From assembly GCF_002975405.1 (NCBI RefSeq), contig NZ_PCPS01000001.1, positions 868,001 to 932,000 of the forward strand: a stretch of 64,000 nt of DNA, read 5' to 3'. The position numbers and the translations under genes are program-made. Positions 1 through 64,000 of the stretch are shown one piece after another; position 1 is the first letter of the stretch; each line of letters starts with the position of its first letter. The notes beneath the pieces were generated by a model. That model was not told the origin of the DNA. It was given only the letters and a program-made list of their open reading frames with translations, and did not search any database. This DNA comes from Arthrobacter sp. MYb229. GTDB taxonomy: Bacteria > Actinomycetota > Actinomycetes > Actinomycetales > Micrococcaceae.

Positions 1-70
1 CTGTTCCAAGTATTTGGCGTTTGTTCTGGATTCATGAGGTGGTTCCTCCTTTCGGTTTGGTGGTAGTGAT

Positions 71-116
71 CCTGTGGCGGCAACGAGAAGCGAGATGCTT
101 CGGTTGCCGCCACAGG
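71..116 (-). terminator. Long hairpin ending the mobile-element operon
   Basis: Fourteen-base arms at 71-84 and 103-116 are perfectly complementary, and a second short stem (GAAGC at 87-91 with GCTTC at 97-101) continues the hairpin inward. It lies 20 bases downstream of the last minus-strand gene of the element operon. There is no clear U-run, so intrinsic termination is an inference; it could also be an RNA-stabilising stem. Confidence 0.6.
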
Positions 117-135
117 GACCCAGAGAATGGTGCGG

Positions 136-423
136 CTAGCGTGCTCTGCCCTGCGGGCGTGGCTTATCGCTGGTGCCGAAGAGCTGCGCGAGCACGTCAC
201 GGCGTGCGGCTGCTTCACGTTCGATTTCCGCCATGGCTGATTCGGCTTGGGAGACTAAGTCGCTGCTGGCCTTTGCCTGCACCACGTGAGCGGCGAGGGC
301 TTGGCGGATTTCTTCGGTGATGGTGCTGCCCTTCAGCTGTGCGATCAGCGTGAGCTGCATGTGGACGTCGTTCTCTAGGCGTATGGCAAGCGTCTTGACG
401 CTGCCGGTGTTTTCGGTGGCCAT
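136..423 (-). CDS. Ribbon-helix-helix (CopG/Arc-like) small protein
   Basis: A 95-residue protein. Residues about 11-47 (TLAIRLENDVHMQLTLIAQL, then a short helix pair) have the strand-helix-helix pattern of ribbon-helix-helix DNA-binding proteins; the C-terminal half is a charged helix ending in a basic tail. Proteins of this kind on plasmids and conjugative elements usually act as partition, mobilisation or antitoxin-type repressors. It is the last gene of the minus-strand element operon, 113 bases after the methyltransferase, with its own good ribosome site (AAGGAG, 7 bases before ATG). No toxin-like partner lies downstream before the hairpin. The fold assignment is fairly safe; the role is not known. 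Confidence 0.7.
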   Translation of the reverse strand: MATENTGSVKTLAIRLENDVHMQLTLIAQLKGSTITEEIRQALAAHVVQAKASSDLVSQAESAMAEIEREAAARRDVLAQLFGTSDKPRPQGRAR

Positions 424-536
424 GATCTGGCTCCTTACCGGTTCGGCTGCGGACGATGTATCGGCGGATTTGCAGATACTGATGCTCGTTCTCGCAGCCC
501 ACCGGCAATGAGCCTTGGTGGCCGCTTTCTGTGCGG

Positions 537-1604
537 TTAGGTTTTTCGTTCTCTCGCGATTCGTGCCAAGGATTCAAGCGCGAACTGTGCGTTCAGCTCG
601 ATGCCTTCCCATCTACGGCCGATACCCTCGGCGACGACAGCGGTCGTGCCGGATCCCATGAATGGGTCGAGGACGACTCCTGGCTCTGTACCTGCATCGG
701 TATGTGCGCAGGTTGGTGCGGCGGGTTCCCTGGTGGCGGTTCCGTCTTTGTGACGGATTAGCTGGCGGATATATGGTGCGCGGCATGCGCGGCAACGCTG
801 TGCAGGGGTGGAAGCGGTGATGCAGCGAGTGGCCAGATCTTTCGGGAAGGTCGCGTGGTGCGTTCCCTGCGACGTACTGGAGGCCATGAGCCAGGAGTCT
901 GTTGGGTTCTTACCTAACGGATGCGCCGTAATTCCGCGCTGTTTCATGGCTGCCAGTCCGGTGGTGGTGTCGGCGTTGGGGCCTCGCCATGATTCCCTAC
1001 CCTTTACAGACTTCCGGGGCGAGGCTCTGGGCTTTGCCGCCAGGATCTTGGGTGGAATACGGATGCTGTCCAGATCGAAGTAGTAGCCGCGTGACTGTTT
1101 CGCGAAGACGTAAATGACTTCGTGGGATGCCGTCAGTCGATCAGAGGCACTCGACGGCATGGGGTTGGTCTTGACCCACGCAATCTTATTACGCAGCACC
1201 CAGCCGCGCTTGAGCATGGCGCTAGCGATCCGTTCCGGGGCGAGCATGAGCGACTTGTACGGTGCGCCCTGATTCTGGTGCGCACTGTAGGTGTCGCCGA
1301 GGTTCAGCCACAAGGTGCCGGTGGGCACCAGGACGCGGTGCAGCTCGTCAGCGACAGCCAGAATGCCTTCTACCCAGTCCTGGATATGAGACTCCAATCC
1401 GATTTGATGCTTGTGGCCGTAGTTCCTCAGGGAGAAGTATGGCGGGCTGGTAACGCAGGAATCGACCGATCCGGCTTCAAGGGTTTTGAGGGTGGCCAGG
1501 GCGTCGCCGACGTGCAGCTTGCCGTGCTCCGTGAGATATACGGTCGGCTGACTGGAGTCAGGCGATGACCCAGGGCGCGGTGAGGGGTGAGTTGTTATGG
1601 TCAT
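537..1604 (-). CDS. Solitary beta-class DNA methyltransferase
   Basis: A 355-residue site-specific DNA methyltransferase that transfers a methyl group from S-adenosylmethionine to an amino group of a DNA base. The catalytic motif IV (TSPPY, residues 52-56) precedes the AdoMet-binding motif (DPFMGSGTT, 313-321), the order of beta-class amino-methyltransferases. SPPY is commonest in N4-cytosine enzymes, but N6-adenine cannot be excluded. Between them, C271, C274, C299 and H301 could form a small zinc site. The ATG overlaps the stop of the preceding gene by 4 bases. No restriction enzyme gene is adjacent, so it is an orphan enzyme of the element and could protect transferred DNA from host restriction. 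Family assignment is firm; specificity is unknown. Confidence 0.9.
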   Translation of the reverse strand: MTITTHPSPRPGSSPDSSQPTVYLTEHGKLHVGDALATLKTLEAGSVDSCVTSPPYFSLRNYGHKHQIGLESHIQDWVEGILAVADELHRVLVPTGTLWLNLGDTYSAHQNQGAPYKSLMLAPERIASAMLKRGWVLRNKIAWVKTNPMPSSASDRLTASHEVIYVFAKQSRGYYFDLDSIRIPPKILAAKPRASPRKSVKGRESWRGPNADTTTGLAAMKQRGITAHPLGKNPTDSWLMASSTSQGTHHATFPKDLATRCITASTPAQRCRACRAPYIRQLIRHKDGTATREPAAPTCAHTDAGTEPGVVLDPFMGSGTTAVVAEGIGRRWEGIELNAQFALESLARIARERKT

Positions 1605-2635
1605 TCGTTGCTTGCCTCCTTTACGAGATACGCGGCTGCGTCTTTAGTGGTGATGATCGTGTGCAGATGGTGCGGGATCTGCGGGTGTTCTTCGAGCGCC
1701 CGGGAGAGCGCTTCGATGCGTCGCTGCGTGGTGGCGGACTTGGGGGAGTCCATAACCCAGACGATGCGCGGAAAGCCTCCGTATTGGCGTTGATCCTCTC
1801 CGCTGGCGCGGTACTGCTCGTAGGCCATCGCCTTATTGATCAGGGTTGGCAGTGATTCGTGGCCGAGGTCAATCTCGATGAAGAACGCGCTGATTGTTTC
1901 CGCTCCGGGCCGTGCGGCAAGTTCAACGGCAAGATCTGGTGCGAGTCGTCCGGTACCGCCGTGAGGTGCGGTGTAGCTGCGGCGCGGCTCCGGAGTGAGA
2001 CTGACAATCTCCGCACCGCTGACTCTGCCGTGGTGGTGCAGTCCGGCGGCGAGGTTGGCGATCGCCAGGGTGTGATCCATGAACCGGGCTGAGGGTTCTT
2101 CGAAGCGCTTCCGGGTGGCTGATCCAGTGGCGTTTCGGTGCAGTCGTTCCCCGGCGGTATCCAGGTAATAGACCATCCCTTCGGAGCCTGCGCGGATGCC
2201 GCCGATGCGCCGCTCCACGACCCCGAGGACGCGTAGCGACCTCAGTCTGGATAGGACTCGCCGGGCAGTTCGAGCTGCGGATGCGTCGCTGGCGTGGTCA
2301 TGGAAGAACATCAGGGTCAGCTGCCGAGCGGTCACGAACCGGTAGACCCCAGCGGCACCGAGGATGCTCCAGTCTCTTACTGAGAGTGACGCGGCAATCT
2401 TCTCCAGGTGTTTGGCGGAGATCCGTGGGGAGCTGTGAACCCCTTTTGCCTGTTCGCCTCTTCGTGGCGTGGAGAAGGAACCGATACCAGTAGGTTCTTT
2501 ACCCGCCACTACCTCACCTGTTTGTGCTGTGGCCTGTGGGGTTACCGGGGTCGCAGGTGAGCCGGTCGGTAGATCGACTGGTAGACCTGATTCCTGGTTC
2601 TGGTGAGCTGTGTGGCTGGTGTCGTGGGTGGTCAT
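1601..2635 (-). CDS. Replication-relaxation family protein
   Basis: A 344-residue protein of the replication-relaxation family found on actinobacterial and firmicute plasmids and integrative elements. After a disordered Ser/Thr/Pro/Gln-rich N-terminus (1-65) comes a winged-helix region (about 80-165), in which LSVRDWSILGAAGVYRFVTA and the following YYLDTAGERLH are typical. The C-terminal half contains FFIEIDLGHESLPTLINK, an acidic/Lys pattern typical of this family. It is thought to help replication or relaxation at the element origin. It overlaps the coupling ATPase gene and the methyltransferase gene by 4 bases each, so all three should be translated together. Confidence 0.8.
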   Translation of the reverse strand: MTTHDTSHTAHQNQESGLPVDLPTGSPATPVTPQATAQTGEVVAGKEPTGIGSFSTPRRGEQAKGVHSSPRISAKHLEKIAASLSVRDWSILGAAGVYRFVTARQLTLMFFHDHASDASAARTARRVLSRLRSLRVLGVVERRIGGIRAGSEGMVYYLDTAGERLHRNATGSATRKRFEEPSARFMDHTLAIANLAAGLHHHGRVSGAEIVSLTPEPRRSYTAPHGGTGRLAPDLAVELAARPGAETISAFFIEIDLGHESLPTLINKAMAYEQYRASGEDQRQYGGFPRIVWVMDSPKSATTQRRIEALSRALEEHPQIPHHLHTIITTKDAAAYLVKEASNE

Positions 2636-4788
2636 GGCGTTCTCCTTTGTCGTTTTCCGGCACGTTCCGGTGATTCGGCGTGTGGTGGTGTGATGGGGGT
2701 GACGAGGCTGCGCAGCTGTGCTTCAACGGCGGCGCGAGATTGCCCGTATGCTTTCCTCGATGCGGCGATGATCTTCGCCGGGTCGCTGGTGCGCTGCGGG
2801 GTGTCCACGGTGCGACCAGATGACCAGTCGGTGACCGCGCCATCGCGGACAAGCTGGGCGTAGATATGCCTACTGGGAAGTGCGGTGAAATCTTCTGGTG
2901 CCAACCCGGGCGAGAGTCGCGACGCGTAGGTGGCATCGTGGCCGGCGAGTTGGAAGAAGATTTTGTTGCGGCAGTTCGCTTCGAATCCGCGCAGTAGTTT
3001 CGACGAGAGCTGATCGGTGTATTGGTGGCTCAGGTGAAATGCTGCGCCGAGTGATCGGCTCATGGCCAGCGCGTCGGCGATATCTACCGGGAAGCGTTCG
3101 AGGAACATCTGCGCTTCGTCCAGGTAGATCATCACGGTGCGGCGCAGTCGTTCCGGGACACGGACGCGCTCCTTGAGTGCTTCCCAGAGTTCACTGATTA
3201 CCAATGATCCGAGCAGTGACGCTGCTTCGGTGCCGAGCGTGCCAGAGTGCAGGGGTACGAGCAGGATCTTGTTTCCGTTGACGGCGTCGCGCAGGTTGAA
3301 GCGTGGTGAGGGTTGCGCCAGGATGCTGCGCAGCGGTTCGTGCAGAAAGAGTCGGAGCTTATTCTGGAGCGGTGCGATCGCCTGGGCACGGGCATCCGGT
3401 GACAGACTTTCGTACCATTGCCAGAATGGTGCGGCGTGCAGTGGGTCGGCGGCGATCCGGGGTGCCGTGAGTTTGTGCCGGAATCCTGGATTGGTCAGCA
3501 GGAGCGGCAGCATGGCGAGCGTGGGGTTCTCGGCGTGAGCAACCGCGTCCAACGCAAGCCGGAGGATGTCAGCCGATCGGGGTCCGAGCACGTCCTTTCC
3601 GTAAACAGCGGCGAAGAAGCTGAAGAGCTGATCTGCCACTAGTGCGGGTGAACGTCCGGCAAGATCCAGGGGGTTGAACCCGGTGGGTGTGTCATCGAGC
3701 GGATCGAGGAGTACCACGTCGTCTTTGCGATGATCTGGAACCTGTGTCAGCACGTCGGCCACGAGATCTTTGGGTTCGATCACGATGACTGGCCGGCCGG
3801 CTTCCATATCCTGCCGAATAAGGTTCAGTAGCAATGAGCTCTTGCCTGTGCCAGTGGGACCCATGACCCAGGTGTGTCGCCGTGAATCCATCTCAGAGAT
3901 ACCGATCCGCTGCGCTTCGCATCCTGGTGCTGTTGATGTAGCCAGAATGCGGTCGCCGGTTTTAGCGACGAACGAGGGGCGGATCAGGGCCGGATGCAGT
4001 GCGGGCAGTCCCGGGTACGGTTGGTTCGGATCACCAAATGGCCAAGCGGTCATGAGGGTGACCTCATTGATGCTGAGCTTGGTCGATCCAGGAAAGAGCG
4101 GCCACGTGCTCGCGGGGTTATTGATGACGCCACTGCGTTCTGGTGCAAGGCGCAGTTCCAGGCCAGGGCTGAGTGCGGCACGTAGCGCGCTCAGAATGCT
4201 GGTGGTCATCCGCTTGCGCCGGTCGGGTGTCGAAGCGGTGACACCGATGCGAATAATGGCACCGAATCCGAACGCTTCGGCCTTGACCTGAACATGCTTC
4301 AGGGCGGTTTGTGGTGCGGTTCGCTTGGCCAGTTGCTGATTTGCTGGTTTCGGCACGTAGCGGTGCCCGAGCACGATCTGGATCACGGCGGTTTCCTTTC
4401 CGCGAAGTCCGGTTAGGCTGGCGAGAACACCGCGGACGGATGCTTCATTGCCAGAAATATCCAGTGACTGCTGCGGTGTTGAGTAGATGACTTTGCGCGC
4501 GGTGGACACGGACTTCCGGCGGTCGTCTTCGGTGGCGGTGATGACGGTGCCTGGAACGAGTTGTTCGATGGTGCGGCGAAGCGCTGGTTCGAACTGGCGA
4601 TTGGTAGCCGCTAGGTATTCGATTCCCTGCGAGGTGGCGCGGGTTTCGAGAATAATCTGCGGCGCGTGGGTCAAGGATGCGAGGTGTTGGAGTGCCCCGA
4701 TGGCCTGCTCATATGGCAGTGGGCGTGCCCAGAAGATCGTGAACCACACAAGTTCGGTGCGCTGGCGGTACTTAGGGGAGCGGCTCAT
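2632..4788 (-). CDS. VirD4/TraM-like conjugative coupling ATPase
   Basis: A 718-residue P-loop ATPase of the type IV secretion coupling/DNA-pumping superfamily (DUF87/TraM/VirD4-like). The Walker A motif is GPTGTGKS at residues 310-317, following HTWVM. The Walker B motif is in VMIYLDEAQMFLERFP near residue 565, followed by an RQH-type Gln-rich motor motif (LSHQYTDQL). The first 300 residues are an accessory domain without visible membrane segments, so it may be soluble or depend on a partner for membrane attachment. It is expected to drive DNA through the conjugation channel. It starts at an ATGA overlap with the 78-residue gene upstream. No mating-pair formation genes or relaxase are in this window. 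Confidence 0.85.
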   Translation of the reverse strand: MSRSPKYRQRTELVWFTIFWARPLPYEQAIGALQHLASLTHAPQIILETRATSQGIEYLAATNRQFEPALRRTIEQLVPGTVITATEDDRRKSVSTARKVIYSTPQQSLDISGNEASVRGVLASLTGLRGKETAVIQIVLGHRYVPKPANQQLAKRTAPQTALKHVQVKAEAFGFGAIIRIGVTASTPDRRKRMTTSILSALRAALSPGLELRLAPERSGVINNPASTWPLFPGSTKLSINEVTLMTAWPFGDPNQPYPGLPALHPALIRPSFVAKTGDRILATSTAPGCEAQRIGISEMDSRRHTWVMGPTGTGKSSLLLNLIRQDMEAGRPVIVIEPKDLVADVLTQVPDHRKDDVVLLDPLDDTPTGFNPLDLAGRSPALVADQLFSFFAAVYGKDVLGPRSADILRLALDAVAHAENPTLAMLPLLLTNPGFRHKLTAPRIAADPLHAAPFWQWYESLSPDARAQAIAPLQNKLRLFLHEPLRSILAQPSPRFNLRDAVNGNKILLVPLHSGTLGTEAASLLGSLVISELWEALKERVRVPERLRRTVMIYLDEAQMFLERFPVDIADALAMSRSLGAAFHLSHQYTDQLSSKLLRGFEANCRNKIFFQLAGHDATYASRLSPGLAPEDFTALPSRHIYAQLVRDGAVTDWSSGRTVDTPQRTSDPAKIIAASRKAYGQSRAAVEAQLRSLVTPITPPHAESPERAGKRQRRTP

Positions 4789-5021
4789 GATTGGTCTCCT
4801 TCCCTGCTTCGCTTTTGATTACGGTCTGGACGGATGCGGCGAGACGTGTCCGGGTGCTGCTCGGTGAGCTGCTGAGCTTCGGCTTCTCGCTGCGCATCTG
4901 CCAGTGCCAGACGGATGGCGGCACGAGCGAGGGTGCGAATGTCGGGTGTTTCGCGGAGAACTCCGTGAGCGACGATGCGCCGGTTCTTATGGGAGCCGTG
5001 GGTGGAATTGTTTTTGGGCAT
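4785..5021 (-). CDS. Small basic element protein (MPKNN N-terminus)
   Basis: A 78-residue, strongly charged protein, likely helical (RTLARAAIRLALADAQREAE), not recognised. The start was chosen at ATG 5021, after AAAGGAGG with a 12-base spacer, in preference to upstream in-frame ATGs that lack a ribosome site. It is the first gene of the transfer sub-operon and overlaps the coupling ATPase start by 4 bases. Its MPKN N-terminus and leader resemble those of the gene at 5468-6055. A DNA-binding or relaxosome accessory role is a guess from charge and position. Confidence 0.65.
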   Translation of the reverse strand: MPKNNSTHGSHKNRRIVAHGVLRETPDIRTLARAAIRLALADAQREAEAQQLTEQHPDTSRRIRPDRNQKRSREGDQS

Positions 5022-5077
5022 GACGAAGATGAACCTCCTTTCCAGTAGGTGTTGCGGTGATGGGTATTGTGCCTGGT

Positions 5078-5141
5078 CATTGCGTGGATGCAACGGCCTT
5101 GCTGCGCATTACTATGAGCCAAACGTTGCGTGGATGCAACG
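5078..5141 (-). promoter_or_regulatory. Two dyad operators around a candidate promoter
   Basis: The 17-base string TTGCGTGGATGCAACGG occurs at 5080-5096 and 5126-5142, 46 bases apart. The second copy is a perfect dyad (CGTTGC/GCAACG, 6-base centre, 5124-5141); the first has one mismatch (5078-5095). On the minus strand a candidate -35 (TTGCAT, 5139-5134) and -10 (CATAGT, 5116-5111) with a 17-base spacer place one dyad over the -35 region and the other just downstream of the expected start. This layout fits repression of the 4785-5021 transfer genes. The repeats are seen; the promoter and regulator are inferred. Confidence 0.5.
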
Positions 5142-5209
5142 GGAAAATGCGGCTTTGGCAGAAACTACAACACCGACTGGAAGTTGATGAAAACGGTTGA
5201 GGGGAGACG

Positions 5210-5250
5210 GATTGGCGCACCTGGAATGGTGGTTCGAAGGTGCGCCAATC
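5210..5250 (-). terminator. Hairpin after the two-membrane-segment gene
   Basis: Thirteen-base perfect arms (5210-5222 and 5238-5250) with a 15-base loop lie about 20 bases downstream of the minus-strand gene ending at 5269. It probably limits read-through from the upstream sub-operon into the transfer genes. There is no immediate U-run. Confidence 0.55.
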
Positions 5251-5268
5251 ACGCGCGGCATCGGTTAG

Positions 5269-5475
5269 CTAGAAACGCGAGTTACGCCACCAACGCACCG
5301 CGACGACGAGCCCAGCCACCAGGCCAAGGACACTGAGGATCACGACGAGCGTTGGCCAGACGGATTCGATCAAGGATGCCGCCCATGCGAGGCCGACAAG
5401 CGCCAAGATGATTGAGAAGCAGGCGCTCAGCATGCCATCGAACCAGGAGCGAGGATCATTGCCGTTGCTAGTCAT
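5269..5475 (-). CDS. Small two-membrane-segment protein
   Basis: A 68-residue protein with two hydrophobic segments (about 17-37 and 40-60) and a basic C-terminus (RWWRNSRF), so probably an inner-membrane hairpin. The ATG at 5475 overlaps the stop of the preceding gene by 8 bases, which supports this start over a much longer in-frame extension that would run antisense-like through the preceding gene. Small membrane proteins of this sort are common in conjugative operons, but no family is recognised. Confidence 0.6.
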   Translation of the reverse strand: MTSNGNDPRSWFDGMLSACFSIILALVGLAWAASLIESVWPTLVVILSVLGLVAGLVVAVRWWRNSRF

Positions 5476-6055
5476 TGTGGCGCTCCACTTCGGCCAGGAG
5501 TGCGCGGTGCAGTCCAATGTTGACGAAGTCCAGTCCGAAGTGCAGCTGGTCTTTGACGTACCGCTTGGCGACGGCATAGAACAATGCTTGGCCGACTGCG
5601 TCAGACAGGAGCAGATGCCACGCGATGGAACCTCGACGGATGCCCCAGTTCTCTGCCCTGTCCATGAACTCGCAGGCAAGCACGTATTCATCGAGGGTAT
5701 TGAAACTCAGCCCGTTGGTGACGTGGAGGACATCGTGAGCGAAGCGGAGCGCATGGTTAGCCTCTGGGGTGCCAAAGACGGTCGCCGATGAATTGTCATC
5801 CGACACTGGCAGTGATTGGCCGGTAGTCTTTGACGCGGCGAAGCACCGTTTCAGATCCGAGTATGTACTGGGCGCGTCGGGAACGGCTTTCCAATCGAAT
5901 CCGTGGCAGGTCGCCAGCTCATTGGCAAGGTCGAACACGAAGCCGCGTAGGTCTGCTTGTGCTGCCCGGATCGCCGGGTGTCCAACGGTGAGCAGCTGCC
6001 CGCTGGGTGGGGTGGCTGCGCGTGATGGGGCGGAGTTCTGGGTGTTTTTCGGCAT
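5468..6055 (-). CDS. Unknown element protein
   Basis: A 195-residue protein of unknown function. The start at ATG 6055 is supported by AAGGGG with a 9-base spacer. The N-terminal 20 residues are polar and Pro/Ser-rich; the rest looks like a compact alpha-helical domain with no membrane segment. A histidine/aspartate-rich stretch (HALRFAHDVLHVTNGLSF, near residue 100) could bind a metal, but no catalytic motif is certain. It is translationally coupled to the small membrane protein downstream. Its MPKNTQNS start resembles the MPKNNSTH start of the gene at 4785-5021. Confidence 0.6.
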   Translation of the reverse strand: MPKNTQNSAPSRAATPPSGQLLTVGHPAIRAAQADLRGFVFDLANELATCHGFDWKAVPDAPSTYSDLKRCFAASKTTGQSLPVSDDNSSATVFGTPEANHALRFAHDVLHVTNGLSFNTLDEYVLACEFMDRAENWGIRRGSIAWHLLLSDAVGQALFYAVAKRYVKDQLHFGLDFVNIGLHRALLAEVERHND

Positions 6056-6096
6056 GACAAATAACCCCTTTCGAGGGTAACTTTTGCTTGGGTGGC

Positions 6097-6145
6097 TGAG
6101 TGCCAGCGACGCAGCGGAACGTAGGAGAAGGCGTGCTGGCACTCA
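6097..6145 (-). other. Inter-cistron inverted repeat
   Basis: TGAGTGCCAGC (6097-6107) pairs perfectly with GCTGGCACTCA (6135-6145) around a 27-base loop, between the genes ending at 6180 and starting at 6055. It may be a weak terminator, an RNA-processing stem or a regulatory element of the element operon; the sequence does not decide between these. Confidence 0.45.
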
Positions 6146-6179
6146 GAGGGGAGCCCGGTGGGATGCAACCACTCGGGTG

Positions 6180-6428
6180 TTAGCTCGACGGGATGGTGCC
6201 CGTTTCGATCAGCCAGTCCTGCAAGATCGAGGTGCGTGCCTCGCAGAAGGTGGTGGCCGCATCGTCGATTCGGAACGCGGTGGCCGGATCATACGACTCG
6301 ATTCGCCAGGCCTCGCGGCGGAGTTCTTCCACTACCTTCTGAAAACGCTCGGCGACCAGGTTGATCGCTGCGCTTGCCACGGGCGGCGGCGGAACACAAC
6401 GGGTGGGAGAGGAATCCGAGTCACCCAT
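6180..6428 (-). CDS. Small helical element protein
   Basis: An 82-residue protein, Pro-rich at the start (CVPPPPVASAA) and then helical and acidic. The chosen ATG at 6428 overlaps the upstream stop by 8 bases (reading AATGGGTGA). No membrane segment, metal site or known domain is visible. It belongs to the first sub-operon of the element together with the 105-residue gene before it. Confidence 0.6.
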   Translation of the reverse strand: MGDSDSSPTRCVPPPPVASAAINLVAERFQKVVEELRREAWRIESYDPATAFRIDDAATTFCEARTSILQDWLIETGTIPSS

Positions 6429-6738
6429 TGCGGTACTGCCTGATCTCCCAGGCGGCATATTCTGCGTAGCAGTCCGCGAGGTGGTTCAGCCTGGCGGTCG
6501 CGCCCGGGTCACCATCTGCAAGGAATTGAGCTTCCCTGCTGATCATGCCGGTCATCTGCATTGCTGCTGCGGTCACCATGCCAGCGGAGTGAACGCGGGA
6601 CGCGACCACTGAGCCGCGTGCGATCTCGGCATTCTGCGCCCTGGTCATGGATCTCATCTCTGGCTTGGTGAACCGACTGAGAATACCAGTGGCTGGCGGC
6701 TCAGCGTTGGCACCTGATCGGGGGATGATATTGCTCAT
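6421..6738 (-). CDS. First gene of the element operon, unknown
   Basis: A 105-residue Met/Ala-rich helical protein (GMVTAAAMQMTGMISREAQFL), not recognised. The ATG at 6738 follows AAGGAG with a suitable spacer; longer in-frame versions run into the divergent promoter region and are unlikely. It heads the minus-strand operon and overlaps the next gene by 8 bases. Confidence 0.6.
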   Translation of the reverse strand: MSNIIPRSGANAEPPATGILSRFTKPEMRSMTRAQNAEIARGSVVASRVHSAGMVTAAAMQMTGMISREAQFLADGDPGATARLNHLADCYAEYAAWEIRQYRNG

Positions 6739-6875
6739 TAGGAGAGCACTCCTTTGCACGTATGACTGAAAGGTATGGAACCTTTCGATCACGCCTATGT
6801 GGCGATGGAATAACTCTAAAATGAGCCCTGACCTCAATAAAAGCATAAGCGTGATAACTCTGCTACTGTCATCCC
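6739..6875. promoter_or_regulatory. Divergent promoter region of the element
   Basis: This 137-base AT-rich stretch separates the minus-strand operon from the plus-strand SAM-like gene. It holds a perfect 7-base dyad (GAAAGGT...ACCTTTC, 6768-6786) followed by a second imperfect one (6790-6808, CGCC/GGCG core), both in the leader of the minus operon. On the plus strand, TACTGT (6864-6869) ends 6 bases before the ATG of the SAM-like gene, so that transcript may be leaderless. The sites are seen; their function is inferred. Confidence 0.45.
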
Positions 6876-7181
6876 ATGAGTGATGCGCGGTATCCAGAAA
6901 ACCATATGGAGTTTGCGCCTGAAGCGCCGGATGAATGGGAAGAGTTTGCGAATCGGCGCGAGGCCCTTCTGCTGAACTATGGATACAACACGGCACGTGC
7001 TTACTGGGCTGATCTCCAGGACTGGGCTGAATGGGCGTATCGCCGGGGGAAGAATGTTCTGGCGCTTACCGAACAAGATAAGAAGGAATATGTTGCTCTC
7101 CACCGCAGGAGGAAATACAGCGAGAGCACGATTCGGCGGCGTTTGGTTGTCATGCGCTTGCTTGAACAGACGGAGCTGTGA
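6876..7181 (+). CDS. Stand-alone integrase-type SAM-like domain protein
   Basis: A 101-residue protein that corresponds only to the N-terminal SAM-like (core-binding) DNA-binding domain of tyrosine recombinases: NYGYNTARAYWADLQDWAEW, then a second helical pair (KYSESTIRRRLVVMRLL). The catalytic domain with its Arg-His-Arg-Tyr residues is absent, and the following 100 bases do not continue it in any frame. It may be the remnant of an integrase or a domain reused as a DNA-binding regulator. It diverges from the element operon. No Shine-Dalgarno sequence is visible, and a -10-like TACTGT lies 6 bases upstream. Confidence 0.75.
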   Translation: MSDARYPENHMEFAPEAPDEWEEFANRREALLLNYGYNTARAYWADLQDWAEWAYRRGKNVLALTEQDKKEYVALHRRRKYSESTIRRRLVVMRLLEQTEL

Positions 7182-7319
7182 CCCGTACTTGGTAGCTCCT
7201 AGATGCTTACCGTCATTGATCCCGCAAATTCGTATCGCGCATAACGTAGGTATGGGTTCAACCCGGTTGTATACATAGTCTTGACTGAATACTTCTTATG
7301 CTTCGTAATCCACGGCAGA

Positions 7320-7847
7320 ATGTGGGCAAGATCTAAACATACCGCTTCCGACAAGGATAATCGAAACGGATTCACGATCGTCGAGCTGCTGATCGTGATC
7401 GTGGTTATCGGTATTTTGGCGGCGATTACGATTGTTGCTTACAACGGCATCCAAAACAGAGCCTACGACACTACCATTCAAAGCGATCTGTCGTCGATGG
7501 CGAAATCACTCGAACTCTACAAGGCTGACACAGGTGTATATCCACAAAACGCAACCGAGCTGATCGCAATGAAAACCGCAGGCAACTACCTTCTTCGCGC
7601 AACTCGCAGCGCCTATGATCCGGTTAATAGCTTCATCTACTGCCAGAAGAGTGGCGGTGGCGCTTATGCGATCGTTGCGAAGAGTAAGTCCGGCAGAAGC
7701 TATATTTCAACCCACTCAAACTCGGCACCGACCGAATTTGCGGGATATTCAGCTACGCAGGTGCAGGTGTGCCCGAATGCCGGCATGGAAAGCACTGGTT
7801 ACTGGGGGTATGCGAACGGGACGTGGCAGGACGGATGGGTGTCATGA
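7320..7847 (+). CDS. Orphan type IV prepilin-like protein
   Basis: A 175-residue prepilin. A 17-residue charged leader ends in Gly and is followed by the processing site G|FTIVE, with the conserved Glu at +5, and the hydrophobic helix LLIVIVVIGILAAITIVAYNG. The globular part is Ser/Gly/Tyr-rich and has two cysteines (YCQK and QVCP) that could form the usual disulfide, plus a Trp/Gly-rich tail. ATG 7320 gives the expected leader length; an upstream TTG would add 13 residues. It should be cut by a prepilin peptidase and assembled into a pilus or pseudopilus, but no such genes are in this window. The coding sequence is AT-richer than the chromosome. Confidence 0.8.
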   Translation: MWARSKHTASDKDNRNGFTIVELLIVIVVIGILAAITIVAYNGIQNRAYDTTIQSDLSSMAKSLELYKADTGVYPQNATELIAMKTAGNYLLRATRSAYDPVNSFIYCQKSGGGAYAIVAKSKSGRSYISTHSNSAPTEFAGYSATQVQVCPNAGMESTGYWGYANGTWQDGWVS

Positions 7848-7902
7848 GTGGTCGCCATCCTAGTTCAGCGATTTCAGCAGGCAGCAAGAGGTCAAAGACA
7901 AG

Positions 7903-8178
7903 CTATACGCAGTGCGATTCAACTTTGTCGATTTGCTCTTCCCTGATCTTCTCCCAGCTAATCATTTGTTGATCGTATTGCTCTACTTCATCCCAAGGCA
8001 CATTGAGTCGCGTACCAGGAATGGATTCTTGACGGCCATCGTCAAAGTTCACGAGCGCGCGAACTTTTGTCTTTGTTGATTCGATGTTCGCAATAAACAC
8101 TCTTTCGGAGGGGCTGGAATCACGTCGTCGGTAGGCCCAATGTTCGCCGGGCTTTGCAGGTACGGAAGATGCGGTCAT
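7903..8178 (-). CDS. Hypothetical protein, possibly C-terminally truncated
   Basis: A 91-residue protein. Its N-terminus (PGEHWAYRRRDSSPSERVFIANI...TKVRALVNFDDGRQESIPGTRLNVPW) resembles the opening beta-rich domain of longer hypothetical proteins often found on actinobacterial mobile elements, from memory. The frame stops soon after the first helix, and the next codons on the same frame still look protein-like. It may be a shortened copy. It sits alone between the prepilin gene (convergent) and the hsd operon (divergent). Confidence 0.5.
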   Translation of the reverse strand: MTASSVPAKPGEHWAYRRRDSSPSERVFIANIESTKTKVRALVNFDDGRQESIPGTRLNVPWDEVEQYDQQMISWEKIREEQIDKVESHCV

Positions 8179-8427
8179 AAGGTGAATATACGACGTACTT
8201 CCGTTATAGCGTAGAACTGGCGGACGAGTCTTCTATAAAAACCCTAGTCATGTCATAATAATCAACAACATGTAACGTTCAAGTAAGTCCCCGTTTGATT
8301 CCGGTACAGATGACTTGCTTGAGATACCAGGCCAGACCGGTTGCCCAGCCTCATTCTGAGGGAGCGCTACGGTAACGTTACTAGTGATCCAAAAGTAAAT
8401 AGTGCATTTTCGCACGGGAGAAAGTTG

Positions 8428-9996
8428 ATGGCCAGTAGCGTGAAGGAACAACAGCGAGCAGAACTGCACAAAACAATCTGGCAAGTAGCCAATGATCTTC
8501 GCGGTTCGGTGGACGGCTGGGACTTCAAGTCGTACGTCTTGGGCATACTTTTCTACCGCTTCATCTCCGAAAACCTCACCAGCTACATCAATACCGGCGA
8601 GCATGAGTCTGGTGATGCTGAGTTTGATTTCGCGCAGCTTTCTGACGATGAAGCTGAATTTGCCCGAGAGGAAATTGTCAACGAAAAAGGCTTCTTCATC
8701 CGACCTTCGGAACTGTTTGAAAACGTGCGCAAGCGTGCACAACAGGACGAGAACCTGAATGAAACGCTAGAAAGCATCTTCCGTGATATTGAGGGATCAG
8801 CAACCGGGACCGATAGCGAAGACGACCTCAAAGGCCTCTTTGACGACCTGAATGTAAACAGCTCCAAGCTCGGCAATACTGTGTCGAAGCGTAATGCCAA
8901 GATGGTCAAGCTGCTCGACGCGATCGGTGACCTCCCATTGGGCGGCAAGTTCTCAGACAACTCCATTGACCTATTTGGTGACGCCTACGAGTACCTGATG
9001 CAGATGTACGCATCTAGTGCCGGTAAATCCGGCGGCGAGTACTACACCCCGCAGGAAGTCTCTGAGCTGCTAGCAAAGATCACCACGGTCGGTAAGACCC
9101 GCGTGAATAAGGTGTACGACCCCGCCGCTGGTTCGGGCTCACTCCTGCTCAAGTTTGCCAAGGTACTTGGCAAAGAGAACGTGGGCGGGTTCTATGGTCA
9201 GGAAATCAACCTCACCACCTACAACCTGGCTCGTATCAACATGTTCCTGCACGATGTGAACTACGAGAACTTTGACCTGGCGCTGGGTGACACGCTGCTG
9301 GAGCCGCATCACTGGGACGATGAGCCGTTTGAAGCGATTGTCTCTAACCCGCCCTATTCGATCAAGTGGGAGGGCGACGCGAACCCAATCCTGATCAACG
9401 ATCCACGTTATGCGCCGGCTGGTGTGCTGGCGCCTAAGTCGAAGGCAGACCTTGCTTTCACGATGCATATGCTGCACTGGTTGGCGACCAACGGTACGGC
9501 AGCGATTGTTGAGTTCCCTGGCGTACTATACCGAGGGGGCGCTGAACAAAAGATCCGTAAGTACCTGATCGACAATAACTATGTTGATACGGTGATTCAG
9601 CTTCCTTCTGATCTGTTCTTTGGTACCACGATTGGCACCTGCATCATCGTGCTGAAGAAGTCGAAGAAGACCAATGACGTGCTATTTATTGACGGTTCGG
9701 CTGAGTTCGTGCGCGGAGGCAACAAGAACAAACTGAGCGAAGTCAACCAGCAGGCTCTGCTTGATGCGTTCACGAATCGTGAATCTTCGGAGTACTTCTC
9801 AAGACTCGTTGACAACAGTGAAATCGCCGCGAATGACTACAACATTGCCGTGTCATCGTACGTTGAGGCTGAAGACACTCGCGAAGTCATCGACATTACT
9901 GAGCTGAATACCAGAATCGAGCAGATCGTTGCCAGGCAGGCAGAGCTGCGCACATCGATTGATGCGATTGTGTCAGATCTGGAGGGCGTGAAGTGA
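8428..9996 (+). CDS. hsdM: Type I restriction-modification methyltransferase subunit HsdM
   Basis: A 522-residue N6-adenine methyltransferase subunit. It has the N-terminal HsdM helical domain (LHKTIWQVANDLRGSVDGWD), the AdoMet motif DPAAGSGS at 231-238 and the catalytic NPPY at 307-310, the gamma-class order expected of HsdM. With HsdS it methylates the target, and with HsdR it forms the restriction complex. The ATG at 8428 follows GGGAGAAAG; an upstream in-frame ATG lacks a ribosome site. Its end overlaps the GTG of hsdS by 4 bases. Length is normal and all motifs are intact. Confidence 0.96.
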   Translation: MASSVKEQQRAELHKTIWQVANDLRGSVDGWDFKSYVLGILFYRFISENLTSYINTGEHESGDAEFDFAQLSDDEAEFAREEIVNEKGFFIRPSELFENVRKRAQQDENLNETLESIFRDIEGSATGTDSEDDLKGLFDDLNVNSSKLGNTVSKRNAKMVKLLDAIGDLPLGGKFSDNSIDLFGDAYEYLMQMYASSAGKSGGEYYTPQEVSELLAKITTVGKTRVNKVYDPAAGSGSLLLKFAKVLGKENVGGFYGQEINLTTYNLARINMFLHDVNYENFDLALGDTLLEPHHWDDEPFEAIVSNPPYSIKWEGDANPILINDPRYAPAGVLAPKSKADLAFTMHMLHWLATNGTAAIVEFPGVLYRGGAEQKIRKYLIDNNYVDTVIQLPSDLFFGTTIGTCIIVLKKSKKTNDVLFIDGSAEFVRGGNKNKLSEVNQQALLDAFTNRESSEYFSRLVDNSEIAANDYNIAVSSYVEAEDTREVIDITELNTRIEQIVARQAELRTSIDAIVSDLEGVK

Positions 9997-11180
9997 GCCG
10001 TATCGATGAATTGATAGCGGAGCACTGTCCGGCGGGCGTTGAGCATAAAACCTTGGGCGACGTAGGTCAGTTTATTCGGGGTAATGGGCTGCAGAAGAAA
10101 GACCTGTTCCACGAAGGCTTTCCGGCCATCCATTATGGCCAGCTCCATACACTTTATGGCGTCTCGGCGAGTGAGACTTTATCTTTTACCACTCCTGAAC
10201 TCGCCTCGAAACTACGTCATGCGCGCCATGGCGATTTGTTGATTGCAACTACCAGCGAAGACGATGAAGCCGTGGCCAAAGCTACTGCATGGCTGGGTGG
10301 TACTGAAGTGGTCTTGAGTGGAGACGCATTTATCTATCGCCATGAGCTGGAACCTCGTTATGTTTCCTACTATTTCCAGAGCCGTCAGTTTCAAGATCAG
10401 AAGCAGCGCCACGTCTCCGGAACAAAGGTACGACGAATTTCTGGCTCATCGTTGGCCAAGCTAATTATCCCCGTTCCGCCGCTTGAAATTCAGCGTCATA
10501 TCGCAGATATTCTTGATACTTTTAGTAAAATGGAAGCGGAGCTGGAAGCGGAGCTGGAAGCTCGGAAACAGCAGTATGAGCATTATCGATCGGTCTTGGT
10601 ATCGAACTCACAAACCGGTGACCAGCTCTCTCTCGGAGAGATCGAAAACAGAGGAATAATCAAACTAGGTCGCGGAAAAGTAATTTCTAAAATGGCGTTG
10701 GATGCAACTCCAGGAAATTATCCAGTTTACTCTTCGTCGGGGACAGGCACCGGGGAGTTTGGCCGCTACGGCGACTATATGTTTGATGACGAGAGAATCA
10801 CTTGGTCTGTCGATGGAGGGGGGAGATTCTTCTATCGTCACCCACATAAGTTCTCTGTGACGAACGTTAGCGGTTGGATGACAGTCGACACTTCAGTTCT
10901 TAATGTTAAATATCTTTACTATGTTCTTACAACCCAATGGGAGAAACAGGAATTTAACTACACTCGAAAAGCCCACCCTTCTGTGATTCGAGACGTTTAT
11001 TCGATTTCATTGCCACCACTCGGCGATCAAGAGGAAGTTGTGCAAGCACTTGATAATTTCGATGCTCTTGTGAACGACAATTCGACAGGTCTTCCAGCCG
11101 AGCTTGCGGTGCGTAGTCAGCAATACGAGTACTACCGTGACAAGCTCCTCACATTCAAGGAGCTGGAGCCGGTCTCATGA
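9993..11180 (+). CDS. hsdS: Type I restriction-modification specificity subunit HsdS
   Basis: A 395-residue specificity subunit with the usual two target-recognition domains (about 1-165 and 200-345), each followed by a conserved helical spacer. The first spacer begins PVPPLEIQRHIADILDTF and the second PPLGDQEEVVQALDNF, both ending in a QYE(H/Y)YR motif. The first spacer contains the tandem EAEL repeat described separately. It starts with GTG at a 4-base overlap with hsdM. The second recognition domain is clearly AT-richer than the first (23 of 60 bases G+C at 10861-10920), as expected when recognition domains are swapped in by recombination. Confidence 0.95.
   Translation: MSRIDELIAEHCPAGVEHKTLGDVGQFIRGNGLQKKDLFHEGFPAIHYGQLHTLYGVSASETLSFTTPELASKLRHARHGDLLIATTSEDDEAVAKATAWLGGTEVVLSGDAFIYRHELEPRYVSYYFQSRQFQDQKQRHVSGTKVRRISGSSLAKLIIPVPPLEIQRHIADILDTFSKMEAELEAELEARKQQYEHYRSVLVSNSQTGDQLSLGEIENRGIIKLGRGKVISKMALDATPGNYPVYSSSGTGTGEFGRYGDYMFDDERITWSVDGGGRFFYRHPHKFSVTNVSGWMTVDTSVLNVKYLYYVLTTQWEKQEFNYTRKAHPSVIRDVYSISLPPLGDQEEVVQALDNFDALVNDNSTGLPAELAVRSQQYEYYRDKLLTFKELEPVS
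10533..10561 (+). repeat. 12-bp tandem repeat in the HsdS central spacer
   Basis: GAAGCGGAGCTG occurs twice in perfect tandem (10533-10544, 10545-10556), followed by a partial third unit GAAGC. It encodes EAEL-EAEL-EA in the long helix between the two recognition domains. In EcoR124I a 12-bp repeat encoding TAEL at the same place sets the distance between the two half-sites, and loss or gain of a unit changes specificity. That role here is inferred by analogy. Confidence 0.8.
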
Positions 11181-12019
11181 GTACAACTCCGGTGAATGTG
11201 CAGATACCTTCGGATACTGAAGCGCCGATCATTGCCGACTTTGTCGAGCATGCACTGCGAGTAGCGTATTTTGATCGCCAGCATTGGGCGTCCCTGCCCG
11301 CGAGCGACTGGGACGCACCTGGGGTGTATGTCTTGATGACAGCCGATGGTTCCAATCGTGTCTATGTTGGTCAAGCGCGGAAGTTGCGCGGCCGCTTGCA
11401 GCAGCACAACAACAAGGAAAAGCTTCCCTGGCATCGAGCGTTGGCGGTGAAGCGCGATACCACCGCGGGGTTCAACACGGCCGAGATCGGATATCTGGAA
11501 GGCCGTATCGCCGCTGAGCTGAATGCGTTGACTCAGATCACGGTAGTGGAGGGGCAGACGAGTGGGGACGAGACGCTGCCGAAGCACATGATGATCTCCC
11601 TGGATGCTTTCGTGAAAAGCATCCTCGGTGCGCTTCGCTTGGCTGGGTTGGATATTAGCCGGAGTAATCCTCAAACGCTGACCGAAGACGAGCAACCTTC
11701 AACTGCGCTAGTGCCATCTAACAAGCCGAATAAAACTGTGACGGTTGCTGACCTGGTTTCCAGCGGTCTACTCCAAGCAGGTCATGCGTTGTACCTGAGC
11801 CAGGCTGGAAGAGAAGCAGAAGGCAGTGTGACGGCGGATGGTGAGATCATCGTGCGCGGGGTTTCCTATAAATCCCCGAGTGCGGCAGCAAAGATTGTGC
11901 TTGACGGCCAGGCATCTAACGGTTGGATGACGTGGAAGGTCGGTAGCCCCTCCGGCTCACCACTGGATACATTGCGGCAACAATGGCTGGCCCAACAAGC
12001 AGCTGAGGCGGAAAAATGA
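11177..12019 (+). CDS. GIY-YIG nuclease with RAMA/DUF4357-like reader domain
   Basis: A 280-residue protein. Residues about 48-130 form a GIY-YIG nuclease domain: GVYVLMTADGSNRVYVGQA carries the GVY and YVG signatures, R84/R87-like arginines follow in KLRGRLQQH, and a Glu lies in AEIGYLEGRIAAEL. Residues about 188-265 (DLVSSGLLQAGHALYL through SPSAAAKIVLDGQASNGW) match the RAMA or closely related DUF4357 fold, predicted to read modified DNA. It overlaps hsdS and hsdR by 4 bases each, so it is an integral part of the operon rather than a passenger. A likely role is cleaving or sensing DNA with foreign methylation; this is inference. The domain calls are strong. Confidence 0.85.
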   Translation: MSTTPVNVQIPSDTEAPIIADFVEHALRVAYFDRQHWASLPASDWDAPGVYVLMTADGSNRVYVGQARKLRGRLQQHNNKEKLPWHRALAVKRDTTAGFNTAEIGYLEGRIAAELNALTQITVVEGQTSGDETLPKHMMISLDAFVKSILGALRLAGLDISRSNPQTLTEDEQPSTALVPSNKPNKTVTVADLVSSGLLQAGHALYLSQAGREAEGSVTADGEIIVRGVSYKSPSAAAKIVLDGQASNGWMTWKVGSPSGSPLDTLRQQWLAQQAAEAEK

Positions 12020-15000
12020 TCGAAGCACAGGCACGCAAATACGACACTATCGCAGTAAGCAATGAGAGCACCGTCGTTGCTGAGTTTCTCTCTGATTCCA
12101 CCAAAGAGACTGCGTATCAGTCCGAAGCCCAGCTGGAGCGGGAATTTATTGGCTTGCTGGAAGGCCAAGCGTACGAGTATGTGCTATTGACGAGTGAAGA
12201 GCATCTCGTCAAGAATCTTCGTACCCAGCTCGAGGCATTGAACCGTTTCACTTTTTCGGATACTGAATGGCAACGCTTTTTCAAGGAGCGGGTCGCCAGC
12301 ACCGGGGATGGCATCGTCGAGAAGACGGTGCGCATCCAAGAAGACCACGTCCAGTTGCTGACTCGGGATGACGGCTCGACGAAGAACATCACCTTGCTGG
12401 ATAAGCAGAATATCCATAACAACCGTTTGCAGGTGATCAACCAGTATGCGGTGGATCGCGGCGAGGGTGGGGCAAGTTTCTCGAACCGGTATGACGTGAC
12501 CGTTCTAGTCAATGGGTTGCCGATGGTGCATATCGAGTTGAAGCGCCGCGGCGTGCCGATTCGTGAAGCCTTCAACCAGATTGACCGGTACCAGCGTGAT
12601 AGTTTCTGGGCTGGCTCTGGCCTGTTCGAGTACGTGCAGCTGTTCGTGATCAGCAATGGGACGCAGACGAAGTATTATTCGAACACCACTCGCCGTCAGC
12701 ATGTGGCTGATGCGACGGGTATGAAGAAGAAATCGAAGACGTCCAATAGCTTCGAGTTCACCTCGTGGTGGGCTGATGCGCAGAACAAGCCGATTCTTGA
12801 TTTGACGGCGTTCGGCAAGACGTTTTTTGCCAAGCACTCCCTATTGAATATCCTCACCCGTTACTGTGTCCTGACTAGTGACCGGGTGCTGTTGGTGATG
12901 CGTCCGTACCAGATTGTGGCGACCGAAAAGATCTTGCAGAAGATCGATATCTCCACGAACTACAAGACGCTTGGTTCTCAGGAAGCGGGTGGCTACGTCT
13001 GGCACACGACCGGCTCTGGCAAGACATTGACCAGTTTCAAGGCTGCTCAGCTTGCTTCACGTCTGGAGAGCGTGGACAAGGTGCTGTTCGTTGTTGACCG
13101 TAAGGATCTGGACTACCAGACTATGAAGGAGTATGACCGGTTCGAAAAGGGCTCGGCGAACTCGAATAATTCGACTGCGGTGCTGAAACGGCAGCTGGAG
13201 GATCCTTCGAAGAGGATCATCATCACGACGATCCAGAAGCTCTCTACTTTTATCGCAAAGAACAAGGGTCATGAGATCTACTCAGGCCATATTGTGCTGA
13301 TCTTCGATGAGTGCCACCGCTCCCAGTTTGGCGACATGCACACGGCCATTACGAAGGCGTTCAAGCGGTATAACTTGTTCGGGTTTACGGGTACCCCGAT
13401 TTTTGCTGAGAACTCTGGCAGTGGCGGCAATCCGCAGTTGAAGACGACCGCGCAGGCGTTCGGGGAGAAGCTGCATACGTATACGATCAAGGACGCGATC
13501 ACCGATCAGAACGTTCTTCCCTTCCGTATTGATTACGTGAATACGATGAAGGTCGGCTCGGTCATAGACAAGCAGGTGTCGTCCATCGACACTGAGAACG
13601 CCCTACTGTCACCTGTGCGTGTTTCTCAAGTGGCCTCGTACATCTTGGAGCATTTCGATCAGAAGACGAAGCGATCCGTTGGCTATGCTTTGGGGGAGAA
13701 GCGTGTTCGTGGGTTCAACTCGCTCTTTGCCACGGCATCGATAACGGCTGCCAGGACGTACTACAACGAGTTCAAGCGCCAACAAGCTGAGCTAACGCCT
13801 GATCGCCGGCTGAAGATCGCTACGATCTTCTCTTATGCCCCGAATCCCGACTCAGAGGACGGGGTGCTGGAAGAGGAAGGGTTTGAAACCGAGAACCTTT
13901 CCGGGGACGCTCGCTCGTTCCTGGAAACGGCGATTGCTGACTACAACCAGATGTTTGGCACGAGCTACGACACGAGTTCGGACAGTTTCCAGAACTACTA
14001 CAAGGACTTGTCGCTACGGCTGAAGAACCGTGACTTGGACATGGCCATTGTGGTGAACATGTTCCTCACTGGCTTCGACGCAACCACGATGAATACGTTG
14101 TGGGTCGATAAGAACCTGCGTTCTCACGGGCTAATCCAGGCGTACTCACGCACGAACCGTATTTTGAACTCGGTGAAGACTTACGGGAACATCGTGAACT
14201 TCCGTGATCTGGAAGAAGCGACGAATGATGCGATTGCCCTCTTCGGCAATAAGGACGCAGCTGGCATCGTTCTGTTGCGGCCTTATGGCGAATACTACGA
14301 TGAGTATGCAGAGAAGACCTCGGCCTTGCTGGAGAAGTTTGTTCCTGGTCAGCATATTGACAGTGAATCTGCACAGAACGAGTTCATCAAGATCTATGGT
14401 GAGATTCTTCGTTTGAAGAACATCTTGACCTCGTTTGATGAGTTTGCTGGAAATGAGATTCTCTCGGAGCGTCAGGCCCAGGATTACCAGTCGGTATATC
14501 TGGATCTTTGGAATGAGCGGAAGAAGCATGATTCCGGTGAGAAGGAACAGATTACCAGTGACCTGGTGTTCGAGATTGAACTGATCAAGCAGGTCGAAAT
14601 TAACGTTGACTACATCCTGCTACTCGTGCAGAAATACCGCGAGGAGCGCGGCGACGGCGATGACAAGGAACTACGCGCTGGCATTTCCCGAGCGATTGAT
14701 TCCAGCCCTTCCCTGCGCAACAAGAAGGATCTGATCGAGAACTTTGTGGACTCTGTGTCTGTGGATGGCTCGGTTCAGGACGAATGGCAGGAGTACGTGC
14801 AGAAGCAGCGTGAGAGTGAACTTGAGGAAATCATTGCTTCGGAGAACTTGAAGCGTGAGCAGACGCTAGGGTTCGTTGATTTAGCGTTCACTGACGGTGT
14901 ACTGCGCACTACGGGCACAGAGGTCACGAAGATTCTGCCTCCCGTGTCTCGATTCTCGAAAGAGAAGAATCATGGAGATAAGAAGCGCCGCGTGATTGAA

Positions 15001-15063
15001 CGGTTGACTGTATTTTTTGAGCGGTTCTTTGGCCTGAGCGCAGAAGGTAGGAATAGAAATTGA
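12016..15063 (+). CDS. hsdR: Type I restriction endonuclease/translocase subunit HsdR
   Basis: A 1015-residue restriction and DNA-translocation subunit. The PD-(D/E)xK nuclease site is D160...E174-L-K176 in YDVTVLVNGLPMVHIELKRRG. The superfamily 2 helicase motor has TTGSGKT at 331-337, DECH at 431-434 and FGFTGTPIF soon after, with later motifs such as VVNMFLTGFDA and QAYSRTNR. The C-terminal helical domain contacts HsdM. The ATG overlaps the stop of the GIY-YIG gene, and its own stop overlaps the TTG start of the ATPase gene. All catalytic residues are present, so the enzyme should be active. Confidence 0.96.
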   Translation: MIEAQARKYDTIAVSNESTVVAEFLSDSTKETAYQSEAQLEREFIGLLEGQAYEYVLLTSEEHLVKNLRTQLEALNRFTFSDTEWQRFFKERVASTGDGIVEKTVRIQEDHVQLLTRDDGSTKNITLLDKQNIHNNRLQVINQYAVDRGEGGASFSNRYDVTVLVNGLPMVHIELKRRGVPIREAFNQIDRYQRDSFWAGSGLFEYVQLFVISNGTQTKYYSNTTRRQHVADATGMKKKSKTSNSFEFTSWWADAQNKPILDLTAFGKTFFAKHSLLNILTRYCVLTSDRVLLVMRPYQIVATEKILQKIDISTNYKTLGSQEAGGYVWHTTGSGKTLTSFKAAQLASRLESVDKVLFVVDRKDLDYQTMKEYDRFEKGSANSNNSTAVLKRQLEDPSKRIIITTIQKLSTFIAKNKGHEIYSGHIVLIFDECHRSQFGDMHTAITKAFKRYNLFGFTGTPIFAENSGSGGNPQLKTTAQAFGEKLHTYTIKDAITDQNVLPFRIDYVNTMKVGSVIDKQVSSIDTENALLSPVRVSQVASYILEHFDQKTKRSVGYALGEKRVRGFNSLFATASITAARTYYNEFKRQQAELTPDRRLKIATIFSYAPNPDSEDGVLEEEGFETENLSGDARSFLETAIADYNQMFGTSYDTSSDSFQNYYKDLSLRLKNRDLDMAIVVNMFLTGFDATTMNTLWVDKNLRSHGLIQAYSRTNRILNSVKTYGNIVNFRDLEEATNDAIALFGNKDAAGIVLLRPYGEYYDEYAEKTSALLEKFVPGQHIDSESAQNEFIKIYGEILRLKNILTSFDEFAGNEILSERQAQDYQSVYLDLWNERKKHDSGEKEQITSDLVFEIELIKQVEINVDYILLLVQKYREERGDGDDKELRAGISRAIDSSPSLRNKKDLIENFVDSVSVDGSVQDEWQEYVQKQRESELEEIIASENLKREQTLGFVDLAFTDGVLRTTGTEVTKILPPVSRFSKEKNHGDKKRRVIERLTVFFERFFGLSAEGRNRN

Positions 15064-17732
15064 CGAACCTAGAAAAGCAACTTGTTCAATGGTCAGACAA
15101 CCAATCTCCGTGGAAGCAAGACCTGCTTCGGCGCCTGGCCCTCGGTGAAATTCTAGCTGACGCTGATTACCGTACCTATGCTAATGCTGCGGTCAGCATT
15201 GAAGTGGACAAGACTGCACCATGGCGATCGAAGCCAGAAGATATGGGGTTATTCGAAGTTTTTAATCCACTGACCGAAGCTCACCTTACAAACATTTCTA
15301 GTGAACATGATCCAGTGAAGGTAACTCGCCTGCTTCATGTCCATGGTGCGAATGACCTTGCACCCGGGACAAACCTAGAATTTTCGCCGGACGGCTTGAC
15401 GATAATTGCCGGTAAAAATGGAAGCGGGAAATCTGGACTTGCGCGTATCCTCAAACAAGTGGCGGCCTCCCGCTCATCTGAGAAGATACTTCCCAATGTA
15501 TTTCAACCGGAAGTTACCCCAAAAGCTGTCGTGGGCTATTCTCTGGGAGATGAATCGCAAGGCGAAGAACTAACATGGGAACACGACTCGGAGCCCATCG
15601 AAAGTCCGATGAAGCGCGTTCGTATTTTTGATTCTCATGCTGCGACTGCCCAACTGGCTGGCTCCAATGAGGTCGCATATGTTCCGCCAACATTACAAAT
15701 TCTTGGCGAGTACACGGAGGCACTTCAAGAAATTGCAACGATTATCGAAAACGACCAAGTTCAGCAGAATTTGAGACGGGCGCAATGGCCCGACCTTGAG
15801 AGCGCTGCAGGACTCACGATTTTTGAAAATCTTGGTAAGCAGACTGCACTTGATGAACTTGAAAGAATTTCCGAATTAACTCCAGATGAACTTAAAGAGC
15901 TCGATGGCATTCCTGCAAAAATATCAGAGCTGACTACATCTAACCCAGCCACTCAGGCGGTCAAGGCTCGGAACATTGCCACCCAGTTCGCTGGCCTAGC
16001 CAAGAATATAGAGACAATCCAGAAAGCGCTTAGTGTTTCCGAAATTACCCTCGCTCAAAAACTCAAGACTGAAGTTCAAAACGCGAAGACGGGATTGGAG
16101 GATGCTCGGCGTGGTCTGAATCAGGATGGCATGATCACTGGTACGGGCAATGAATCTTGGCGAAGAATGTGGCTGGCAGCCAAAGAATTCAAAGAATCAT
16201 CGGACCATGAACATGACTTTCCTCAGGGCATTTCGATGTGCCCTCTGTGCGTCCAGACACTAAATCCAGAAGCAAAGACGCGGTTTGAGCTATTTTCAGA
16301 GTTTATGGCAAATGAAGCCCAAAAGAAGCTAATTGCGGCTCAGAGGCTTTGGGATGAAAAGAAGAACAGCCTGTCTAGTCTGACGATTAAAGGATTAGCT
16401 CCGGCCGATACTATCGCGCTAGTGGGTACGTACGATGAAACGCTAGCAGAATCGATTGAACCGATATTGACTCGGGCAGAAAGTCTCAGAAGTGCGATAG
16501 ATGAATCATCCCAGACTGATGCAGCCAGTGAGGTTCCTGATCCAGAAAATATATCGGAGTCTCTTGAAGCCCTCGCTAAGAAGATTCGTGAAGCCTCTCA
16601 GTCGGAAGAGGACAAAGCAACCAAGCTAGCCGAAATGCATAGCTCCGCAGAAGCAGTTGTCTTGCTTACTAAACGCCAACAGTCCCTATCTTTGCGGCAA
16701 AATATTGCAGCGAAGAAAACTGAGATAGGTGCCGAACACGACCGAGCAATTTTGATATCCCGTTTGTCACAAGCGAAGTCTGCATGTGGGACTAGTGGTG
16801 CTAGTCGCAAGAATTCAGAACTTTCAAAAGAATATGTGACTGCTGTTTGCGATCGGTTCGCCGAAGAATCAGAAGCCCTTGGATTACACCGGGTTCCTGT
16901 GGAACTCGTTTTTGATCGATCTTCTCGTGGCGTAAGCTTCATCAAGGTCAGCATCAAGGGCGTTGGTTCGACGGTAAATGGGGTACTCAGCGAAGGAGAG
17001 CAACGAGTAGCTGCAATTGCGGGTTTTTTTGCAGACCTCACTGAATCTGGCGATCAATCGACGCTGGTTTTTGATGACCCTGTGTCTAGCCTTGACCAGG
17101 AATTTAGAGTCAAGGTGGCTCAAAGACTTCTGCAAGAAGCTGAAAGTCGACAGGTTCTTGTTTTCACACATGACTTTACCTTTGTTCAATACCTTTACGA
17201 AGAGAAAGTCGCACGGGAACGGAAAGCCCGTGCTCAAGGTCTTGAGCATTCAGAGACTTTGACATACCTCCATATCGCAAGATCGCCGGAGGGGGCAGGA
17301 GTTCCCACCTCAGCAGAGGTTTGGCGTCACGTTAGCGTTAGGGAGCGTTTGGGCCGACTCAGGGAGCGCCAACAAGCAGCCGCAGCCCTTTTTAGAGGGA
17401 ATGATCTGATCGCCTATGAAAAAGAAGCTCGTGACATTGTGGGGGCGCTTCGTGAGACATGGGAAGTTTTTGTCGAGCAAGAATTACTAAATAATGTTGT
17501 TACGCGACACGAACGGAGTGTTCAGACGCAGCGTCTTAACAAAATACTGGAGCTACAAACTTCAGACGTTGCTGCAGTCGAATATGGGATGACTATCGAA
17601 TCCCGATATATGACAGGTCATGCTGCTCCAGCGTCGGACGCATCAGCACCGGTCGATCCTAGGTGGCTTCTTGGCGAAATTGACTCATTTGCGACGTTCC
17701 GTAAAGAGTTCCTTAAGCGAATTAGCAAGTGA
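15060..17732 (+). CDS. RloC/COG4694-like ATPase, candidate anticodon nuclease
   Basis: An 890-residue ABC/SMC-type ATPase. Walker A is GKNGSGKS (118-125), the signature LSEGEQR is at 643-649, Walker B with its Asp pair is LVFDDP (669-674) and the switch His is H704. Between the halves is a long coiled coil with a CPLC motif (C394, C397), a zinc-hook-like hallmark of RloC. C-terminal residues include R798-x3-E802 (RETWE) and downstream histidines at +15 and +52, resembling the Arg-Glu-His nuclease triad of PrrC/RloC, though the spacing is not the same. RloC cleaves tRNA anticodons when restriction is compromised. It starts with TTG overlapping the hsdR stop and is AT-rich. The ATPase call is firm; the tRNase activity is inferred. 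Confidence 0.8.
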   Translation: MTNLEKQLVQWSDNQSPWKQDLLRRLALGEILADADYRTYANAAVSIEVDKTAPWRSKPEDMGLFEVFNPLTEAHLTNISSEHDPVKVTRLLHVHGANDLAPGTNLEFSPDGLTIIAGKNGSGKSGLARILKQVAASRSSEKILPNVFQPEVTPKAVVGYSLGDESQGEELTWEHDSEPIESPMKRVRIFDSHAATAQLAGSNEVAYVPPTLQILGEYTEALQEIATIIENDQVQQNLRRAQWPDLESAAGLTIFENLGKQTALDELERISELTPDELKELDGIPAKISELTTSNPATQAVKARNIATQFAGLAKNIETIQKALSVSEITLAQKLKTEVQNAKTGLEDARRGLNQDGMITGTGNESWRRMWLAAKEFKESSDHEHDFPQGISMCPLCVQTLNPEAKTRFELFSEFMANEAQKKLIAAQRLWDEKKNSLSSLTIKGLAPADTIALVGTYDETLAESIEPILTRAESLRSAIDESSQTDAASEVPDPENISESLEALAKKIREASQSEEDKATKLAEMHSSAEAVVLLTKRQQSLSLRQNIAAKKTEIGAEHDRAILISRLSQAKSACGTSGASRKNSELSKEYVTAVCDRFAEESEALGLHRVPVELVFDRSSRGVSFIKVSIKGVGSTVNGVLSEGEQRVAAIAGFFADLTESGDQSTLVFDDPVSSLDQEFRVKVAQRLLQEAESRQVLVFTHDFTFVQYLYEEKVARERKARAQGLEHSETLTYLHIARSPEGAGVPTSAEVWRHVSVRERLGRLRERQQAAAALFRGNDLIAYEKEARDIVGALRETWEVFVEQELLNNVVTRHERSVQTQRLNKILELQTSDVAAVEYGMTIESRYMTGHAAPASDASAPVDPRWLLGEIDSFATFRKEFLKRISK

Positions 17733-17767
17733 CATGATTCGCGCAATCGTCTTGTCAGTCAGATTAT

Positions 17768-18199
17768 TCAAGTCGCCGAAGCAATGTACCGCTGAATTGC
17801 ACTGTAATTCGATCCGATTTGCCGCGCCACTTCATCTAGCGTCAGTCCTGACTGGCGTAGGCGGGTCGCTTGCTTCTTTTGCTTGTCTGTCAGGCCCAGC
17901 TTTCGGATCGTTATGCCGTGTTCGTTCAGGATACTGATCACAGTAGTCTTGGAGATCCCAAATGCTTTGCCTACCGTTGCGCTGGCTTCCCCAGCCTCAT
18001 AGCGGTTTAGAATACCTTGAACCTGCGTTTCAGTGAGCCGGTACTTGATCTTGTGTGGTGCGGGTGTTGACGTTTGTCGGATCCTGGGCTTGGCGGTTTG
18101 TCTCTGTTGGCAAAGATATGCCTGCATCGTCTCCACTAATCGCCGAAGGCCATTTTCGTAGTGGTGACCCCTGTTGGAGAGGTCGCTGGCAACCTCCAC
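17768..18199 (-). CDS. Tandem helix-turn-helix protein
   Basis: A 143-residue protein with two consecutive HTH units: YRLTETQVQGILNRYEAGEA with FGISKTTVISILNEHG, then LGLTDKQKKQATRLRQSGLT with IGSNYSAIQRYI. Such units resemble the DNA-binding ends of serine recombinases and transposase-like proteins, but no recombinase catalytic domain is present. GTG 18199 is the only usable start after an in-frame stop and has GAGGG five bases upstream. It converges on the defence operon and marks its right edge, so it may be a remnant of the enzyme that inserted the island or a small regulator. Confidence 0.65.
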   Translation of the reverse strand: MEVASDLSNRGHHYENGLRRLVETMQAYLCQQRQTAKPRIRQTSTPAPHKIKYRLTETQVQGILNRYEAGEASATVGKAFGISKTTVISILNEHGITIRKLGLTDKQKKQATRLRQSGLTLDEVARQIGSNYSAIQRYIASAT

Positions 18200-18259
18200 A
18201 AAATCCCTCAGTATATTGCTAGTGCGTCCTCGGCCAGCACTCGGATCGGCTAGGCAAGT

Positions 18260-19778
18260 CTAGGCCGGCTTTTTCCATCCTTCGAGCGCCTGGACCCAAG
18301 GACTGACTTGTACCTCAGCGCCGTCGAGCACATCCAGCGAGGTGTCCTGGCCGTCTATTCGTGGAATCAATTTCACCGGTTCGAGTCCGGGCAAGAGGCT
18401 GACCTCCAGGCTTTCGGTTTCGTTGGGGATCGTTGGCCGTAGACATGGCGGCCCATTTCATCGTGGACATTGCGGTTTCCCCGGCCGGTATGAGCACCAG
18501 TTCGGGCGAAATATTAGGGGTGGCGATAATGGTGACGTCTTCTTGAGATTCACCAAGGCCATTGAAAAATTCGATAGCCGCCAGCCCCTGAACTGCACAA
18601 GGCTGATTGGAAACGTTCGTGGCAAAGACCGAAAGATACCGCGAACCCAATGCAGCGTCCGGGGCGCTCAGGGTGAAACGGACTGCCTCGGTGGTGCAAT
18701 AAGAAGCATCGGGATCTCGTGTCCAGGGTTCGACGCCCTCGGGCAGCGGCGCTGGTGACGGGATAAGTGCCGCGGGAAGTACCTCGCCGATCCAACCGTC
18801 GACAATCTTCGCAAATCCGGGAGACGAGATGGAGTATTTCAACGGTTCGTTGTTTGGCGGGGTGCGTTGCTCAAGCCAGCCTTGGATGGCTCGTGTCTCG
18901 ACCGAGCTATCAGGTGACGTGGTGTGAATGGACAGCGACTGACTGCCGTAAATGGCGCTCCCTACGTCCTGCAAGGCTCCGGCATCGATAACGAGCTGAA
19001 CTTTTTCCAGATCGATCGTTGCCTCGGGCGTATATCGCACGGAGCTGTCTTCGGCTTCGAAGCTCACCTGGTAGTTTTGCTGCACCGCGAATTCGGCAAG
19101 CGTCTTCAGGCTTTGCGAATCAGCGGCGACCACAGAAGAGTTAGCAACTCGCAAGGCCCCGGCATCTCTGAATTCGTAGGCCTGCTTGAGCTCCGCACCA
19201 AGGTCTTCATGCGGAATGATGCTCAGCGGATAATATTTGCCGGTCGTCGCGCCCGTATTAATGACTTGCGGTTTACCTGTAGTGAATTGCGAGTAGTGAT
19301 TCAGCGTTACACCTGGAAGCGAAATCCCCTGAGTGATCCGCTCCGCCCGAAGTGCCGCGTCAGTAGCTTCGGAGGCCACCGGATCTTCCGAAAGACCTAT
19401 CGTCCATGTTGCCGTGGCACTATCACCATCTTTCGGATCTGCGGACGTAACCTCGTACTCCAGCTCCACCGATGCGACGCCGTTCAATTCCTGGATCTCA
19501 TCAAATTTCTCGCAGACGGACGCCGGCGCATCGCATGGATCCCAAGGATTCCAAAGGACAAGCCACGTAGCGATTAAAACCAGGGCGGTGACCAACGCGA
19601 TCACTGGAGATCTCTTCACTTGCTCACCGTACCAAAGCAAGGCGATCGAATCGGAGGCTTTGCCTCCTTCCGGTCTGGGGCGGGATGACTGACCATCATT
19701 CGATTGGGTCCGTCGGCGTCGCACGGGTTCGTCTGGGAAATCGTATGCCCAACACTGGGAATCGCCATTCGAGTCCAT
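18260..19778 (-). pseudogene. Membrane-anchored DUF4232 protein with a frameshift
   Basis: As read, the frame gives 487 residues: a polar cytoplasmic N-terminus, one membrane segment (about 57-75, ALVTALVLIATWLVLW) and a large extracytoplasmic part. Its end (YCTTEAVRFTLSAPDAALGSRYLSVF...SNQPCAVQG) is a DUF4232 domain with the usual Cys pair. After TMKWAAMSTANDP the frame switches to a basic non-homologous tail ending at 18315. Dropping one base from the four-G run at 18425-18428 restores a natural ending (NETESLEVSLLPGLEPVKL, then VQVSPWVQALEGWKK) that stops at 18260. It is therefore either a broken gene, a programmed slip or a sequencing error. Confidence 0.75.
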
Positions 19779-19939
19779 GCCTGTCCAGCATTCGATTCAG
19801 GAAAACGCGCGTGGAGCCACAGAAAGCTCCGGCGGCCATATAGCTTAGAGATACGCTACTTTGAATCCGGGTCGGTAAAACGGATCGTCGCGGAATCTGC
19901 CGACGACCAAAGTTCGTCGGTATTGAGATAGGAGCCTAG

Positions 19940-21034
19940 GTGAGGGAACCTACACGCAGGGTCATAGGTCGTACGAGCCGCGAAAATGATCTGCAGAAGT
20001 ACGAGCATGCCCCGGTCATGGTCAGATTCATCGAGCATGGAACGGTGCACGCTGCCCCTGCAGGCACCACCGCGGCAAGCGCCGTGGAGTACGCTGCGAG
20101 TGCCGCCGGGAGGGCTTCGCTCAGCCTGTACCCCACACCAGATGAGCAGGACATCCATGAGCTTGCCGAAGCATGGCAGCTGCACCCGGTCTTGGTTGAC
20201 GACTTGATGCATGCGCAGCAGCGGCCAAAGCTGGAACGCTATGGCGAGATCCTCCTGCTGGTTGTCCGCTCGGCGCAGTATCTGGATGAACATGAAGAAG
20301 TTGAGCTCTCAGAGTTCCATATCCTGCTTCGCCAGGGATCTATCGCGGTCTTATGCCAAGACCATCGGTGGATCGACGGCACACCTGGTCTGGAACTTGA
20401 AACTACCGTCGCCGATGAATTTGTCGCTCGCGACCGCACCTTGCTGACCGACCATAAACTACTGAGCATGGGCGCCGAAGCGGTGCTGTATCGGCTACTA
20501 GACGAGATCGTCGACGGCTATGTCCCGGTTCTGCAAGGCTTGGGAATCGATAAGGAACAGATCGAACGTCAGGTGTTCAGCGGTGACGCCGCGGTCACCG
20601 AACGTATTTACCGATTGAGCCAAGAAGTCATCGACATGCAGCATTCAACGGCCTCATTGCTCGAAGTCGTTCGCTCGCTATCGGACGGATTCACCAAATA
20701 CGACGTCCCGAATGAGCTGCAGACCTACCTGCAGGACGTGACAGATCACCTGACCCGCGCACACGCCCAGACGGTGGAATACCGGGACGCGCTGTCACAG
20801 ATTTTGAATGTTAATTCGACACTTGTGGCGCAACGTCAAAACGAGGACATGAAGAAAATATCAGGCTGGGCAGCGATCCTTTTCGCGCCGACCCTGATTG
20901 CAGCGATTTACGGAATGAACTTTGACGTAATGCCCGAACTGCACTGGGCGTTTGGCTACCCAGCGGCAGTCGTCTTGATGATTGGATTCGCGGCATTCCT
21001 CTACATCATGTTCCGGCGTCGCCGGTGGTTCTAA
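19940..21034 (+). CDS. corA: CorA-family magnesium/cobalt transporter
   Basis: A 364-residue divalent metal channel of the CorA/MIT family. The long N-terminal cytoplasmic domain is alpha/beta and then helical; the C-terminus has two membrane segments separated by the signature GMN (residues 325-327, in IYGMNFDVMPELHW), ending in a basic tail FRRRRWF. It imports Mg2+ and possibly Co2+ or Ni2+. The GTG start at 19940 is backed by AGGAG five bases upstream. It is followed after 16 bases by the GyrI-like gene and may form an operon with the next three genes. Confidence 0.92.
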   Translation: MREPTRRVIGRTSRENDLQKYEHAPVMVRFIEHGTVHAAPAGTTAASAVEYAASAAGRASLSLYPTPDEQDIHELAEAWQLHPVLVDDLMHAQQRPKLERYGEILLLVVRSAQYLDEHEEVELSEFHILLRQGSIAVLCQDHRWIDGTPGLELETTVADEFVARDRTLLTDHKLLSMGAEAVLYRLLDEIVDGYVPVLQGLGIDKEQIERQVFSGDAAVTERIYRLSQEVIDMQHSTASLLEVVRSLSDGFTKYDVPNELQTYLQDVTDHLTRAHAQTVEYRDALSQILNVNSTLVAQRQNEDMKKISGWAAILFAPTLIAAIYGMNFDVMPELHWAFGYPAAVVLMIGFAAFLYIMFRRRRWF

Positions 21035-21050
21035 GGAAACGGATACTCCT

Positions 21051-21677
21051 ATGCATGCGAAAGTAGATCTCAAGAAAACTCTTCCGAGCTATAAGGCCAA
21101 ACATGAGGTGTTCGGCCTAGTCGAGGTTCCCGAACTGCAGTATCTCATGATCGACGGACACGGGGATCCGAACACCTCGGTCGAATATGCTCAAGCCCTG
21201 CAGGCGCTGTATCCGGTGGCCTACAAGCTGAAGTTCATGAGTAAACGTGAACTTGGCAGGGACTACGTTGTCATGCCCTTAGAGGGGCTCTGGTGGGCGC
21301 AAGACATGTCGGCATTTACCGAGCACAGAGATAAATCCCGGTGGGACTGGACCATGATGATCCTGCAGCCCGAATGGATCGACAGCACCATGTTTGAAAC
21401 CATCCGTGAGCAACTGGCCGAGAAGGAACCTCCAGCTGCACTGGACAAGGTGAGGCTTGAAGCATTCGCAGAGGGGCTGTGTGCGCAAACCCTGCATATA
21501 GGTGCCTATGACGATGAAGCCCAAACGCTGCACCGGATGCATCGGCAATTCATCCCCGAGCAGGGACTGGAGCTGACTGGCAAGCATCACGAAATTTACC
21601 TCAGTGACCCGCGCCGCGTTGCACCGGCCAAGCTGCGCACAATCCTTCGCCAGCCGGTACGATCCATCATCGAATAG
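21051..21677 (+). CDS. GyrI-like small-molecule-binding domain protein
   Basis: A 208-residue protein of the GyrI-like/SOUL-related family of small-molecule-binding domains. The N-terminal pattern LPSYKAKHEVFGLVEVPELQYLMIDGHGDPN and ALYPVAYKLKF is characteristic of a subgroup that stands alone without a DNA-binding domain. ATG 21051 sits 16 bases after corA. It may bind drugs or metabolites, but no ligand can be predicted. Confidence 0.8.
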   Translation: MHAKVDLKKTLPSYKAKHEVFGLVEVPELQYLMIDGHGDPNTSVEYAQALQALYPVAYKLKFMSKRELGRDYVVMPLEGLWWAQDMSAFTEHRDKSRWDWTMMILQPEWIDSTMFETIREQLAEKEPPAALDKVRLEAFAEGLCAQTLHIGAYDDEAQTLHRMHRQFIPEQGLELTGKHHEIYLSDPRRVAPAKLRTILRQPVRSIIE

Positions 21678-21689
21678 CGGGTACAGCCG

Positions 21690-22163
21690 ATGACGAGCGG
21701 ACGCTCACCTGAGGAGCCGAAGATATGGCCCGGGCAAGAACATCTGGTGCGGCTTCCCGATGGGGTCCTGATCCGCGGTTCGAGCCTGAAGCAAAGCAAG
21801 GTCTTGCCGCCACCTGATTTTGGCGTGTATCTGCTGGGAAAAGATCCACGATTCACCGACCGTGAATACAGGTGGGTGAAATGGCGTGATTTTTCGATTC
21901 CTTCATCCACTGCAGGCACCTTGGAGGCGTTACGCCAAGCGTATGGGAGAGCGTCTAAGGAGCGCGTGGAAATTGCTTGTCGCGGGGGAGTGGGAAGAAC
22001 CGGAACCGCACTGGCCGTAGTGGCTGTGCTCGGTGGGATCCAGGCTTCCGACGCGGTGGAATGGGTCAGGAATAACTATCATCCAAAGGCAGTCGAGACA
22101 TCAGGGCAGCGTCGCTGGCTGCTTACCGTCTTGCCTGATCTGACGTTGAATGAAGATCACTGA
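21690..22163 (+). CDS. Protein-tyrosine/dual-specificity phosphatase-like protein
   Basis: A 157-residue phosphatase of the Cys-based tyrosine phosphatase superfamily. The P-loop is C97-x5-R103 (CRGGVGRTG), and D67 in KWRDFSIPS occupies the general-acid loop position. It should hydrolyse phosphotyrosine or a related phosphoester through a phosphocysteine. It starts 12 bases after the GyrI-like gene. The substrate is unknown; no cognate kinase is nearby. Confidence 0.85.
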   Translation: MTSGRSPEEPKIWPGQEHLVRLPDGVLIRGSSLKQSKVLPPPDFGVYLLGKDPRFTDREYRWVKWRDFSIPSSTAGTLEALRQAYGRASKERVEIACRGGVGRTGTALAVVAVLGGIQASDAVEWVRNNYHPKAVETSGQRRWLLTVLPDLTLNEDH

Positions 22164-22230
22164 TCCCCAAACCAGCAGGACTTGGCCTAGTGCAGGGGCA
22201 CCGAGAGAGAATTTGAGAGAAGATGAAGGT

Positions 22231-22920
22231 ATGAGCACCGATATTGGACTGAACCCGTCGAGCACCGTTGCAGAGGTGCAAGAGGCATTAGCTGCCTTGG
22301 AGAACCCGAAGATGCGTGCCGTCAACGAAAAGCGCGGTGATGACTTCGGGGTAAACCTTGGCAAATTGCGAGCGTTGGCCAAAGCGCTGAAGAGCAACCA
22401 GGAGCTTGCCGTCGAACTATGGAAGACCGGGCAAACGACGCCGCGACTGGTGGCCATTCTCATCTGCAAACCGCGTGCATTCTCTCTAGATGACCTTGAA
22501 AATTGGATCCGTGAAGGCGATCGTCCGAAGGTTCAGGGCTGGTTCCTGAGCTACGTGGTGAAGAAAAGCAAGCACCTCGAAGAACTGCGCCAGCGATTAA
22601 TGCAGGATCCGGACCCGGTGATCGCCAGTGCCGGTTGGGAGCTCACCGCGCATCAGGTCATCAAGGCACCGGACAACCTCGACCTGGACAAATTACTCGA
22701 TGTGATCGAAGCCGAGATGATGCAGGCCCCGGAACGACTCCAGTGGGCCATGAATAACACGCTGGCGCAGATTGGTATCTCAAACGCAGGACTGCGTGCC
22801 CGGGCTTTGGAAATCGGGGAGACGCTGCAGGTCTTGGCGGATTATCCAACGTCGCCGGGTTGCACCTCGCCTTTCGCTCCCATCTGGATCAATGAGATGG
22901 TCAAGCGCCAGAAAGACTAG
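22231..22920 (+). CDS. DNA alkylation repair (AlkD-like) HEAT-repeat protein
   Basis: A 229-residue all-helical protein of the DNA alkylation repair (AlkD/AlkC) HEAT-like family. The pattern includes MRAVNEKRGDDFGVNLGKLR near residue 30 and repeated helical pairs ending in WAMNNTLAQIGI and PFAPIWINEM. AlkD enzymes excise N3- and N7-alkylated purines without base flipping. This subgroup is often found without proven glycosylase activity, so the repair role is family-level. The start at ATG 22231 was preferred to an overlapping upstream frame because it follows GAAGATGAAGG. It ends 15 bases before a strong terminator. Confidence 0.8.
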   Translation: MSTDIGLNPSSTVAEVQEALAALENPKMRAVNEKRGDDFGVNLGKLRALAKALKSNQELAVELWKTGQTTPRLVAILICKPRAFSLDDLENWIREGDRPKVQGWFLSYVVKKSKHLEELRQRLMQDPDPVIASAGWELTAHQVIKAPDNLDLDKLLDVIEAEMMQAPERLQWAMNNTLAQIGISNAGLRARALEIGETLQVLADYPTSPGCTSPFAPIWINEMVKRQKD

Positions 22921-22935
22921 CTGCCGCCGTTAATG

Positions 22936-22980
22936 GCGCAGAGGCCGGCGGAACCTGTTGGGTTCCGCCGGCCTCTGCGC
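22936..22980. terminator. Perfect 20-bp stem between convergent genes
   Basis: Twenty-base perfectly complementary arms (22936-22955 and 22961-22980) flank a 5-base loop, midway between the convergent AlkD-like and permease genes. It should act as a terminator in both directions, although no U-run follows. Confidence 0.85.
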
Positions 22981-22995
22981 GTTATGCGCTGTGCT

Positions 22996-24384
22996 CTAGC
23001 GCTGGTGCGTGGTGGCACCCAGACGCAGCACCTTGGATACCAGCCACAGCGCACCGGTCAGTCCGAGCGTGAGCAGCAGCTGGGTCCGGGCCACCGCGTC
23101 GGTCATCGCGATGCACACGATAAGCACCATCATGGCGATGGTCGCCAAGGACAGGTACGGGAAGCCCCAGAGCTTCAGCGGAAGTTCCGTGCCTTCGCGC
23201 TCGGCGCGGCGGCGCAGGATGTACTGCGTCACCGCGATGAAGCACCAAATCACGATGATTGTCGAGCCAACGACATTCAACAGGATCGGCATAACTGCAT
23301 CGGGCCAGATCCAGTTCAACCCGACGGCAATGAATGAGAAAGCAACCGAGCTGAGCACCGCCTTGGCCGGTACTCCCTTTCCGGTCACGTGAGTCACCGA
23401 ACGAGGGGCCATCTTGCGGGTACCGAGCGAGTACAGCATGCGCGAAGCACCGTAGATGTTCGCGTTCATGGCTGAGAGCAGTGCGATCACCACGACGGCG
23501 CTCATCAGCAATTCCACGCCAGGGACGTTCAGCACGCCCAAGACCGCGGAGAACGGACCGTCGACGATGGACGGGGTATTCCATGGCAGGATCGCCACGA
23601 TCACGATGATGGAACCGAGGTAGAAGAACATGATTCGCATCATCACCGATTTGATGGTGCGTTTGATGTTGCCCTGCGGGTCATCGGATTCGGCTGCGGC
23701 GATGGATACAACCTCGGTGCCGCCGAAGGAGAAGATCACGATCAGCAGGGCCGCTGCAATGCCGGTGAGCCCGGCCGGCGCGAAACCACCATGCGAGGCG
23801 AGGTTGGCCAGGCCAACCGGCGCATCGGTCGGGATGAGGCCGAACAAGACCAGCGCGCCGACGGCCAGGAAGGCGATAATCGCCGCGACCTTGATGAAGG
23901 CAAACCAGAATTCGAACTTGCCGTAATTGCCCACGCCCAAGAGATTCGCGCCGGTGAAGAGCACCACGAAGCCCAAGACCCAGGTCCATTGCGGGAAGCC
24001 AGGGAACCAGGCGGCGACAATGGCCGCCGCGCCGGTGGCTTCTGCGGCAATCACCACGACCAGCTGGATCCAGTACAGCCAGCCGACGGTGCTTCCGGCG
24101 CTGCTGCCCATCGCCTTGTGCGCGAAGGTGCTGAAGGCGCCAGAGGACGGATCGGCCGCGACCATTTCGGCGAGCATCGACATGATCACGATGACCACGG
24201 TGCCGGCGATGAGGTAGGAGAGCAGTACGGCCGGGCCGGCAATGGAGATGGCCTGGCCGGAACCTATGAACAGCCCCGCGCCAATCGCTCCGCCCAGCCC
24301 CATCATCGAGATCTGGCGCTGGCTTAGCCCTGCATGGAGTTTTGGTGAGTTATCCGCCGCGCGGACCTTGGTTTGCATGCTCAT
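22996..24384 (-). CDS. Amino acid permease (APC superfamily)
   Basis: A 462-residue transporter with about 12 membrane segments. The N-terminal signature GLSQRQISMMGLGGAIGAGLFIGSGQ is the hallmark of the amino acid/polyamine/organocation family, GABA- and aromatic-permease branch. It imports an amino acid with protons. The start overlaps the aminotransferase stop by 4 bases, so the two genes are co-translated; with the Pat-type enzyme and the Lrp regulator nearby, an aromatic or branched amino acid is the likeliest substrate. Confidence 0.9.
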   Translation of the reverse strand: MSMQTKVRAADNSPKLHAGLSQRQISMMGLGGAIGAGLFIGSGQAISIAGPAVLLSYLIAGTVVIVIMSMLAEMVAADPSSGAFSTFAHKAMGSSAGSTVGWLYWIQLVVVIAAEATGAAAIVAAWFPGFPQWTWVLGFVVLFTGANLLGVGNYGKFEFWFAFIKVAAIIAFLAVGALVLFGLIPTDAPVGLANLASHGGFAPAGLTGIAAALLIVIFSFGGTEVVSIAAAESDDPQGNIKRTIKSVMMRIMFFYLGSIIVIVAILPWNTPSIVDGPFSAVLGVLNVPGVELLMSAVVVIALLSAMNANIYGASRMLYSLGTRKMAPRSVTHVTGKGVPAKAVLSSVAFSFIAVGLNWIWPDAVMPILLNVVGSTIIVIWCFIAVTQYILRRRAEREGTELPLKLWGFPYLSLATIAMMVLIVCIAMTDAVARTQLLLTLGLTGALWLVSKVLRLGATTHQR

Positions 24385-25448
24385 ACGCTAGCTACCTGTA
24401 CCTTGCTGGTGACGGCAGCCAAGACGCGGTCAACGTCCTGAACGCTGCCTGAAGAGATGCGCAGGCCTTCGCCCGGGAAGGCGCGGACCACTACATTGCC
24501 TTCGCGCAACAGGGCTTCGAGCTCGGCGGTGCGATCCGCCGCCGCTACCCAGACGAAGTTCGCCTCGGAAGGTACCGCCGGGTATCCGGCAGCCAGCAGG
24601 CCTTCAAGCATCCGCTCGCGCTGTTCGACGACCTCGTCGATGCGCACGCCAAGTTCGTCGGCGGCTTCGAGGGAGGCCACCGCTGCACGCTGAGCCAGAT
24701 CGGTGACGCCAAAAGGCACCGCAACCTTGCGCAGGTTCTGCGCTACGGGCTTGGGGCTGACCGCATAGCCGATCCGCAGGCCGGCCAAGCCGTAGGCCTT
24801 GGAAAAGGTGTGGAGGACCGCGACGTGCGGGTACTTGCGAAATAGCGCAAGGCCGTCGGCGCGGATATCGGAACGGTCAAAGTGAACGTAGGCTTCGTCG
24901 ATGACCACCAGAATATTCCGGGGGACGGAGGCGACGAACTCTTCCAAGGCGTCCGCCGCAACGACGGTACCCGTGGGATTGTTCGGGTTGCAGATGAAAA
25001 TGAGCCGGGTGCGCTCGGTGATCGCGTCCAGCATTGCTGGCAGGTCATGCTTGAATTCGGCATCCAGCGGAATCTCGACCGGAACCGCGCCGGCAATGCG
25101 CACCAGCGATGGGTACGCCTCAAAAGAGCGCCAGGCGAACATGACCTCGTCGTCTTCTCCGGCGACTGCATGAATGAGCTGGGAGGCGACCTCAACCGAA
25201 CCGGCACCCAGGCTGATCTCTTCCGGGTCCAGATCGTACTGGTCAGCCAACGCCGTGATCAGCTCCGGTGCCGCCATATTCGGGTAGCGGTGAATGCTTT
25301 CCAGCCCCTCGGCGATACTCTGCACCACCGAAGGCAGGGGAGCGTGCGGCGATTCATTCGACGAGAGCTTCGAAGCGCCCGGGGCCGCCGATTTTCCCTG
25401 GCGGTAAGCCGGCACGGCGGCAAGGGAGGGGCGTTGATTGATGTTCAT
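24381..25448 (-). CDS. pat: Aromatic/histidinol-phosphate aminotransferase (Pat-like)
   Basis: A 355-residue fold-type I PLP aminotransferase. The Schiff-base Lys is in FSKAYGLAGLRIGYA, the Asn/Asp cofactor contacts are in ICNPNNPTGT and VIDEAYVHF, and the sugar-phosphate-like Arg is in LRISSGS. EVMFAWRSFEAYP is shared with corynebacterial Pat, the aromatic aminotransferase, rather than with a his-operon HisC. It would interconvert phenylpyruvate or hydroxyphenylpyruvate and the amino acid. ATG 25448 follows GAGAGG. No other his gene is nearby, which supports Pat over HisC. Confidence 0.85.
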   Translation of the reverse strand: MNINQRPSLAAVPAYRQGKSAAPGASKLSSNESPHAPLPSVVQSIAEGLESIHRYPNMAAPELITALADQYDLDPEEISLGAGSVEVASQLIHAVAGEDDEVMFAWRSFEAYPSLVRIAGAVPVEIPLDAEFKHDLPAMLDAITERTRLIFICNPNNPTGTVVAADALEEFVASVPRNILVVIDEAYVHFDRSDIRADGLALFRKYPHVAVLHTFSKAYGLAGLRIGYAVSPKPVAQNLRKVAVPFGVTDLAQRAAVASLEAADELGVRIDEVVEQRERMLEGLLAAGYPAVPSEANFVWVAAADRTAELEALLREGNVVVRAFPGEGLRISSGSVQDVDRVLAAVTSKVQVASV

Positions 25449-25511
25449 TGATTCCTCTCTAAAAGTCATGAACCGCTTGGAACATTCCGGTGGTGTACGG
25501 TTTGCCCAAAA

Positions 25512-25531
25512 ATTTGAGACGGGCTCAAGAT
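25512..25531 (-). promoter_or_regulatory. Candidate Lrp/AsnC operator upstream of pat
   Basis: An inverted repeat (ATTTGAG...CTCAAGAT, 5-base centre) lies 64-83 bases upstream of the pat start, in the 226-base gap between pat and the Lrp-type gene. AT-flanked dyads of this kind are typical Lrp/AsnC sites. The repeat is seen; binding is inferred. Confidence 0.35.
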
Positions 25532-25674
25532 TTCGACATTCCCTGGGCAGCTATGGCCCAAATGGAGGTGAAGCGAGTCACAAGAAAAAACTGTAGGTGG
25601 TGGCAATCACAGGGCGCAATCGATGCGCAAAGGGCTATGCACACTGCATACCGATTGGACTTCGGCAGCGAAGA

Positions 25675-26184
25675 TTACTGGTCGATCTGTATAGCCTTTT
25701 CCTCTGGCGGTGAATTTTTTGCGTAGGCCTTAACGAGCGGCAAGGTCCTGCCCTGGAAGTGTTCGCGCAAGGCCAGCGAGGAAGAGGTGCGCGCGACTCC
25801 GGGAACTTGGTTGATCCGATCGAAGATCGCTTGAAGGTCTACCGCATTTCGAGCGACTATGCGCAACTGCAAGTCGGAGGTTCCGGTCACCGTATACATG
25901 TCCACGATCTCCGGGATCGAATCGGCCAGGGCCGTGGCCACCGGCTCGTGGCCGTATTTCTGAATTATTTCCACCGAGCAAAAGGCGACCAGCTGGTAGT
26001 CGAAGCCCGCAGGCTGAACTTGCGGGATGATGGCCCGGATTACCCCGCCTTCGTGCAGGCGGGCAAGGCGGCTGGTTACCGTGCCCCTGGCCACGCCGAG
26101 GCGGCGGGCGCATTCCATGACTGGAAGCATGGGGGACTCGGTGAGAAGCTCGATGAGGTCGGCGTCGAGACGGTCAATACGCAC
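25675..26184 (-). CDS. Lrp/AsnC-family transcriptional regulator
   Basis: A 169-residue regulator with an N-terminal HTH (LIELLTESPMLPVMECARRLGVARGTVTSRLARL) and a C-terminal RAM effector domain (VTGTSDLQLRIVARNAVDLQAIFDRI). It begins with GTG. Located directly upstream of and co-directional with pat and the permease, it probably senses an amino acid and controls them and itself. A polar tail (PPEEKAIQIDQ) follows the RAM domain. Confidence 0.92.
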   Translation of the reverse strand: MRIDRLDADLIELLTESPMLPVMECARRLGVARGTVTSRLARLHEGGVIRAIIPQVQPAGFDYQLVAFCSVEIIQKYGHEPVATALADSIPEIVDMYTVTGTSDLQLRIVARNAVDLQAIFDRINQVPGVARTSSSLALREHFQGRTLPLVKAYAKNSPPEEKAIQIDQ

Positions 26185-26426
26185 TGCTTAGGTCCTCTGC
26201 TGGGTGCAAACATCGGAATGGCTGCCAGAAAAGCTGCGTCTAAGGGCGATATTTCTGATCACTCTTCAAGGGTAGCGCGAAGATCTGTGACCGAATATTC
26301 CCGGCGAGCACCTGCCCGTGGGACTTGGGGTGCCGGTGCGGGGCCAATCAGCCCGATGTAATGCAGCTCACCTTGTAGGCTAAGGCTCACTTGGCCTTTA
26401 TCGGCCTACCTGGGAGAGGGGAAACG

Positions 26427-27296
26427 ATGAGTGCGAGCACGCCATTGAAATCTGTTGCGGGACTGACCGTCTTGATTACCGGAGCCGCGCAAGGCATGGG
26501 CGCTGTCTTCGCACGAACGGCCTGCCTCGAAGGTGCGCGGCGAGTGATTCTATGGGATATCTCCAGCCAGATGCTTTCTGCCGTCTCCAAGGAGTTAGAG
26601 CAGCTTGATTCCGGAAGCGTCATTCATACCCAGGTAGTCGATTTGCGCAATCAGGCGGCGATCATTGCTGCGGCAGATCAGTCGCTGGCCGCGGGCGCGG
26701 TGGACGTGCTGGTGAACAACGCCGGGGTCGTCACCGGCACGTCCTTTGCCAAGCATCGTACTGAACAGATCAATGACACCATGGCGGTGAACGCACTGGC
26801 GCCAATGTATCTCACCCATGCGCTCCTGAGGCAAATGGGTCAAGACGGCAGTCCTGCCCGAATCCTTACGATCGCCTCAGCAGCCGCCTTGGTTTCAAAT
26901 CCGAATATGAGCGTGTATGCAGCTTCTAAGGCAGCCGCCATGAGCTGGAGCGATTCGCTGCGACTGGAACTGGAACGGGAGGCCGATTCCGATATCAAGG
27001 TCACCACATTCTGTCCCACCTACGTTTCAACCGGAATGTTCGCCGGGGCGAGAAGCATGTTGTTCACCCCAATCATGGACACCGAGTATGTGACAGCCAA
27101 AGCGTGGAGCGCGATGCTGCGCGGAACGCCGCTGGTGCTACTGCCCTGGACGAGCAAGTTCGGTCAGCTGCTGCGCGGAGTCCTTCCGCGCGGCGCATGG
27201 GACCTGGTGGCCGATAGGGTCCTGAAGATCTATAGCTCCATGGATGATTTCACCGGACGGGAGAGGCAAACGCCTGACAACGAGCCGGTTTCCTAG
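26427..27296 (+). CDS. Short-chain dehydrogenase/reductase
   Basis: A 289-residue SDR oxidoreductase. It has the NAD(P)-binding TGAAQGMG motif near the N-terminus, VNNAG, and a catalytic Ser...Tyr-x3-Lys (IASAAAL... then YAASKAA). The C-terminal 70 residues are longer and more hydrophobic than usual, resembling membrane-associated or lipid-active SDRs. ATG 26427 follows GGGAGAGGGG. The substrate cannot be told. It diverges from the Lrp gene with a 242-base gap. Confidence 0.88.
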   Translation: MSASTPLKSVAGLTVLITGAAQGMGAVFARTACLEGARRVILWDISSQMLSAVSKELEQLDSGSVIHTQVVDLRNQAAIIAAADQSLAAGAVDVLVNNAGVVTGTSFAKHRTEQINDTMAVNALAPMYLTHALLRQMGQDGSPARILTIASAAALVSNPNMSVYAASKAAAMSWSDSLRLELEREADSDIKVTTFCPTYVSTGMFAGARSMLFTPIMDTEYVTAKAWSAMLRGTPLVLLPWTSKFGQLLRGVLPRGAWDLVADRVLKIYSSMDDFTGRERQTPDNEPVS

Positions 27297-27344
27297 TTCG
27301 GTTTGCCGTTGGCGCAGAATTCACCATCCGAATGTTTACCTCCT

Positions 27345-27368
27345 CGCCTACGCGGAGTAGCGTAGGCG
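27345..27368 (+). terminator. Hairpin after the SDR gene
   Basis: CGCCTACGC (27345-27353) pairs with GCGTAGGCG (27360-27368) across a 6-base loop, 49 bases past the SDR stop. It is a probable terminator without a clear U-run. Confidence 0.55.
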
Positions 27369-27455
27369 TGGTAACCCGGAATGTGACCTCAGGCGGCTCT
27401 AGGATTTCTTGGTGGTCACTGATGCGGGATTTCCGATCACCAGGAGCGACTCGCC

Positions 27456-28355
27456 ATGCAAAAGTTCATCCCGAATCTCTGGTTCGCTGCTAACGCCGAA
27501 GAAGCAGGACAGTACTACGCAGGTGTATTCCCGAACACCTCCGCATTTGTAGAATCGCGGTACCCCACCGAAGGGTTGCTCGACTTTCAAGAACCACTGG
27601 CCGGTGCTCCGCTGACGGTCACTCTGGACTTGAATGGTACGAAGCTCACCCTGATCAACGCCGGAAACGACTTCACTCCCAACCCATCGATCTCATTCAT
27701 AGTCAGCTTTGATCCGGCCAATTATTCGGGAGACGCCGATGCGACACGCGCGGCGCTCGATCAAACCTGGGATCAGCTCATCGACGGCGGCAGCGTCCTG
27801 ATGGGATTGGATACCTACCCCTTCAGCGCCCGCTACGGCTGGGTGCAGGATCGCTATGGCATCAGTTGGCAGCTCACCCAGTCCGACGCCGGCCAAAGCG
27901 AATCGTTTATTGTCCCTTCGCTGATGTTCGGTGGGGCCGCGCAGAACTTGGCGGTGCCTGCGGTGGATTTCTACGTAGAGTTGTTCGAGAACTCACAGGT
28001 AGGCAGCCGATTCCCATATCCCGAACCGACCGAAGTGACAGTTCCCGGAGCGGTGATGTTCAGCGATTTCAAGTTGAACGGGCAGAACTTTGCGGCCATG
28101 GATTCCGCCGTCGCGCAACCATTCAGTTTCAGTCCGGGGATCTCTATTGAAGTCCAGTGCGAAGACCAAGCGGAGATCGACAGGTTGTGGGAGGCGCTAT
28201 CCGCAGTTCCGGAGGCCGAGCAGTGCGGCTGGCTGCAGGATAAATTCGGCGTGAGCTGGCAGGTGGTTCCGAAGAACATGGGCGATCTGATGGCTCGGCC
28301 CGGAGCCTTCGAAAAGATGCTGAACATGAAGAAACTGATGATCGAGGACTTCTAG
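27456..28355 (+). CDS. Tandem VOC-fold (PhnB-like) protein
   Basis: A 299-residue protein made of two PhnB-type vicinal-oxygen-chelate modules. Each has a conserved opening (IPNLWFAANAEEAGQYY and VPSLMFGGAAQNLAVPAVDFY) and a similar C-terminal signature (YGWVQDRYGISWQLT and CGWLQDKFGVSWQVV). This family was once annotated as 3-demethylubiquinone methyltransferase and is mostly of unknown activity. It may be a dioxygenase or lyase-like enzyme, but the usual metal ligands are not all obvious. Confidence 0.85.
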   Translation: MQKFIPNLWFAANAEEAGQYYAGVFPNTSAFVESRYPTEGLLDFQEPLAGAPLTVTLDLNGTKLTLINAGNDFTPNPSISFIVSFDPANYSGDADATRAALDQTWDQLIDGGSVLMGLDTYPFSARYGWVQDRYGISWQLTQSDAGQSESFIVPSLMFGGAAQNLAVPAVDFYVELFENSQVGSRFPYPEPTEVTVPGAVMFSDFKLNGQNFAAMDSAVAQPFSFSPGISIEVQCEDQAEIDRLWEALSAVPEAEQCGWLQDKFGVSWQVVPKNMGDLMARPGAFEKMLNMKKLMIEDF

Positions 28356-28440
28356 CCCTTGGATTCGGGCGGTGCCGAGTCCAGCGATATCCTGACACCA
28401 CGCTGCGGTCCAAGCCAAACTTGGTGGATGGAGATCAAGG

Positions 28441-29409
28441 GTGTCAAAACGTCGTGCGGTAATCGCCGGAGCCTCCGGATTCATCGGAGAGCGACTGGTT
28501 CATGAGCTGTCGGCTCAGGGGTACGAGCTGAGCGTCATCGGCCGCGGTGGGCCGATCAGCTGGGCGGACCAGGCTGCGATCGACGAGTCGGTCGATGGCG
28601 CGCAGTTACTGGTCAACTTGGCGGGAAAGAACGTGGGCTGCCGATACAGCGATGCGGCGCGCAACGAAATTCTCGGTTCCCGGGTTGAGACGACGCGGAT
28701 TTTGCACAGGGCGGTAGCTTCGGCCCAGCATCCGCCTAAGCTGTGGCTGAATGCCTCGACCGCGACCATCTACCGCCATGCTGTGGACCGGCCGAATACC
28801 GAAAGCATCGGAGAAATCGGTGAAGGGTTCTCCGTTGATGTCGCACGCAACTGGGAACGCGAGTTCTTCGCGGGGGAGCTCTCAGCCACCCGCCGGGTGG
28901 CGCTGCGCATGGCGATCGTGCTCGGCGACGGACCGGCGAGCCAGAAACTTCTTGGGCTTGCCAGATGGGGCGTCGGCGGGCCGCAAATTGATGGGTGGTG
29001 GCCAGCGCACCGAAGATACCGCGGGATCGGCCCGGACCCCACGGGCCCGGAGAAAAGCGGTTTCCATCCGACCCGGGGCCAGCAGCGGTTCAGCTGGATT
29101 CACCTCGATGACGTCATGGGCGCGATCTGGCATCTGATTGAACATCCAGAAATCCGCGGACCGGTGAACCTGAGCGCTCCGCACCCGGTGACGAACGCCG
29201 AACTCATGTCGAGCCTGCGACGCGTCGCCGGGCGCAGGTTCGGACTATCGGCGTATCGTTGGATGTTGGAACCAGCGATGTTCGCGCTCCGAGTTGAACC
29301 GGAAATGCTGTTGAAGTCTCGGTGGGTGCTACCCGAGACGCTTGAACGTTCCGGCTACGAATTCAAGTGGCCCGAGCTGCATCCCGCGCTGGCTGACGTC
29401 GCAAAATGA
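28441..29409 (+). CDS. TIGR01777-type NAD-dependent epimerase/dehydratase-like protein
   Basis: A 322-residue extended SDR of the TIGR01777/YfcH group. Its Rossmann motif is IAGASGFIGERLV, and the family motifs SWADQ, LVNLAGKNV and WLNASTATIY are all present; the C-terminus carries the DUF1731 region. The catalytic Tyr/Lys are degenerate as in many of this family, so it may act as a nucleotide sensor. It begins with GTG. Confidence 0.88.
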   Translation: MSKRRAVIAGASGFIGERLVHELSAQGYELSVIGRGGPISWADQAAIDESVDGAQLLVNLAGKNVGCRYSDAARNEILGSRVETTRILHRAVASAQHPPKLWLNASTATIYRHAVDRPNTESIGEIGEGFSVDVARNWEREFFAGELSATRRVALRMAIVLGDGPASQKLLGLARWGVGGPQIDGWWPAHRRYRGIGPDPTGPEKSGFHPTRGQQRFSWIHLDDVMGAIWHLIEHPEIRGPVNLSAPHPVTNAELMSSLRRVAGRRFGLSAYRWMLEPAMFALRVEPEMLLKSRWVLPETLERSGYEFKWPELHPALADVAK

Positions 29410-29460
29410 ACACCGGTGATCCCCGGTGCAAGTTTTTGCAGAATTGAAAGGAAGCTAGGC

Positions 29461-30126
29461 ATGGCTCGTCTCAAAACAAACGGTATGGCTCCGCGCATAC
29501 GAGAGTTCCGGCTTCCGGAACTGGAAGCCGGAACCGTCGAGGACCTGCTTGGCGGCGGTTATGTCGAGGTGCTTCATTTCACCGGCTATGACCGGAATCT
29601 GCTTGATCTGACCGACGGCCGCGTAGAAGATTGCCTGTTTTCTGAACTGAATATCGGTGAACTTTCCATGCGCAACGCGCGCTATATTCAATGCGAATTC
29701 AAGCAGCTAAGCGCGCCAATCGTGGAGGGCGCCGGAGCGACCTTGAATGACGTGCGGATGATCCACAGCCGCTTCGGCTCGGCCGATCTCTCGGATTCCT
29801 CGACCGACTCGGTGGTGTTTGACCATTGCAAATTCGGTTGGGTCAATCTTCGCTCCGCGCAGCTGCGGGACGTGCTCTTCCGGGATTGCAGCTTTGATGA
29901 AATTGATTTGCAGCAGGCCAAGGCGCAACGAGTGAGATTTGAAAATTGTCGTACCGGGACGCTGAGCGTGGAGCGCGCAAATCTCAGCTCGGTTGATCTG
30001 ACCGGGTTGGAGATGTCGCAAGTGCAAGGCATCGAAGGACTGCGCGGTGCCACGATTAGCGAGCAGCAGTTGAGTTCTCTGTCGCATGAGTTCGCCGCAT
30101 ATCTCGGACTACGTATCAAGGACTGA
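29461..30126 (+). CDS. Pentapeptide-repeat protein
   Basis: A 221-residue protein folding as a right-handed quadrilateral beta-helix. Loose A(D/N)LXX-type repeats run from about residue 45 to 190 (for example FSELNIGELSMRNARYIQCEF, then FRDCSFDEIDLQQAKAQRVRF). Relatives include MfpA/Qnr DNA mimics, but this one is of the irregular type and lacks clear gyrase-loop features. ATG 29461 follows AAAGGAAG. It ends one base before the LysR gene on the other strand. Confidence 0.85.
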   Translation: MARLKTNGMAPRIREFRLPELEAGTVEDLLGGGYVEVLHFTGYDRNLLDLTDGRVEDCLFSELNIGELSMRNARYIQCEFKQLSAPIVEGAGATLNDVRMIHSRFGSADLSDSSTDSVVFDHCKFGWVNLRSAQLRDVLFRDCSFDEIDLQQAKAQRVRFENCRTGTLSVERANLSSVDLTGLEMSQVQGIEGLRGATISEQQLSSLSHEFAAYLGLRIKD

Positions 30127-30127
30127 G

Positions 30128-31063
30128 CTAGCTAGCGGTCAGCAGGCTTGTGATTCGAGGCTGGCGGTCGGCCAGTGCCCGAGCCGTGCTTAGAATGATT
30201 TCCTGCATGGCAGCGGCGGCACGAGTCAATGAAACATCTCGGCGATGCGCCAGACCGATGGTACGCGTCAATTGTGGATCTTTCAGCGCGGCGGCGCTGA
30301 GCCCGGGGCGATCAACCAGTACCGTCGCCGGAACAACCGCAACCCCCAACCCGACTTCGACGAAGCGCAAGACAGCGTCCATCTCGGCGCCTTCCAAGAT
30401 TACGTTGGGGATCAGGCCCTGTGCGCGGTAGGCGTTCATCGTACTTGCGCGCAGGTCGTAGCTTTGCGAAAAAACAATCTGGGGAAGCCTCGACAGTGCC
30501 TTGAGATCCAAGGATTCTCTGCCCTCAAGACGTGGTTTACCAGTCGAGTCGATGACAACAAGTTCTTCGGATAACAGTGGGAGGCTGGCCAGGCTTTTCT
30601 CCGCAACGGAGTGCTCCGAGGTAACAACCAGGGCCAGATCCAGCAATCCGCCGGCCAGCTCATCCAGCAGATTCTTCGACCCGGCTTCGCTAAGGTGAAG
30701 CTCAATGCCGGGGAACCGGCGGTGAAATACTTCGAGAACTTCGGCAACCAGCGAGACGCACAGGGTTGGGGGAGCGCCTAGCCGAACCCGGCCCTTTCGC
30801 AAGCCTGCCAGTTCTGCCATTTCGGTGCGCACATTTTCTTCATCGGCGAGCATGCGGCGTGCCAGCGGCAGCAACGCTTCACCGGCGGCGGTCAGCGTGA
30901 TGTTGCCCCGCGCCCGGTGGAATAGCTGGGAGCCCAGATCGTGTTCGAGGGTGGCGATCTGACGGCTCAACGACGGTTGCGTCAGATGCAGATCCTCGGC
31001 AGCTCTTGTGAAGTGCCCCACCCTGGCGATTGTCGCGAAACCCCGCAACTGCTCTAGATTCAT
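30128..31063 (-). CDS. LysR-family transcriptional regulator
   Basis: A 311-residue LysR regulator. The N-terminal winged HTH (MNLEQLRGFATIARVGHFTRAAEDLHLTQPSLSRQIATLE) is typical, followed by a substrate-binding domain (VRLGAPPTLCVSLVAEVLEVFHRRFPGIEL). It is divergent from the fumarate reductase-type flavoprotein with a 78-base gap and almost certainly controls it. ATG 31063 starts at the conserved MNLEQL; an upstream in-frame ATG would put coding sequence into the operator. Confidence 0.92.
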   Translation of the reverse strand: MNLEQLRGFATIARVGHFTRAAEDLHLTQPSLSRQIATLEHDLGSQLFHRARGNITLTAAGEALLPLARRMLADEENVRTEMAELAGLRKGRVRLGAPPTLCVSLVAEVLEVFHRRFPGIELHLSEAGSKNLLDELAGGLLDLALVVTSEHSVAEKSLASLPLLSEELVVIDSTGKPRLEGRESLDLKALSRLPQIVFSQSYDLRASTMNAYRAQGLIPNVILEGAEMDAVLRFVEVGLGVAVVPATVLVDRPGLSAAALKDPQLTRTIGLAHRRDVSLTRAAAAMQEIILSTARALADRQPRITSLLTAS

Positions 31064-31068
31064 ATCCC

Positions 31069-31083
31069 ATAGCATACGGCTAT
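31069..31083. promoter_or_regulatory. LysR-type box between the divergent genes
   Basis: ATAGC-N5-GCTAT is a perfect dyad with the T-N11-A core (T31070, A31082) typical of LysR binding sites. It lies 6 bases upstream of the LysR start and about 60 upstream of the flavoprotein gene. This position fits autorepression plus activation of the divergent gene. Confidence 0.6.
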
Positions 31084-31141
31084 CGAAACCATGAAGATAA
31101 TTCATTGGACGTATGTTTCTTAGCGGCAGATGCTTGATGTC

Positions 31142-32881
31142 ATGAACACTTACAGCAGCAAAGAACAGCAGATTTCAACCACCGTCCTAGTTATCGGGAC
31201 CGGCGGTTCGGGGCTCCGGGCGGCCATCGAACTCGCCGAACTCGGCGTAGATGTACTGGCCGTAGGAAAGCGTCCGCGTCACGATGCGCACACCTCGTTG
31301 GCGGCCGGTGGAATCAACGCGGCCCTGGGCACCATGGATGAAGAGGACAGCTGGCAGCAACACGCTGCAGACACCATCAAGGAAAGCTATTTCCTCGCCG
31401 ATCCGCGCACCGTGCAGACCGTGGCCCAGGGAGCGCAACGCGGAATCGAAGATCTCGAACGGTACGGGATGAATTTTGCCCGGGAACAAGACGGCCGCAT
31501 TTCCCAGCGCTTCTTCGGAGCGCACAAGTTCCGCCGCACCGCATTTGCAGGGGACTACACCGGCCTGGAAATCCAACGCACGCTGATTCGACGTGCCGAC
31601 CAACTGCAGATCCCAATCCTCGACAGCGTGTATATCACCCGATTGCTCGTCAAGGACAATCAAATCTTCGGCGCCTACGGCTTCGACGTGAACAACGGAA
31701 CCCGGTATCTGATCCATGCCGACTCGGTCATCCTGGCCGCCGGTGGGCACAACCGCATCTGGCGGCGCAGCTCGTCGCGACGTGACGAAAACACCGGGGA
31801 TTCGTTCCGCTTGGCTGTCGAAGCCGGCGCCCGCCTCCGCGACCCGGAACTCGTGCAATTCCACCCCTCGGGAATTATCGAACCCGAATCTGCTGCAGGA
31901 ACCCTGATCTCCGAAGCGGCGCGCGGGGAGGGCGGAATTTTGCGCAACCAGCTCGGTGAACGCTTCATGAAGAACTACGATCCGGAACGCATGGAGCTTT
32001 CTACCCGTGACCGAGTTGCACTCGCGGCCTATACCGAGATCCGCGAAGGACGCGGAACGGAGAAGGGCGGGGTCTGGCTCGATGTTTCGCACCTGCCGCG
32101 CCAGCTGATCATGGAGCGGCTGCCCAGGGTGTACCAGACGATGCTCGAAGAGCAGATGCTGGACATTACCCGCGAACCCATCGAGATCGCACCGACCGCT
32201 CACTATTCGATGGGCGGGGTCTGGGTGGACCCCTATGATCATTCAACCGAAGTCACCGGACTCTATGCGATAGGCGAGGCCTCAAGCGGACTGCACGGTG
32301 CAAACCGATTAGGCGGCAACTCGCTGATCGAGCTCTTGGTTTTCGGGCGAATCGTCGGACAGGCGGCAGCCGCGTATGCCAGGGCACTGGAATCCCAGCC
32401 TCGATCCGCAGAAGCTACCGCGGAGGCTAGGCGCGACATCGAGGACCTCTTGGCCGCAGATGGCGTGGAGAACGTCCGTGCATTGCAGCGCGCAATCCGC
32501 GATGTGATGACCGAGCACGCCGGAGTGGTGCGAGACGAGCAAGGATTGCTTGCCGGCCTTGCGAAACTCGACGAGATCGAAAAGCGCATGGCGAATGTCG
32601 GAATTCATCCCGACATCGCGGGGTTCCAAGACCTATCCCATGCCTTTGATCTGAAATCTTCGGCGCTGGCCGCCCGGGCCACCCTGGAAGCCGCCTTGGA
32701 ACGCCGCGAAACCAGGGGCTGCCACAACCGCAGCGACTTCCCAGCCATGGATCCCGGCTTGCAGGTGAATCTCGTTTGGTCGCCTAAGACCGGGATCACC
32801 CGAGAAGCCATCGTGGAAGTGCCAGCAGAAATAGCGGCATTGATCCAAGAGGTCTCCAGCGCCGGCAAGCTCGTCGAATAA
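31142..32881 (+). CDS. Fumarate reductase/succinate dehydrogenase-type flavoprotein
   Basis: A 579-residue FAD enzyme of the SdhA/FrdA/NadB family. The FAD-binding GTGGSG motif is at 19-24; H50 in DAHTSLAAGG aligns with the histidine that carries covalent FAD in SdhA/FrdA. The active-site residues H241 (QFHPSG), R289 (STRD) and H354 (AHYSMGG) are present. It should interconvert fumarate and succinate or a related dicarboxylate. No iron-sulfur or membrane-anchor subunit is adjacent, and no nadA/nadC. An alternative ATG lies at 31130. Regulation by the divergent LysR protein is likely. Confidence 0.88.
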   Translation: MNTYSSKEQQISTTVLVIGTGGSGLRAAIELAELGVDVLAVGKRPRHDAHTSLAAGGINAALGTMDEEDSWQQHAADTIKESYFLADPRTVQTVAQGAQRGIEDLERYGMNFAREQDGRISQRFFGAHKFRRTAFAGDYTGLEIQRTLIRRADQLQIPILDSVYITRLLVKDNQIFGAYGFDVNNGTRYLIHADSVILAAGGHNRIWRRSSSRRDENTGDSFRLAVEAGARLRDPELVQFHPSGIIEPESAAGTLISEAARGEGGILRNQLGERFMKNYDPERMELSTRDRVALAAYTEIREGRGTEKGGVWLDVSHLPRQLIMERLPRVYQTMLEEQMLDITREPIEIAPTAHYSMGGVWVDPYDHSTEVTGLYAIGEASSGLHGANRLGGNSLIELLVFGRIVGQAAAAYARALESQPRSAEATAEARRDIEDLLAADGVENVRALQRAIRDVMTEHAGVVRDEQGLLAGLAKLDEIEKRMANVGIHPDIAGFQDLSHAFDLKSSALAARATLEAALERRETRGCHNRSDFPAMDPGLQVNLVWSPKTGITREAIVEVPAEIAALIQEVSSAGKLVE

Positions 32882-33063
32882 TTTTCACGCCCAGGCAGGG
32901 GACCGGAAAACGCCTGGTATATGGTTCGCCGGTTTCCTGCGCTCTGGCCTGGCGCATCCGCTCAGCCACAATCCATCCAGTGCGTGGACGGTTCTTTGGC
33001 GTGGGAGCTTTTTGGACGCAAAGCCTGTCGCGATCAAATTTTAGTGGCTGGTTAAGCGAGAAA

Positions 33064-33110
33064 GTCCCGCCTGGGGAACTAGCTCCGTTCGCCAGTTCCC
33101 CAGGCGGGAC
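33064..33110. terminator. 17-bp stem between convergent genes
   Basis: Perfect 17-base arms (33064-33080, 33094-33110) with a 13-base loop lie between the flavoprotein gene and the convergent ABC-F gene, 15 bases past the latter's stop. It is a bidirectional terminator candidate. The rest of the 243-base gap shows no gene. Confidence 0.8.
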
Positions 33111-33124
33111 CATCCGCAGTGTGT

Positions 33125-34807
33125 TTAGCGCTCTCGCTGCACGCGTTTTTCGTCCCACACGGGAGTATCGGACTCGTAGACCTTGCCATCTGAGCCAAAG
33201 ACCAGGAAGCGGTCAAACGATTTCGCAAACCAGCGGTCGTGCGTCACGGCGAGCACGGTGCCTTCAAAGGAATCGATCGCATGCTCGAGCGCTTCGCCGG
33301 AATGCAGGTCGAGGTTATCCGTCGGCTCATCTAGCAACAGCAGGGTCGCTCCGGATAGCTGCAGGAGCAGGATCTGGAATCGGGCTTGTTGGCCGCCGGA
33401 CAGCGACTCGAACTTCTGCTCTGATTGGCCAGCCAGACCGTAGCCATCCAATGCGCCGGCGGCAGCCTCACGGCCTAGCCCCGAACGGTGCTCGTCGCCG
33501 CGGTGCAGAATCTCCAGCAAGGTGCGGCCGAAGAGGTCGGGGCGGGTGTGGGTCTGGGCAAAGTAGCCAGGGCGAATTCGAGCGCCGAGCTTTACCGTTC
33601 CCTCATGAGGTACTTCGGCGAGCTGCACATCGGAAACCGGCTCGTGCTCCCGTTCGGGATCGGTGCCGCCGGCGGCCAGCAGCCGCAGGAAGTGGGATTT
33701 GCCCGAGCCGTTGGAACCCAGTACGCCTACTCGGTCGCCAAACCAGATCTCGTTGCTGAAGGGCTTCATAAGTCCGGTAAGTTCGAGCTTTTCGGCTACG
33801 ACCGCGCGCTTGGCGGTGCGTCCACCCTTCAAGCGCATCTTCACGTTTTGCTCTAGCGGAATCGCCTGGGGCGGGCCGGCCTCCAAGAACTTATCCAAGC
33901 GTGTCTGTGCCGCGTGATACCGGTTAGCCATATCCGAACGGAATGCCGCCTTGGTCTTATACATGATGACCAATTCCTTGAGCTTGGAATGTTCTTCATC
34001 CCAGCGCTTGCGCAGTTCCTCGAAGCGTTCGTTGCGTTCCTTGCGAGCCTGCACATAGGAGCCGAACGAACCACCGTGGATCCACGCGGTGGCTCCACCA
34101 TGGCCGGGCTCCAGCGTGACGATGCGCGTGGCCGCGTTGTTGAGCAACTCGCGGTCGTGGCTGATGAATAGCACGGTCTTCGGGGAGCGCTCCATCATTG
34201 CTTCAAGCCAGCGCTTACCCGGTACGTCTAGATAGTTATCGGGCTCATCCAAGAGCAGCAGGTCGTCGTTGCCTTCGAAAAGCGCCTCCAATACGAGGCG
34301 CTTCTGCTCGCCGCCGGACAAGGTGCGCGCTTGGCGGTCCTGGGCGCGATCAAACGGGATGCCCAGCGCGGCCATGCAGACCTTGTCCCAAGTGGTTTCC
34401 AGCTCGTAGCCGCCGGCGTCACCCCACTCGATAATCGCTTCGGCGTAGCGCATGTGGACCTTTTCATCCTCGCTGACCAGCATCTTCGCTTCGCACGCTG
34501 CAACCTTGGCGGCTGCAGCAACGGCGGACGGGTCGGCGGTGGAAAGCAAAAGATCCTTCACCGTCGATTCGTCGCGGACCTGGCCCACGAACTGGCGCAT
34601 AATGCCCATCGAGCCCGAGCGATTAATCGCGCCCTCGTCGGCTTTGAGATCACCGGAGATGATCTTGATCAGGGTGGTTTTGCCGGTGCCGTTCGGCCCG
34701 ATTAATGCGGTTTTGGAGCCGGCGGTCACTTTGAAGGTGACTCCGCCCAGCAACTGGGTGCCGTCGGAAAGGAAGTATTGGATGTCGGAAACGTCGATAT
34801 GTGCCAC
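33125..34807 (-). CDS. ABC-F family ATPase
   Basis: A 560-residue soluble protein with two ABC ATPase domains and no membrane segment. The first Walker A is GPNGTGKT (37-44) with LSGGEQKR; the second is GSNGSGKS with LSGGQQAR. Both have Walker B DEP motifs (LLLDEPDNYLD and LLLDEPTDNLD). The two are joined by a charged helical linker (about 245-305) of the P-site-tRNA interaction type. ABC-F proteins act on the ribosome as translation factors or antibiotic-protection proteins. It is not obviously EttA; the subfamily cannot be fixed from sequence alone. Confidence 0.92.
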   Translation of the reverse strand: MAHIDVSDIQYFLSDGTQLLGGVTFKVTAGSKTALIGPNGTGKTTLIKIISGDLKADEGAINRSGSMGIMRQFVGQVRDESTVKDLLLSTADPSAVAAAAKVAACEAKMLVSEDEKVHMRYAEAIIEWGDAGGYELETTWDKVCMAALGIPFDRAQDRQARTLSGGEQKRLVLEALFEGNDDLLLLDEPDNYLDVPGKRWLEAMMERSPKTVLFISHDRELLNNAATRIVTLEPGHGGATAWIHGGSFGSYVQARKERNERFEELRKRWDEEHSKLKELVIMYKTKAAFRSDMANRYHAAQTRLDKFLEAGPPQAIPLEQNVKMRLKGGRTAKRAVVAEKLELTGLMKPFSNEIWFGDRVGVLGSNGSGKSHFLRLLAAGGTDPEREHEPVSDVQLAEVPHEGTVKLGARIRPGYFAQTHTRPDLFGRTLLEILHRGDEHRSGLGREAAAGALDGYGLAGQSEQKFESLSGGQQARFQILLLQLSGATLLLLDEPTDNLDLHSGEALEHAIDSFEGTVLAVTHDRWFAKSFDRFLVFGSDGKVYESDTPVWDEKRVQRER

Positions 34808-34854
34808 CAGCCCATCCTAACCGCGATTGCTTTCCCGGCTGCTATGAGGAACTT

Positions 34855-34879
34855 GCGCATGCCGGTCTGTGGCATGCGC
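34855..34879 (-). terminator. Hairpin after the 3-hydroxyacyl-CoA dehydrogenase gene
   Basis: GCGCATGCC (34855-34863) pairs with GGCATGCGC (34871-34879) across 7 bases, 12 bases past the stop of the minus-strand dehydrogenase gene. Confidence 0.65.
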
Positions 34880-34890
34880 GTGAGGAGTGC

Positions 34891-35742
34891 CTAGTGGTAC
34901 TTGTAGAACCCTTCGCCCGTGGCAGTGCCGAGTTTTCCGTGCTCGAGGTAGTTGGTTTTGAGCAGTTCTGCGAATTTTTGGCTGGTTTCATCGCCGGAAC
35001 GTGAAATGTTGTACGCGGTATTCAGCCCGACGATGTCGTAAATTTCAAAGGGGCCCTTGGGCGCTCCGGTGCCCAGTTTCCACGTCTGGTCAATGGTTGC
35101 TGCGTCCGCGACGCCATTTATGAGCAGATGGCTTGCAGACTGCAGCAAAGGTACGAGCAGCGAATTGAGCACGTATCCCGGCTGTTCCTTCAGCACCCGA
35201 ATCGGGACCATCCCGGTGCGTTCGGCGAAGTTCACCACCACTTCGTAGGCTTCGGCGCTGGTCGACGCGGTGCCCATGACTTCGCCGGTATTGTTTTGCC
35301 AAACTCGGTTGGCGTAGTGCAACGCGAGGAAGCGATCGGGCCGGCCGGTGAATCCTGCAATAGCTGAAGGAAGCAACGTCGAGGAGTTGGTGGCGAATAC
35401 GGTGCGAGCCGGGGCTGATTGCGCTAGCTTCCGGTAGGTATCCTGCTTGATTTCCAGACTTTCGGGCACCGCTTCGATCACCAGGTCCGCATCTTCGACA
35501 GCCTCGGCCAATTCACTGCTCAACCGAATGGAATCGCGTGCTGCTTGAGCTTTCGTGTTGTCGCCGGCGTCAAAGTAGTCCGCGTAAACCGGGACTAATT
35601 TATCCAGCCTGGCGGCGGCGGCTTCGAGGGCAGCGTCATCGATGTCGTAGCCGACAACGGGCAGACCATGGTAGGCGGTTTGGAAGATGATCTGGGAACC
35701 AAGTACGCCGGTACCTAAGACTGTGGTGTTGTTCAGGATCAT
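34891..35742 (-). CDS. 3-hydroxyacyl-CoA dehydrogenase
   Basis: A 283-residue NAD-dependent 3-hydroxyacyl/3-hydroxybutyryl-CoA dehydrogenase. The Rossmann GTGVLGSQ is near residue 8, followed by the helical dimer domain; the catalytic His is in LALHYANRVW and the family Asn in TNSSTLLPS. It oxidises the 3-hydroxy group of acyl-CoA in fatty acid or butyrate metabolism. ATG 35742 was chosen because the protein fold begins there. Its promoter region contains the 44-bp palindrome, so it may share control with the divergent phytase-like gene. Confidence 0.88.
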   Translation of the reverse strand: MILNNTTVLGTGVLGSQIIFQTAYHGLPVVGYDIDDAALEAAAARLDKLVPVYADYFDAGDNTKAQAARDSIRLSSELAEAVEDADLVIEAVPESLEIKQDTYRKLAQSAPARTVFATNSSTLLPSAIAGFTGRPDRFLALHYANRVWQNNTGEVMGTASTSAEAYEVVVNFAERTGMVPIRVLKEQPGYVLNSLLVPLLQSASHLLINGVADAATIDQTWKLGTGAPKGPFEIYDIVGLNTAYNISRSGDETSQKFAELLKTNYLEHGKLGTATGEGFYKYH

Positions 35743-35813
35743 GAGCTCGTCCGTTCTTGATTTCCTTGTGAATTTATAAGCCGCGCAGGTACACCGAGAT
35801 GCCTGCACCCACA

Positions 35814-35857
35814 TTCACTCACATTTAGTTGAGTATATTCAACTAAATGTGAGTGAA
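35814..35857. promoter_or_regulatory. 44-bp near-perfect palindrome in a divergent promoter
   Basis: Nineteen-base arms (35814-35832 and 35839-35857) are exact reverse complements, and four of the six central bases also pair, leaving one mismatched pair (35833/35838). The core GTTGA-N6-TCAAC resembles MarR/MexR-type half-sites (GTTGA-N5-TCAAC). It lies 72 bases upstream of the dehydrogenase gene and about 100 upstream of the surface protein gene. It is most likely an operator for a regulator encoded elsewhere; an RNA hairpin or cruciform is the alternative. Confidence 0.6.
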
Positions 35858-35874
35858 GGAACTAGCCACAACTT

Positions 35875-35902
35875 GTTCAACTCCCGTTGCCCGGAATTCA
35901 CC
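35875..35902 (+). promoter_or_regulatory. PHO-box-like direct repeats
   Basis: Three GTTCACC-like heptamers on the plus strand, GTTCAAC (35875), GTTGCCC (35886) and ATTCACC (35896), are spaced 11 and 10 bases apart. Actinobacterial PhoP boxes consist of 11-base direct repeats of this kind. With a phytase-like gene 59 bases downstream, phosphate-starvation control is plausible but weakly supported. Confidence 0.35.
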
Positions 35903-35960
35903 TCGCGGCCGGATTGATTTGCCAATCTTAAGAGGGAATTTATGGGAAACATCAAGCTTG

Positions 35961-38558
35961 ATGGGGATAGGGAACGTGAACCGAGTCGCAAAGAAATCTG
36001 CAGGCATTCTCGCCGCTGCCATAGTGGTGGGCGCAGTAGGCGCTGCGCCATTGACTACGGCGGGGGTCGCAACCGCCGATACCGGGAGCTACTTTGAACG
36101 CACCGCGACATACCCGGTGTATCAGAACGACCCAGATGGGGCCGCAGCCGAAACTGCCTCCGAAATCTCGACCGTTTCCGACGATGGCAAAACCCTGATC
36201 TACTCTGACGCGCTCGCCCGCCAGGTGGGATTCTTGGATATCAGCGACCCCGCCGCACCGAAGGGTTTGGGAACGCTCCCGCTGCACCAGCTCGGTAGCC
36301 CAGAAGACGAACCAACTAGCGTTGCCGCCTATGGCGAGTACGTTTTTGTTGTAGTCAACACCTCGGAAAGCTACTCGAACCCTTCGGGACGGTTAGACGT
36401 TGTGCGCATCGCTGACCGTACGCTGGTCCACAGCATCGAATTGACCGGACAGCCGGACTCCATCGCGATCTCCGAAGACGGAGCCTACGCGGCGATCGCC
36501 ATCGAAAACGAACGTGACGAAGACGCCGGAGACGGCGGGCTGCCGCAGGCGCCCGCTGGTGCTATCGAGATCCTGGATCTCGTGGGCGAAAACCCCGAAG
36601 CCTGGAGCGTTCGCGAGGTGCCGCTGACCACGGGGACGCGCGAAGCCCCGATTGCGCTTCCGATGCTTAGCGACGCTGGATTCGACACCCCACAGGATCC
36701 GGAGCCCGAGTACGTCACCATCAATGCCAAAAACCAATTGGCGGTAACCCTCCAAGAAAACAACGGCGTAGTCCTCATCGACCTGCCCAGCGGTGACATT
36801 ACCGGCGCCTTCAGCGCAGGCAGCGTTGACCTGGAAAACATAGACATCGAAGAAGACGGAAAACTGGATCCCACCGGCTCGCTGAAAGACGTTCCGCGCG
36901 AACCGGACGCGATCGGCTGGATCCAAGATCGCTACCTCGCCACCGCCAACGAAGGGGACTGGAAAGGTGGCAGCCGAGGCTTCGCCATTTTCGATTCCGA
37001 AACCGGCGAAGTTGCTTGGGACGCAGGAAACACCTTCGAACGCTTGGCGCTCGCCCAGGGGCTGTTCCCGGAGAAGCGCGCTGGCAAGAAGGGGGTGGAA
37101 CCCGAGGGGTTGGCGATCGACAGCTTCAACGGCGTCGACTACGCCTTCGTTGCCTCGGAACGAGGCAACTTCGTCGCGGTGTACGAACTTAGCGATCCAA
37201 CCAATCCGGAATATCTGCAGACCCTGCCAACCACCAACGGGCCGGAAGGCATCCTTCCGATCCCAGGCCGGAACTTGCTGGCCGTGGCCTCGGAAACCGA
37301 TGAGGCAGACAAGGGCGTACGATCGTCGATTACGCTATTCTCCTTCGGTGCAACCGAAGCGCAATTCCCCGCGTTGGCATCCAGCATCGAGAACCTGGTG
37401 CCGTTCGGAGCGTTGAGCGGGTTGAGCGAGAATCCCGAAGATTCGGAGAAACTTTACGCGGTCAGCGACAACGCCTATGAACCACGCATTTACTCCATCG
37501 ACACCGCGCAGCAGCCCGCGCTGATCGAGAGCTCCATGGCCGTGACCAAGGACGGTGCCCCCGCCGAATTCGATCTGGAAGGCATCGCGGCCCGTGCTGA
37601 GGGAGGGTTCTGGGCTGCGCATGAAGGCGAGGAAGGCGCAGAAAACGCGTTGCTGCGCATTGATGAAGCCGGTGCCGTCACCGAGGAAGTGCCGTTGCCT
37701 GCGGAAGTCGTCGCGGAACTAGGCGGACAGGGGCTCGAAGGTGTCAGTGTGCGTGGTGAAGGCGCAGAAGAAGAAGTCATCTTCACCCTGCAGCGTGAAG
37801 TGCCAGGCGAAGACTTCGTCCGCATCGGCAAGTATGTTCCTGACTCTGCCGAATTCACCTGGTATGGCTACCAGCTTGAGCCCGCCGGTGACGATGGATC
37901 GTGGAATGGGCTTTCGGAAATCACCGAGCTTCCGGACGGATCGTTCGCCGTCATCGAGCGCGACAAGCGCAACGGTGAGAATGCCCAACTCAAGGCCCTG
38001 TATAAGTTTGAGCTTCCAGAAGGTGTGGCTGGTGAGGTCACCATGCTGGAAAAGGAACTAGCAGTTGACGTGCTTCCGGTGCTTGAAGCGACCAATGGCT
38101 GGACCCAGGAGAAGCTCGAAGGCCTGGCCATCGCCGGTAGCGGTGATGCGTATATCGTCACCGATAATGATGCGGTGGATGATGCCAGCGGTGAGACGGT
38201 GTTCGCTAATTTGGGCACGGCCGCAGAGGTCTTTGGGATAGGCGAGCGCCCCGTTGAGTCGCAGGCTCCGGATGAGACCAATGCACCGGACGAGTCGGCA
38301 TCGCCGGAGGCTTCGCCCACGGCCGAGCCTTCCCAGCACCCAGAAGTGAATGAAACCCCGAACGAAGAAACCACGGAACCCAAGCAGGAACAAAGCTCCG
38401 AACCGACCACAGAACCCTCTGAGGGGGAGTCTGAGCAGCGCAAAATCGATAGGCTCGCCGACACCGGGGTAAACAGTCTCTGGCTGCTTCCGGTCGGCCT
38501 AGTTGCCGCAGGATTAGGACTCGCGGCCGCAATCAAGAACTCGCGTGCTCGTCGATAG
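35961..38558 (+). CDS. Sortase-anchored phytase-like/beta-propeller surface protein
   Basis: An 865-residue secreted protein. A signal peptide (about 1-42: KKSAGILAAAIVVGAVGAAPL, cleaved near VATADTG) is followed by a beta-propeller of choice-of-anchor type (about 45-500, with SIELTGQPDSIAISEDGAY and PEGLAIDS motifs). An esterase-like phytase domain follows (about 505-760). Then come a Pro/Glu/Ser/Thr-rich wall spacer and the sorting signal LADTG, a membrane segment and a basic tail (RARR). The LAxTG form suggests a class E sortase. It may release phosphate from extracellular esters. ATG 35961 is in frame and begins a good signal peptide. Confidence 0.85.
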   Translation: MGIGNVNRVAKKSAGILAAAIVVGAVGAAPLTTAGVATADTGSYFERTATYPVYQNDPDGAAAETASEISTVSDDGKTLIYSDALARQVGFLDISDPAAPKGLGTLPLHQLGSPEDEPTSVAAYGEYVFVVVNTSESYSNPSGRLDVVRIADRTLVHSIELTGQPDSIAISEDGAYAAIAIENERDEDAGDGGLPQAPAGAIEILDLVGENPEAWSVREVPLTTGTREAPIALPMLSDAGFDTPQDPEPEYVTINAKNQLAVTLQENNGVVLIDLPSGDITGAFSAGSVDLENIDIEEDGKLDPTGSLKDVPREPDAIGWIQDRYLATANEGDWKGGSRGFAIFDSETGEVAWDAGNTFERLALAQGLFPEKRAGKKGVEPEGLAIDSFNGVDYAFVASERGNFVAVYELSDPTNPEYLQTLPTTNGPEGILPIPGRNLLAVASETDEADKGVRSSITLFSFGATEAQFPALASSIENLVPFGALSGLSENPEDSEKLYAVSDNAYEPRIYSIDTAQQPALIESSMAVTKDGAPAEFDLEGIAARAEGGFWAAHEGEEGAENALLRIDEAGAVTEEVPLPAEVVAELGGQGLEGVSVRGEGAEEEVIFTLQREVPGEDFVRIGKYVPDSAEFTWYGYQLEPAGDDGSWNGLSEITELPDGSFAVIERDKRNGENAQLKALYKFELPEGVAGEVTMLEKELAVDVLPVLEATNGWTQEKLEGLAIAGSGDAYIVTDNDAVDDASGETVFANLGTAAEVFGIGERPVESQAPDETNAPDESASPEASPTAEPSQHPEVNETPNEETTEPKQEQSSEPTTEPSEGESEQRKIDRLADTGVNSLWLLPVGLVAAGLGLAAAIKNSRARR

Positions 38559-38680
38559 TTCTTGAAAAACCAGCGGTAGTCATTGCAAGGCATCGGGTCT
38601 GCTTGGAGATATTTCCGAGCAGGCTCGAAATCTTGTTCAGGGTAGCTCGGCTCGGTAGGCGAGGCGCGGAGAAACCTTGA

Positions 38681-38720
38681 CTTTCCATCATGGAAAGACA
38701 AGACTTTCCTTAATGGAAAG
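38681..38720 (+). promoter_or_regulatory. Tandem CTTTCC-N5-GGAAAG operators
   Basis: CTTTCCATCATGGAAAG (38681-38697) and CTTTCCTTAATGGAAAG (38704-38720) are two perfect dyads differing only in the centre, 23 bases apart, about two helical turns. They end just before the ribosome site of the membrane protein/winged-helix regulator pair, whose regulator is the obvious ligand candidate (autoregulation). The repeats are seen; the binding is inferred. Confidence 0.7.
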
Positions 38721-38729
38721 TAGGGTGTG

Positions 38730-39194
38730 ATGGACAGCGGAAAGCATGTGGCGGGCAACTATGAGCCGCGCGAAGCACTGGCCGAAATAGAAGATGCTTC
38801 GGAGGCGATGGTAGGTGCCACGGAGGCGCCGCGTAAAATCATGTATGCCATGCTGGCTTTCGTGGCAACGATCTGTGCATTGGCGAACTACGTGTCATGG
38901 CCGGTCTTCTTTGCGCTGCTTCTGCTGATCATTCCTCTGGGTTTCTGGTATGTCCTGCTGATGCGCAAGCGGCCCAAGGCGCGTCCGATTCTCAAGCATT
39001 CAGGCCGCTACATGGGCTATGTTCTTCTTTTTATGTTGACCTTGCAGGTCGCTAGCTTCTGGGAACCTGGGTCCTGGGGCGAGGTGGGCCTGAAATGGCT
39101 GGCGCTATTTGGTGTTCTGTGTTTGTGCATGACCGGTATGCGCACGGCAACGATCAAGAATCGGCTCAAAGACGCGAATGAGCGCGATGTCTAA
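38730..39194 (+). CDS. Membrane protein paired with a winged-helix regulator
   Basis: A 154-residue protein with a 35-residue cytoplasmic N-terminus and four likely membrane segments (about 38-55, 58-75, 95-113, 120-138). It is not recognised as a transporter; the common pattern of a small membrane protein with an adjacent PadR/HTH-type regulator suggests stress sensing. It starts at ATG 38730 (a GTG directly precedes it), after AGGGTG. Its end overlaps the regulator gene. Confidence 0.7.
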   Translation: MDSGKHVAGNYEPREALAEIEDASEAMVGATEAPRKIMYAMLAFVATICALANYVSWPVFFALLLLIIPLGFWYVLLMRKRPKARPILKHSGRYMGYVLLFMLTLQVASFWEPGSWGEVGLKWLALFGVLCLCMTGMRTATIKNRLKDANERDV

Positions 39195-39483
39195 TCACGG
39201 GGAGTTCAATGAACTAATTCATGCCCCAATCCGTCTGCGCATCTGCGCCAGCTTGGCTCCACTCAAATATGTCGAGTTTGCTCAACTGCGTGATTCGTTG
39301 GGAATTGCCGATTCGGTACTGAGCAAGCATTTGAAGCAGCTCTCCGAGGCCGGATTTATCGACGTGGAAAAATTCTCGAAGGGTGGGCGAAGCCATATGC
39401 GGCTAATGCTCACTCCCAACGGGCGGCAGGCTTATGTCCGCCATGTCGCAGCGCTTCGGGCGCTAACGGAAGGTAGCTACTAG
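39178..39483 (+). CDS. Winged-helix (MarR/ArsR-like) transcriptional regulator
   Basis: A 101-residue single-domain regulator. NELIHAPIRLRICASLAPLKYVEFAQLRDSLGIADSVLSKHLKQLSEAGFI is the winged-helix domain typical of the HTH_34 group (ArsR/MarR-like), with a wing (KGGRSHMRLMLTPNGRQAY). A second ATG at 39187 would shorten it by three residues. It overlaps the membrane protein gene by 17 bases and should bind the tandem operators upstream of that gene. Confidence 0.88.
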   Translation: MSAMSNHGEFNELIHAPIRLRICASLAPLKYVEFAQLRDSLGIADSVLSKHLKQLSEAGFIDVEKFSKGGRSHMRLMLTPNGRQAYVRHVAALRALTEGSY

Positions 39484-39778
39484 TCTTTGGGCGCCCGCGT
39501 GGCCGGGCTGCCGACTTGAGGCCAGGAGGCGTGTTGGCATCACGCTATTGCTTCACGAACGTGGAGCTTGAAACGTTTTCTCATCTTGCCTCAGGTGAGC
39601 CGAGCCGTAACGCGTTTTGGCTCCGGCCGGGATTGGGCATTCTGAAAGCCGATTCGGCCGTTTGCCAACGATCCTGAGGTTTGGGACTAGCCGTGATCAG
39701 AATATTGGCGTTTTCGCTAGATAGCGGCAAGCAGCCGCTGGTAGCGCAGCCAATTGCTTTTGCTCCACGCACGCGAAA

Positions 39779-39809
39779 ACCGTGGCTCCGAAACTTTCAG
39801 AACCACGGT
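39779..39809 (-). terminator. Hairpin and U-run after the tail-anchored protein gene
   Basis: ACCGTGG (39779-39785) pairs with CCACGGT (39803-39809), and the inner bases continue the stem with mismatches (GAAA/TTTC). Read on the minus strand it is followed by TTTTCG and lies about 32 bases past the stop at 39841. The rest of 39484-39778 holds no convincing gene. Confidence 0.65.
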
Positions 39810-39840
39810 CTTAGGCGCTGACTAGCTTGAATGCGAGAGA

Positions 39841-40197
39841 TTAGTGAGCGGCGCTCTTCTTCGTGCTGGAGACAACGACGGCGATAATCGCCGCAACGAC
39901 TGCTCCGACCAGCAACAGCTTGCCGCTCTTGCAGGACTTCTTTGGCGCGCCCAGCTTCTGCTGCGCGGTCTTCACCGCGTTCTCAACGGATGAACGGGTG
40001 CGCTGCGCGGCCTTCGAATTGCCACTGACGCTTTCGATCAGGTTGGCGCCCGCGTTGCCGATAGCTTCACCGTTCACTCCGGAGATTGCGTTATTCCACG
40101 TCTCGCGAAGATCCTTCGGGATTTCTGCCTTGGCTGACTTAGCCAACTTGTTCAGCGATTTCTCGACTTCTTTGAAAGTCTTGGCAGTCTTTGACAT
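39841..40197 (-). CDS. Small tail-anchored helical protein
   Basis: A 118-residue protein. It has an amphipathic helical N-terminal part rich in Lys, Ala and Asn (FKEVEKSLNKLAKSAKAEIPKDL, then SVENAVKTAQQKLG) and a single C-terminal membrane segment (KLLLVGAVVAAIIAVVVSS) with a basic end. It resembles small actinobacterial membrane-attached proteins of unknown role. ATG 40197 follows AGTAGGG. No operon partner is visible. Confidence 0.7.
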   Translation of the reverse strand: MSKTAKTFKEVEKSLNKLAKSAKAEIPKDLRETWNNAISGVNGEAIGNAGANLIESVSGNSKAAQRTRSSVENAVKTAQQKLGAPKKSCKSGKLLLVGAVVAAIIAVVVSSTKKSAAH

Positions 40198-40591
40198 TTT
40201 TACCCTACTCTCGTTGAGGATCCCGTGGTTTGTTACTTTTTGGTAACTCGGGCCACTCAATCTACCCTAGCCAGCCCGAAGATAACTCTCAATAGTGGAG
40301 GGTTTAGCTCATTGCGAACTCACAGCGTACGCGAGGCTGGTCTTGAGATCTCGCAACCAAACTGGGCATCCAGCGTATCTGAAGATTGCGGTGCAGCGTG
40401 TTGAGCCGGTCGGCCCCGGGAGCAAAGCCAATGCGCGCCTTGGAATGCAACGCAGTTTGGTGCATCCCCGGCCAGGAAGCCACTCAATGAGCCGTCCCCA
40501 TGTGGTTTGCGAGATTCCTCCAGCAAGCAGCCCGACGGCCACCGGCATACTCGTTCTGCGCCAAGTCAAGGACAAAGGATAGAGTGGGTGC
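40198..40591. other. Intergenic stretch without a convincing gene
   Basis: This 394-base gap separates the tail-anchored protein gene from cds1. It contains a 95-codon plus-strand open frame (40295-40582, GTG start) and overlapping minus-strand frames, but none shows a recognisable domain. No RNA gene or strong hairpin was seen. It probably holds the cds1 promoter. Confidence 0.4.
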
Positions 40592-41674
40592 GTGACTGAG
40601 CAGACTACCAAAGCAAACCATTGGGTCCGAGCCGCGATCGCCCTACTTGACGCAGATGCGAACCGCAGCGCCGACACCCACCTCCATGTCTTTCCGCTGC
40701 CAAAGCAGTGGGGAATCGACCTGTACTTGAAGGACGAATCGGTGCATCCCACCGGATCGCTCAAGCACCGTTTGGCTCGCTCATTGCTGCTCTACGGTTT
40801 GGTCAATGGCAAAATCGGTGAGCACACCACTCTTGTGGAAGCCTCTAGCGGCTCCACCGCGGTATCCGAAGCGTATTTCGCCCGCATGCTCGGCCTGCCT
40901 TTCATCGCTGTAGTACCCCGGACTACCAGCAGGGAGAAAATTGAACTCATCGAGTTCTATGGCGGACGCTGCCACCTCGTCGATGCCGCCGGCGAAGTGG
41001 ATCTTGCGGCCCGGCAGCTCGCCGAGGAATCCGACGGATACTACCTGGATCAGTTCACCTACGCCGAACGAGCCACCGACTGGCGCGGGAACAACAACAT
41101 TGCCGAATCCGTGTTCTCGCAGCTTTCGGCCGAACGCCACCCGATTCCTTCATGGATCGTGGTCGGCGCCGGCACCGGCGGCACCTCGGCGACTTTTGGC
41201 AGATACGTGCGTTACCGCCAGCATGACACCCAGGTGGCCGTGGCCGATCCGGAAAACTCATCCTTCTACGAGGGGTGGCGTACCGGAAATATGCAGTACT
41301 CCACCGGGCTCGGGTCGCGGATCGAGGGGATTGGCCGGCCCAGCGTTGAGCCGTCCTTCGTGCCCGGGGTCATCGACCAGATGATCCAGGTGCCCGATGC
41401 GGGCTCGCTGGCCGCCATGTACCTGCTGCGGGCACACACCCGGCACTGGACCGGAGGGTCGACGGGAACCAACCTCTACGCGGTCTTCCAGATCATTGCA
41501 GGCATGCTCGAACGCGGGGAAAAGGGAAGCATCGTGACGCTCATTTGCGACTCCGGCGAGCGCTACGCCAACACCTATTACAACCAGCAGTGGCTGGACG
41601 CCCAAGGTTTGGACCTCGCACCGCACCGCGCGAAGCTTGAAAGATTCCTGGACTCCGGACGGTTCGAAGGCTAA
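40592..41674 (+). CDS. cds1: Cds1-like L-cysteine desulfhydrase (PLP fold type II)
   Basis: A 360-residue PLP enzyme of the cysteine synthase superfamily. The Schiff-base Lys is in [11 protein letters not shown], the substrate loop is [13 protein letters not shown], and the phosphate-binding glycine loop is GAGTGGTSA. The length and the sequence resemble Mycobacterium Cds1 (Rv3684), which degrades L-cysteine to pyruvate, ammonia and sulfide, rather than CysK or CysM. It starts with GTG. Its stop overlaps the convergent cupin gene by 4 bases. Confidence 0.85.
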
Positions 41675-42285
41675 TCGGCGTCCGGGCGCAGCACCGGCAT
41701 CAGGCCCAAGGTCTTCTTGCGTTGATGCACCGAGAAGTACTTCAGCCCGTGGACTCCGGCGACGAAGTGCCGCCTGGAACGTGCCGGAAGGTAGAGCACG
41801 TCGCCGAGCTTCAGCGAGATCGAATCCGTTTCGGTGTGCAGCGTCCCGGTGCCCTCGAACACGTGGATGAGTACGTCCAGTTCCGGGCCGCGGTGTTCGC
41901 CGATTTCCTGGCTGGGCGCCAGCGCGATGACATTCGCATCCAGGTCGCGGCCCTCCGGTTCGAGCTTCCAGATGGCACCGTCTACCGTGCTGCCTTGTTC
42001 GCCGAGCCAGGCCGTGTTCGTCATGATGCGCGGCGCCGGGGTGCTGGCGAGCTTGGTGATGATGACTTCCCAGTCTCCGCCAATCCGTTCGGTCGCCTCC
42101 CAGATATAGGTGCCGGGGAGGTTGCGTTCGAATTCCGCGTGCAGGTTCACCGGTTCATGGTCATTGAGCAGGCTCAGGTACCCGCCGGTGGGCAAGGAGT
42201 CGTAGGCCTCCATGATTTTTCCGTGGCGTTCGGGTTTCGGGATGTTCCGCGCATCGACCACGTGACTGCTTGACTGTTCCTCCAC
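41671..42285 (-). CDS. DUF2249-cupin fusion protein
   Basis: A 204-residue protein of two domains. Residues about 8-80 ([29 protein letters not shown]... through [16 protein letters not shown]) are a DUF2249 domain. Residues about 115-190 are a cupin ([24 protein letters not shown], then [18 protein letters not shown]) with His/Glu metal-ligand candidates. DUF2249 often occurs near nitric-oxide or anaerobic respiration genes. The GTG at 42285 is favoured by GGAGG five bases before it, over a TTG four codons upstream. Confidence 0.82.
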
Positions 42286-42420
42286 TGCAACCTCCAAGGT
42301 TTCGCTCGCCTGCCCGCTGGTTGCCTCTAGCCTAGTTGCTATGAGCCCGGGGCGGCCCGTGGCGTATTACGATGAAGCCAGATCAGCAACATCTCCGGTC
42401 AGATGCAGGAGCAATACCGT

Positions 42421-43200
42421 ATGAACCAGGCAACCTCGGATTCAAGCGCCGCGCCCACCGCGAACACCGTGGCGCAGTTCAAGGCAAACCTCGCCTCAGT
42501 CCGCGGGCGCATCGCGGCGGCCGAACTCGCTGCCGGGCGGGAGCCGGGCAGCGTGCGACTGCTGCCGGTGACCAAAACGGTGCCCGAAGAGCGGCTGCGC
42601 CTGGCGATCGCGGCGGGCATGGACTGGCTGGGGGAGAACAAGGTGCAGGAGGCCGCGCGCAAGGCGCAGAACCTCGCCGACATTCCGGGGCTCAAATATT
42701 CGGTGATTGGCCACCTGCAATCGAATAAGGCCAAGGACGTGGCCCGCTTCGCCGACGAATTCCAGGCCCTGGATAATTTGCGCCAGGCCACCGCGCTGCA
42801 GCGCAGGCTGGAACTCGAAGACCGCACCCTGGATGTTTTCGTGCAGGTGAACACCTCTGGCGAGGAAACCAAATTCGGCCTGGACCCGGCAGCGGCCCCT
42901 GAATTCTTGCGTTCGCTGCCGGGCCTGGACCGCCTGCGGGTGAAGGGGCTGATGACCCTTGCGATCTTCTCCTCCGACCAACAGGCGGTGCGTACCTGCT
43001 TCACCACGCTGCGGGAACTGCGCGATCGGCTGCGCGAACAGGCACCCGAGGGGATCGGGTTGGAAGAATTGTCCATGGGGATGAGCGGGGACTTCGAGCT
43101 GGCCATCGCCGAAGGCGCGACCGTGGTGCGGGTGGGCCAGGGGATCTTCGGTGCTCGTGCACTGCCCGATTCGCATTACTGGCCGGGCTTTGCCGGTTAG
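42421..43200 (+). CDS. YggS/PLPBP-family PLP homeostasis protein (copy 1)
   Basis: A 259-residue PLP-binding protein of the YggS/PROSC family, which buffers vitamin B6 and affects amino acid and keto acid pools. The PLP Lys is in LLPVTKTV; the conserved IGHLQSNKAKDV, VNTSGEETKFGL and SMGMSGDFELAI follow. ATG 42421 is preferred over 42403 because AGGAG lies between them. It precedes poxB by 84 bases. A close paralogue lies at 45104-45856. Confidence 0.92.
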   Translation: MNQATSDSSAAPTANTVAQFKANLASVRGRIAAAELAAGREPGSVRLLPVTKTVPEERLRLAIAAGMDWLGENKVQEAARKAQNLADIPGLKYSVIGHLQSNKAKDVARFADEFQALDNLRQATALQRRLELEDRTLDVFVQVNTSGEETKFGLDPAAAPEFLRSLPGLDRLRVKGLMTLAIFSSDQQAVRTCFTTLRELRDRLREQAPEGIGLEELSMGMSGDFELAIAEGATVVRVGQGIFGARALPDSHYWPGFAG

Positions 43201-43284
43201 CGGTTAGCCAGCCGGCGCTTTTCTCTCGTAGGCTGAGCGTTATCAACCGGTGGAATCCGGCCCCTTGTTTGCAGGAGGAAATTA

Positions 43285-45009
43285 ATGCCTACCGTCGCCG
43301 AACACATGATCGAACAGTTCCACACCCAGGGTGTCAAGCGCATCTACGGGGTCCCGGGAGATTCGCTGAACGGGCTGACCGATGCGCTGCGCGAAAACGG
43401 GGAGATGGAATGGATCCATCATCGCCACGAGGAGGGCGCCGCCTTCGCCGCAACCGCCGAAGCCGAACTCACCGGGGAACTGGCCGTCTGCGTCGGCTCC
43501 TGCGGGCCGGGAAACCTCCACCTGATCAATGGGCTCTACGACGCGCAACGCTCCCGGGTACCGGTGCTGGCCATTGCCGCGCAGATCCCCACCGACGAGA
43601 TCGGGTCAAACTATTTCCAGGAAACCCACCCGGTAGAAATCTTCCGCGGCTGCTCGGTCTACGCCGAACAGGTCTCGGACCCCAAGCAGTTGCCGCGGAT
43701 GCTGCGCATCGCCATGCGCGAGGCGATCGAAAAGCGCGGGGTTGCGGTGCTGGTGATCTCCGGAGACGTGGCGCTCTCCCAAATGGAACGCAGCGGAACC
43801 CAAGCGATCGTCAAGACCAACCCGCGGGTGCTGCCCGATGACGCGGAGCTTGCCCGCGCCGCGCAGCTGCTTGAATCCTCGGCCAAGGTCACCATCCTGG
43901 CCGGGGCCGGCACCGCCGGGGCGCACTCGGAGGTGATGGAGCTGGCCGATAGGCTCGCCGCCCCGATCGTGCACTCGATGCGCGGCAAGGAGCATATCGA
44001 ATACGAGAATCCCTTCGACGTGGGCATGACCGGGCTGCTCGGCTTCGCCTCCGGCTACCGGGCGATCGAGGAATGCGAGGTGCTGCTGATGCTCGGCACC
44101 GATTTCCCCTACCAGCAGTTCTACCCGCAGCATGCCAGCATCATCCAGGTCGACCTGCGCGGGGAACAGCTCGGCCGGCGCACCACCGTGGATGTGCCCC
44201 TGGTGGGCACGGTGAAGGACACCGCCGCGGCGCTGTCGGCGTTGCTGCCCCGGCAGGGCAAGCGCAAGCACCTGAACGACGCGCTGGAGCACTACGCGAA
44301 AACCCGCACCAAACTCGACGAGCTGGCCACCCCCTCGCGCGGCAAGGCGGCCATCCACCCGCAATACCTGGCCCGGCTGATCGACCTGGCGGCGGATCAA
44401 GACGCGATCTTCACCGCCGATGTGGGATCCCCGGTGATCTGGGCGGCCCGCTACCTGAGCATGACCGAAGACCGCCGGCTGCTCGGCTCCTTCAACCACG
44501 GCTCGATGGCCAACGCCCTCTGCCACGCCCTGGGCGCCCAGGCAATCGACCGCACGCGGCAGGTGATCGCCTTCGCCGGGGATGGCGGGCTGACGATGAT
44601 GCTCGGCGAGCTGCTGACCGCCACGCAGAATAAGCTGCCGATCAAGGTGGTGGTCTTCAACAATTCCTCGCTGAACTTCGTGGAACTCGAAATGAAGGCC
44701 GCCGGCTTCGTGACCTATGCCACCGAGCTGGAGAACCCCGACTTCGGTGCGGTGGCCAACGCCGCGGGACTCAAGGGATTCCGGGTGGAGGACTCCGCGC
44801 AGCTCGAGGCCACGGTCAACGAATTCCTCGCCCACGAGGGGCCGGCGTTGCTGGACGTGGTCACCGACCGGCAGGAAATGTCGATGCCGCCAAGCATCAA
44901 GGTGGAGCAGGCCAAGGGCTTCGCGCTCTATGCCATCCGCACGGTGCTCTCCGGGCGCGGGGACGAATTGTTCGATCTGGCCAAGACCAATTGGCGCCAA
45001 ATGTTCTAG
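43285..45009 (+). CDS. poxB: Pyruvate oxidase/quinone-dependent pyruvate dehydrogenase
   Basis: A 574-residue thiamine-diphosphate enzyme. The N-terminal Glu is in HRHEEGAAFAATAEAEL; the diphosphate-binding motif is GDGGLTMMLGELLTATQN with the Asn in VVFNNSSLNFVELE. The C-terminal end (FALYAIRTVLSGRGDELFDLAKTNW) matches the membrane-binding region of PoxB, so it should convert pyruvate to acetate and CO2, passing electrons to quinone at the membrane. The ribosome site AGGAGG is strong. A terminator follows at 45033-45065. Confidence 0.92.
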   Translation: MPTVAEHMIEQFHTQGVKRIYGVPGDSLNGLTDALRENGEMEWIHHRHEEGAAFAATAEAELTGELAVCVGSCGPGNLHLINGLYDAQRSRVPVLAIAAQIPTDEIGSNYFQETHPVEIFRGCSVYAEQVSDPKQLPRMLRIAMREAIEKRGVAVLVISGDVALSQMERSGTQAIVKTNPRVLPDDAELARAAQLLESSAKVTILAGAGTAGAHSEVMELADRLAAPIVHSMRGKEHIEYENPFDVGMTGLLGFASGYRAIEECEVLLMLGTDFPYQQFYPQHASIIQVDLRGEQLGRRTTVDVPLVGTVKDTAAALSALLPRQGKRKHLNDALEHYAKTRTKLDELATPSRGKAAIHPQYLARLIDLAADQDAIFTADVGSPVIWAARYLSMTEDRRLLGSFNHGSMANALCHALGAQAIDRTRQVIAFAGDGGLTMMLGELLTATQNKLPIKVVVFNNSSLNFVELEMKAAGFVTYATELENPDFGAVANAAGLKGFRVEDSAQLEATVNEFLAHEGPALLDVVTDRQEMSMPPSIKVEQAKGFALYAIRTVLSGRGDELFDLAKTNWRQMF

Positions 45010-45032
45010 CACCGGGATCTATGCCTATGCTT

Positions 45033-45065
45033 AAAGCCGGGCCCGCGTGAGCGGGGCCGGCTTTT
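45033..45065 (+). terminator. Rho-independent terminator after poxB
   Basis: AAAGCCGGGCCCGC pairs (one mismatch) with GCGGGGCCGGCTTT around the loop GTGA, followed by a short T-run. A GTG in the loop is in frame with the next gene but is not its start. Confidence 0.8.
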
Positions 45066-45103
45066 GCAGCGAGCACCACCAAACAGAAAGAGGCGCAGGC
45101 GCT

Positions 45104-45856
45104 TTGATAACTTCGCAACCGGCCGCGGCCCAGGCGGCAACCACCGAGGATTTCGCCCGGAACTTGGCGAGCGTCAACCAGAAGATCGCCGCCGCTGCCG
45201 CCCGGTCCGGCCGCGAAGCCGGCGCGGTGCGCCTGTTGCCGGTCACCAAAACCATCGAGCCTGCCCGGCTGCGTCTGGCCATCGATGCCGGAGTGGACAC
45301 CCTGGGGGAGAACAAGGTCCAGGAAGCGCTGGCCAAATACGAGGAATTCGCCGCCGACTACCCGGATCTGCGCTATGCGGTCATCGGACCGCTGCAGGGC
45401 AATAAGGCGAAGTTCGTGGCTCGCTTCGCCCATGAGTTCCACGCCCTGGATTCGCTGAAGCTCGCCGAAACCCTGCAGCGTCGCCTCGAAGCCGAGGACC
45501 GCAGCCTCCAGGTCTTCCTACAGGTCAACACCTCGGGCGAAGAAACCAAATCCGGGATCGACGCCGGCCAGGCCTCCGCGCTGCTCGAAGCCATCGCCCC
45601 GTTGGACCGGCTCATCCCGCGCGGGCTGATGACCATGGCCGCGAACACCACGAACGAGTCCTCCATCCGCGCCAGCTTCGCGCTGCTGCGCACCACCGCG
45701 GCGCAGCTGCGTGCCGGAGGAGCCCCCGAAGGCTTCGACCAGCTCTCCATGGGCATGAGCGGGGACTTCGAGCTGGCCATCGAGGAAGGCGCCACCGTGG
45801 TGCGCGTGGGCCAGGGGATCTTCGGCGCCCGCCAGTACCCGCAGGCGAACGCGTGA
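45104..45856 (+). CDS. YggS/PLPBP-family PLP homeostasis protein (copy 2)
   Basis: A 250-residue paralogue of the protein encoded at 42421-43200, with the PLP Lys in LLPVTKTI and the same VNTSGEETKSGI and SMGMSGDFELAI blocks. It differs at IGPLQGNK, where most of the family, including copy 1, has IGHLQSNK. The TTG at 45104 is the likely start: AAAGAGG lies upstream, and the earlier GTG is inside the poxB terminator. Its stop overlaps the pyridoxal kinase GTG by 4 bases. Confidence 0.88.
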   Translation: MITSQPAAAQAATTEDFARNLASVNQKIAAAAARSGREAGAVRLLPVTKTIEPARLRLAIDAGVDTLGENKVQEALAKYEEFAADYPDLRYAVIGPLQGNKAKFVARFAHEFHALDSLKLAETLQRRLEAEDRSLQVFLQVNTSGEETKSGIDAGQASALLEAIAPLDRLIPRGLMTMAANTTNESSIRASFALLRTTAAQLRAGGAPEGFDQLSMGMSGDFELAIEEGATVVRVGQGIFGARQYPQANA

Positions 45857-46668
45857 GCGGCTTTGAGCTAGACACCCGCCCGGTCGCCGCCGTGGTGCTC
45901 AGCTCCCAGCTGGCCTACGGTTCGGTGGGCAACAACGCCATCGCCCGAATGATCGAATTGGCCGGGCATCGCGCGGTGGCGGTTCCCACCGTGCTGCTCA
46001 GCAACCTGCCGCACTATCCCTCGGTGGCCGGCGGCCCCATCTCGGATCAGTGGCTTGGCGCGATTCTGGAGGACCTGCTCAACCGCGATGCGCTGCGCGA
46101 TGCCAGCTACGTGGTCGTCGGCTATCTGGGGGCGGCCAGCCAGGGGCGGATCATCGCCGAATGGTTCCTCGCCGCCCGGGCCCGCTACCCGAAGCTGCGG
46201 CTGATCCTGGATACCGCCTTCGGAGATACGGACGTCGGGCTCTACGCGAGCGAGGAGGTCGCCTCCAGCTATGCCGAGCACCTGATCGAGCATGCCTGGC
46301 TGATGACGCCGAACTGCTTCGAGCTCGCGCTGCTCACCGAAACCCAGATCCACGACGAACAAGACGCGGCCAACGCGGCCTTGGACCTCATGGAGGCCGG
46401 TCCCGCGCATGTGATCGTCACCTCCGCGCCCACCGACGACAAAGATTTCATCGGCTGCCTGCTCGCGATGGACGAGGAAGAGCTCGAGCAGTTCGACACC
46501 GGCCGGATTAGCACCGAGGCCAAAGGGGCGGGGGACTGCTTCCTGGGCCAGCTCACCGGTGCGCTGCTCTCCGGCCTCGCCCTGCCCGAAGCAGTGTCCC
46601 TCGCGGTTGCCGGGACCTCCGAGGCGTTGGCCGGGGTGCACCCGGCCTTCGCGGTGCAAGCGGGCTGA
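45853..46668 (+). CDS. pdxY: Pyridoxal kinase
   Basis: A 271-residue ribokinase-fold enzyme that phosphorylates pyridoxal using ATP, a salvage step for PLP. The N-terminus (SSQLAYGSVGNNAIARMIELAGHRAVAVPTVLLSNLPHYP) matches PdxY/PdxK, and the catalytic GAGD motif is in EAKGAGDCFLGQLTG. It begins with GTG overlapping the YggS stop, so PLP synthesis and PLP buffering are co-translated. Confidence 0.9.
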   Translation: MSGFELDTRPVAAVVLSSQLAYGSVGNNAIARMIELAGHRAVAVPTVLLSNLPHYPSVAGGPISDQWLGAILEDLLNRDALRDASYVVVGYLGAASQGRIIAEWFLAARARYPKLRLILDTAFGDTDVGLYASEEVASSYAEHLIEHAWLMTPNCFELALLTETQIHDEQDAANAALDLMEAGPAHVIVTSAPTDDKDFIGCLLAMDEEELEQFDTGRISTEAKGAGDCFLGQLTGALLSGLALPEAVSLAVAGTSEALAGVHPAFAVQAG

Positions 46669-46834
46669 AATCACTTACCCACAGTCCGCCGGAGCGCGCC
46701 TAAAATGTCGGTTCGCCGGCGGACACTGGAGCTAGGGCACATCTTGTGTCCGGGCGTCGGGCAAGACGACGCGGAACACGCCGAGGAACATCTCACATGA
46801 AGAATTTTTAAACCACATCGACCATCCTCGAGGC

Positions 46835-46908
46835 TGTGGACAAGTTTTGGCCGACCGCGAGAAATCGGGGTTTAAATGACCGTTAATATCCACAGCGGCT
46901 GTGGACGG
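46835..46908. promoter_or_regulatory. Cluster of DnaA-box-like sites upstream of nrdHIE
   Basis: TGTGGACAA (46835-46843, the reverse of TTGTCCACA, the high-GC consensus), ATATCCACA (46886-46894) and TGTGGACGG (46900-46908) cluster in 74 bases; TTACCCACA lies at 46675-46683. E. coli nrdAB has functional DnaA boxes. Similar control here is inferred. Two of the sites are arms of a 17-base dyad (46889-46905). Confidence 0.5.
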
Positions 46909-46934
46909 CTCGGTGGATGAATGACATACTTGTA

Positions 46935-46982
46935 ATACATCATCTTGTGGCCACTTGACCGGCCAAACACAAGATGTAGTAT
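46935..46982 (+). promoter_or_regulatory. Paired NrdR boxes overlapping the nrd promoter
   Basis: ACACAAGATGTAGTAT (46967-46982) matches 13 of 16 positions of the general NrdR box as I recall it (acaCwAtATaTwGtgt), and a related inverted copy lies at 46935-46950. Their centres are 32 bases apart, about three helical turns, as in other NrdR-controlled promoters. A candidate promoter (TTGACC 46955-46960, TAGTAT 46977-46982, 16-base spacer) overlaps the second box, so NrdR would block it when dATP is plentiful. Confidence 0.7.
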
Positions 46983-47118
46983 TGAACCCGTTGGTGAGTG
47001 AAACACCGAAAACACCCCATAGACAGCAATTTGGGGCATCCGAGAGGGTGGCCGGAAGCACCAGAAAATGGTGGAGTCCGAGCCAAAACAAGGACTTTTA
47101 AAAAGGGGAAACAGGGAA

Positions 47119-47349
47119 ATGGCAATCACCGTTTACACGAAGCCGTCCTGCGTGCAGTGCAACGCTACATACCGCGCTTTGGACAAGCAGGGCATCGAGT
47201 ACAACAAGGTAGACATCTCGCAGGATGCCGCCGCCCTGGAGCACGTCCGCGGCCTTGGCTACCAGCAGGCGCCGGTCGTTATCACCGACAACGATCACTG
47301 GTCGGGTTTCCGCCCAGACAAGATCGCTACCTTGGCCGTAGCCAACTAG
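47119..47349 (+). CDS. nrdH: NrdH glutaredoxin-like electron donor
   Basis: A 76-residue redoxin with the C11-V-Q-C14 active site ([16 protein letters not shown]) and the C-terminal WSGFRPD motif typical of NrdH. It reduces the class Ib ribonucleotide reductase with electrons from thioredoxin reductase. ATG 47119 follows GGGAAACAGGGAA. Confidence 0.95.
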
Positions 47350-47416
47350 TCGGCATCCGGGCCCCGCACGGGGTCCAAGGGAACTTACTCGTCGACCACC
47401 TAGCGGAGGCGAAGAA

Positions 47417-47899
47417 ATGCCACCAGCAGCAGTTGCCGATCGACGGCAAAACGCTGAGGCTCACGAAGCCAAGGTGTACACCGATACCAACTTGATTTAC
47501 TTCTCCTCGGTATCGGAGAACACCTTGCGCTTCGTAGAAAAATTGAATTTCAGTGCGGCTCGCATCCCGGTTTTTGCAACCGAACCGCAACTGATCGCAA
47601 CGGCACCGTATGTATTGCTCATACCAACCTACGGCGGCGAAAGCGGGAAGCGTTCAATCCTTCCCCAGATTTTGAAATTTCTGGGTCACGAAGAGAACCG
47701 CGCAAACTTGCGTGGCGTGATTGGCGCAGGGAACACGAACTTCGGCGAGTACTACTGCATCGCGGCCAAGAAAATTGCTGCCAAATGCGACGTACCCGTT
47801 TTGTACACATTCGAACTTATGGGAACGCCGGAAGATGTTCTCAACGTCAATGAAGGGCTTGAAACCTTTTGGGCACCAGCGTCGCACAAGAAGAAGTAA
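47417..47899 (+). CDS. nrdI: NrdI flavodoxin-like activator
   Basis: A 160-residue flavodoxin-like protein. [18 protein letters not shown] binds the FMN phosphate, and [10 protein letters not shown] and [17 protein letters not shown] are the characteristic NrdI loops. It supplies oxidant to assemble the dimanganese-tyrosyl cofactor of NrdF. It ends two bases before nrdE. The first 20 residues are polar and non-conserved. Confidence 0.95.
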
Positions 47900-47901
47900 C
47901 G

Positions 47902-50040
47902 ATGAATGACACCAAAGAGCTCCCCGCAAATATGCAGGGCCTGAGCTACAACGATCTGAACGCCATGCTGAACCTCTACGGTCCAGACGGCAAGATCCAA
48001 TTCGAGGTGGACCGCTACGCAGCCCGCCAGTACTTCTTGGATCACGTGAACAACAACACCGTCTTCTTCCACGACCTGGATGAGAAGCTCGAATACCTGG
48101 TGAAACACGAGTACTACGAGCGTGAAACCCTCGACCAGTACTCGATGAACTTCATCCGCGATCTGTTCAAGCGCGCCTTCGCCAAGAAGTTCCGCTTCGA
48201 AACCTTCCTCGGTGCCTTCAAGTTCTACACCTCCTACACGCTGAAGACCTTCGACGGCAAGCGTTACCTGGAGCGCTACGAGGACCGCGTGTGCATGGTA
48301 GCCCTGCACCTGGCCCGCGGCGATGAGCAGCTTGCAACGAGCCTGGTCGATGAAATCATCGCCGGCCGCTTCCAGCCGGCAACCCCAACCTTCCTCAACG
48401 CCGGCAAGGCGCAGCGCGGCGAACTCGTCTCCTGCTTCCTGCTGCGCATCGAAGACAACATGGAGTCCATCGCCCGCGCGGTGAACTCCTCGCTGCAGCT
48501 GTCCAAGCGCGGCGGCGGCGTGGCGCTGTCCCTATCGAACCTGCGTGAGCACGGTGCTCCGATCAAGCAGATCGAGAACCAGTCCTCCGGCGTCATCCCA
48601 GTGATGAAGCTTCTTGAAGATTCCTTCTCCTACGCAAATCAGCTTGGTGCACGTCAGGGCGCAGGCGCGGTATACCTCAACGCCCACCACCCGGATATCC
48701 ACCGTTTCCTGGATACCAAGCGCGAAAACGCCGACGAGAAAATCCGTATCAAGACCCTCTCCCTTGGCGTGGTCATCCCGGATGTCACCTTCGAACTTGC
48801 CCGTAAGAACGAAGACATGTATCTCTTCAGCCCGTATGACGTGCAGCGCGTCTACGGCGTGCCGTTCAGCGAAATCTCGGTCTCCGAAAAGTACGAAGAG
48901 ATGGTCGATGACTCGCGCATCAAGAAGACCAAGATCAGCGCCCGCGAGTTCTTCCAGACTCTGGCGGAGATCCAGTTCGAATCCGGCTACCCGTACATCA
49001 TGTTCGAGGACACCGTAAACCGGGCGAACCCAATCGAGGGCCGGATCACCATGTCGAACCTCTGCTCGGAAATCCTCCAGGTTTCCTCGGCTTCGGAGTT
49101 CGGCGACGACTTGAGCTACTCGAAGGTCGGCAAGGACATCTCCTGCAACCTCGGCTCGATGAACATCGCCAAGGCCATGGACGGCAAGGATATCGCCGGC
49201 TCGGTGGACATCGCGATTCGCGCCCTGAGCGCGGTATCGGATATGTCCTACATCGCTTCGGTGCCGTCGATTGCCGATGGCAACAAGAAGTCGCACGCCA
49301 TCGGCCTGGGCCAGATGAACCTGCACGGCTTCTTGGCCCGCGAGCACATCTACTATGGCTCCGAAGAAGGCATCGACTTCACCAACATCTACTTCTACAC
49401 GATCCTGTTCCACGCGTTGACCGCATCGAACAAGATCGCCATCGAACGCGGCGAAACCTTCGACAACTTCGAGAACTCGCAGTATGCCTCCGGTGAATTC
49501 TTCGACAAGTACACCTCGCAGCAATGGGCTCCGGCCACCGAGCGCGTGCGCGAACTCTTCGACGGAATCCACATTCCTACCCAGGAAGACTGGAATGCGC
49601 TGAAGGCTTCGGTCATGGAGCACGGTATCTACAACCAGAACCTCCAGGCCGTTCCGCCGACCGGCTCGATCTCGTACATCAACAACTCGACTTCCTCGAT
49701 CCACCCGGTCGCCGCGAAGATCGAAATCCGCAAGGAAGGTAAGATTGGCCGCGTTTACTACCCGGCTCCTTACATGAACAACGAGAACATCGATTTCTAC
49801 GAGGACGCCTACGAAATCGGCTACGAGAAGATCATCGATACCTACGCCGCTGCAACCCAGCACGTGGATCAGGGCCTGTCGCTGACACTGTTCTTCAAGG
49901 ACACCGTGACCACTCGTGACATCAACAAGGCGCAGATCTACGCATGGCGCAAGGGCATCAAGACCTTGTACTACATCCGCCTGCGCCAGCTTGCGCTGGA
50001 AGGTACCGAGGTCGAAGGCTGCGTTTCCTGCATGCTGTAA
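47902..50040 (+). CDS. nrdE: Class Ib ribonucleotide reductase alpha subunit
   Basis: A 712-residue catalytic subunit. [18 protein letters not shown] and the NLCSEIL region carry the active-site cysteine pair and radical Cys, [15 protein letters not shown] is the substrate loop, and the C-terminal CVSCML is the redox tail served by NrdH. The N-terminal ATP-cone of class Ia is absent, as expected. ATG 47902 is two bases after nrdI. Confidence 0.96.
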
Positions 50041-50081
50041 AGACTCCTAGTTAGTGGCCAGTTAGCTGGTCATTAATTTCA

Positions 50082-50124
50082 CGCAACAGCTGTCGTCTGG
50101 TCCTCCCACGCGGCAGCTGTTGCG
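50082..50124 (+). other. Hairpin between nrdE and nrdF
   Basis: CGCAACAGCTG (50082-50092) pairs with CAGCTGTTGCG (50114-50124) across a 21-base loop in the 213-base gap between nrdE and nrdF. No U-run follows closely, so it may be an attenuator or processing stem that separates expression of the two subunits. Confidence 0.55.
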
Positions 50125-50247
50125 CATGTAAGACCAAGTCAGATTGTCAAGAATCTGGAATCCATGAAGGCCTGACTGCATCTGCCGGTTTCGAAAGAAC
50201 GGTAGAGTAGTAGGCAAAGTTATAAACACGATTTAGCGTTTCGATGA

Positions 50248-51228
<981 letters not shown>

Positions 51229-51245
51229 GCGCTTAGTCTCTTCCT

Positions 51246-51279
51246 GGCAATGGCCCCGTTTCTCAACGGGGCCATTGCC
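51246..51279 (+). terminator. Rho-independent terminator after nrdF
   Basis: Perfect 15-base arms (51246-51260, 51265-51279) with a TCTC loop lie 18 bases past the nrdF stop. Confidence 0.88.
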
Positions 51280-51362
51280 GTACCCGAAGAAATAAGCCCG
51301 CGGCCAGCTGCATATCGTGGATACTTGGACAGTAACGGATCCAGTGATGAGCGAACGCGGGG

Positions 51363-52640
51363 GTGAATGTGCAGATCGAATCAGCATCCAATGATCTGGG
51401 CACATTAGACGAGCAGCAAGTGCAACGGATTCGACGCAAATCGATTTCGGTACTTGCGGCCGGACAAATCCTTGGTGGGCTAGGCGGCGGAGCCACCTTG
51501 ACTCTGGGGTCCTTGCTGATCGTCAGCATCTCGGGTCTGGACTCACTGGCAGGCATGGCAGCCACGATGAATACGCTGGGCGCGGCGCTCATGGCAATTC
51601 CGCTGGCGTTGATGGCGCAGAAGTATGGGCGACGGATATCCCTCTCGAGCGGTGCAATACTGGCGGCAAGCGGCATCGTGGTCATTATCGCCGCCGCATT
51701 CCTCGACTTCTGGCCGCTCTTGATGCTGGGCATGCTGATCCTTGGCACGGGTGCCGCAATGAATCTCCAATCGCGATTCGCCGCCACGGATCTTTCCACG
51801 AAGGCCACCCGTGGACGCGATCTTTCGGTAGTCGTCTGGTCAACGACCATCGGCGCGGTCATCGGTCCGAATCTCTTTGAGCCTGGTGAGGTAATCGCCC
51901 AGTACATCAACCTTCCGCCCTATACCGGCGGATTCCTGATCGCCATGTGCGCACAGCTAGCCGGTGCACTGGTCTACTGGATCGGGCTCCGGCCCGACCC
52001 GCTGCGAATAGCGCAGCGTCAGGCTTTGGGCCGGCCGGATTCCGGGCAGGCCCGCCGCCGCGGATGGCATATATTGCGTACGTCCGTAGCCGCGCGCCGG
52101 GCGGTGCTCACCGTGGCCCTGTCGCATATGTATATGGTGTCGATGATGTCGATGACCCCGATTCATATGCAGCACCATGGCGCAACGCTCACCTTGATCG
52201 GTTTCACCATATCCATGCACGTGGCCGGCATGTACGCCCTGTCGCCGGTCTTCGGGTGGCTGACCGACAAATGCGGTTCACGGGTGATCATTCTGGCGGG
52301 GCAGGCGCTACTGATCTCCGCCAGCGTCTTGGTTTGGAGCAACTCCGCAGATCATGTGGTTACCACCATGGCCTTGCTTTGTTTGGGCCTGGGCTGGTCC
52401 GCCGCAACGGTTGCGGGATCAACCATGATTTCCGGTGCCGTGGGAATCAACGAACGCCCGCAACTGCAAGGTACTTCAGATCTTTGCATGAGCTTGGCCG
52501 GGGTGATGGGCGGGCTCTGCGCCGGACCGATTCTAGCCGCCATCGGTTTCCAAGGACTGGCTTTAGTCCTCCTCGCCCTCGCGATGATCATGATCATGCT
52601 GAACATCAAGAGGTCCGCGCCGGAGGCTATCCATGAGTAG
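51363..52640 (+). CDS. MFS transporter
   Basis: A 425-residue major facilitator with about 12 membrane segments. The loop 2-3 motif is AQKYGRRISL, close to the consensus GxxxDxxGRR, and the second-half repeat is GWLTDKCGSRVI. The lack of a long extension and the family resemblance suggest a drug or small-metabolite exporter; the substrate is unknown. It starts with GTG. It precedes an FAD monooxygenase by 51 bases and may share a transcript. Confidence 0.88.
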   Translation: MNVQIESASNDLGTLDEQQVQRIRRKSISVLAAGQILGGLGGGATLTLGSLLIVSISGLDSLAGMAATMNTLGAALMAIPLALMAQKYGRRISLSSGAILAASGIVVIIAAAFLDFWPLLMLGMLILGTGAAMNLQSRFAATDLSTKATRGRDLSVVVWSTTIGAVIGPNLFEPGEVIAQYINLPPYTGGFLIAMCAQLAGALVYWIGLRPDPLRIAQRQALGRPDSGQARRRGWHILRTSVAARRAVLTVALSHMYMVSMMSMTPIHMQHHGATLTLIGFTISMHVAGMYALSPVFGWLTDKCGSRVIILAGQALLISASVLVWSNSADHVVTTMALLCLGLGWSAATVAGSTMISGAVGINERPQLQGTSDLCMSLAGVMGGLCAGPILAAIGFQGLALVLLALAMIMIMLNIKRSAPEAIHE

Positions 52641-52691
52641 GAATTAGTGCGAAGGTGAAATTCACGGACAGTTGCTGAAGGGATAGCGCGC

Positions 52692-53921
52692 ATGGCACAT
52701 AGAACTCGATGCATCATCGTTGGCGGTGGCCCGGCCGGCATGGTGGCCGGACTCCTCTTGGCGCGGAGCGGAGTCCCCGTGACGGTATTTGAGAAACATC
52801 AGGATTTTCTTCGTGACTTCCGTGGCGACACCATCCACCCATCCACGATGTTGCTGCTTGAGGAACTTGGATTGATGGAAGAGTTTGAAAAGATCGGCTA
52901 CAGCAAGGTGTCCCAGGCGCAATTTCCCGCACGAGACGGGGCCCGCGCCACGGTTCTCGACCTGTCCAAGATCAACCATCCCTATCCGTTTATCGCGATG
53001 GCTCCGCAGTGGGACTTCCTGGATCTATTGGCTCGTGCCGGTGAGTCCGAAGCGAATTTTGACCTGCGCATGAATTGCGACGTGACCGACGTGCTCACCA
53101 TGGGAGAACGCATTGTGGGCGTACGTTATTCGGGGCCCGACGGAATCGGCGAAATGCACGCGCTGTTGACCATCGCGGCCGACGGAAGATGGTCGAAGAT
53201 CCGCGATGCTGCGGGGCTCGCCATTAAAGAGTTCGCCGTGCCAATTGACGTCTGGTGGTTCAAGATCCCCGGAGCATTGAATCTAAAGAATGTATTGTCT
53301 CCGGCCTTCACCAGGGACAGATCTTTCGTGCTTATTCCCAGGCACGGGTACGTTCAGACAGCGATGCTCTTGCCGAAGGGGAAAGACGCAGAGCTGCGTG
53401 CTCAAGGTACCGAACGGTGGCACCGGGCGATTGTCGAGGCCGCTCCCGAACTTGAAGAAGGGGTCCCGGCGCTGACACTTCAGGACGCTAAATTACTGGA
53501 TGTGAAACTCAACCGCGCGATACGGTGGTGGCGCCGCGGGCTGTTGTGCATCGGGGATTCGGCACATGCCATGAGCCCGGTTGGGGGAGTGGGCGTGAAC
53601 CTGGCGGTTCAGGATGCAGTCGCGGCGGCTCGAATACTTGCCGAGCCGCTCAAAGCCGGAACGATTTCGGATCGGGATGTGGCCGCTGTCCAGAACCGGC
53701 GCATCCTCCCGACCATCGTGGTCCAGAGCACCCAGCGGCTGATGCACCTAGGATTGCGGCGGTTGATGAAAACAAGCAATGACGTGCTCTTGCCGGGACC
53801 TGTTGCGAGAATCTTGCGTACGTTTCCCAAGCTCACTTCGATTCCAGCCCGGCTTTTGGGGGTAGGGATCCTGCGCGAACGCCCGCCGGAAGCTGCAAAG
53901 CGAAATTCAGCGGAACGCTAG
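52692..53921 (+). CDS. FAD-dependent monooxygenase/oxidoreductase
   Basis: A 409-residue FAD enzyme of the PF01494 (hydroxylase) class. The N-terminal FAD motif is IVGGGPAGMVAGLLLARSG, and the second FAD block is CIGDSAHAMSPVGGVGVNLA. Such enzymes hydroxylate aromatic or polyketide compounds with NAD(P)H and O2. The adjacent MFS gene suggests a detoxification or tailoring pair, but no substrate is indicated. A terminator follows. Confidence 0.88.
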   Translation: MAHRTRCIIVGGGPAGMVAGLLLARSGVPVTVFEKHQDFLRDFRGDTIHPSTMLLLEELGLMEEFEKIGYSKVSQAQFPARDGARATVLDLSKINHPYPFIAMAPQWDFLDLLARAGESEANFDLRMNCDVTDVLTMGERIVGVRYSGPDGIGEMHALLTIAADGRWSKIRDAAGLAIKEFAVPIDVWWFKIPGALNLKNVLSPAFTRDRSFVLIPRHGYVQTAMLLPKGKDAELRAQGTERWHRAIVEAAPELEEGVPALTLQDAKLLDVKLNRAIRWWRRGLLCIGDSAHAMSPVGGVGVNLAVQDAVAAARILAEPLKAGTISDRDVAAVQNRRILPTIVVQSTQRLMHLGLRRLMKTSNDVLLPGPVARILRTFPKLTSIPARLLGVGILRERPPEAAKRNSAER

Positions 53922-53940
53922 GACCCCTAGAAACACCAAT

Positions 53941-53975
53941 GGTGCAGTACCATCCGAAACGGACGGTACTGCACC
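53941..53975. terminator. Hairpin between the monooxygenase and csp genes
   Basis: GGTGCAGTACC (53941-53951) pairs with GGTACTGCACC (53965-53975), with an inner TCCG/CGGA stem, between convergent genes. It may serve both. Confidence 0.8.
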
Positions 53976-53998
53976 AAAAGTTTGGCAGTTGCTAAAGC

Positions 53999-54202
53999 TT
54001 AGCGAGCCTGGATGTTGGTTGCCTGTGGGCCCTTTGGACCGGCTTCCAGGGTGTACTCAACGTTCTGGCCCTCTTCGAGGCTACGGAAACCGAAGCTCTG
54101 GATTGCGGAGTAGTGTGCGAACACATCTGCCGATCCATCGGAAGGAGCGATGAAGCCGAAGCCCTTTTCAGCGTTGAACCATTTTACGGTGCCAGTAGCC
54201 AT
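53999..54202 (-). CDS. cspA: Cold-shock protein (CspA family)
   Basis: A 67-residue single OB-fold protein. RNP1 is KGFGFI and RNP2 is DVFAHY (Ala where most have Val); [14 protein letters not shown] and [13 protein letters not shown] are canonical. It binds single-stranded RNA/DNA as an RNA chaperone. The leader upstream is long and AT-richer, as in many csp genes. Confidence 0.96.
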
Positions 54203-54742
54203 GTTTTTATTTCCTTATTTATTCATTGGCCACTACGTGACCTTGTTGCCGAGTCGAAATCCGAAACGGAAAATTAGTGGTTACCTCGAGCAGTACTATG
54301 TTGGGCGATTTCCATGCCGTCGGTATCAGCGATCGAATGCTGATTTTGCCGATACCGGCCAAAACGGAGGTCGCTACGCACGCTAAATGTCCTTGCGGTC
54401 CATAGACATGACTGTGGAATAATGGCCAGAGTCAGTGGAGTAGAATTTGGAAGCCGCATCGTGGAAACGCTGAGAAGCGCCTGGACGAGCTGTAAGCGGT
54501 GAAGAAGAGAAGATGAAAATTCGTTTCGATAGGAGTTCGCTAATTCCGAAGAATCGTTGAACCGATTTGCTGCACAGACGATTTGCTTGTCTTGCTACAA
54601 ATCTAAACTGCTAACATTCGCTGGCGGATGACTCACACCTGCAAACGTCGAGGTAACAAATTAAGCGTACCATCATTTTTCGCCCTTGTCCTACAGCCGG
54701 CCTCTCATCGAGGGGTTGGCTGCAGGACAAGGGCACCCAGGG
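54203..54742. other. Intergenic region with the csp leader and a hairpin
   Basis: This 540-base gap probably contains the long csp 5' leader and its promoter on the minus strand. Near the MerR gene a long imperfect hairpin (54682-54734, outer arms GCCCTTGTCCT/AGGACAAGGGC) lies 9 bases past the MerR stop and may terminate it. No coding region is convincing. Confidence 0.5.
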
Positions 54743-55747
54743 CTACATATCGGAGTACCAGTGATCGAATGGGTTGGCGGGTTCGTCTTCGTCTTCCAGG
54801 TCATCGTCTCCGTCAAAGGATCGGCGAATCGAATCGTCGCGGACACCCCCTTGGAAGGCCAAAGATTCCCCGGGATAATCGGAGTTTTCGCCTAGCCGGA
54901 CAAATAGTGGACCCGTTGGCAGGACTCCCTGCTCGTACATCTCGTGGTGCACGTGGTTGGTCATTTGCCGCCACGCTCCAGAATCAAATGCCCGGAAACC
55001 GTGTCCGGTGAAAGAAATTTGAAAATCAGGCAAATTAGTTTTCACTGCTCCTGGTGCAATCGAGGTTTCCGCGCTTGCCTCGATGCCTGCGTGCATTCTG
55101 AATAGCGTCCCCTCCTCCGGGGCGTCCATTGTCTCGATCCAGTACCAGATCTGGTCTTTGACTTCTTCGGCCTCGGCTTCTGGCAAGAGCTTCTCGGCCA
55201 GCGCCTTTGTTGCCTGCCTGAGATTCCCGACGCTTCTGGACGCGAGCGGTACCGAAATGCTGAGCAATGCCGAGCGGGGCCCATGCGTAAAGCCGGAGCC
55301 GTCAACGTGGGGCGGCATTGGACGGAGGCATCCGCTGAGCATTGGCGGTGGCACCCTGTCGCAAACGATGGTGTGCATCGCCGAATACATCTCGGCAAAA
55401 CCTGAAAGCTCATCTTCTATGCCCAAGGTTGCTGCAAGCGCACCGTAGGTTTGCAGATCCTTGGTGATCCTGTCTCGCAGTGAGTCTTTCCTGTTTTCGA
55501 GGATCGCTTCGTACGAGTCGTCATCGACTTCGTCGATAATGATCCGCTTGATAGCAGCCAAGGGGAGTCCAAGATGCTGATGCTGGCGAATCTGCATCAT
55601 GGTTTCAAACTGGGCCGAGCTGTACTTTCGGTACCCAGTGAACTGATCGACCCGAGCCGGATTGAGCAGGCCGAGCTTTTCATAGTGGTGAAGCGTCTTC
55701 ACCGTCACGTTCATTAACGCGGCAAATTCTCCAATGCTGTACTCCAT
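54743..55747 (-). CDS. MerR-family transcriptional regulator
   Basis: A 334-residue regulator. The MerR HTH is at the N-terminus (MEYSIGEFAALMNVTVKTLHHYEKLGLLNPARVDQFTGYRKY), followed by a dimerisation helix. The C-terminal 200 residues are a long effector-like domain resembling GyrI-type small-molecule sensors in outline, ending in an acidic stretch (DGDDDLEDEDE). It is downstream of the thioredoxin-reductase-like gene, on the same strand. The ligand is unknown. Confidence 0.85.
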   Translation of the reverse strand: MEYSIGEFAALMNVTVKTLHHYEKLGLLNPARVDQFTGYRKYSSAQFETMMQIRQHQHLGLPLAAIKRIIIDEVDDDSYEAILENRKDSLRDRITKDLQTYGALAATLGIEDELSGFAEMYSAMHTIVCDRVPPPMLSGCLRPMPPHVDGSGFTHGPRSALLSISVPLASRSVGNLRQATKALAEKLLPEAEAEEVKDQIWYWIETMDAPEEGTLFRMHAGIEASAETSIAPGAVKTNLPDFQISFTGHGFRAFDSGAWRQMTNHVHHEMYEQGVLPTGPLFVRLGENSDYPGESLAFQGGVRDDSIRRSFDGDDDLEDEDEPANPFDHWYSDM

Positions 55748-55793
55748 GTTGACATCGTATTGTCTGCCCTTAGGGGAGAGTTCAAGCCGAGAG

Positions 55794-56723
55794 TCACTTT
55801 CTTGCCAATTTTTTCTTGGCCGATTCCATAACTAGATCAGCATTGATGGCGGCGCCTGCCATAGTTCCGGCGGCGGTTGCCAAACCAATCATTGCCCCTA
55901 GGCTCGAGGCGTTGCCAGCTGCGTAGACTCCTGGCACGCTTGTGGCTCCCATCTCGTTGACCGAGATGAACTCGCCCATGGGGTTTTGGCTCAAGTGCCC
56001 GCCGAGCTGGAGGAACAGTGACGCGTTTGCTTTCATCTGGCTTGCCACCACTACGGCCTGAGCGTCCAGGGTGCTTCCGTTGTTCAAAGCCAAGGACTGC
56101 ACCTGTCCTTCATCGCTGACGGCTATGTCGGTGACTTGCGCGTCGACGATTTCTATTTCCACTGCGGCGAGCAGTGCGCGGTTTTCTTTTGTCAGCGTTT
56201 GCTGCGCATGGTTAACGTAGGTGACAGCGTCGCTGAGCTGGCCAAAGAGCAGGGCCTGATGCGTGCTCATTTCACTGACACCTAAGATGGCGATGCGCTG
56301 ATCGCGCACCTCCCATCCGTGGCAGTACGGGCAATGCAGGGCCGAGGTTCCCCAGGCTTTTTGCAGTCCTGGGATCTCGGGCAGGGTGTCGGTTAGTCCG
56401 GTTGCCAGGAGGATGCGTGCGGCCTGCCATTGCGAGGACTCGGTGGATACTGTGAATCCTTCTTCGAGCGAACCGCTCAGCGACTGAATGCGGGCGGACG
56501 CAAACTCGACTCCGTAGTCCCTTGCCTCCGTGCGGCCTAGCTCCAATAGCTCATGTGGGCTGATGCCTTCATGGCCAAGCACATTGTGCGCGTGCGCTGA
56601 GACGGCGTTGCGTGGTTTGCCTTCATCGACCACAAGGACTTTGCGCCGGGAACGGGCCAGCGCGATGGCTCCGGCTAGTCCTGCGTTGCCGCCTCCGATG
56701 ATGATGGCGTCGTATTTTTCCAT
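55794..56723 (-). CDS. Thioredoxin reductase-like FAD/NAD(P) oxidoreductase
   Basis: A 309-residue flavoprotein of the TrxB-like family. FAD-binding IIGGGNAGLAGAIALARSRRK is at the N-terminus; a CPYCHGWE motif (near 130) is the CxxC of this subgroup; the second FAD motif is GVYAAGNASSLGAMIGLATAAG. Such proteins reduce small-molecule disulfides or mature natural products, and are not the housekeeping TrxB. It is divergent from the XRE-cupin regulator with a 77-base gap. Confidence 0.88.
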   Translation of the reverse strand: MEKYDAIIIGGGNAGLAGAIALARSRRKVLVVDEGKPRNAVSAHAHNVLGHEGISPHELLELGRTEARDYGVEFASARIQSLSGSLEEGFTVSTESSQWQAARILLATGLTDTLPEIPGLQKAWGTSALHCPYCHGWEVRDQRIAILGVSEMSTHQALLFGQLSDAVTYVNHAQQTLTKENRALLAAVEIEIVDAQVTDIAVSDEGQVQSLALNNGSTLDAQAVVVASQMKANASLFLQLGGHLSQNPMGEFISVNEMGATSVPGVYAAGNASSLGAMIGLATAAGTMAGAAINADLVMESAKKKLARK

Positions 56724-56800
56724 GATGCTCTCCTTCGCGGGGGTTTTGATTCACTATCCAAACTATCGATACATTGCATTGATCGTGTATGTTTTTGCGT

Positions 56801-57376
56801 ATGACGCAAGAATTGGATTTAGACTCGGTCATTCGACAGCGCATTCGTGCCCTTCGCCAAGGCAAGGGGTGGTCCCTGGAGGCCCTTGCGAACCGGGCCG
56901 AACTCAGCGTTTCGACGCTGAGCCGGATCGAAACCGGCAACCGGAGGATCGCCCTGGACCAGCTGGTGCCGATCGCCAAGTCCCTGGGCACCACCTTGGA
57001 CGAGCTGGTGGCTCCCGCCGACGGGAAAGGCGTGATCATCGGCCCCGAACCGATCGCTGTGCCGGGAATGACGATGTGGAAATTATCGGACGACGACGCG
57101 GTCAACGGGGTGGTGGTCACGAAGATCCGCTACGACCCGCAGCAGCAGGTGGTCCCAACGGAGGACAGGGTCCACCCGGGCAAGGAATGGTTCACCGTGC
57201 TCTCCGGCGAAGTGCAGCTCCGGCTCGGCGAACGAGTCTTTCACGTGAAAGCCGGGCAGGCGGCACAATTCGACACCATGACGCCGCACTCGATTCGTGC
57301 CCTCGGCGGTATCGCCGAGGTGCTGAGCATGATGGACAGCGCCGGCACCCGCGCGCACCATCACGACGGGCATTGA
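56801..57376 (+). CDS. XRE-family regulator with a cupin domain
   Basis: A 191-residue regulator with an N-terminal Cro/CI HTH (IRQRIRALRQGKGWSLEALANRAELSVSTLSRIETGNR) and a C-terminal cupin (PTEDRVHPGKEWFTVLSGEVQLRLGERVFHVKAGQ), the usual small-molecule-responsive repressor layout. It diverges from the thioredoxin-reductase-like gene and probably controls it. The His-rich tail (RAHHHDGH) may bind metal. ATG 56801 is used; an in-frame ATG lies four codons upstream. Confidence 0.9.
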   Translation: MTQELDLDSVIRQRIRALRQGKGWSLEALANRAELSVSTLSRIETGNRRIALDQLVPIAKSLGTTLDELVAPADGKGVIIGPEPIAVPGMTMWKLSDDDAVNGVVVTKIRYDPQQQVVPTEDRVHPGKEWFTVLSGEVQLRLGERVFHVKAGQAAQFDTMTPHSIRALGGIAEVLSMMDSAGTRAHHHDGH

Positions 57377-57454
57377 GTCTAAGCCGCATCGCGGACCAAG
57401 TTTGGCTAGGCTGTGATCAAGAACCATTTAGCTTGCAGATCGGGAGATCGATTC

Positions 57455-58273
57455 ATGACACACCAGCTCGAAGAAGAACTGGACAAGATTCTTGCCAACG
57501 GCGACTTCTACTTTGAAGAGCTGGGAGAAGGGCACTATCGGTCTTCCTGGCATACCCAGGGAGCGTGGAATCCTCACGAACAGCATATGGCGCCGGCTTC
57601 GGGGATCTTGACGCATGCCTTGGAGAACTTCCAGCCTCGCGATGACATGCGCATCGCCCGGTTGAGCTTCGAAATTCACGGGCTGATCCACGCCGGTGAA
57701 TTCGAGGTCACCACGCGGATGATTCGCCCAGGCCGAACCATCGAACTGATCGAAGCCGAAATGACGGCCAAGGGGCGCACCAGCATCGTCGCCAGAGCCT
57801 GGCGAGTGATCACCGCAGACTCAACCGCGGTTGCGGGAACTGAAGATGCCGAAGTACCGGGTCCCGAGGACAGCGAACCGCAGAACATTTCCGCGCAGTG
57901 GCCCGGTGGGTACATTCGTTCCATCGAATTCCGCGCCGCTCCCGGCCGCCGCCCGGGTAAGGGCATCGCCTGGTTGCGGACCCCTTATGCGCTGCTAGAT
58001 GGTGTGCAGGCCTCGCGATTGGCAAGTTTGATCGGGCTGGTGGATACCGCGAATGGCGTGGTGCCCCGCGTCGAGCCCGGCGATGGCAGCTGGATGTTCC
58101 CGAACCTGGATCTGCAGATCCACATGTACCGTGCGCCCGAAGGAGAATGGCTCGGCCTCGAGGTGCAGCAGAGCTACGGCACCGACGGCATTGGCCTGAC
58201 CTCCACCGTGCTGCACGATGCCAGCGGACCCTTTGGCCGCGCCGAACAGATACTGACCGTGCGTCAGCTCTGA
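57455..58273 (+). CDS. Acyl-CoA thioesterase-like (double hotdog) protein
   Basis: A 272-residue TesB-like protein of two hotdog domains. GAWNPHEQHMAPASGILTHALE and RIARLSFEIHGLIHAGEFEVTTRMIRPGRTIELIEAEM are diagnostic of the family, with the second domain in GIAWLRTPYALLDGVQASRLASLIGLVDTANGV. It would hydrolyse acyl-CoA or a related thioester. ATG 57455 follows GGGAG. It overlaps the convergent kinase gene by 10 bases. Confidence 0.85.
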   Translation: MTHQLEEELDKILANGDFYFEELGEGHYRSSWHTQGAWNPHEQHMAPASGILTHALENFQPRDDMRIARLSFEIHGLIHAGEFEVTTRMIRPGRTIELIEAEMTAKGRTSIVARAWRVITADSTAVAGTEDAEVPGPEDSEPQNISAQWPGGYIRSIEFRAAPGRRPGKGIAWLRTPYALLDGVQASRLASLIGLVDTANGVVPRVEPGDGSWMFPNLDLQIHMYRAPEGEWLGLEVQQSYGTDGIGLTSTVLHDASGPFGRAEQILTVRQL

Positions 58274-58932
58274 TCTTGGATAGCCGCTAATTCGGCCAAT
58301 AGCTTCTTCAGCTGCGCCTTGGGCATGATGGTGAAGCCCTTGGCACGGTAGGTTTCGCGATCTGCACCGTGGGCGCGGAACAGCGCATAGCCGCGCTTGA
58401 CCAAAAACAGCACCGGCTTGCGGCGCTCGGATACGTCGCGGATGAAGCGGCGGACCGTGGTCAGCAGCGCTGGTTCGTCCACATAGTAGGCCTGAACATT
58501 GATTCCCTCGGCGCGCAATGGTTCCAGCACCTCGGAGAGGAAAATTCCTTCGGCGATAATCGGCCCGCCGGTTCCATGCACTTCGCGATGCCCGCTGTAG
58601 CTGGAGGTAGCGATCGAATAATTCGGTACCTGCGTGCGGCCTTGGCGCAGCAGCTCATCAACCGCGTTCAGGGCAGCGTGCTGATTCCATGTATGCGGAT
58701 GGTCCCAATCGATTTCGCCGTATCCGGTGCGCGGGAACGACTCTGGGTGCCCATCTTCGCTGATCTGCCGGTAGAACTCGTCCAGCGGAAGGTGCGGATT
58801 GCCGAAACGGTTGGCAAGGTATGACTTGCCAGAACCGGATGGACCGCCGAGCAGGATCACTGGGGTGGAAGAATTAGGCACCAGATTATTATCACGCAGA
58901 ACCTCGCGGAACCCGAATTCTGAGCCTCTCAT
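58264..58932 (-). CDS. Uridine kinase-like P-loop NTPase
   Basis: A 222-residue P-loop kinase with Walker A GGPSGSGKS near residue 31 and the uridine kinase-like DEFYRQI motif. PIIAEGIFLSEVLEPL resembles the second conserved block. It should phosphorylate a nucleoside or another small molecule. The family is often annotated uridine kinase, but the substrate is not certain. A GTG directly precedes the ATG. Confidence 0.8.
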   Translation of the reverse strand: MRGSEFGFREVLRDNNLVPNSSTPVILLGGPSGSGKSYLANRFGNPHLPLDEFYRQISEDGHPESFPRTGYGEIDWDHPHTWNQHAALNAVDELLRQGRTQVPNYSIATSSYSGHREVHGTGGPIIAEGIFLSEVLEPLRAEGINVQAYYVDEPALLTTVRRFIRDVSERRKPVLFLVKRGYALFRAHGADRETYRAKGFTIMPKAQLKKLLAELAAIQDQS

Positions 58933-59002
58933 CACAGCCCCCGAGGGATCTTTTGAGGCATGGTGAACCGGCGTACGAAGCGGACTGAATTAGACTCTGA
59001 AC

Positions 59003-59740
59003 ATGACCCTTTGGAATCCCGAATCGAGCGCGCCGCTGTCCTACCAGTTTGAGGAAGCCAGCGGGGATCCCGAAGCTGACTTGGAACGCGGGGTTCAGCT
59101 GCTACGCGAGGTGCAGGCCGGTACGCGCGGCCCGCTGCTGCGTTTCTATCGGCCGGATCCAACGCTGGCCTTTGGCCAACGCGACGTCCGCCTGCCCGGG
59201 TTTCAGCGTGCGGCCGAGGCGGCCGAGGCGCGCGGCTTTGCCCCCTTGGTGCGCAAGGCCGGGGGACGGGCAGCGGCCTATCACCGCGGCACGTTGATCG
59301 TGGATCATATCGAACCGCATGCCGAAGCGATTATCGGACAGCAGCAACGCTTTAAGGTTTTTGCCGACCTCTACGCCCGAGCCTTCCGCCGGCTCAAGAT
59401 TGACGCGCACGTGGGGCCGATCCCGGGCGAATACTGCCCCGGGGACTACTCGGTCCACGGGCTGCCCACCGCTGGGTCACGCAGCGAGGTCCCGGTAAAA
59501 CTTATCGGTACCGCGCAACGGGTGATCTCCGGGGCCTGGCTGTTCAGCAGCGTCTTTGTCATCGAGGATTCCGCCCCGCTGCGTGCGGTGCTCGACACCG
59601 TGTACCGGGCGATGGAAATCCCCATGGAGCCCTCCACCGTGGGCGCCGGCGACGATCTGGTCTCCTCGGTCACCGTCGAAAGCTTTATCGAGGCATTGCT
59701 CGCCGTCTACCGGGAGCACACCGAATTGCTGGAATCCTAG
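59003..59740 (+). CDS. Lipoate/biotin protein ligase family protein
   Basis: A 245-residue protein of the LplA/LipB/BirA catalytic fold. PDPTLAFGQRDVRLPGF, VRKAGGRAAAYHRGTLIVDHI (a variant of the RRxSGGGAVYH loop) and VKLIGTAQRVISGAWLFSSVFV with the catalytic Lys are all present. It probably attaches or transfers lipoyl or octanoyl groups. The changed Gly-rich loop leaves room for an amidotransferase role (LipL/LipM-like). Confidence 0.82.
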   Translation: MTLWNPESSAPLSYQFEEASGDPEADLERGVQLLREVQAGTRGPLLRFYRPDPTLAFGQRDVRLPGFQRAAEAAEARGFAPLVRKAGGRAAAYHRGTLIVDHIEPHAEAIIGQQQRFKVFADLYARAFRRLKIDAHVGPIPGEYCPGDYSVHGLPTAGSRSEVPVKLIGTAQRVISGAWLFSSVFVIEDSAPLRAVLDTVYRAMEIPMEPSTVGAGDDLVSSVTVESFIEALLAVYREHTELLES

Positions 59741-59765
59741 CCGCCAAGGGAGCGGAGCAACAAGT

Positions 59766-59808
59766 GAAGCCCGGCGCTTTTTCCCAAGAGGGAAAAGCGC
59801 CGGGCTTC
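59766..59808. terminator. Strong terminator between convergent genes
   Basis: GAAGCCCGGCGC with the following T/C bases (59766-59785) pairs with 59790-59808 around AAGA. It lies between the ligase gene and the convergent mycoredoxin gene and should end both. Confidence 0.88.
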
Positions 59809-59837
59809 GAATGTTCAGTGCGGTCTACCGCAGGGCT

Positions 59838-60116
59838 TTAGACGCCGACGCGCTCGACGACTTCTTCGATGCGCGGGTTGGTGGCCGCAGTGCCATCGGG
59901 GAAGATCAGAGTCGGCACGGTCTGGTTGCCGCCGTTGAAGGACTCCACGATCTCGGCGGTGCCTTCGACATCTTCGATATTTACCTCCGTGTACGCCACG
60001 CCCTTCTGATCCATCAGCCGCTTGAGGTTGCGGCAGTAGCCGCACCAGCTGGTGGTGAACATGGTGACCCCGCCCGCAGCAGGAACATACTTCTCAAGAT
60101 TTAATTCGTTGCTCAT
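59838..60116 (-). CDS. mrx1: Mycoredoxin
   Basis: A 92-residue glutaredoxin-fold protein with C25-G-Y-C28 (FTTSWCGYCRNLKRLM) and the TVPTLIFPDGT cis-Pro loop, typical of actinobacterial mycoredoxin-1. It removes mycothiol from protein mixed disulfides. Together with the mscR-like gene it points to a mycothiol-producing host. Confidence 0.92.
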   Translation of the reverse strand: MSNELNLEKYVPAAGGVTMFTTSWCGYCRNLKRLMDQKGVAYTEVNIEDVEGTAEIVESFNGGNQTVPTLIFPDGTAATNPRIEEVVERVGV

Positions 60117-60264
60117 ACCTCATGCAACCACGTGAGCTATCGATTTGTTCCACATTTCGCCCGCGGACCAGAAGAATTCTATGACGCACTAGTTGTCCGC
60201 ACCGAAGCGCCGGGCGCGGACTACACTGGTGCCCACCGGATAGGTTCGAAGAGAGGCGAAAATC

Positions 60265-60990
60265 ATGTGCGGACGCTACGTCATGGCCAAGGCGATCGGC
60301 GACCTCGTCGCGGAGGCCGAAGCCGAGGCGGATGACAACCTCCAGCTGCGCCACTCATGGAACGTCGCCCCCACCACGGATGTGCCGATCGTGCTCGAGC
60401 GGCTGATCGACGATGCCCTGCACCGCCAGGTCCACGTGGCCCGGTGGGGACTGGTTCCCGGCTGGGCCAAGGAACTCTCGGTGGGGGTGCGCGCCTTCAA
60501 TGCCCGCAGCGAGACCGCGGCCAGCAAACCGACCTTCCGGGCGGCGGTCAAAAAGCGTCGCGCAGCCGTCCCGATGCAGGGGTACTACGAGTGGAAGAAG
60601 GAAGGCAGCAAGAAGCGGCCATTCTTTGTGCACCGCGAGGATGGGAAATTGATGTTCTTCGCCGGACTCTACGAATGGTGGAAGGACGAAAACGGGGACT
60701 GGATTCTGTCCACCTCGATCCTCACCATGGATTCACCCTCCGCCGAGGAACCCGGGGTGCTCGGCGAGCTTGCCGGGCTGCATGACCGGCTGCCGATCCC
60801 GCTGGACCCGGAGATGCTTTCCCGCTGGCTGAACCCGAGCGAAGCCGACGGCGAGGGGCTGATCGAAGAGGTCCGCGCTCAGGCCTACGATGTGGCCTCC
60901 ACCTGGAGCCTGTACGAGGTGGACCCCGCGGTAGGCAACGTGCGCAACGATTCGGCAGAGCTCATCGAAGAGCACAAGTCGCTGTTCTAG
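60265..60990 (+). CDS. SOS response-associated (SRAP/YedK) peptidase
   Basis: A 241-residue SRAP protein. The catalytic Cys is exposed at position 2 (MCGRYVM) after Met removal; WNVAPTTDVP, FNARSET, GYYEWKK and the HDRLP block are the conserved active-site groups (Cys2, Asn, Glu, His). YedK/HMCES covalently captures abasic sites in single-stranded DNA. The stop overlaps the convergent membrane protein gene by 4 bases. Confidence 0.95.
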   Translation: MCGRYVMAKAIGDLVAEAEAEADDNLQLRHSWNVAPTTDVPIVLERLIDDALHRQVHVARWGLVPGWAKELSVGVRAFNARSETAASKPTFRAAVKKRRAAVPMQGYYEWKKEGSKKRPFFVHREDGKLMFFAGLYEWWKDENGDWILSTSILTMDSPSAEEPGVLGELAGLHDRLPIPLDPEMLSRWLNPSEADGEGLIEEVRAQAYDVASTWSLYEVDPAVGNVRNDSAELIEEHKSLF

Positions 60991-61523
60991 CTCTGGCCCC
61001 GCCGCGCGGCACGCCGACCGAGCGACAGCCCGGCACCGGCACCCAGCATCGCGAAGCCGAACCCCAAGGCGAACTTTCCGAAAATCGCTGCGGCGCTCGC
61101 CGAGATCTGCCCATGGAGCTCGGCGGTGCTCAGCGGAGCGTAGGCGAACCAGCCAAAGGTTTTCACCTGGACGCTATCCCACCACAGCAGGCCACCGCCG
61201 GCGAGCAGCAGCAGCACACCGAGGCCGAGCGGGATCCAGGGTGCCATCCGGCCGAGCAGGGTGCCCCGGGAGAGCAGAAAGCCGCAGCCCACTCCGCAAC
61301 CGGCGAGCCCGAGGCCAAGCAGAAGCTGTCCCAGCAGCATGGTGGCGCTGGGCCCGAAGTAAAACGTATCCTCGCGCAACGACACATAGGACCCGGAATA
61401 GATCGTCACCATCTGCTGGCCGTCCCACCAGAGCAGTGCGCTGCCCGCGAGCAGCAGGAGAATTCCGAGGCCGAAGGATAGCGCGGGGATCTTGCGCGGT
61501 GTCGGAGCTGTAGATTCTGGCAT
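60987..61523 (-). CDS. Four-segment membrane protein with internal duplication
   Basis: A 178-residue protein with four membrane segments arranged as two similar halves. The first half begins GLGILLLLAGSALLWWDGQQM and the second GLGVLLLLAGGGLLWWDSVQV, each followed by an extracytoplasmic loop and a Gly-rich second segment. A tandem duplication of a two-segment unit is clear. No function is recognised. ATG 61523 is preferred to an upstream in-frame ATG. Confidence 0.75.
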   Translation of the reverse strand: MPESTAPTPRKIPALSFGLGILLLLAGSALLWWDGQQMVTIYSGSYVSLREDTFYFGPSATMLLGQLLLGLGLAGCGVGCGFLLSRGTLLGRMAPWIPLGLGVLLLLAGGGLLWWDSVQVKTFGWFAYAPLSTAELHGQISASAAAIFGKFALGFGFAMLGAGAGLSLGRRAARRGQS

Positions 61524-61575
61524 GGGAACTATCTTTCCACGTCCGGCCATTTACCGCTTGTCTCTGGAGTTAAAA

Positions 61576-61607
61576 ACTGCCGGCCAGCTTGGAAGCTGGC
61601 CGGCAGT
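61576..61607 (-). terminator. Rho-independent terminator after the MBL gene
   Basis: Perfect 15-base arms (61576-61590, 61593-61607) with a 2-base gap; read on the minus strand a TTTTTAA run follows. It ends the mscR-MBL operon. Confidence 0.9.
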
Positions 61608-61625
61608 CAAGGAAGGCTGCGCGGT

Positions 61626-62255
61626 TTAGTGCCCGCGCGCGATCCATTCTTCAAGATTCGGCGCCTCGGCGCCGATGGTGGTGGCATCTCCGTGGCCAGT
61701 GTGCACCACGGTCTGCTCGGGCAAGACGAACAGCTTGGTGCGGATCGACTCGATAATCGTCTCGAAGCTGGAGTAACTGCGCCCGGTAGCCCCCGGACCG
61801 CCGTGGAACAGCGTGTCACCGCTGAACAGCACACCCAGGTCCTCGGCGTAGAAGCAGGTGGAACCCGGGGAGTGGCCCGGGGTATGCAGCGCGGTCAGCG
61901 TCGTTTCACCGATGGTGAAGGTATCGCCCTCCTGGATTTCGGCATCGACCTTGCGCTCGGGATAAACGTTCTCCCAGAGCATCGTATCGGCCGGGTTCAG
62001 ATACAGCGGCGCCTCGACCGCATCGGAGAATTCGACCGCGGCGCGGATGTGGTCGTCGTGCCCGTGGGTGAGCAAGACGGCCATCACCTCGCGGTCGCCA
62101 ACCTGCTCGAGGATCTTCTCCACGTCATGCGCCGGGTCGATCACCATGACCTCGGAATCATCGCCGATGATCCAGACGTTGTTATCGACCTCCCAGGTGC
62201 CGCCGTCCAGGGAGAAGGTGCCCGAGGTGACGACGTTCTCGATCTGCGCGCTCAT
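61626..62255 (-). CDS. Metallo-beta-lactamase-fold hydrolase linked to mscR
   Basis: A 209-residue glyoxalase II-like hydrolase. The metal-binding THGHDDH motif, LHTPGHSPGS, FSGDTLF and the final His region HTGHGD are all present. In mycobacteria a homologous gene also follows mscR, and a role in hydrolysing S-formylmycothiol has been proposed. Its ATG overlaps the dehydrogenase stop (TAATG), so the two are co-translated. Confidence 0.9.
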   Translation of the reverse strand: MSAQIENVVTSGTFSLDGGTWEVDNNVWIIGDDSEVMVIDPAHDVEKILEQVGDREVMAVLLTHGHDDHIRAAVEFSDAVEAPLYLNPADTMLWENVYPERKVDAEIQEGDTFTIGETTLTALHTPGHSPGSTCFYAEDLGVLFSGDTLFHGGPGATGRSYSSFETIIESIRTKLFVLPEQTVVHTGHGDATTIGAEAPNLEEWIARGH

Positions 62256-63340
62256 TAAAGCTCCACCACCGAACGCAGCACGGTGCCCTCGTGCATCTTG
62301 TCGAAGGCCGCCTCGATCTCGTCCAGCTTGATGCGCTCGGTGACGAAGGCATCCAGATCCAACCGGCCCTGCTTGTACTGCTCAACGAGCATCGGGAAGT
62401 CGCGCGAAGGCAGGCAGTCGCCGTACCAAGAGGACTTCAGCGAACCGCCGTGGCCGAAGACGTCCAGCAGCGGCAGTTCCAGCTTCATCTCCGGGGTAGG
62501 CACCCCGACCAGCACCACGCGGCCGGCAAGGTCGCGGGCGTAGAAGGCCTGCTTGTAGGTTTCCGGGCGGCCCACCGCGTCGATGACCACGTCGGCGCCG
62601 AAGCCGCCGGTCAGTTCCTTGATCGCTTCGATCGGATCGACCTTCGAGGAATCGACGGTGTGGGTGGCGCCGAGCTGCGTGGCGGTCTCCAGCTTCGTCG
62701 GGTTCAAATCCACGGCGATGATGGTGGTCGCTCCGGCCAGCTTGGCGCCGGCGATCGCTGCCACGCCCACGCCGCCGCAGCCGATAACCGCTACGGACTC
62801 GCCGCGCTTGACCTCACCGGTGTTCATGGCCGCACCGATGCCGGCCATCACGCCGCAGCCGAGCAGGCCCACGGCGGCGGCGTCTGCGTCCTCGTCCACC
62901 TTGGTGCACTGCCCGGCGGCTACCAGGGTCTTCTGGGCGAAGGATCCGATGCCCAACGCTGGGGAAAGCTCGGTGCCGTCCTCCAAAGTCATCTTCTGGG
63001 TGGCGTTCGCGGTATTGAAGCAGTACTGCGCCTGCCCCTTGGCGCAGGCGCGGCACTGGCCGCAGACCGCACGCCAGTTCAGGATTACCCGGTCGCCTAC
63101 GACCACATTGGTGACGTTCTCACCGATCTGGCTGACTACCGCGGTGGACTCGTGGCCCAGCAGGTACGGGTAGTCGTTGCCGATGCCGCCGAGCTTGTAG
63201 TGCAGATCGGTGTGGCAGACGCCGGCGGTCAGTACATCGACGATGACCTCTCCGGGTCCCGGGTCCGGAACGATGATATCGACGACCTCTACCGGGGCGT
63301 CTTTGGCGCGGGAAATAACGGCTTTGACCTTATGCGGCAT
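62255..63340 (-). CDS. mscR: S-(hydroxymethyl)mycothiol dehydrogenase
   Basis: A 361-residue zinc-dependent medium-chain alcohol dehydrogenase. The catalytic zinc ligands are in [13 protein letters not shown] and GHESTAVV, the structural zinc Cys cluster is [15 protein letters not shown], and the NAD site is [17 protein letters not shown]. It oxidises the mycothiol-formaldehyde adduct. The following MBL gene and the mycothiol setting support MscR over a generic ADH. Ribosome site AGGAG, 8 bases before ATG. Confidence 0.9.
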
Positions 63341-63495
63341 GGATTTGCTCCTGGGTTTAATTGTTCGTGTGTCTTGATGCTATCGGTGTGCTCCAAGCTA
63401 ATCGAGTATTCGGGACACAGTGACGTGAGAAGTTTCGCGCGCGGCGTAGTCGAGGGCACCGACCGCGCTGCGCTCGGCCATGGCCATGCGGCGGA

Positions 63496-63939
63496 TCAGG
63501 CCGTAATGAGGAGCAGAAGTGATCCGGCCGCGGAGCCTGCTGCACGCAGCACATTAACCCGGTGCCAGCGGGGCCGATAGCGCGCCCACGGTAGCGTTGC
63601 GCGCTGCAGGGCACGGTTCAAGGGAACACTGAGGAAGATGGTGAGCAGGGCGCCGGACAGCACCAGTGCCGAGCCCAGTGCAGGGACCAGGAGGCCCTGC
63701 GCTAAGGCGTATGCAGTGTAGCCGAGACTGCCGACGAGGCTAAGGAAAAATAAGCTGAGAAACGCGGGCCGTTCGGCGTGCTGGTTCACCGAGATCATGA
63801 AGTCTCCGGCTGCCGAATCCTGGACCGAGGCCAAGGCAGGGAGGACCGTGAGCGCGAAGGCGGCATAAAAACCTGCAACAATCCCGGAGCTGGTAATAGT
63901 TGTTATGAGCAATGTGGCCGCTAGCCATTCGGGGATCAT
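63496..63939 (-). CDS. DUF1772 membrane protein
   Basis: A 147-residue protein with four membrane segments (about 8-30, 58-78, 82-102, 128-146) and the family pattern FYAAFALTVLPAL early and VPLNRALQR later. DUF1772 relatives include anthrone oxygenase-like proteins, but the function of this group is unknown. It is upstream of and co-directional with mscR with a 155-base gap, so a separate promoter is likely. Confidence 0.8.
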   Translation of the reverse strand: MIPEWLAATLLITTITSSGIVAGFYAAFALTVLPALASVQDSAAGDFMISVNQHAERPAFLSLFFLSLVGSLGYTAYALAQGLLVPALGSALVLSGALLTIFLSVPLNRALQRATLPWARYRPRWHRVNVLRAAGSAAGSLLLLITA

Positions 63940-64000
63940 GCCACCGCCCCTGGCCGGGGTGTGAGAGCTGAGAAGGGAGCCGTTTTCCTATGCATGGTAC

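Follow-up and report, generated by a model that had tools for sequence, protein, structure and literature searches.

A predicted GIY-YIG-RAMA nuclease of the PDC-S14 family, probably an optional accessory gene at the hsdS-hsdR junction of a type I restriction-modification operon

The window, that is, the whole 64,000-nucleotide stretch of Arthrobacter sp. MYb229 DNA analysed here, holds a gene for a GIY-YIG domain fused to a C-terminal RAMA domain, inserted between hsdS and hsdR of a type I restriction-modification (R-M) operon. Profile comparison places its product in PDC-S14, a known family of candidate phage-defence proteins, and it is probably an optional accessory ("plug-in") nuclease of predicted defence function at the hsdS-hsdR junction. 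The initial annotation had proposed a defence nuclease and was probably right in this. What is added here is the count of family members located by type I hsd genes and the optional status of the gene at this junction. The features of the locus are the following.

8428..9996, + strand: hsdM, type I N6-adenine methyltransferase subunit (TIGR00497, 719 bits; PF02384, E=5.3e-110)
9993..11180, + strand: hsdS, specificity subunit with two target domains (PF01420, E=9.6e-28, two stretches)
10590..11048, + strand: second HsdS target domain, swapped among congeners (blastn blocks of locus L026 against the window)
11177..12019, + strand: GIY-YIG-RAMA gene (PDC-S14), 280 aa, ATG start, ATGA overlaps with hsdS and hsdR
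11177..11656, + strand: N-terminal GIY-YIG domain, residues 1-160 (Pfam, conservation, model; Y51, Y63, R73, H77, E108)
11660..11737, + strand: disordered linker, approximately residues 162-187 (pLDDT below 50 for 162-185)
11738..12001, + strand: RAMA domain, residues 188-275 (Pfam, Foldseek, profile alignment to the MPND chain)
12016..15063, + strand: hsdR, type I motor and nuclease subunit (TIGR00348, 556 bits; EcoR124_C, E=5.2e-68)
15060..17732, + strand: second accessory gene, AAA_13/PDC-S06 ATPase with RloC-like anatomy (PDC-S06, E=2.1e-161)

The type I gene set around the GIY-YIG-RAMA ORF is complete (hsdM, hsdS and hsdR). The hsdM product has 522 aa counted from the ATG at 8428, the start of hsdS runs 4 bases into the end of hsdM, and the C-terminus of HsdR is of the EcoR124 type. 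Given that hsdS ends at 11180 and hsdR starts at 12016, the ORF shares an ATGA with each of them, and the 4-base overlaps noted in the initial annotation were confirmed at both ends. Embedding in a known defence operon, the hallmark looked for in a PDC-S14 gene, was thus found in the order hsdS-GIY-hsdR. The fifth gene of the operon, coding for the 890-aa PDC-S06 protein, has a TTGA overlap with the end of hsdR. Its product carries a Walker A motif at 118, a zinc-hook-like CPLC at 394 and R798-x3-E802 near the C-terminus, an anatomy which we take to match that of RloC, and it is a candidate RloC-like guardian. No tblastn match to this gene was present in the fetched stretches L026, L010 and L011.

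Both domains of the fusion gave Pfam matches above the cut-offs, RAMA (PF18755) with 86.1 bits against 35.2 over residues 174-275 (E=1.9e-24) and GIY-YIG (PF01541) with 27.7 bits against 22.6 over residues 48-89, in agreement with the fusion as originally described. The C-terminus had been called "RAMA/DUF4357-like", and only the first half of that name held, since DUF4357 (PF14267) reached 28.1 bits in this protein, under its curated cut-off of 38.4. RAMA is the correct name and DUF4357 a related family for the window protein. In the alignment of 63 members, in which the window protein is included, the DUF4357 model was matched by 56 and PF01541 by just 12, both at E 0.001.

The full-length AlphaFold2 model (8-sequence alignment, mean pLDDT 78.7) consisted of two folded parts and a disordered linker, with 10-residue blocks at pLDDT 81-92 in the RAMA part. 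Foldseek matched it to the MPND-DNA complex 7ydw_A (TMt 0.81, rmsd 2.1, 32% identity) and also to CcrM 6pbd, and the structure check proposed for the C-terminal domain therefore returned a RAMA fold; a GIY structure was absent among the Foldseek matches listed for this model. When the GIY domain was modelled alone (28 sequences), mean pLDDT was 90.7 and the order of elements was strand-strand-helix-strand-helix, with UvrC GIY-YIG domains as the top Foldseek neighbours. Because this structural match is weak (E=0.11), the GIY assignment rests mainly on Pfam and on the superfamily motif (two Tyr motifs, Arg, His/Tyr/Lys and Glu), which is present. Y51, Y63, G65, R73 and E108 are invariant in all 63 aligned members and H77 is kept in 60 of them; Y51, Y63, R73, H77 and E108 presumably have the catalytic roles of their counterparts in GIY-YIG nucleases. 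An alignment column with Asn in 56 of the 63 members has Glu in six, and the window protein (E125) is among the six; this and the small number of PF01541 matches temper confidence in the nuclease assignment.

With respect to known families, PADLOC gave a full-length match to PDLC04921 (residues 2-277 on 2-278 of 280, E=1.8e-114), one of the PDC-S14 models (PDLC04921-04925, PADLOC-DB 2.0.0), and PDLC04921, 04923 and 04925 were matched by 63/63 aligned members at E 1e-10. No feature compared sets the window protein apart from PDC-S14. It must be noted that the PDCs were found through "guilt-by-embedding" and are described as not experimentally validated (PMC10855318; PMC12988326). In PMC10855318, an overlap of PDC-S14 with GAO_29, a system apparently acting in a restriction-like manner, counts for a role in defence; that 57% of the 14 PDC-S14-bearing P. 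aeruginosa strains fell in the phage-susceptible group counts against it. A PDC-S14 of Paenarthrobacter is listed in PMC11719660. In 2015, PMC4420470 had drawn attention to a Lactococcus plasmid whose gene list shows a GIY-YIG gene following hsdS. Searches of the journal literature brought up no functional study of a GIY-YIG-RAMA fusion and no activity data for a PDC-S14 member. Phage-borne copies gave zero matches in 50,697 phage records (tblastn, E 1e-5), and a phage-borne gene was consequently discarded as a candidate.

The tie to type I R-M was surveyed in Actinomycetota by four genome searches (58, 396, 396 and 394 genomes, in overlapping sets) and one contig scan (3 loci). Forty-six distinct members with both domains were retained, under the rule that the match to the A1 profile starts before position 70 and reaches beyond 225 of 279. 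Neighbouring hsd genes were detected by phmmer with our own reference sequences, so that "none detected" does not prove absence. A same-strand type I hsd gene lies within 2.5 kb of 27 of the 46 members: 17 are placed between hsdS and hsdR, with a gap to hsdR of up to ~0.9 kb (L053, L071), five have the order hsdR-hsdS-GIY-hsdM and five another arrangement. The placement for which a survey had been suggested is thus that of 17/46 members. The remaining 19 comprise one by a type ISP gene (L100), one by a divergent hsdM (L074), both set apart, and 17 for which the 2.5 kb around them showed no hsd gene. Of these 17, L035 and L109 are close to where their contigs stop, so that one flank is visible for 287 and 537 bases respectively; the GIY gene of L035 sits after a ResIII/DEAD helicase gene. 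L012, L016/L020/L036, L066, L069/L107, L078 and lower partial matches were excluded as broken or partial, and L039, L025 and L124 had no full-length match. L029 was retained despite its seemingly frame-shifted C-terminus, and L057 was classed as type I via a weak HsdR match (46 bits).

For other phyla the sole basis was a non-random set of 19 plasmid records, chosen for taxon spread from 12 + 52 records. Seventeen of them hold a member, in type I loci in 11 cases (five between hsdS and hsdR) that span Pseudomonadota, Actinomycetota, Bacteroidota, Chlorobiota and Rhodothermota; one of the other six lies beside a divergent hsdR (L123, set apart) and five have no hsd gene detected. The 63-row tree consisted of two deep clades. 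The RAMA-type clade has 13 rows, of which eight belong to type I loci; the DUF4357-type clade has 50, with 30 from type I loci and three not classed. On this tree the type I state requires at least 11 changes, 10 of them forced by well-supported branches. Members pair with HsdR of differing types, EcoR124_C and EcoEI_R_C. As a control, 17 RAMA-only loci (L079-L095) gave no hsd match, a weak comparison given their flanks of 1.5 kb, mostly on the downstream side.

Some of the surveyed loci deserve a separate description. In L097 (2719-7114) three genes overlap in series, coding for a UvrD-like helicase, a 443-aa protein that neither Pfam nor PADLOC matched and a GIY-DUF4357 protein; no hsd gene was detected near, and the three may form a system of their own. 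In L111 an Abi_2 gene (6654-7712) separates the GIY gene from hsdM, and the HsdR of that operon is similar to the EcoEI-type protein of L029. On the Rhodothermus plasmid L118 (5004-10807) the member is convergent to opposite-strand genes for a DEAD/DEAH helicase, a nucleotidyltransferase and a DNA methyltransferase, which are perhaps another restriction-like host system.

The status of the gene at the junction was read from the relatives of the window HsdR. Upstream of hsdR in the best 30 of 46 matches (found in 44/347 genomes; the window is among the 30), hsdS directly abuts hsdR in 21, with a 4-base overlap in 17 of these, and a GIY gene occupies the junction in seven, three of RAMA type (the window counted) and four of DUF4357 type; the other two are one PrrC insert and one unresolved case. 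On a 33-row HsdR tree, GIY presence requires at least five changes. This patchy presence requires several gains or losses, and the GIY gene is an exchangeable passenger at the hsdS-hsdR junction. Since 21 of the 30 HsdR relatives have no GIY gene, it is an optional plug-in and not a core type I subunit, which would be a constant part of the operon family; the latter candidate was rejected. In this regard, the overlaps agree with the statement of the initial annotation that the protein is made in step with the restriction complex, but the gene is optional, most of these operons having none at that junction.

An auxiliary type I subunit that would process ends or collisions generated by HsdR was also considered. 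The overlap of the gene with hsdR and the type I association across five phyla speak for it, but the kin operons that have no GIY gene, the use of the hsdS-hsdR junction by two deep clades alike and the copies with no hsd genes detected make such a subunit very unlikely.

Other accessory genes occupy similar positions. In L132, from a genome of the same family whose HsdR is 75% identical, the minus-strand gene at 4587-5651 at the hsdS-hsdR junction codes for PrrC (E=5.8e-89). DarTG2 has been reported at this junction in an E. coli strain, with the remark that defence genes may have a hotspot of recombination there (PMC12255303). In the Ruaniaceae relative (L011) an Mrr-type restriction gene (4867-5790) lies between hsdM and hsdS, so that this operon has two accessory nuclease genes. 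At the corresponding hsdM-hsdS position of Glutamicibacter sp. PS (L010, 5357-5818) there is a gene for a 153-aa protein that neither Pfam nor PADLOC matched under the limits applied.

PrrC, which has been termed an R-M guardian (PMC12707154), suggests a further reading, in which the type I enzyme would keep the GIY-RAMA protein silent until phage inhibition of that enzyme sets the protein free. The PrrC gene of the sister operon L132 and DarTG2 at the same junction argue for it. In activity the two differ, PrrC being an anticodon nuclease acting on tRNA and the window protein a predicted DNase. Against a guardian of this kind, which we consider unlikely, 17/46 members have no hsd gene detected nearby, and members pair with both HsdR types mentioned above.

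The GIY-RAMA protein is 91% identical to that of each of two congeners, HsdM 92% (same length) and HsdR 93-95%; TRD2 of HsdS, in contrast, is 22-24% identical, and TRD1 97% or 47%. Identity to the Ruaniaceae relative is 68% for GIY-RAMA, 67% for TRD1 and 18% for TRD2, which leaves TRD2 (residues 215-350) at 18-24% amino-acid identity across the three relatives. In the blastn comparison of L026 with the window, the match ends at 10589 and restarts at 11049, upstream of the GIY gene, and the blocks flanking the exchanged target domain have 84-90% DNA identity. GIY-RAMA does not track HsdS specificity, and the candidate that it follows the HsdS site was rejected because target domains were swapped while GIY-RAMA stayed nearly constant.

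RAMA evolves faster than the GIY domain: 154/160 residues of the GIY part and 72/88 of the RAMA part are identical to L026 (Fisher p=0.0003). In the comparison of the window with the two congeners, dN/dS was 0.017-0.027 for GIY and 0.064-0.103 for RAMA (dS ~0.9-1.6). Both parts are under strong purifying selection, and junk or a remnant was rejected on these values. A homing endonuclease, or what is left of one, that invaded the hsdS-hsdR junction finds some backing in a weak match to the group I intron endonuclease model TIGR01453 (E=0.0012). Nevertheless, the usual DNA-binding modules of homing endonucleases differ from RAMA. The GIY dN/dS of ~0.02, overlaps that keep the operon readable and the many members located elsewhere are likewise against it, and even though a remnant was suggested for the Lactococcus plasmid gene (PMC4420470), we regard homing as highly improbable here.

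The RAMA domain gives some indication of how the protein would reach DNA. Ser113, Ser115 and Trp135 of MPND touch the DNA backbone and mutants nearly lose binding; the MPND domain is reported to bind double-stranded DNA with no base contact and with no effect of 6mA, although an earlier pull-down cited there had MPND prefer 6mA, and a specific base contact is given as absent for CcrM RAMA too (PMC9963953). In a profile alignment with the MPND chain, S233, S235 and W250 of the window protein align with these contact residues, by our own offset-of-one count in chain numbering; SPS is not kept in CcrM. S235 and W250 are conserved in 13/13 RAMA-clade members, and across all 63 members 19 have W and 33 have R at position 250. 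The alignment supports RAMA as a putative double-strand DNA dock, and base reading by it is possible.

The initial annotation had RAMA read a modified base and GIY-YIG cut, so that the operon would restrict unmodified DNA through HsdR and modified DNA through GIY-RAMA, a special case of the accessory nuclease. This reading of GIY-YIG-RAMA is not new: such two-domain fusions, with domains identical in kind to those of the window protein, have already been suggested as 6mA readers in type IV systems (PMC11037411). The passages of that source on RAMA fusions do not mention a type I operon, whereas the window fusion lies inside one. The wH-GIY-YIG type IV enzymes Ahi29725I and Apa233I likewise join GIY-YIG to a separate DNA-binding or reader domain; theirs is a winged helix with a 6mA preference demonstrated in vitro, in place of RAMA, and methyltransferase neighbours are rare for them according to a heading, while the window gene has one in its operon (PMC11037411). 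That source also gives 17 cases of PLD-wH enzymes near type I methyltransferases in which no conflict is predicted. Together with these precedents and the pull-down result for MPND, a two-layer logic proposed for EVE proteins beside type I R-M (PMC7641849) favours the reader, as does the RAMA/DUF4357 tail, the C-terminal domain family of the window protein, which also terminates proteins with GmrSD_N in place of GIY-YIG (PMC4619093; L030, L032, L038).

On the other hand, the backbone-only contacts of MPND and CcrM RAMA, and the indifference of MPND binding to 6mA, speak against a reader, as do near-identical GIY-RAMA proteins accompanying differing HsdS target domains. In addition, the genome has three N6_Mtase matches (376.8, 369.9 and 65.1 bits), namely the operon HsdM, another HsdM-like protein, encoded on contig C18, and a weaker third; the C18 gene overlaps a putative HsdS ORF. 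A general 6mA reader would face the marks of both HsdM proteins, and a nuclease triggered by 6mA generally would be dangerous to the host if its methyltransferases are active. This clash arises only if RAMA reads 6mA in HsdM contexts, and the base read would most likely be a hypermodified one rather than 6mA generally. Taken together, we hold the modified-base reader as a tentative possibility.

Returning to the accessory nuclease as such, the window protein is most likely a co-translated, autonomous back-up DNase. The autonomy is suggested by the 17/46 members for which no hsd gene was detected in the surrounding 2.5 kb; these members could also have another role. The GIY-RAMA protein would be produced whenever the R-M enzyme is produced; RAMA would dock it on double-stranded DNA via backbone contacts of S233, S235 and W250, and the flexibly tethered GIY-YIG domain would nick or cut the docked DNA. 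The outcome would be a further layer of restriction for invaders that HsdR fails to stop. Candidates for what may distinguish foreign from host DNA are a hypermodified base, broken ends or another DNA state, and signalling by the type I enzyme.

A broader and unlikely, more speculative proposal is that the junction is a general "back-up slot" for swapped effectors (PrrC, which is likewise an accessory gene at this position in type I loci, DarTG2, GIY-RAMA and GIY-DUF4357). GIY-RAMA would then be the DNA-cutting counterpart of PrrC, restrained by the type I enzyme translated alongside it or by marked host DNA, and freed once a phage has blocked that enzyme or introduced DNA that the enzyme is unable to cut.

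If the optional accessory nuclease is confirmed, many type I operons would consist of two layers, the second effector being exchangeable while the specificity machinery stays untouched. The 30 best HsdR matches form a natural series (21 without the GIY gene, seven with it, one with PrrC and one unresolved) that makes the contribution of the add-on testable, and the RAMA-nuclease proteins offer an entry to the question of whether RAMA reads modified bases.
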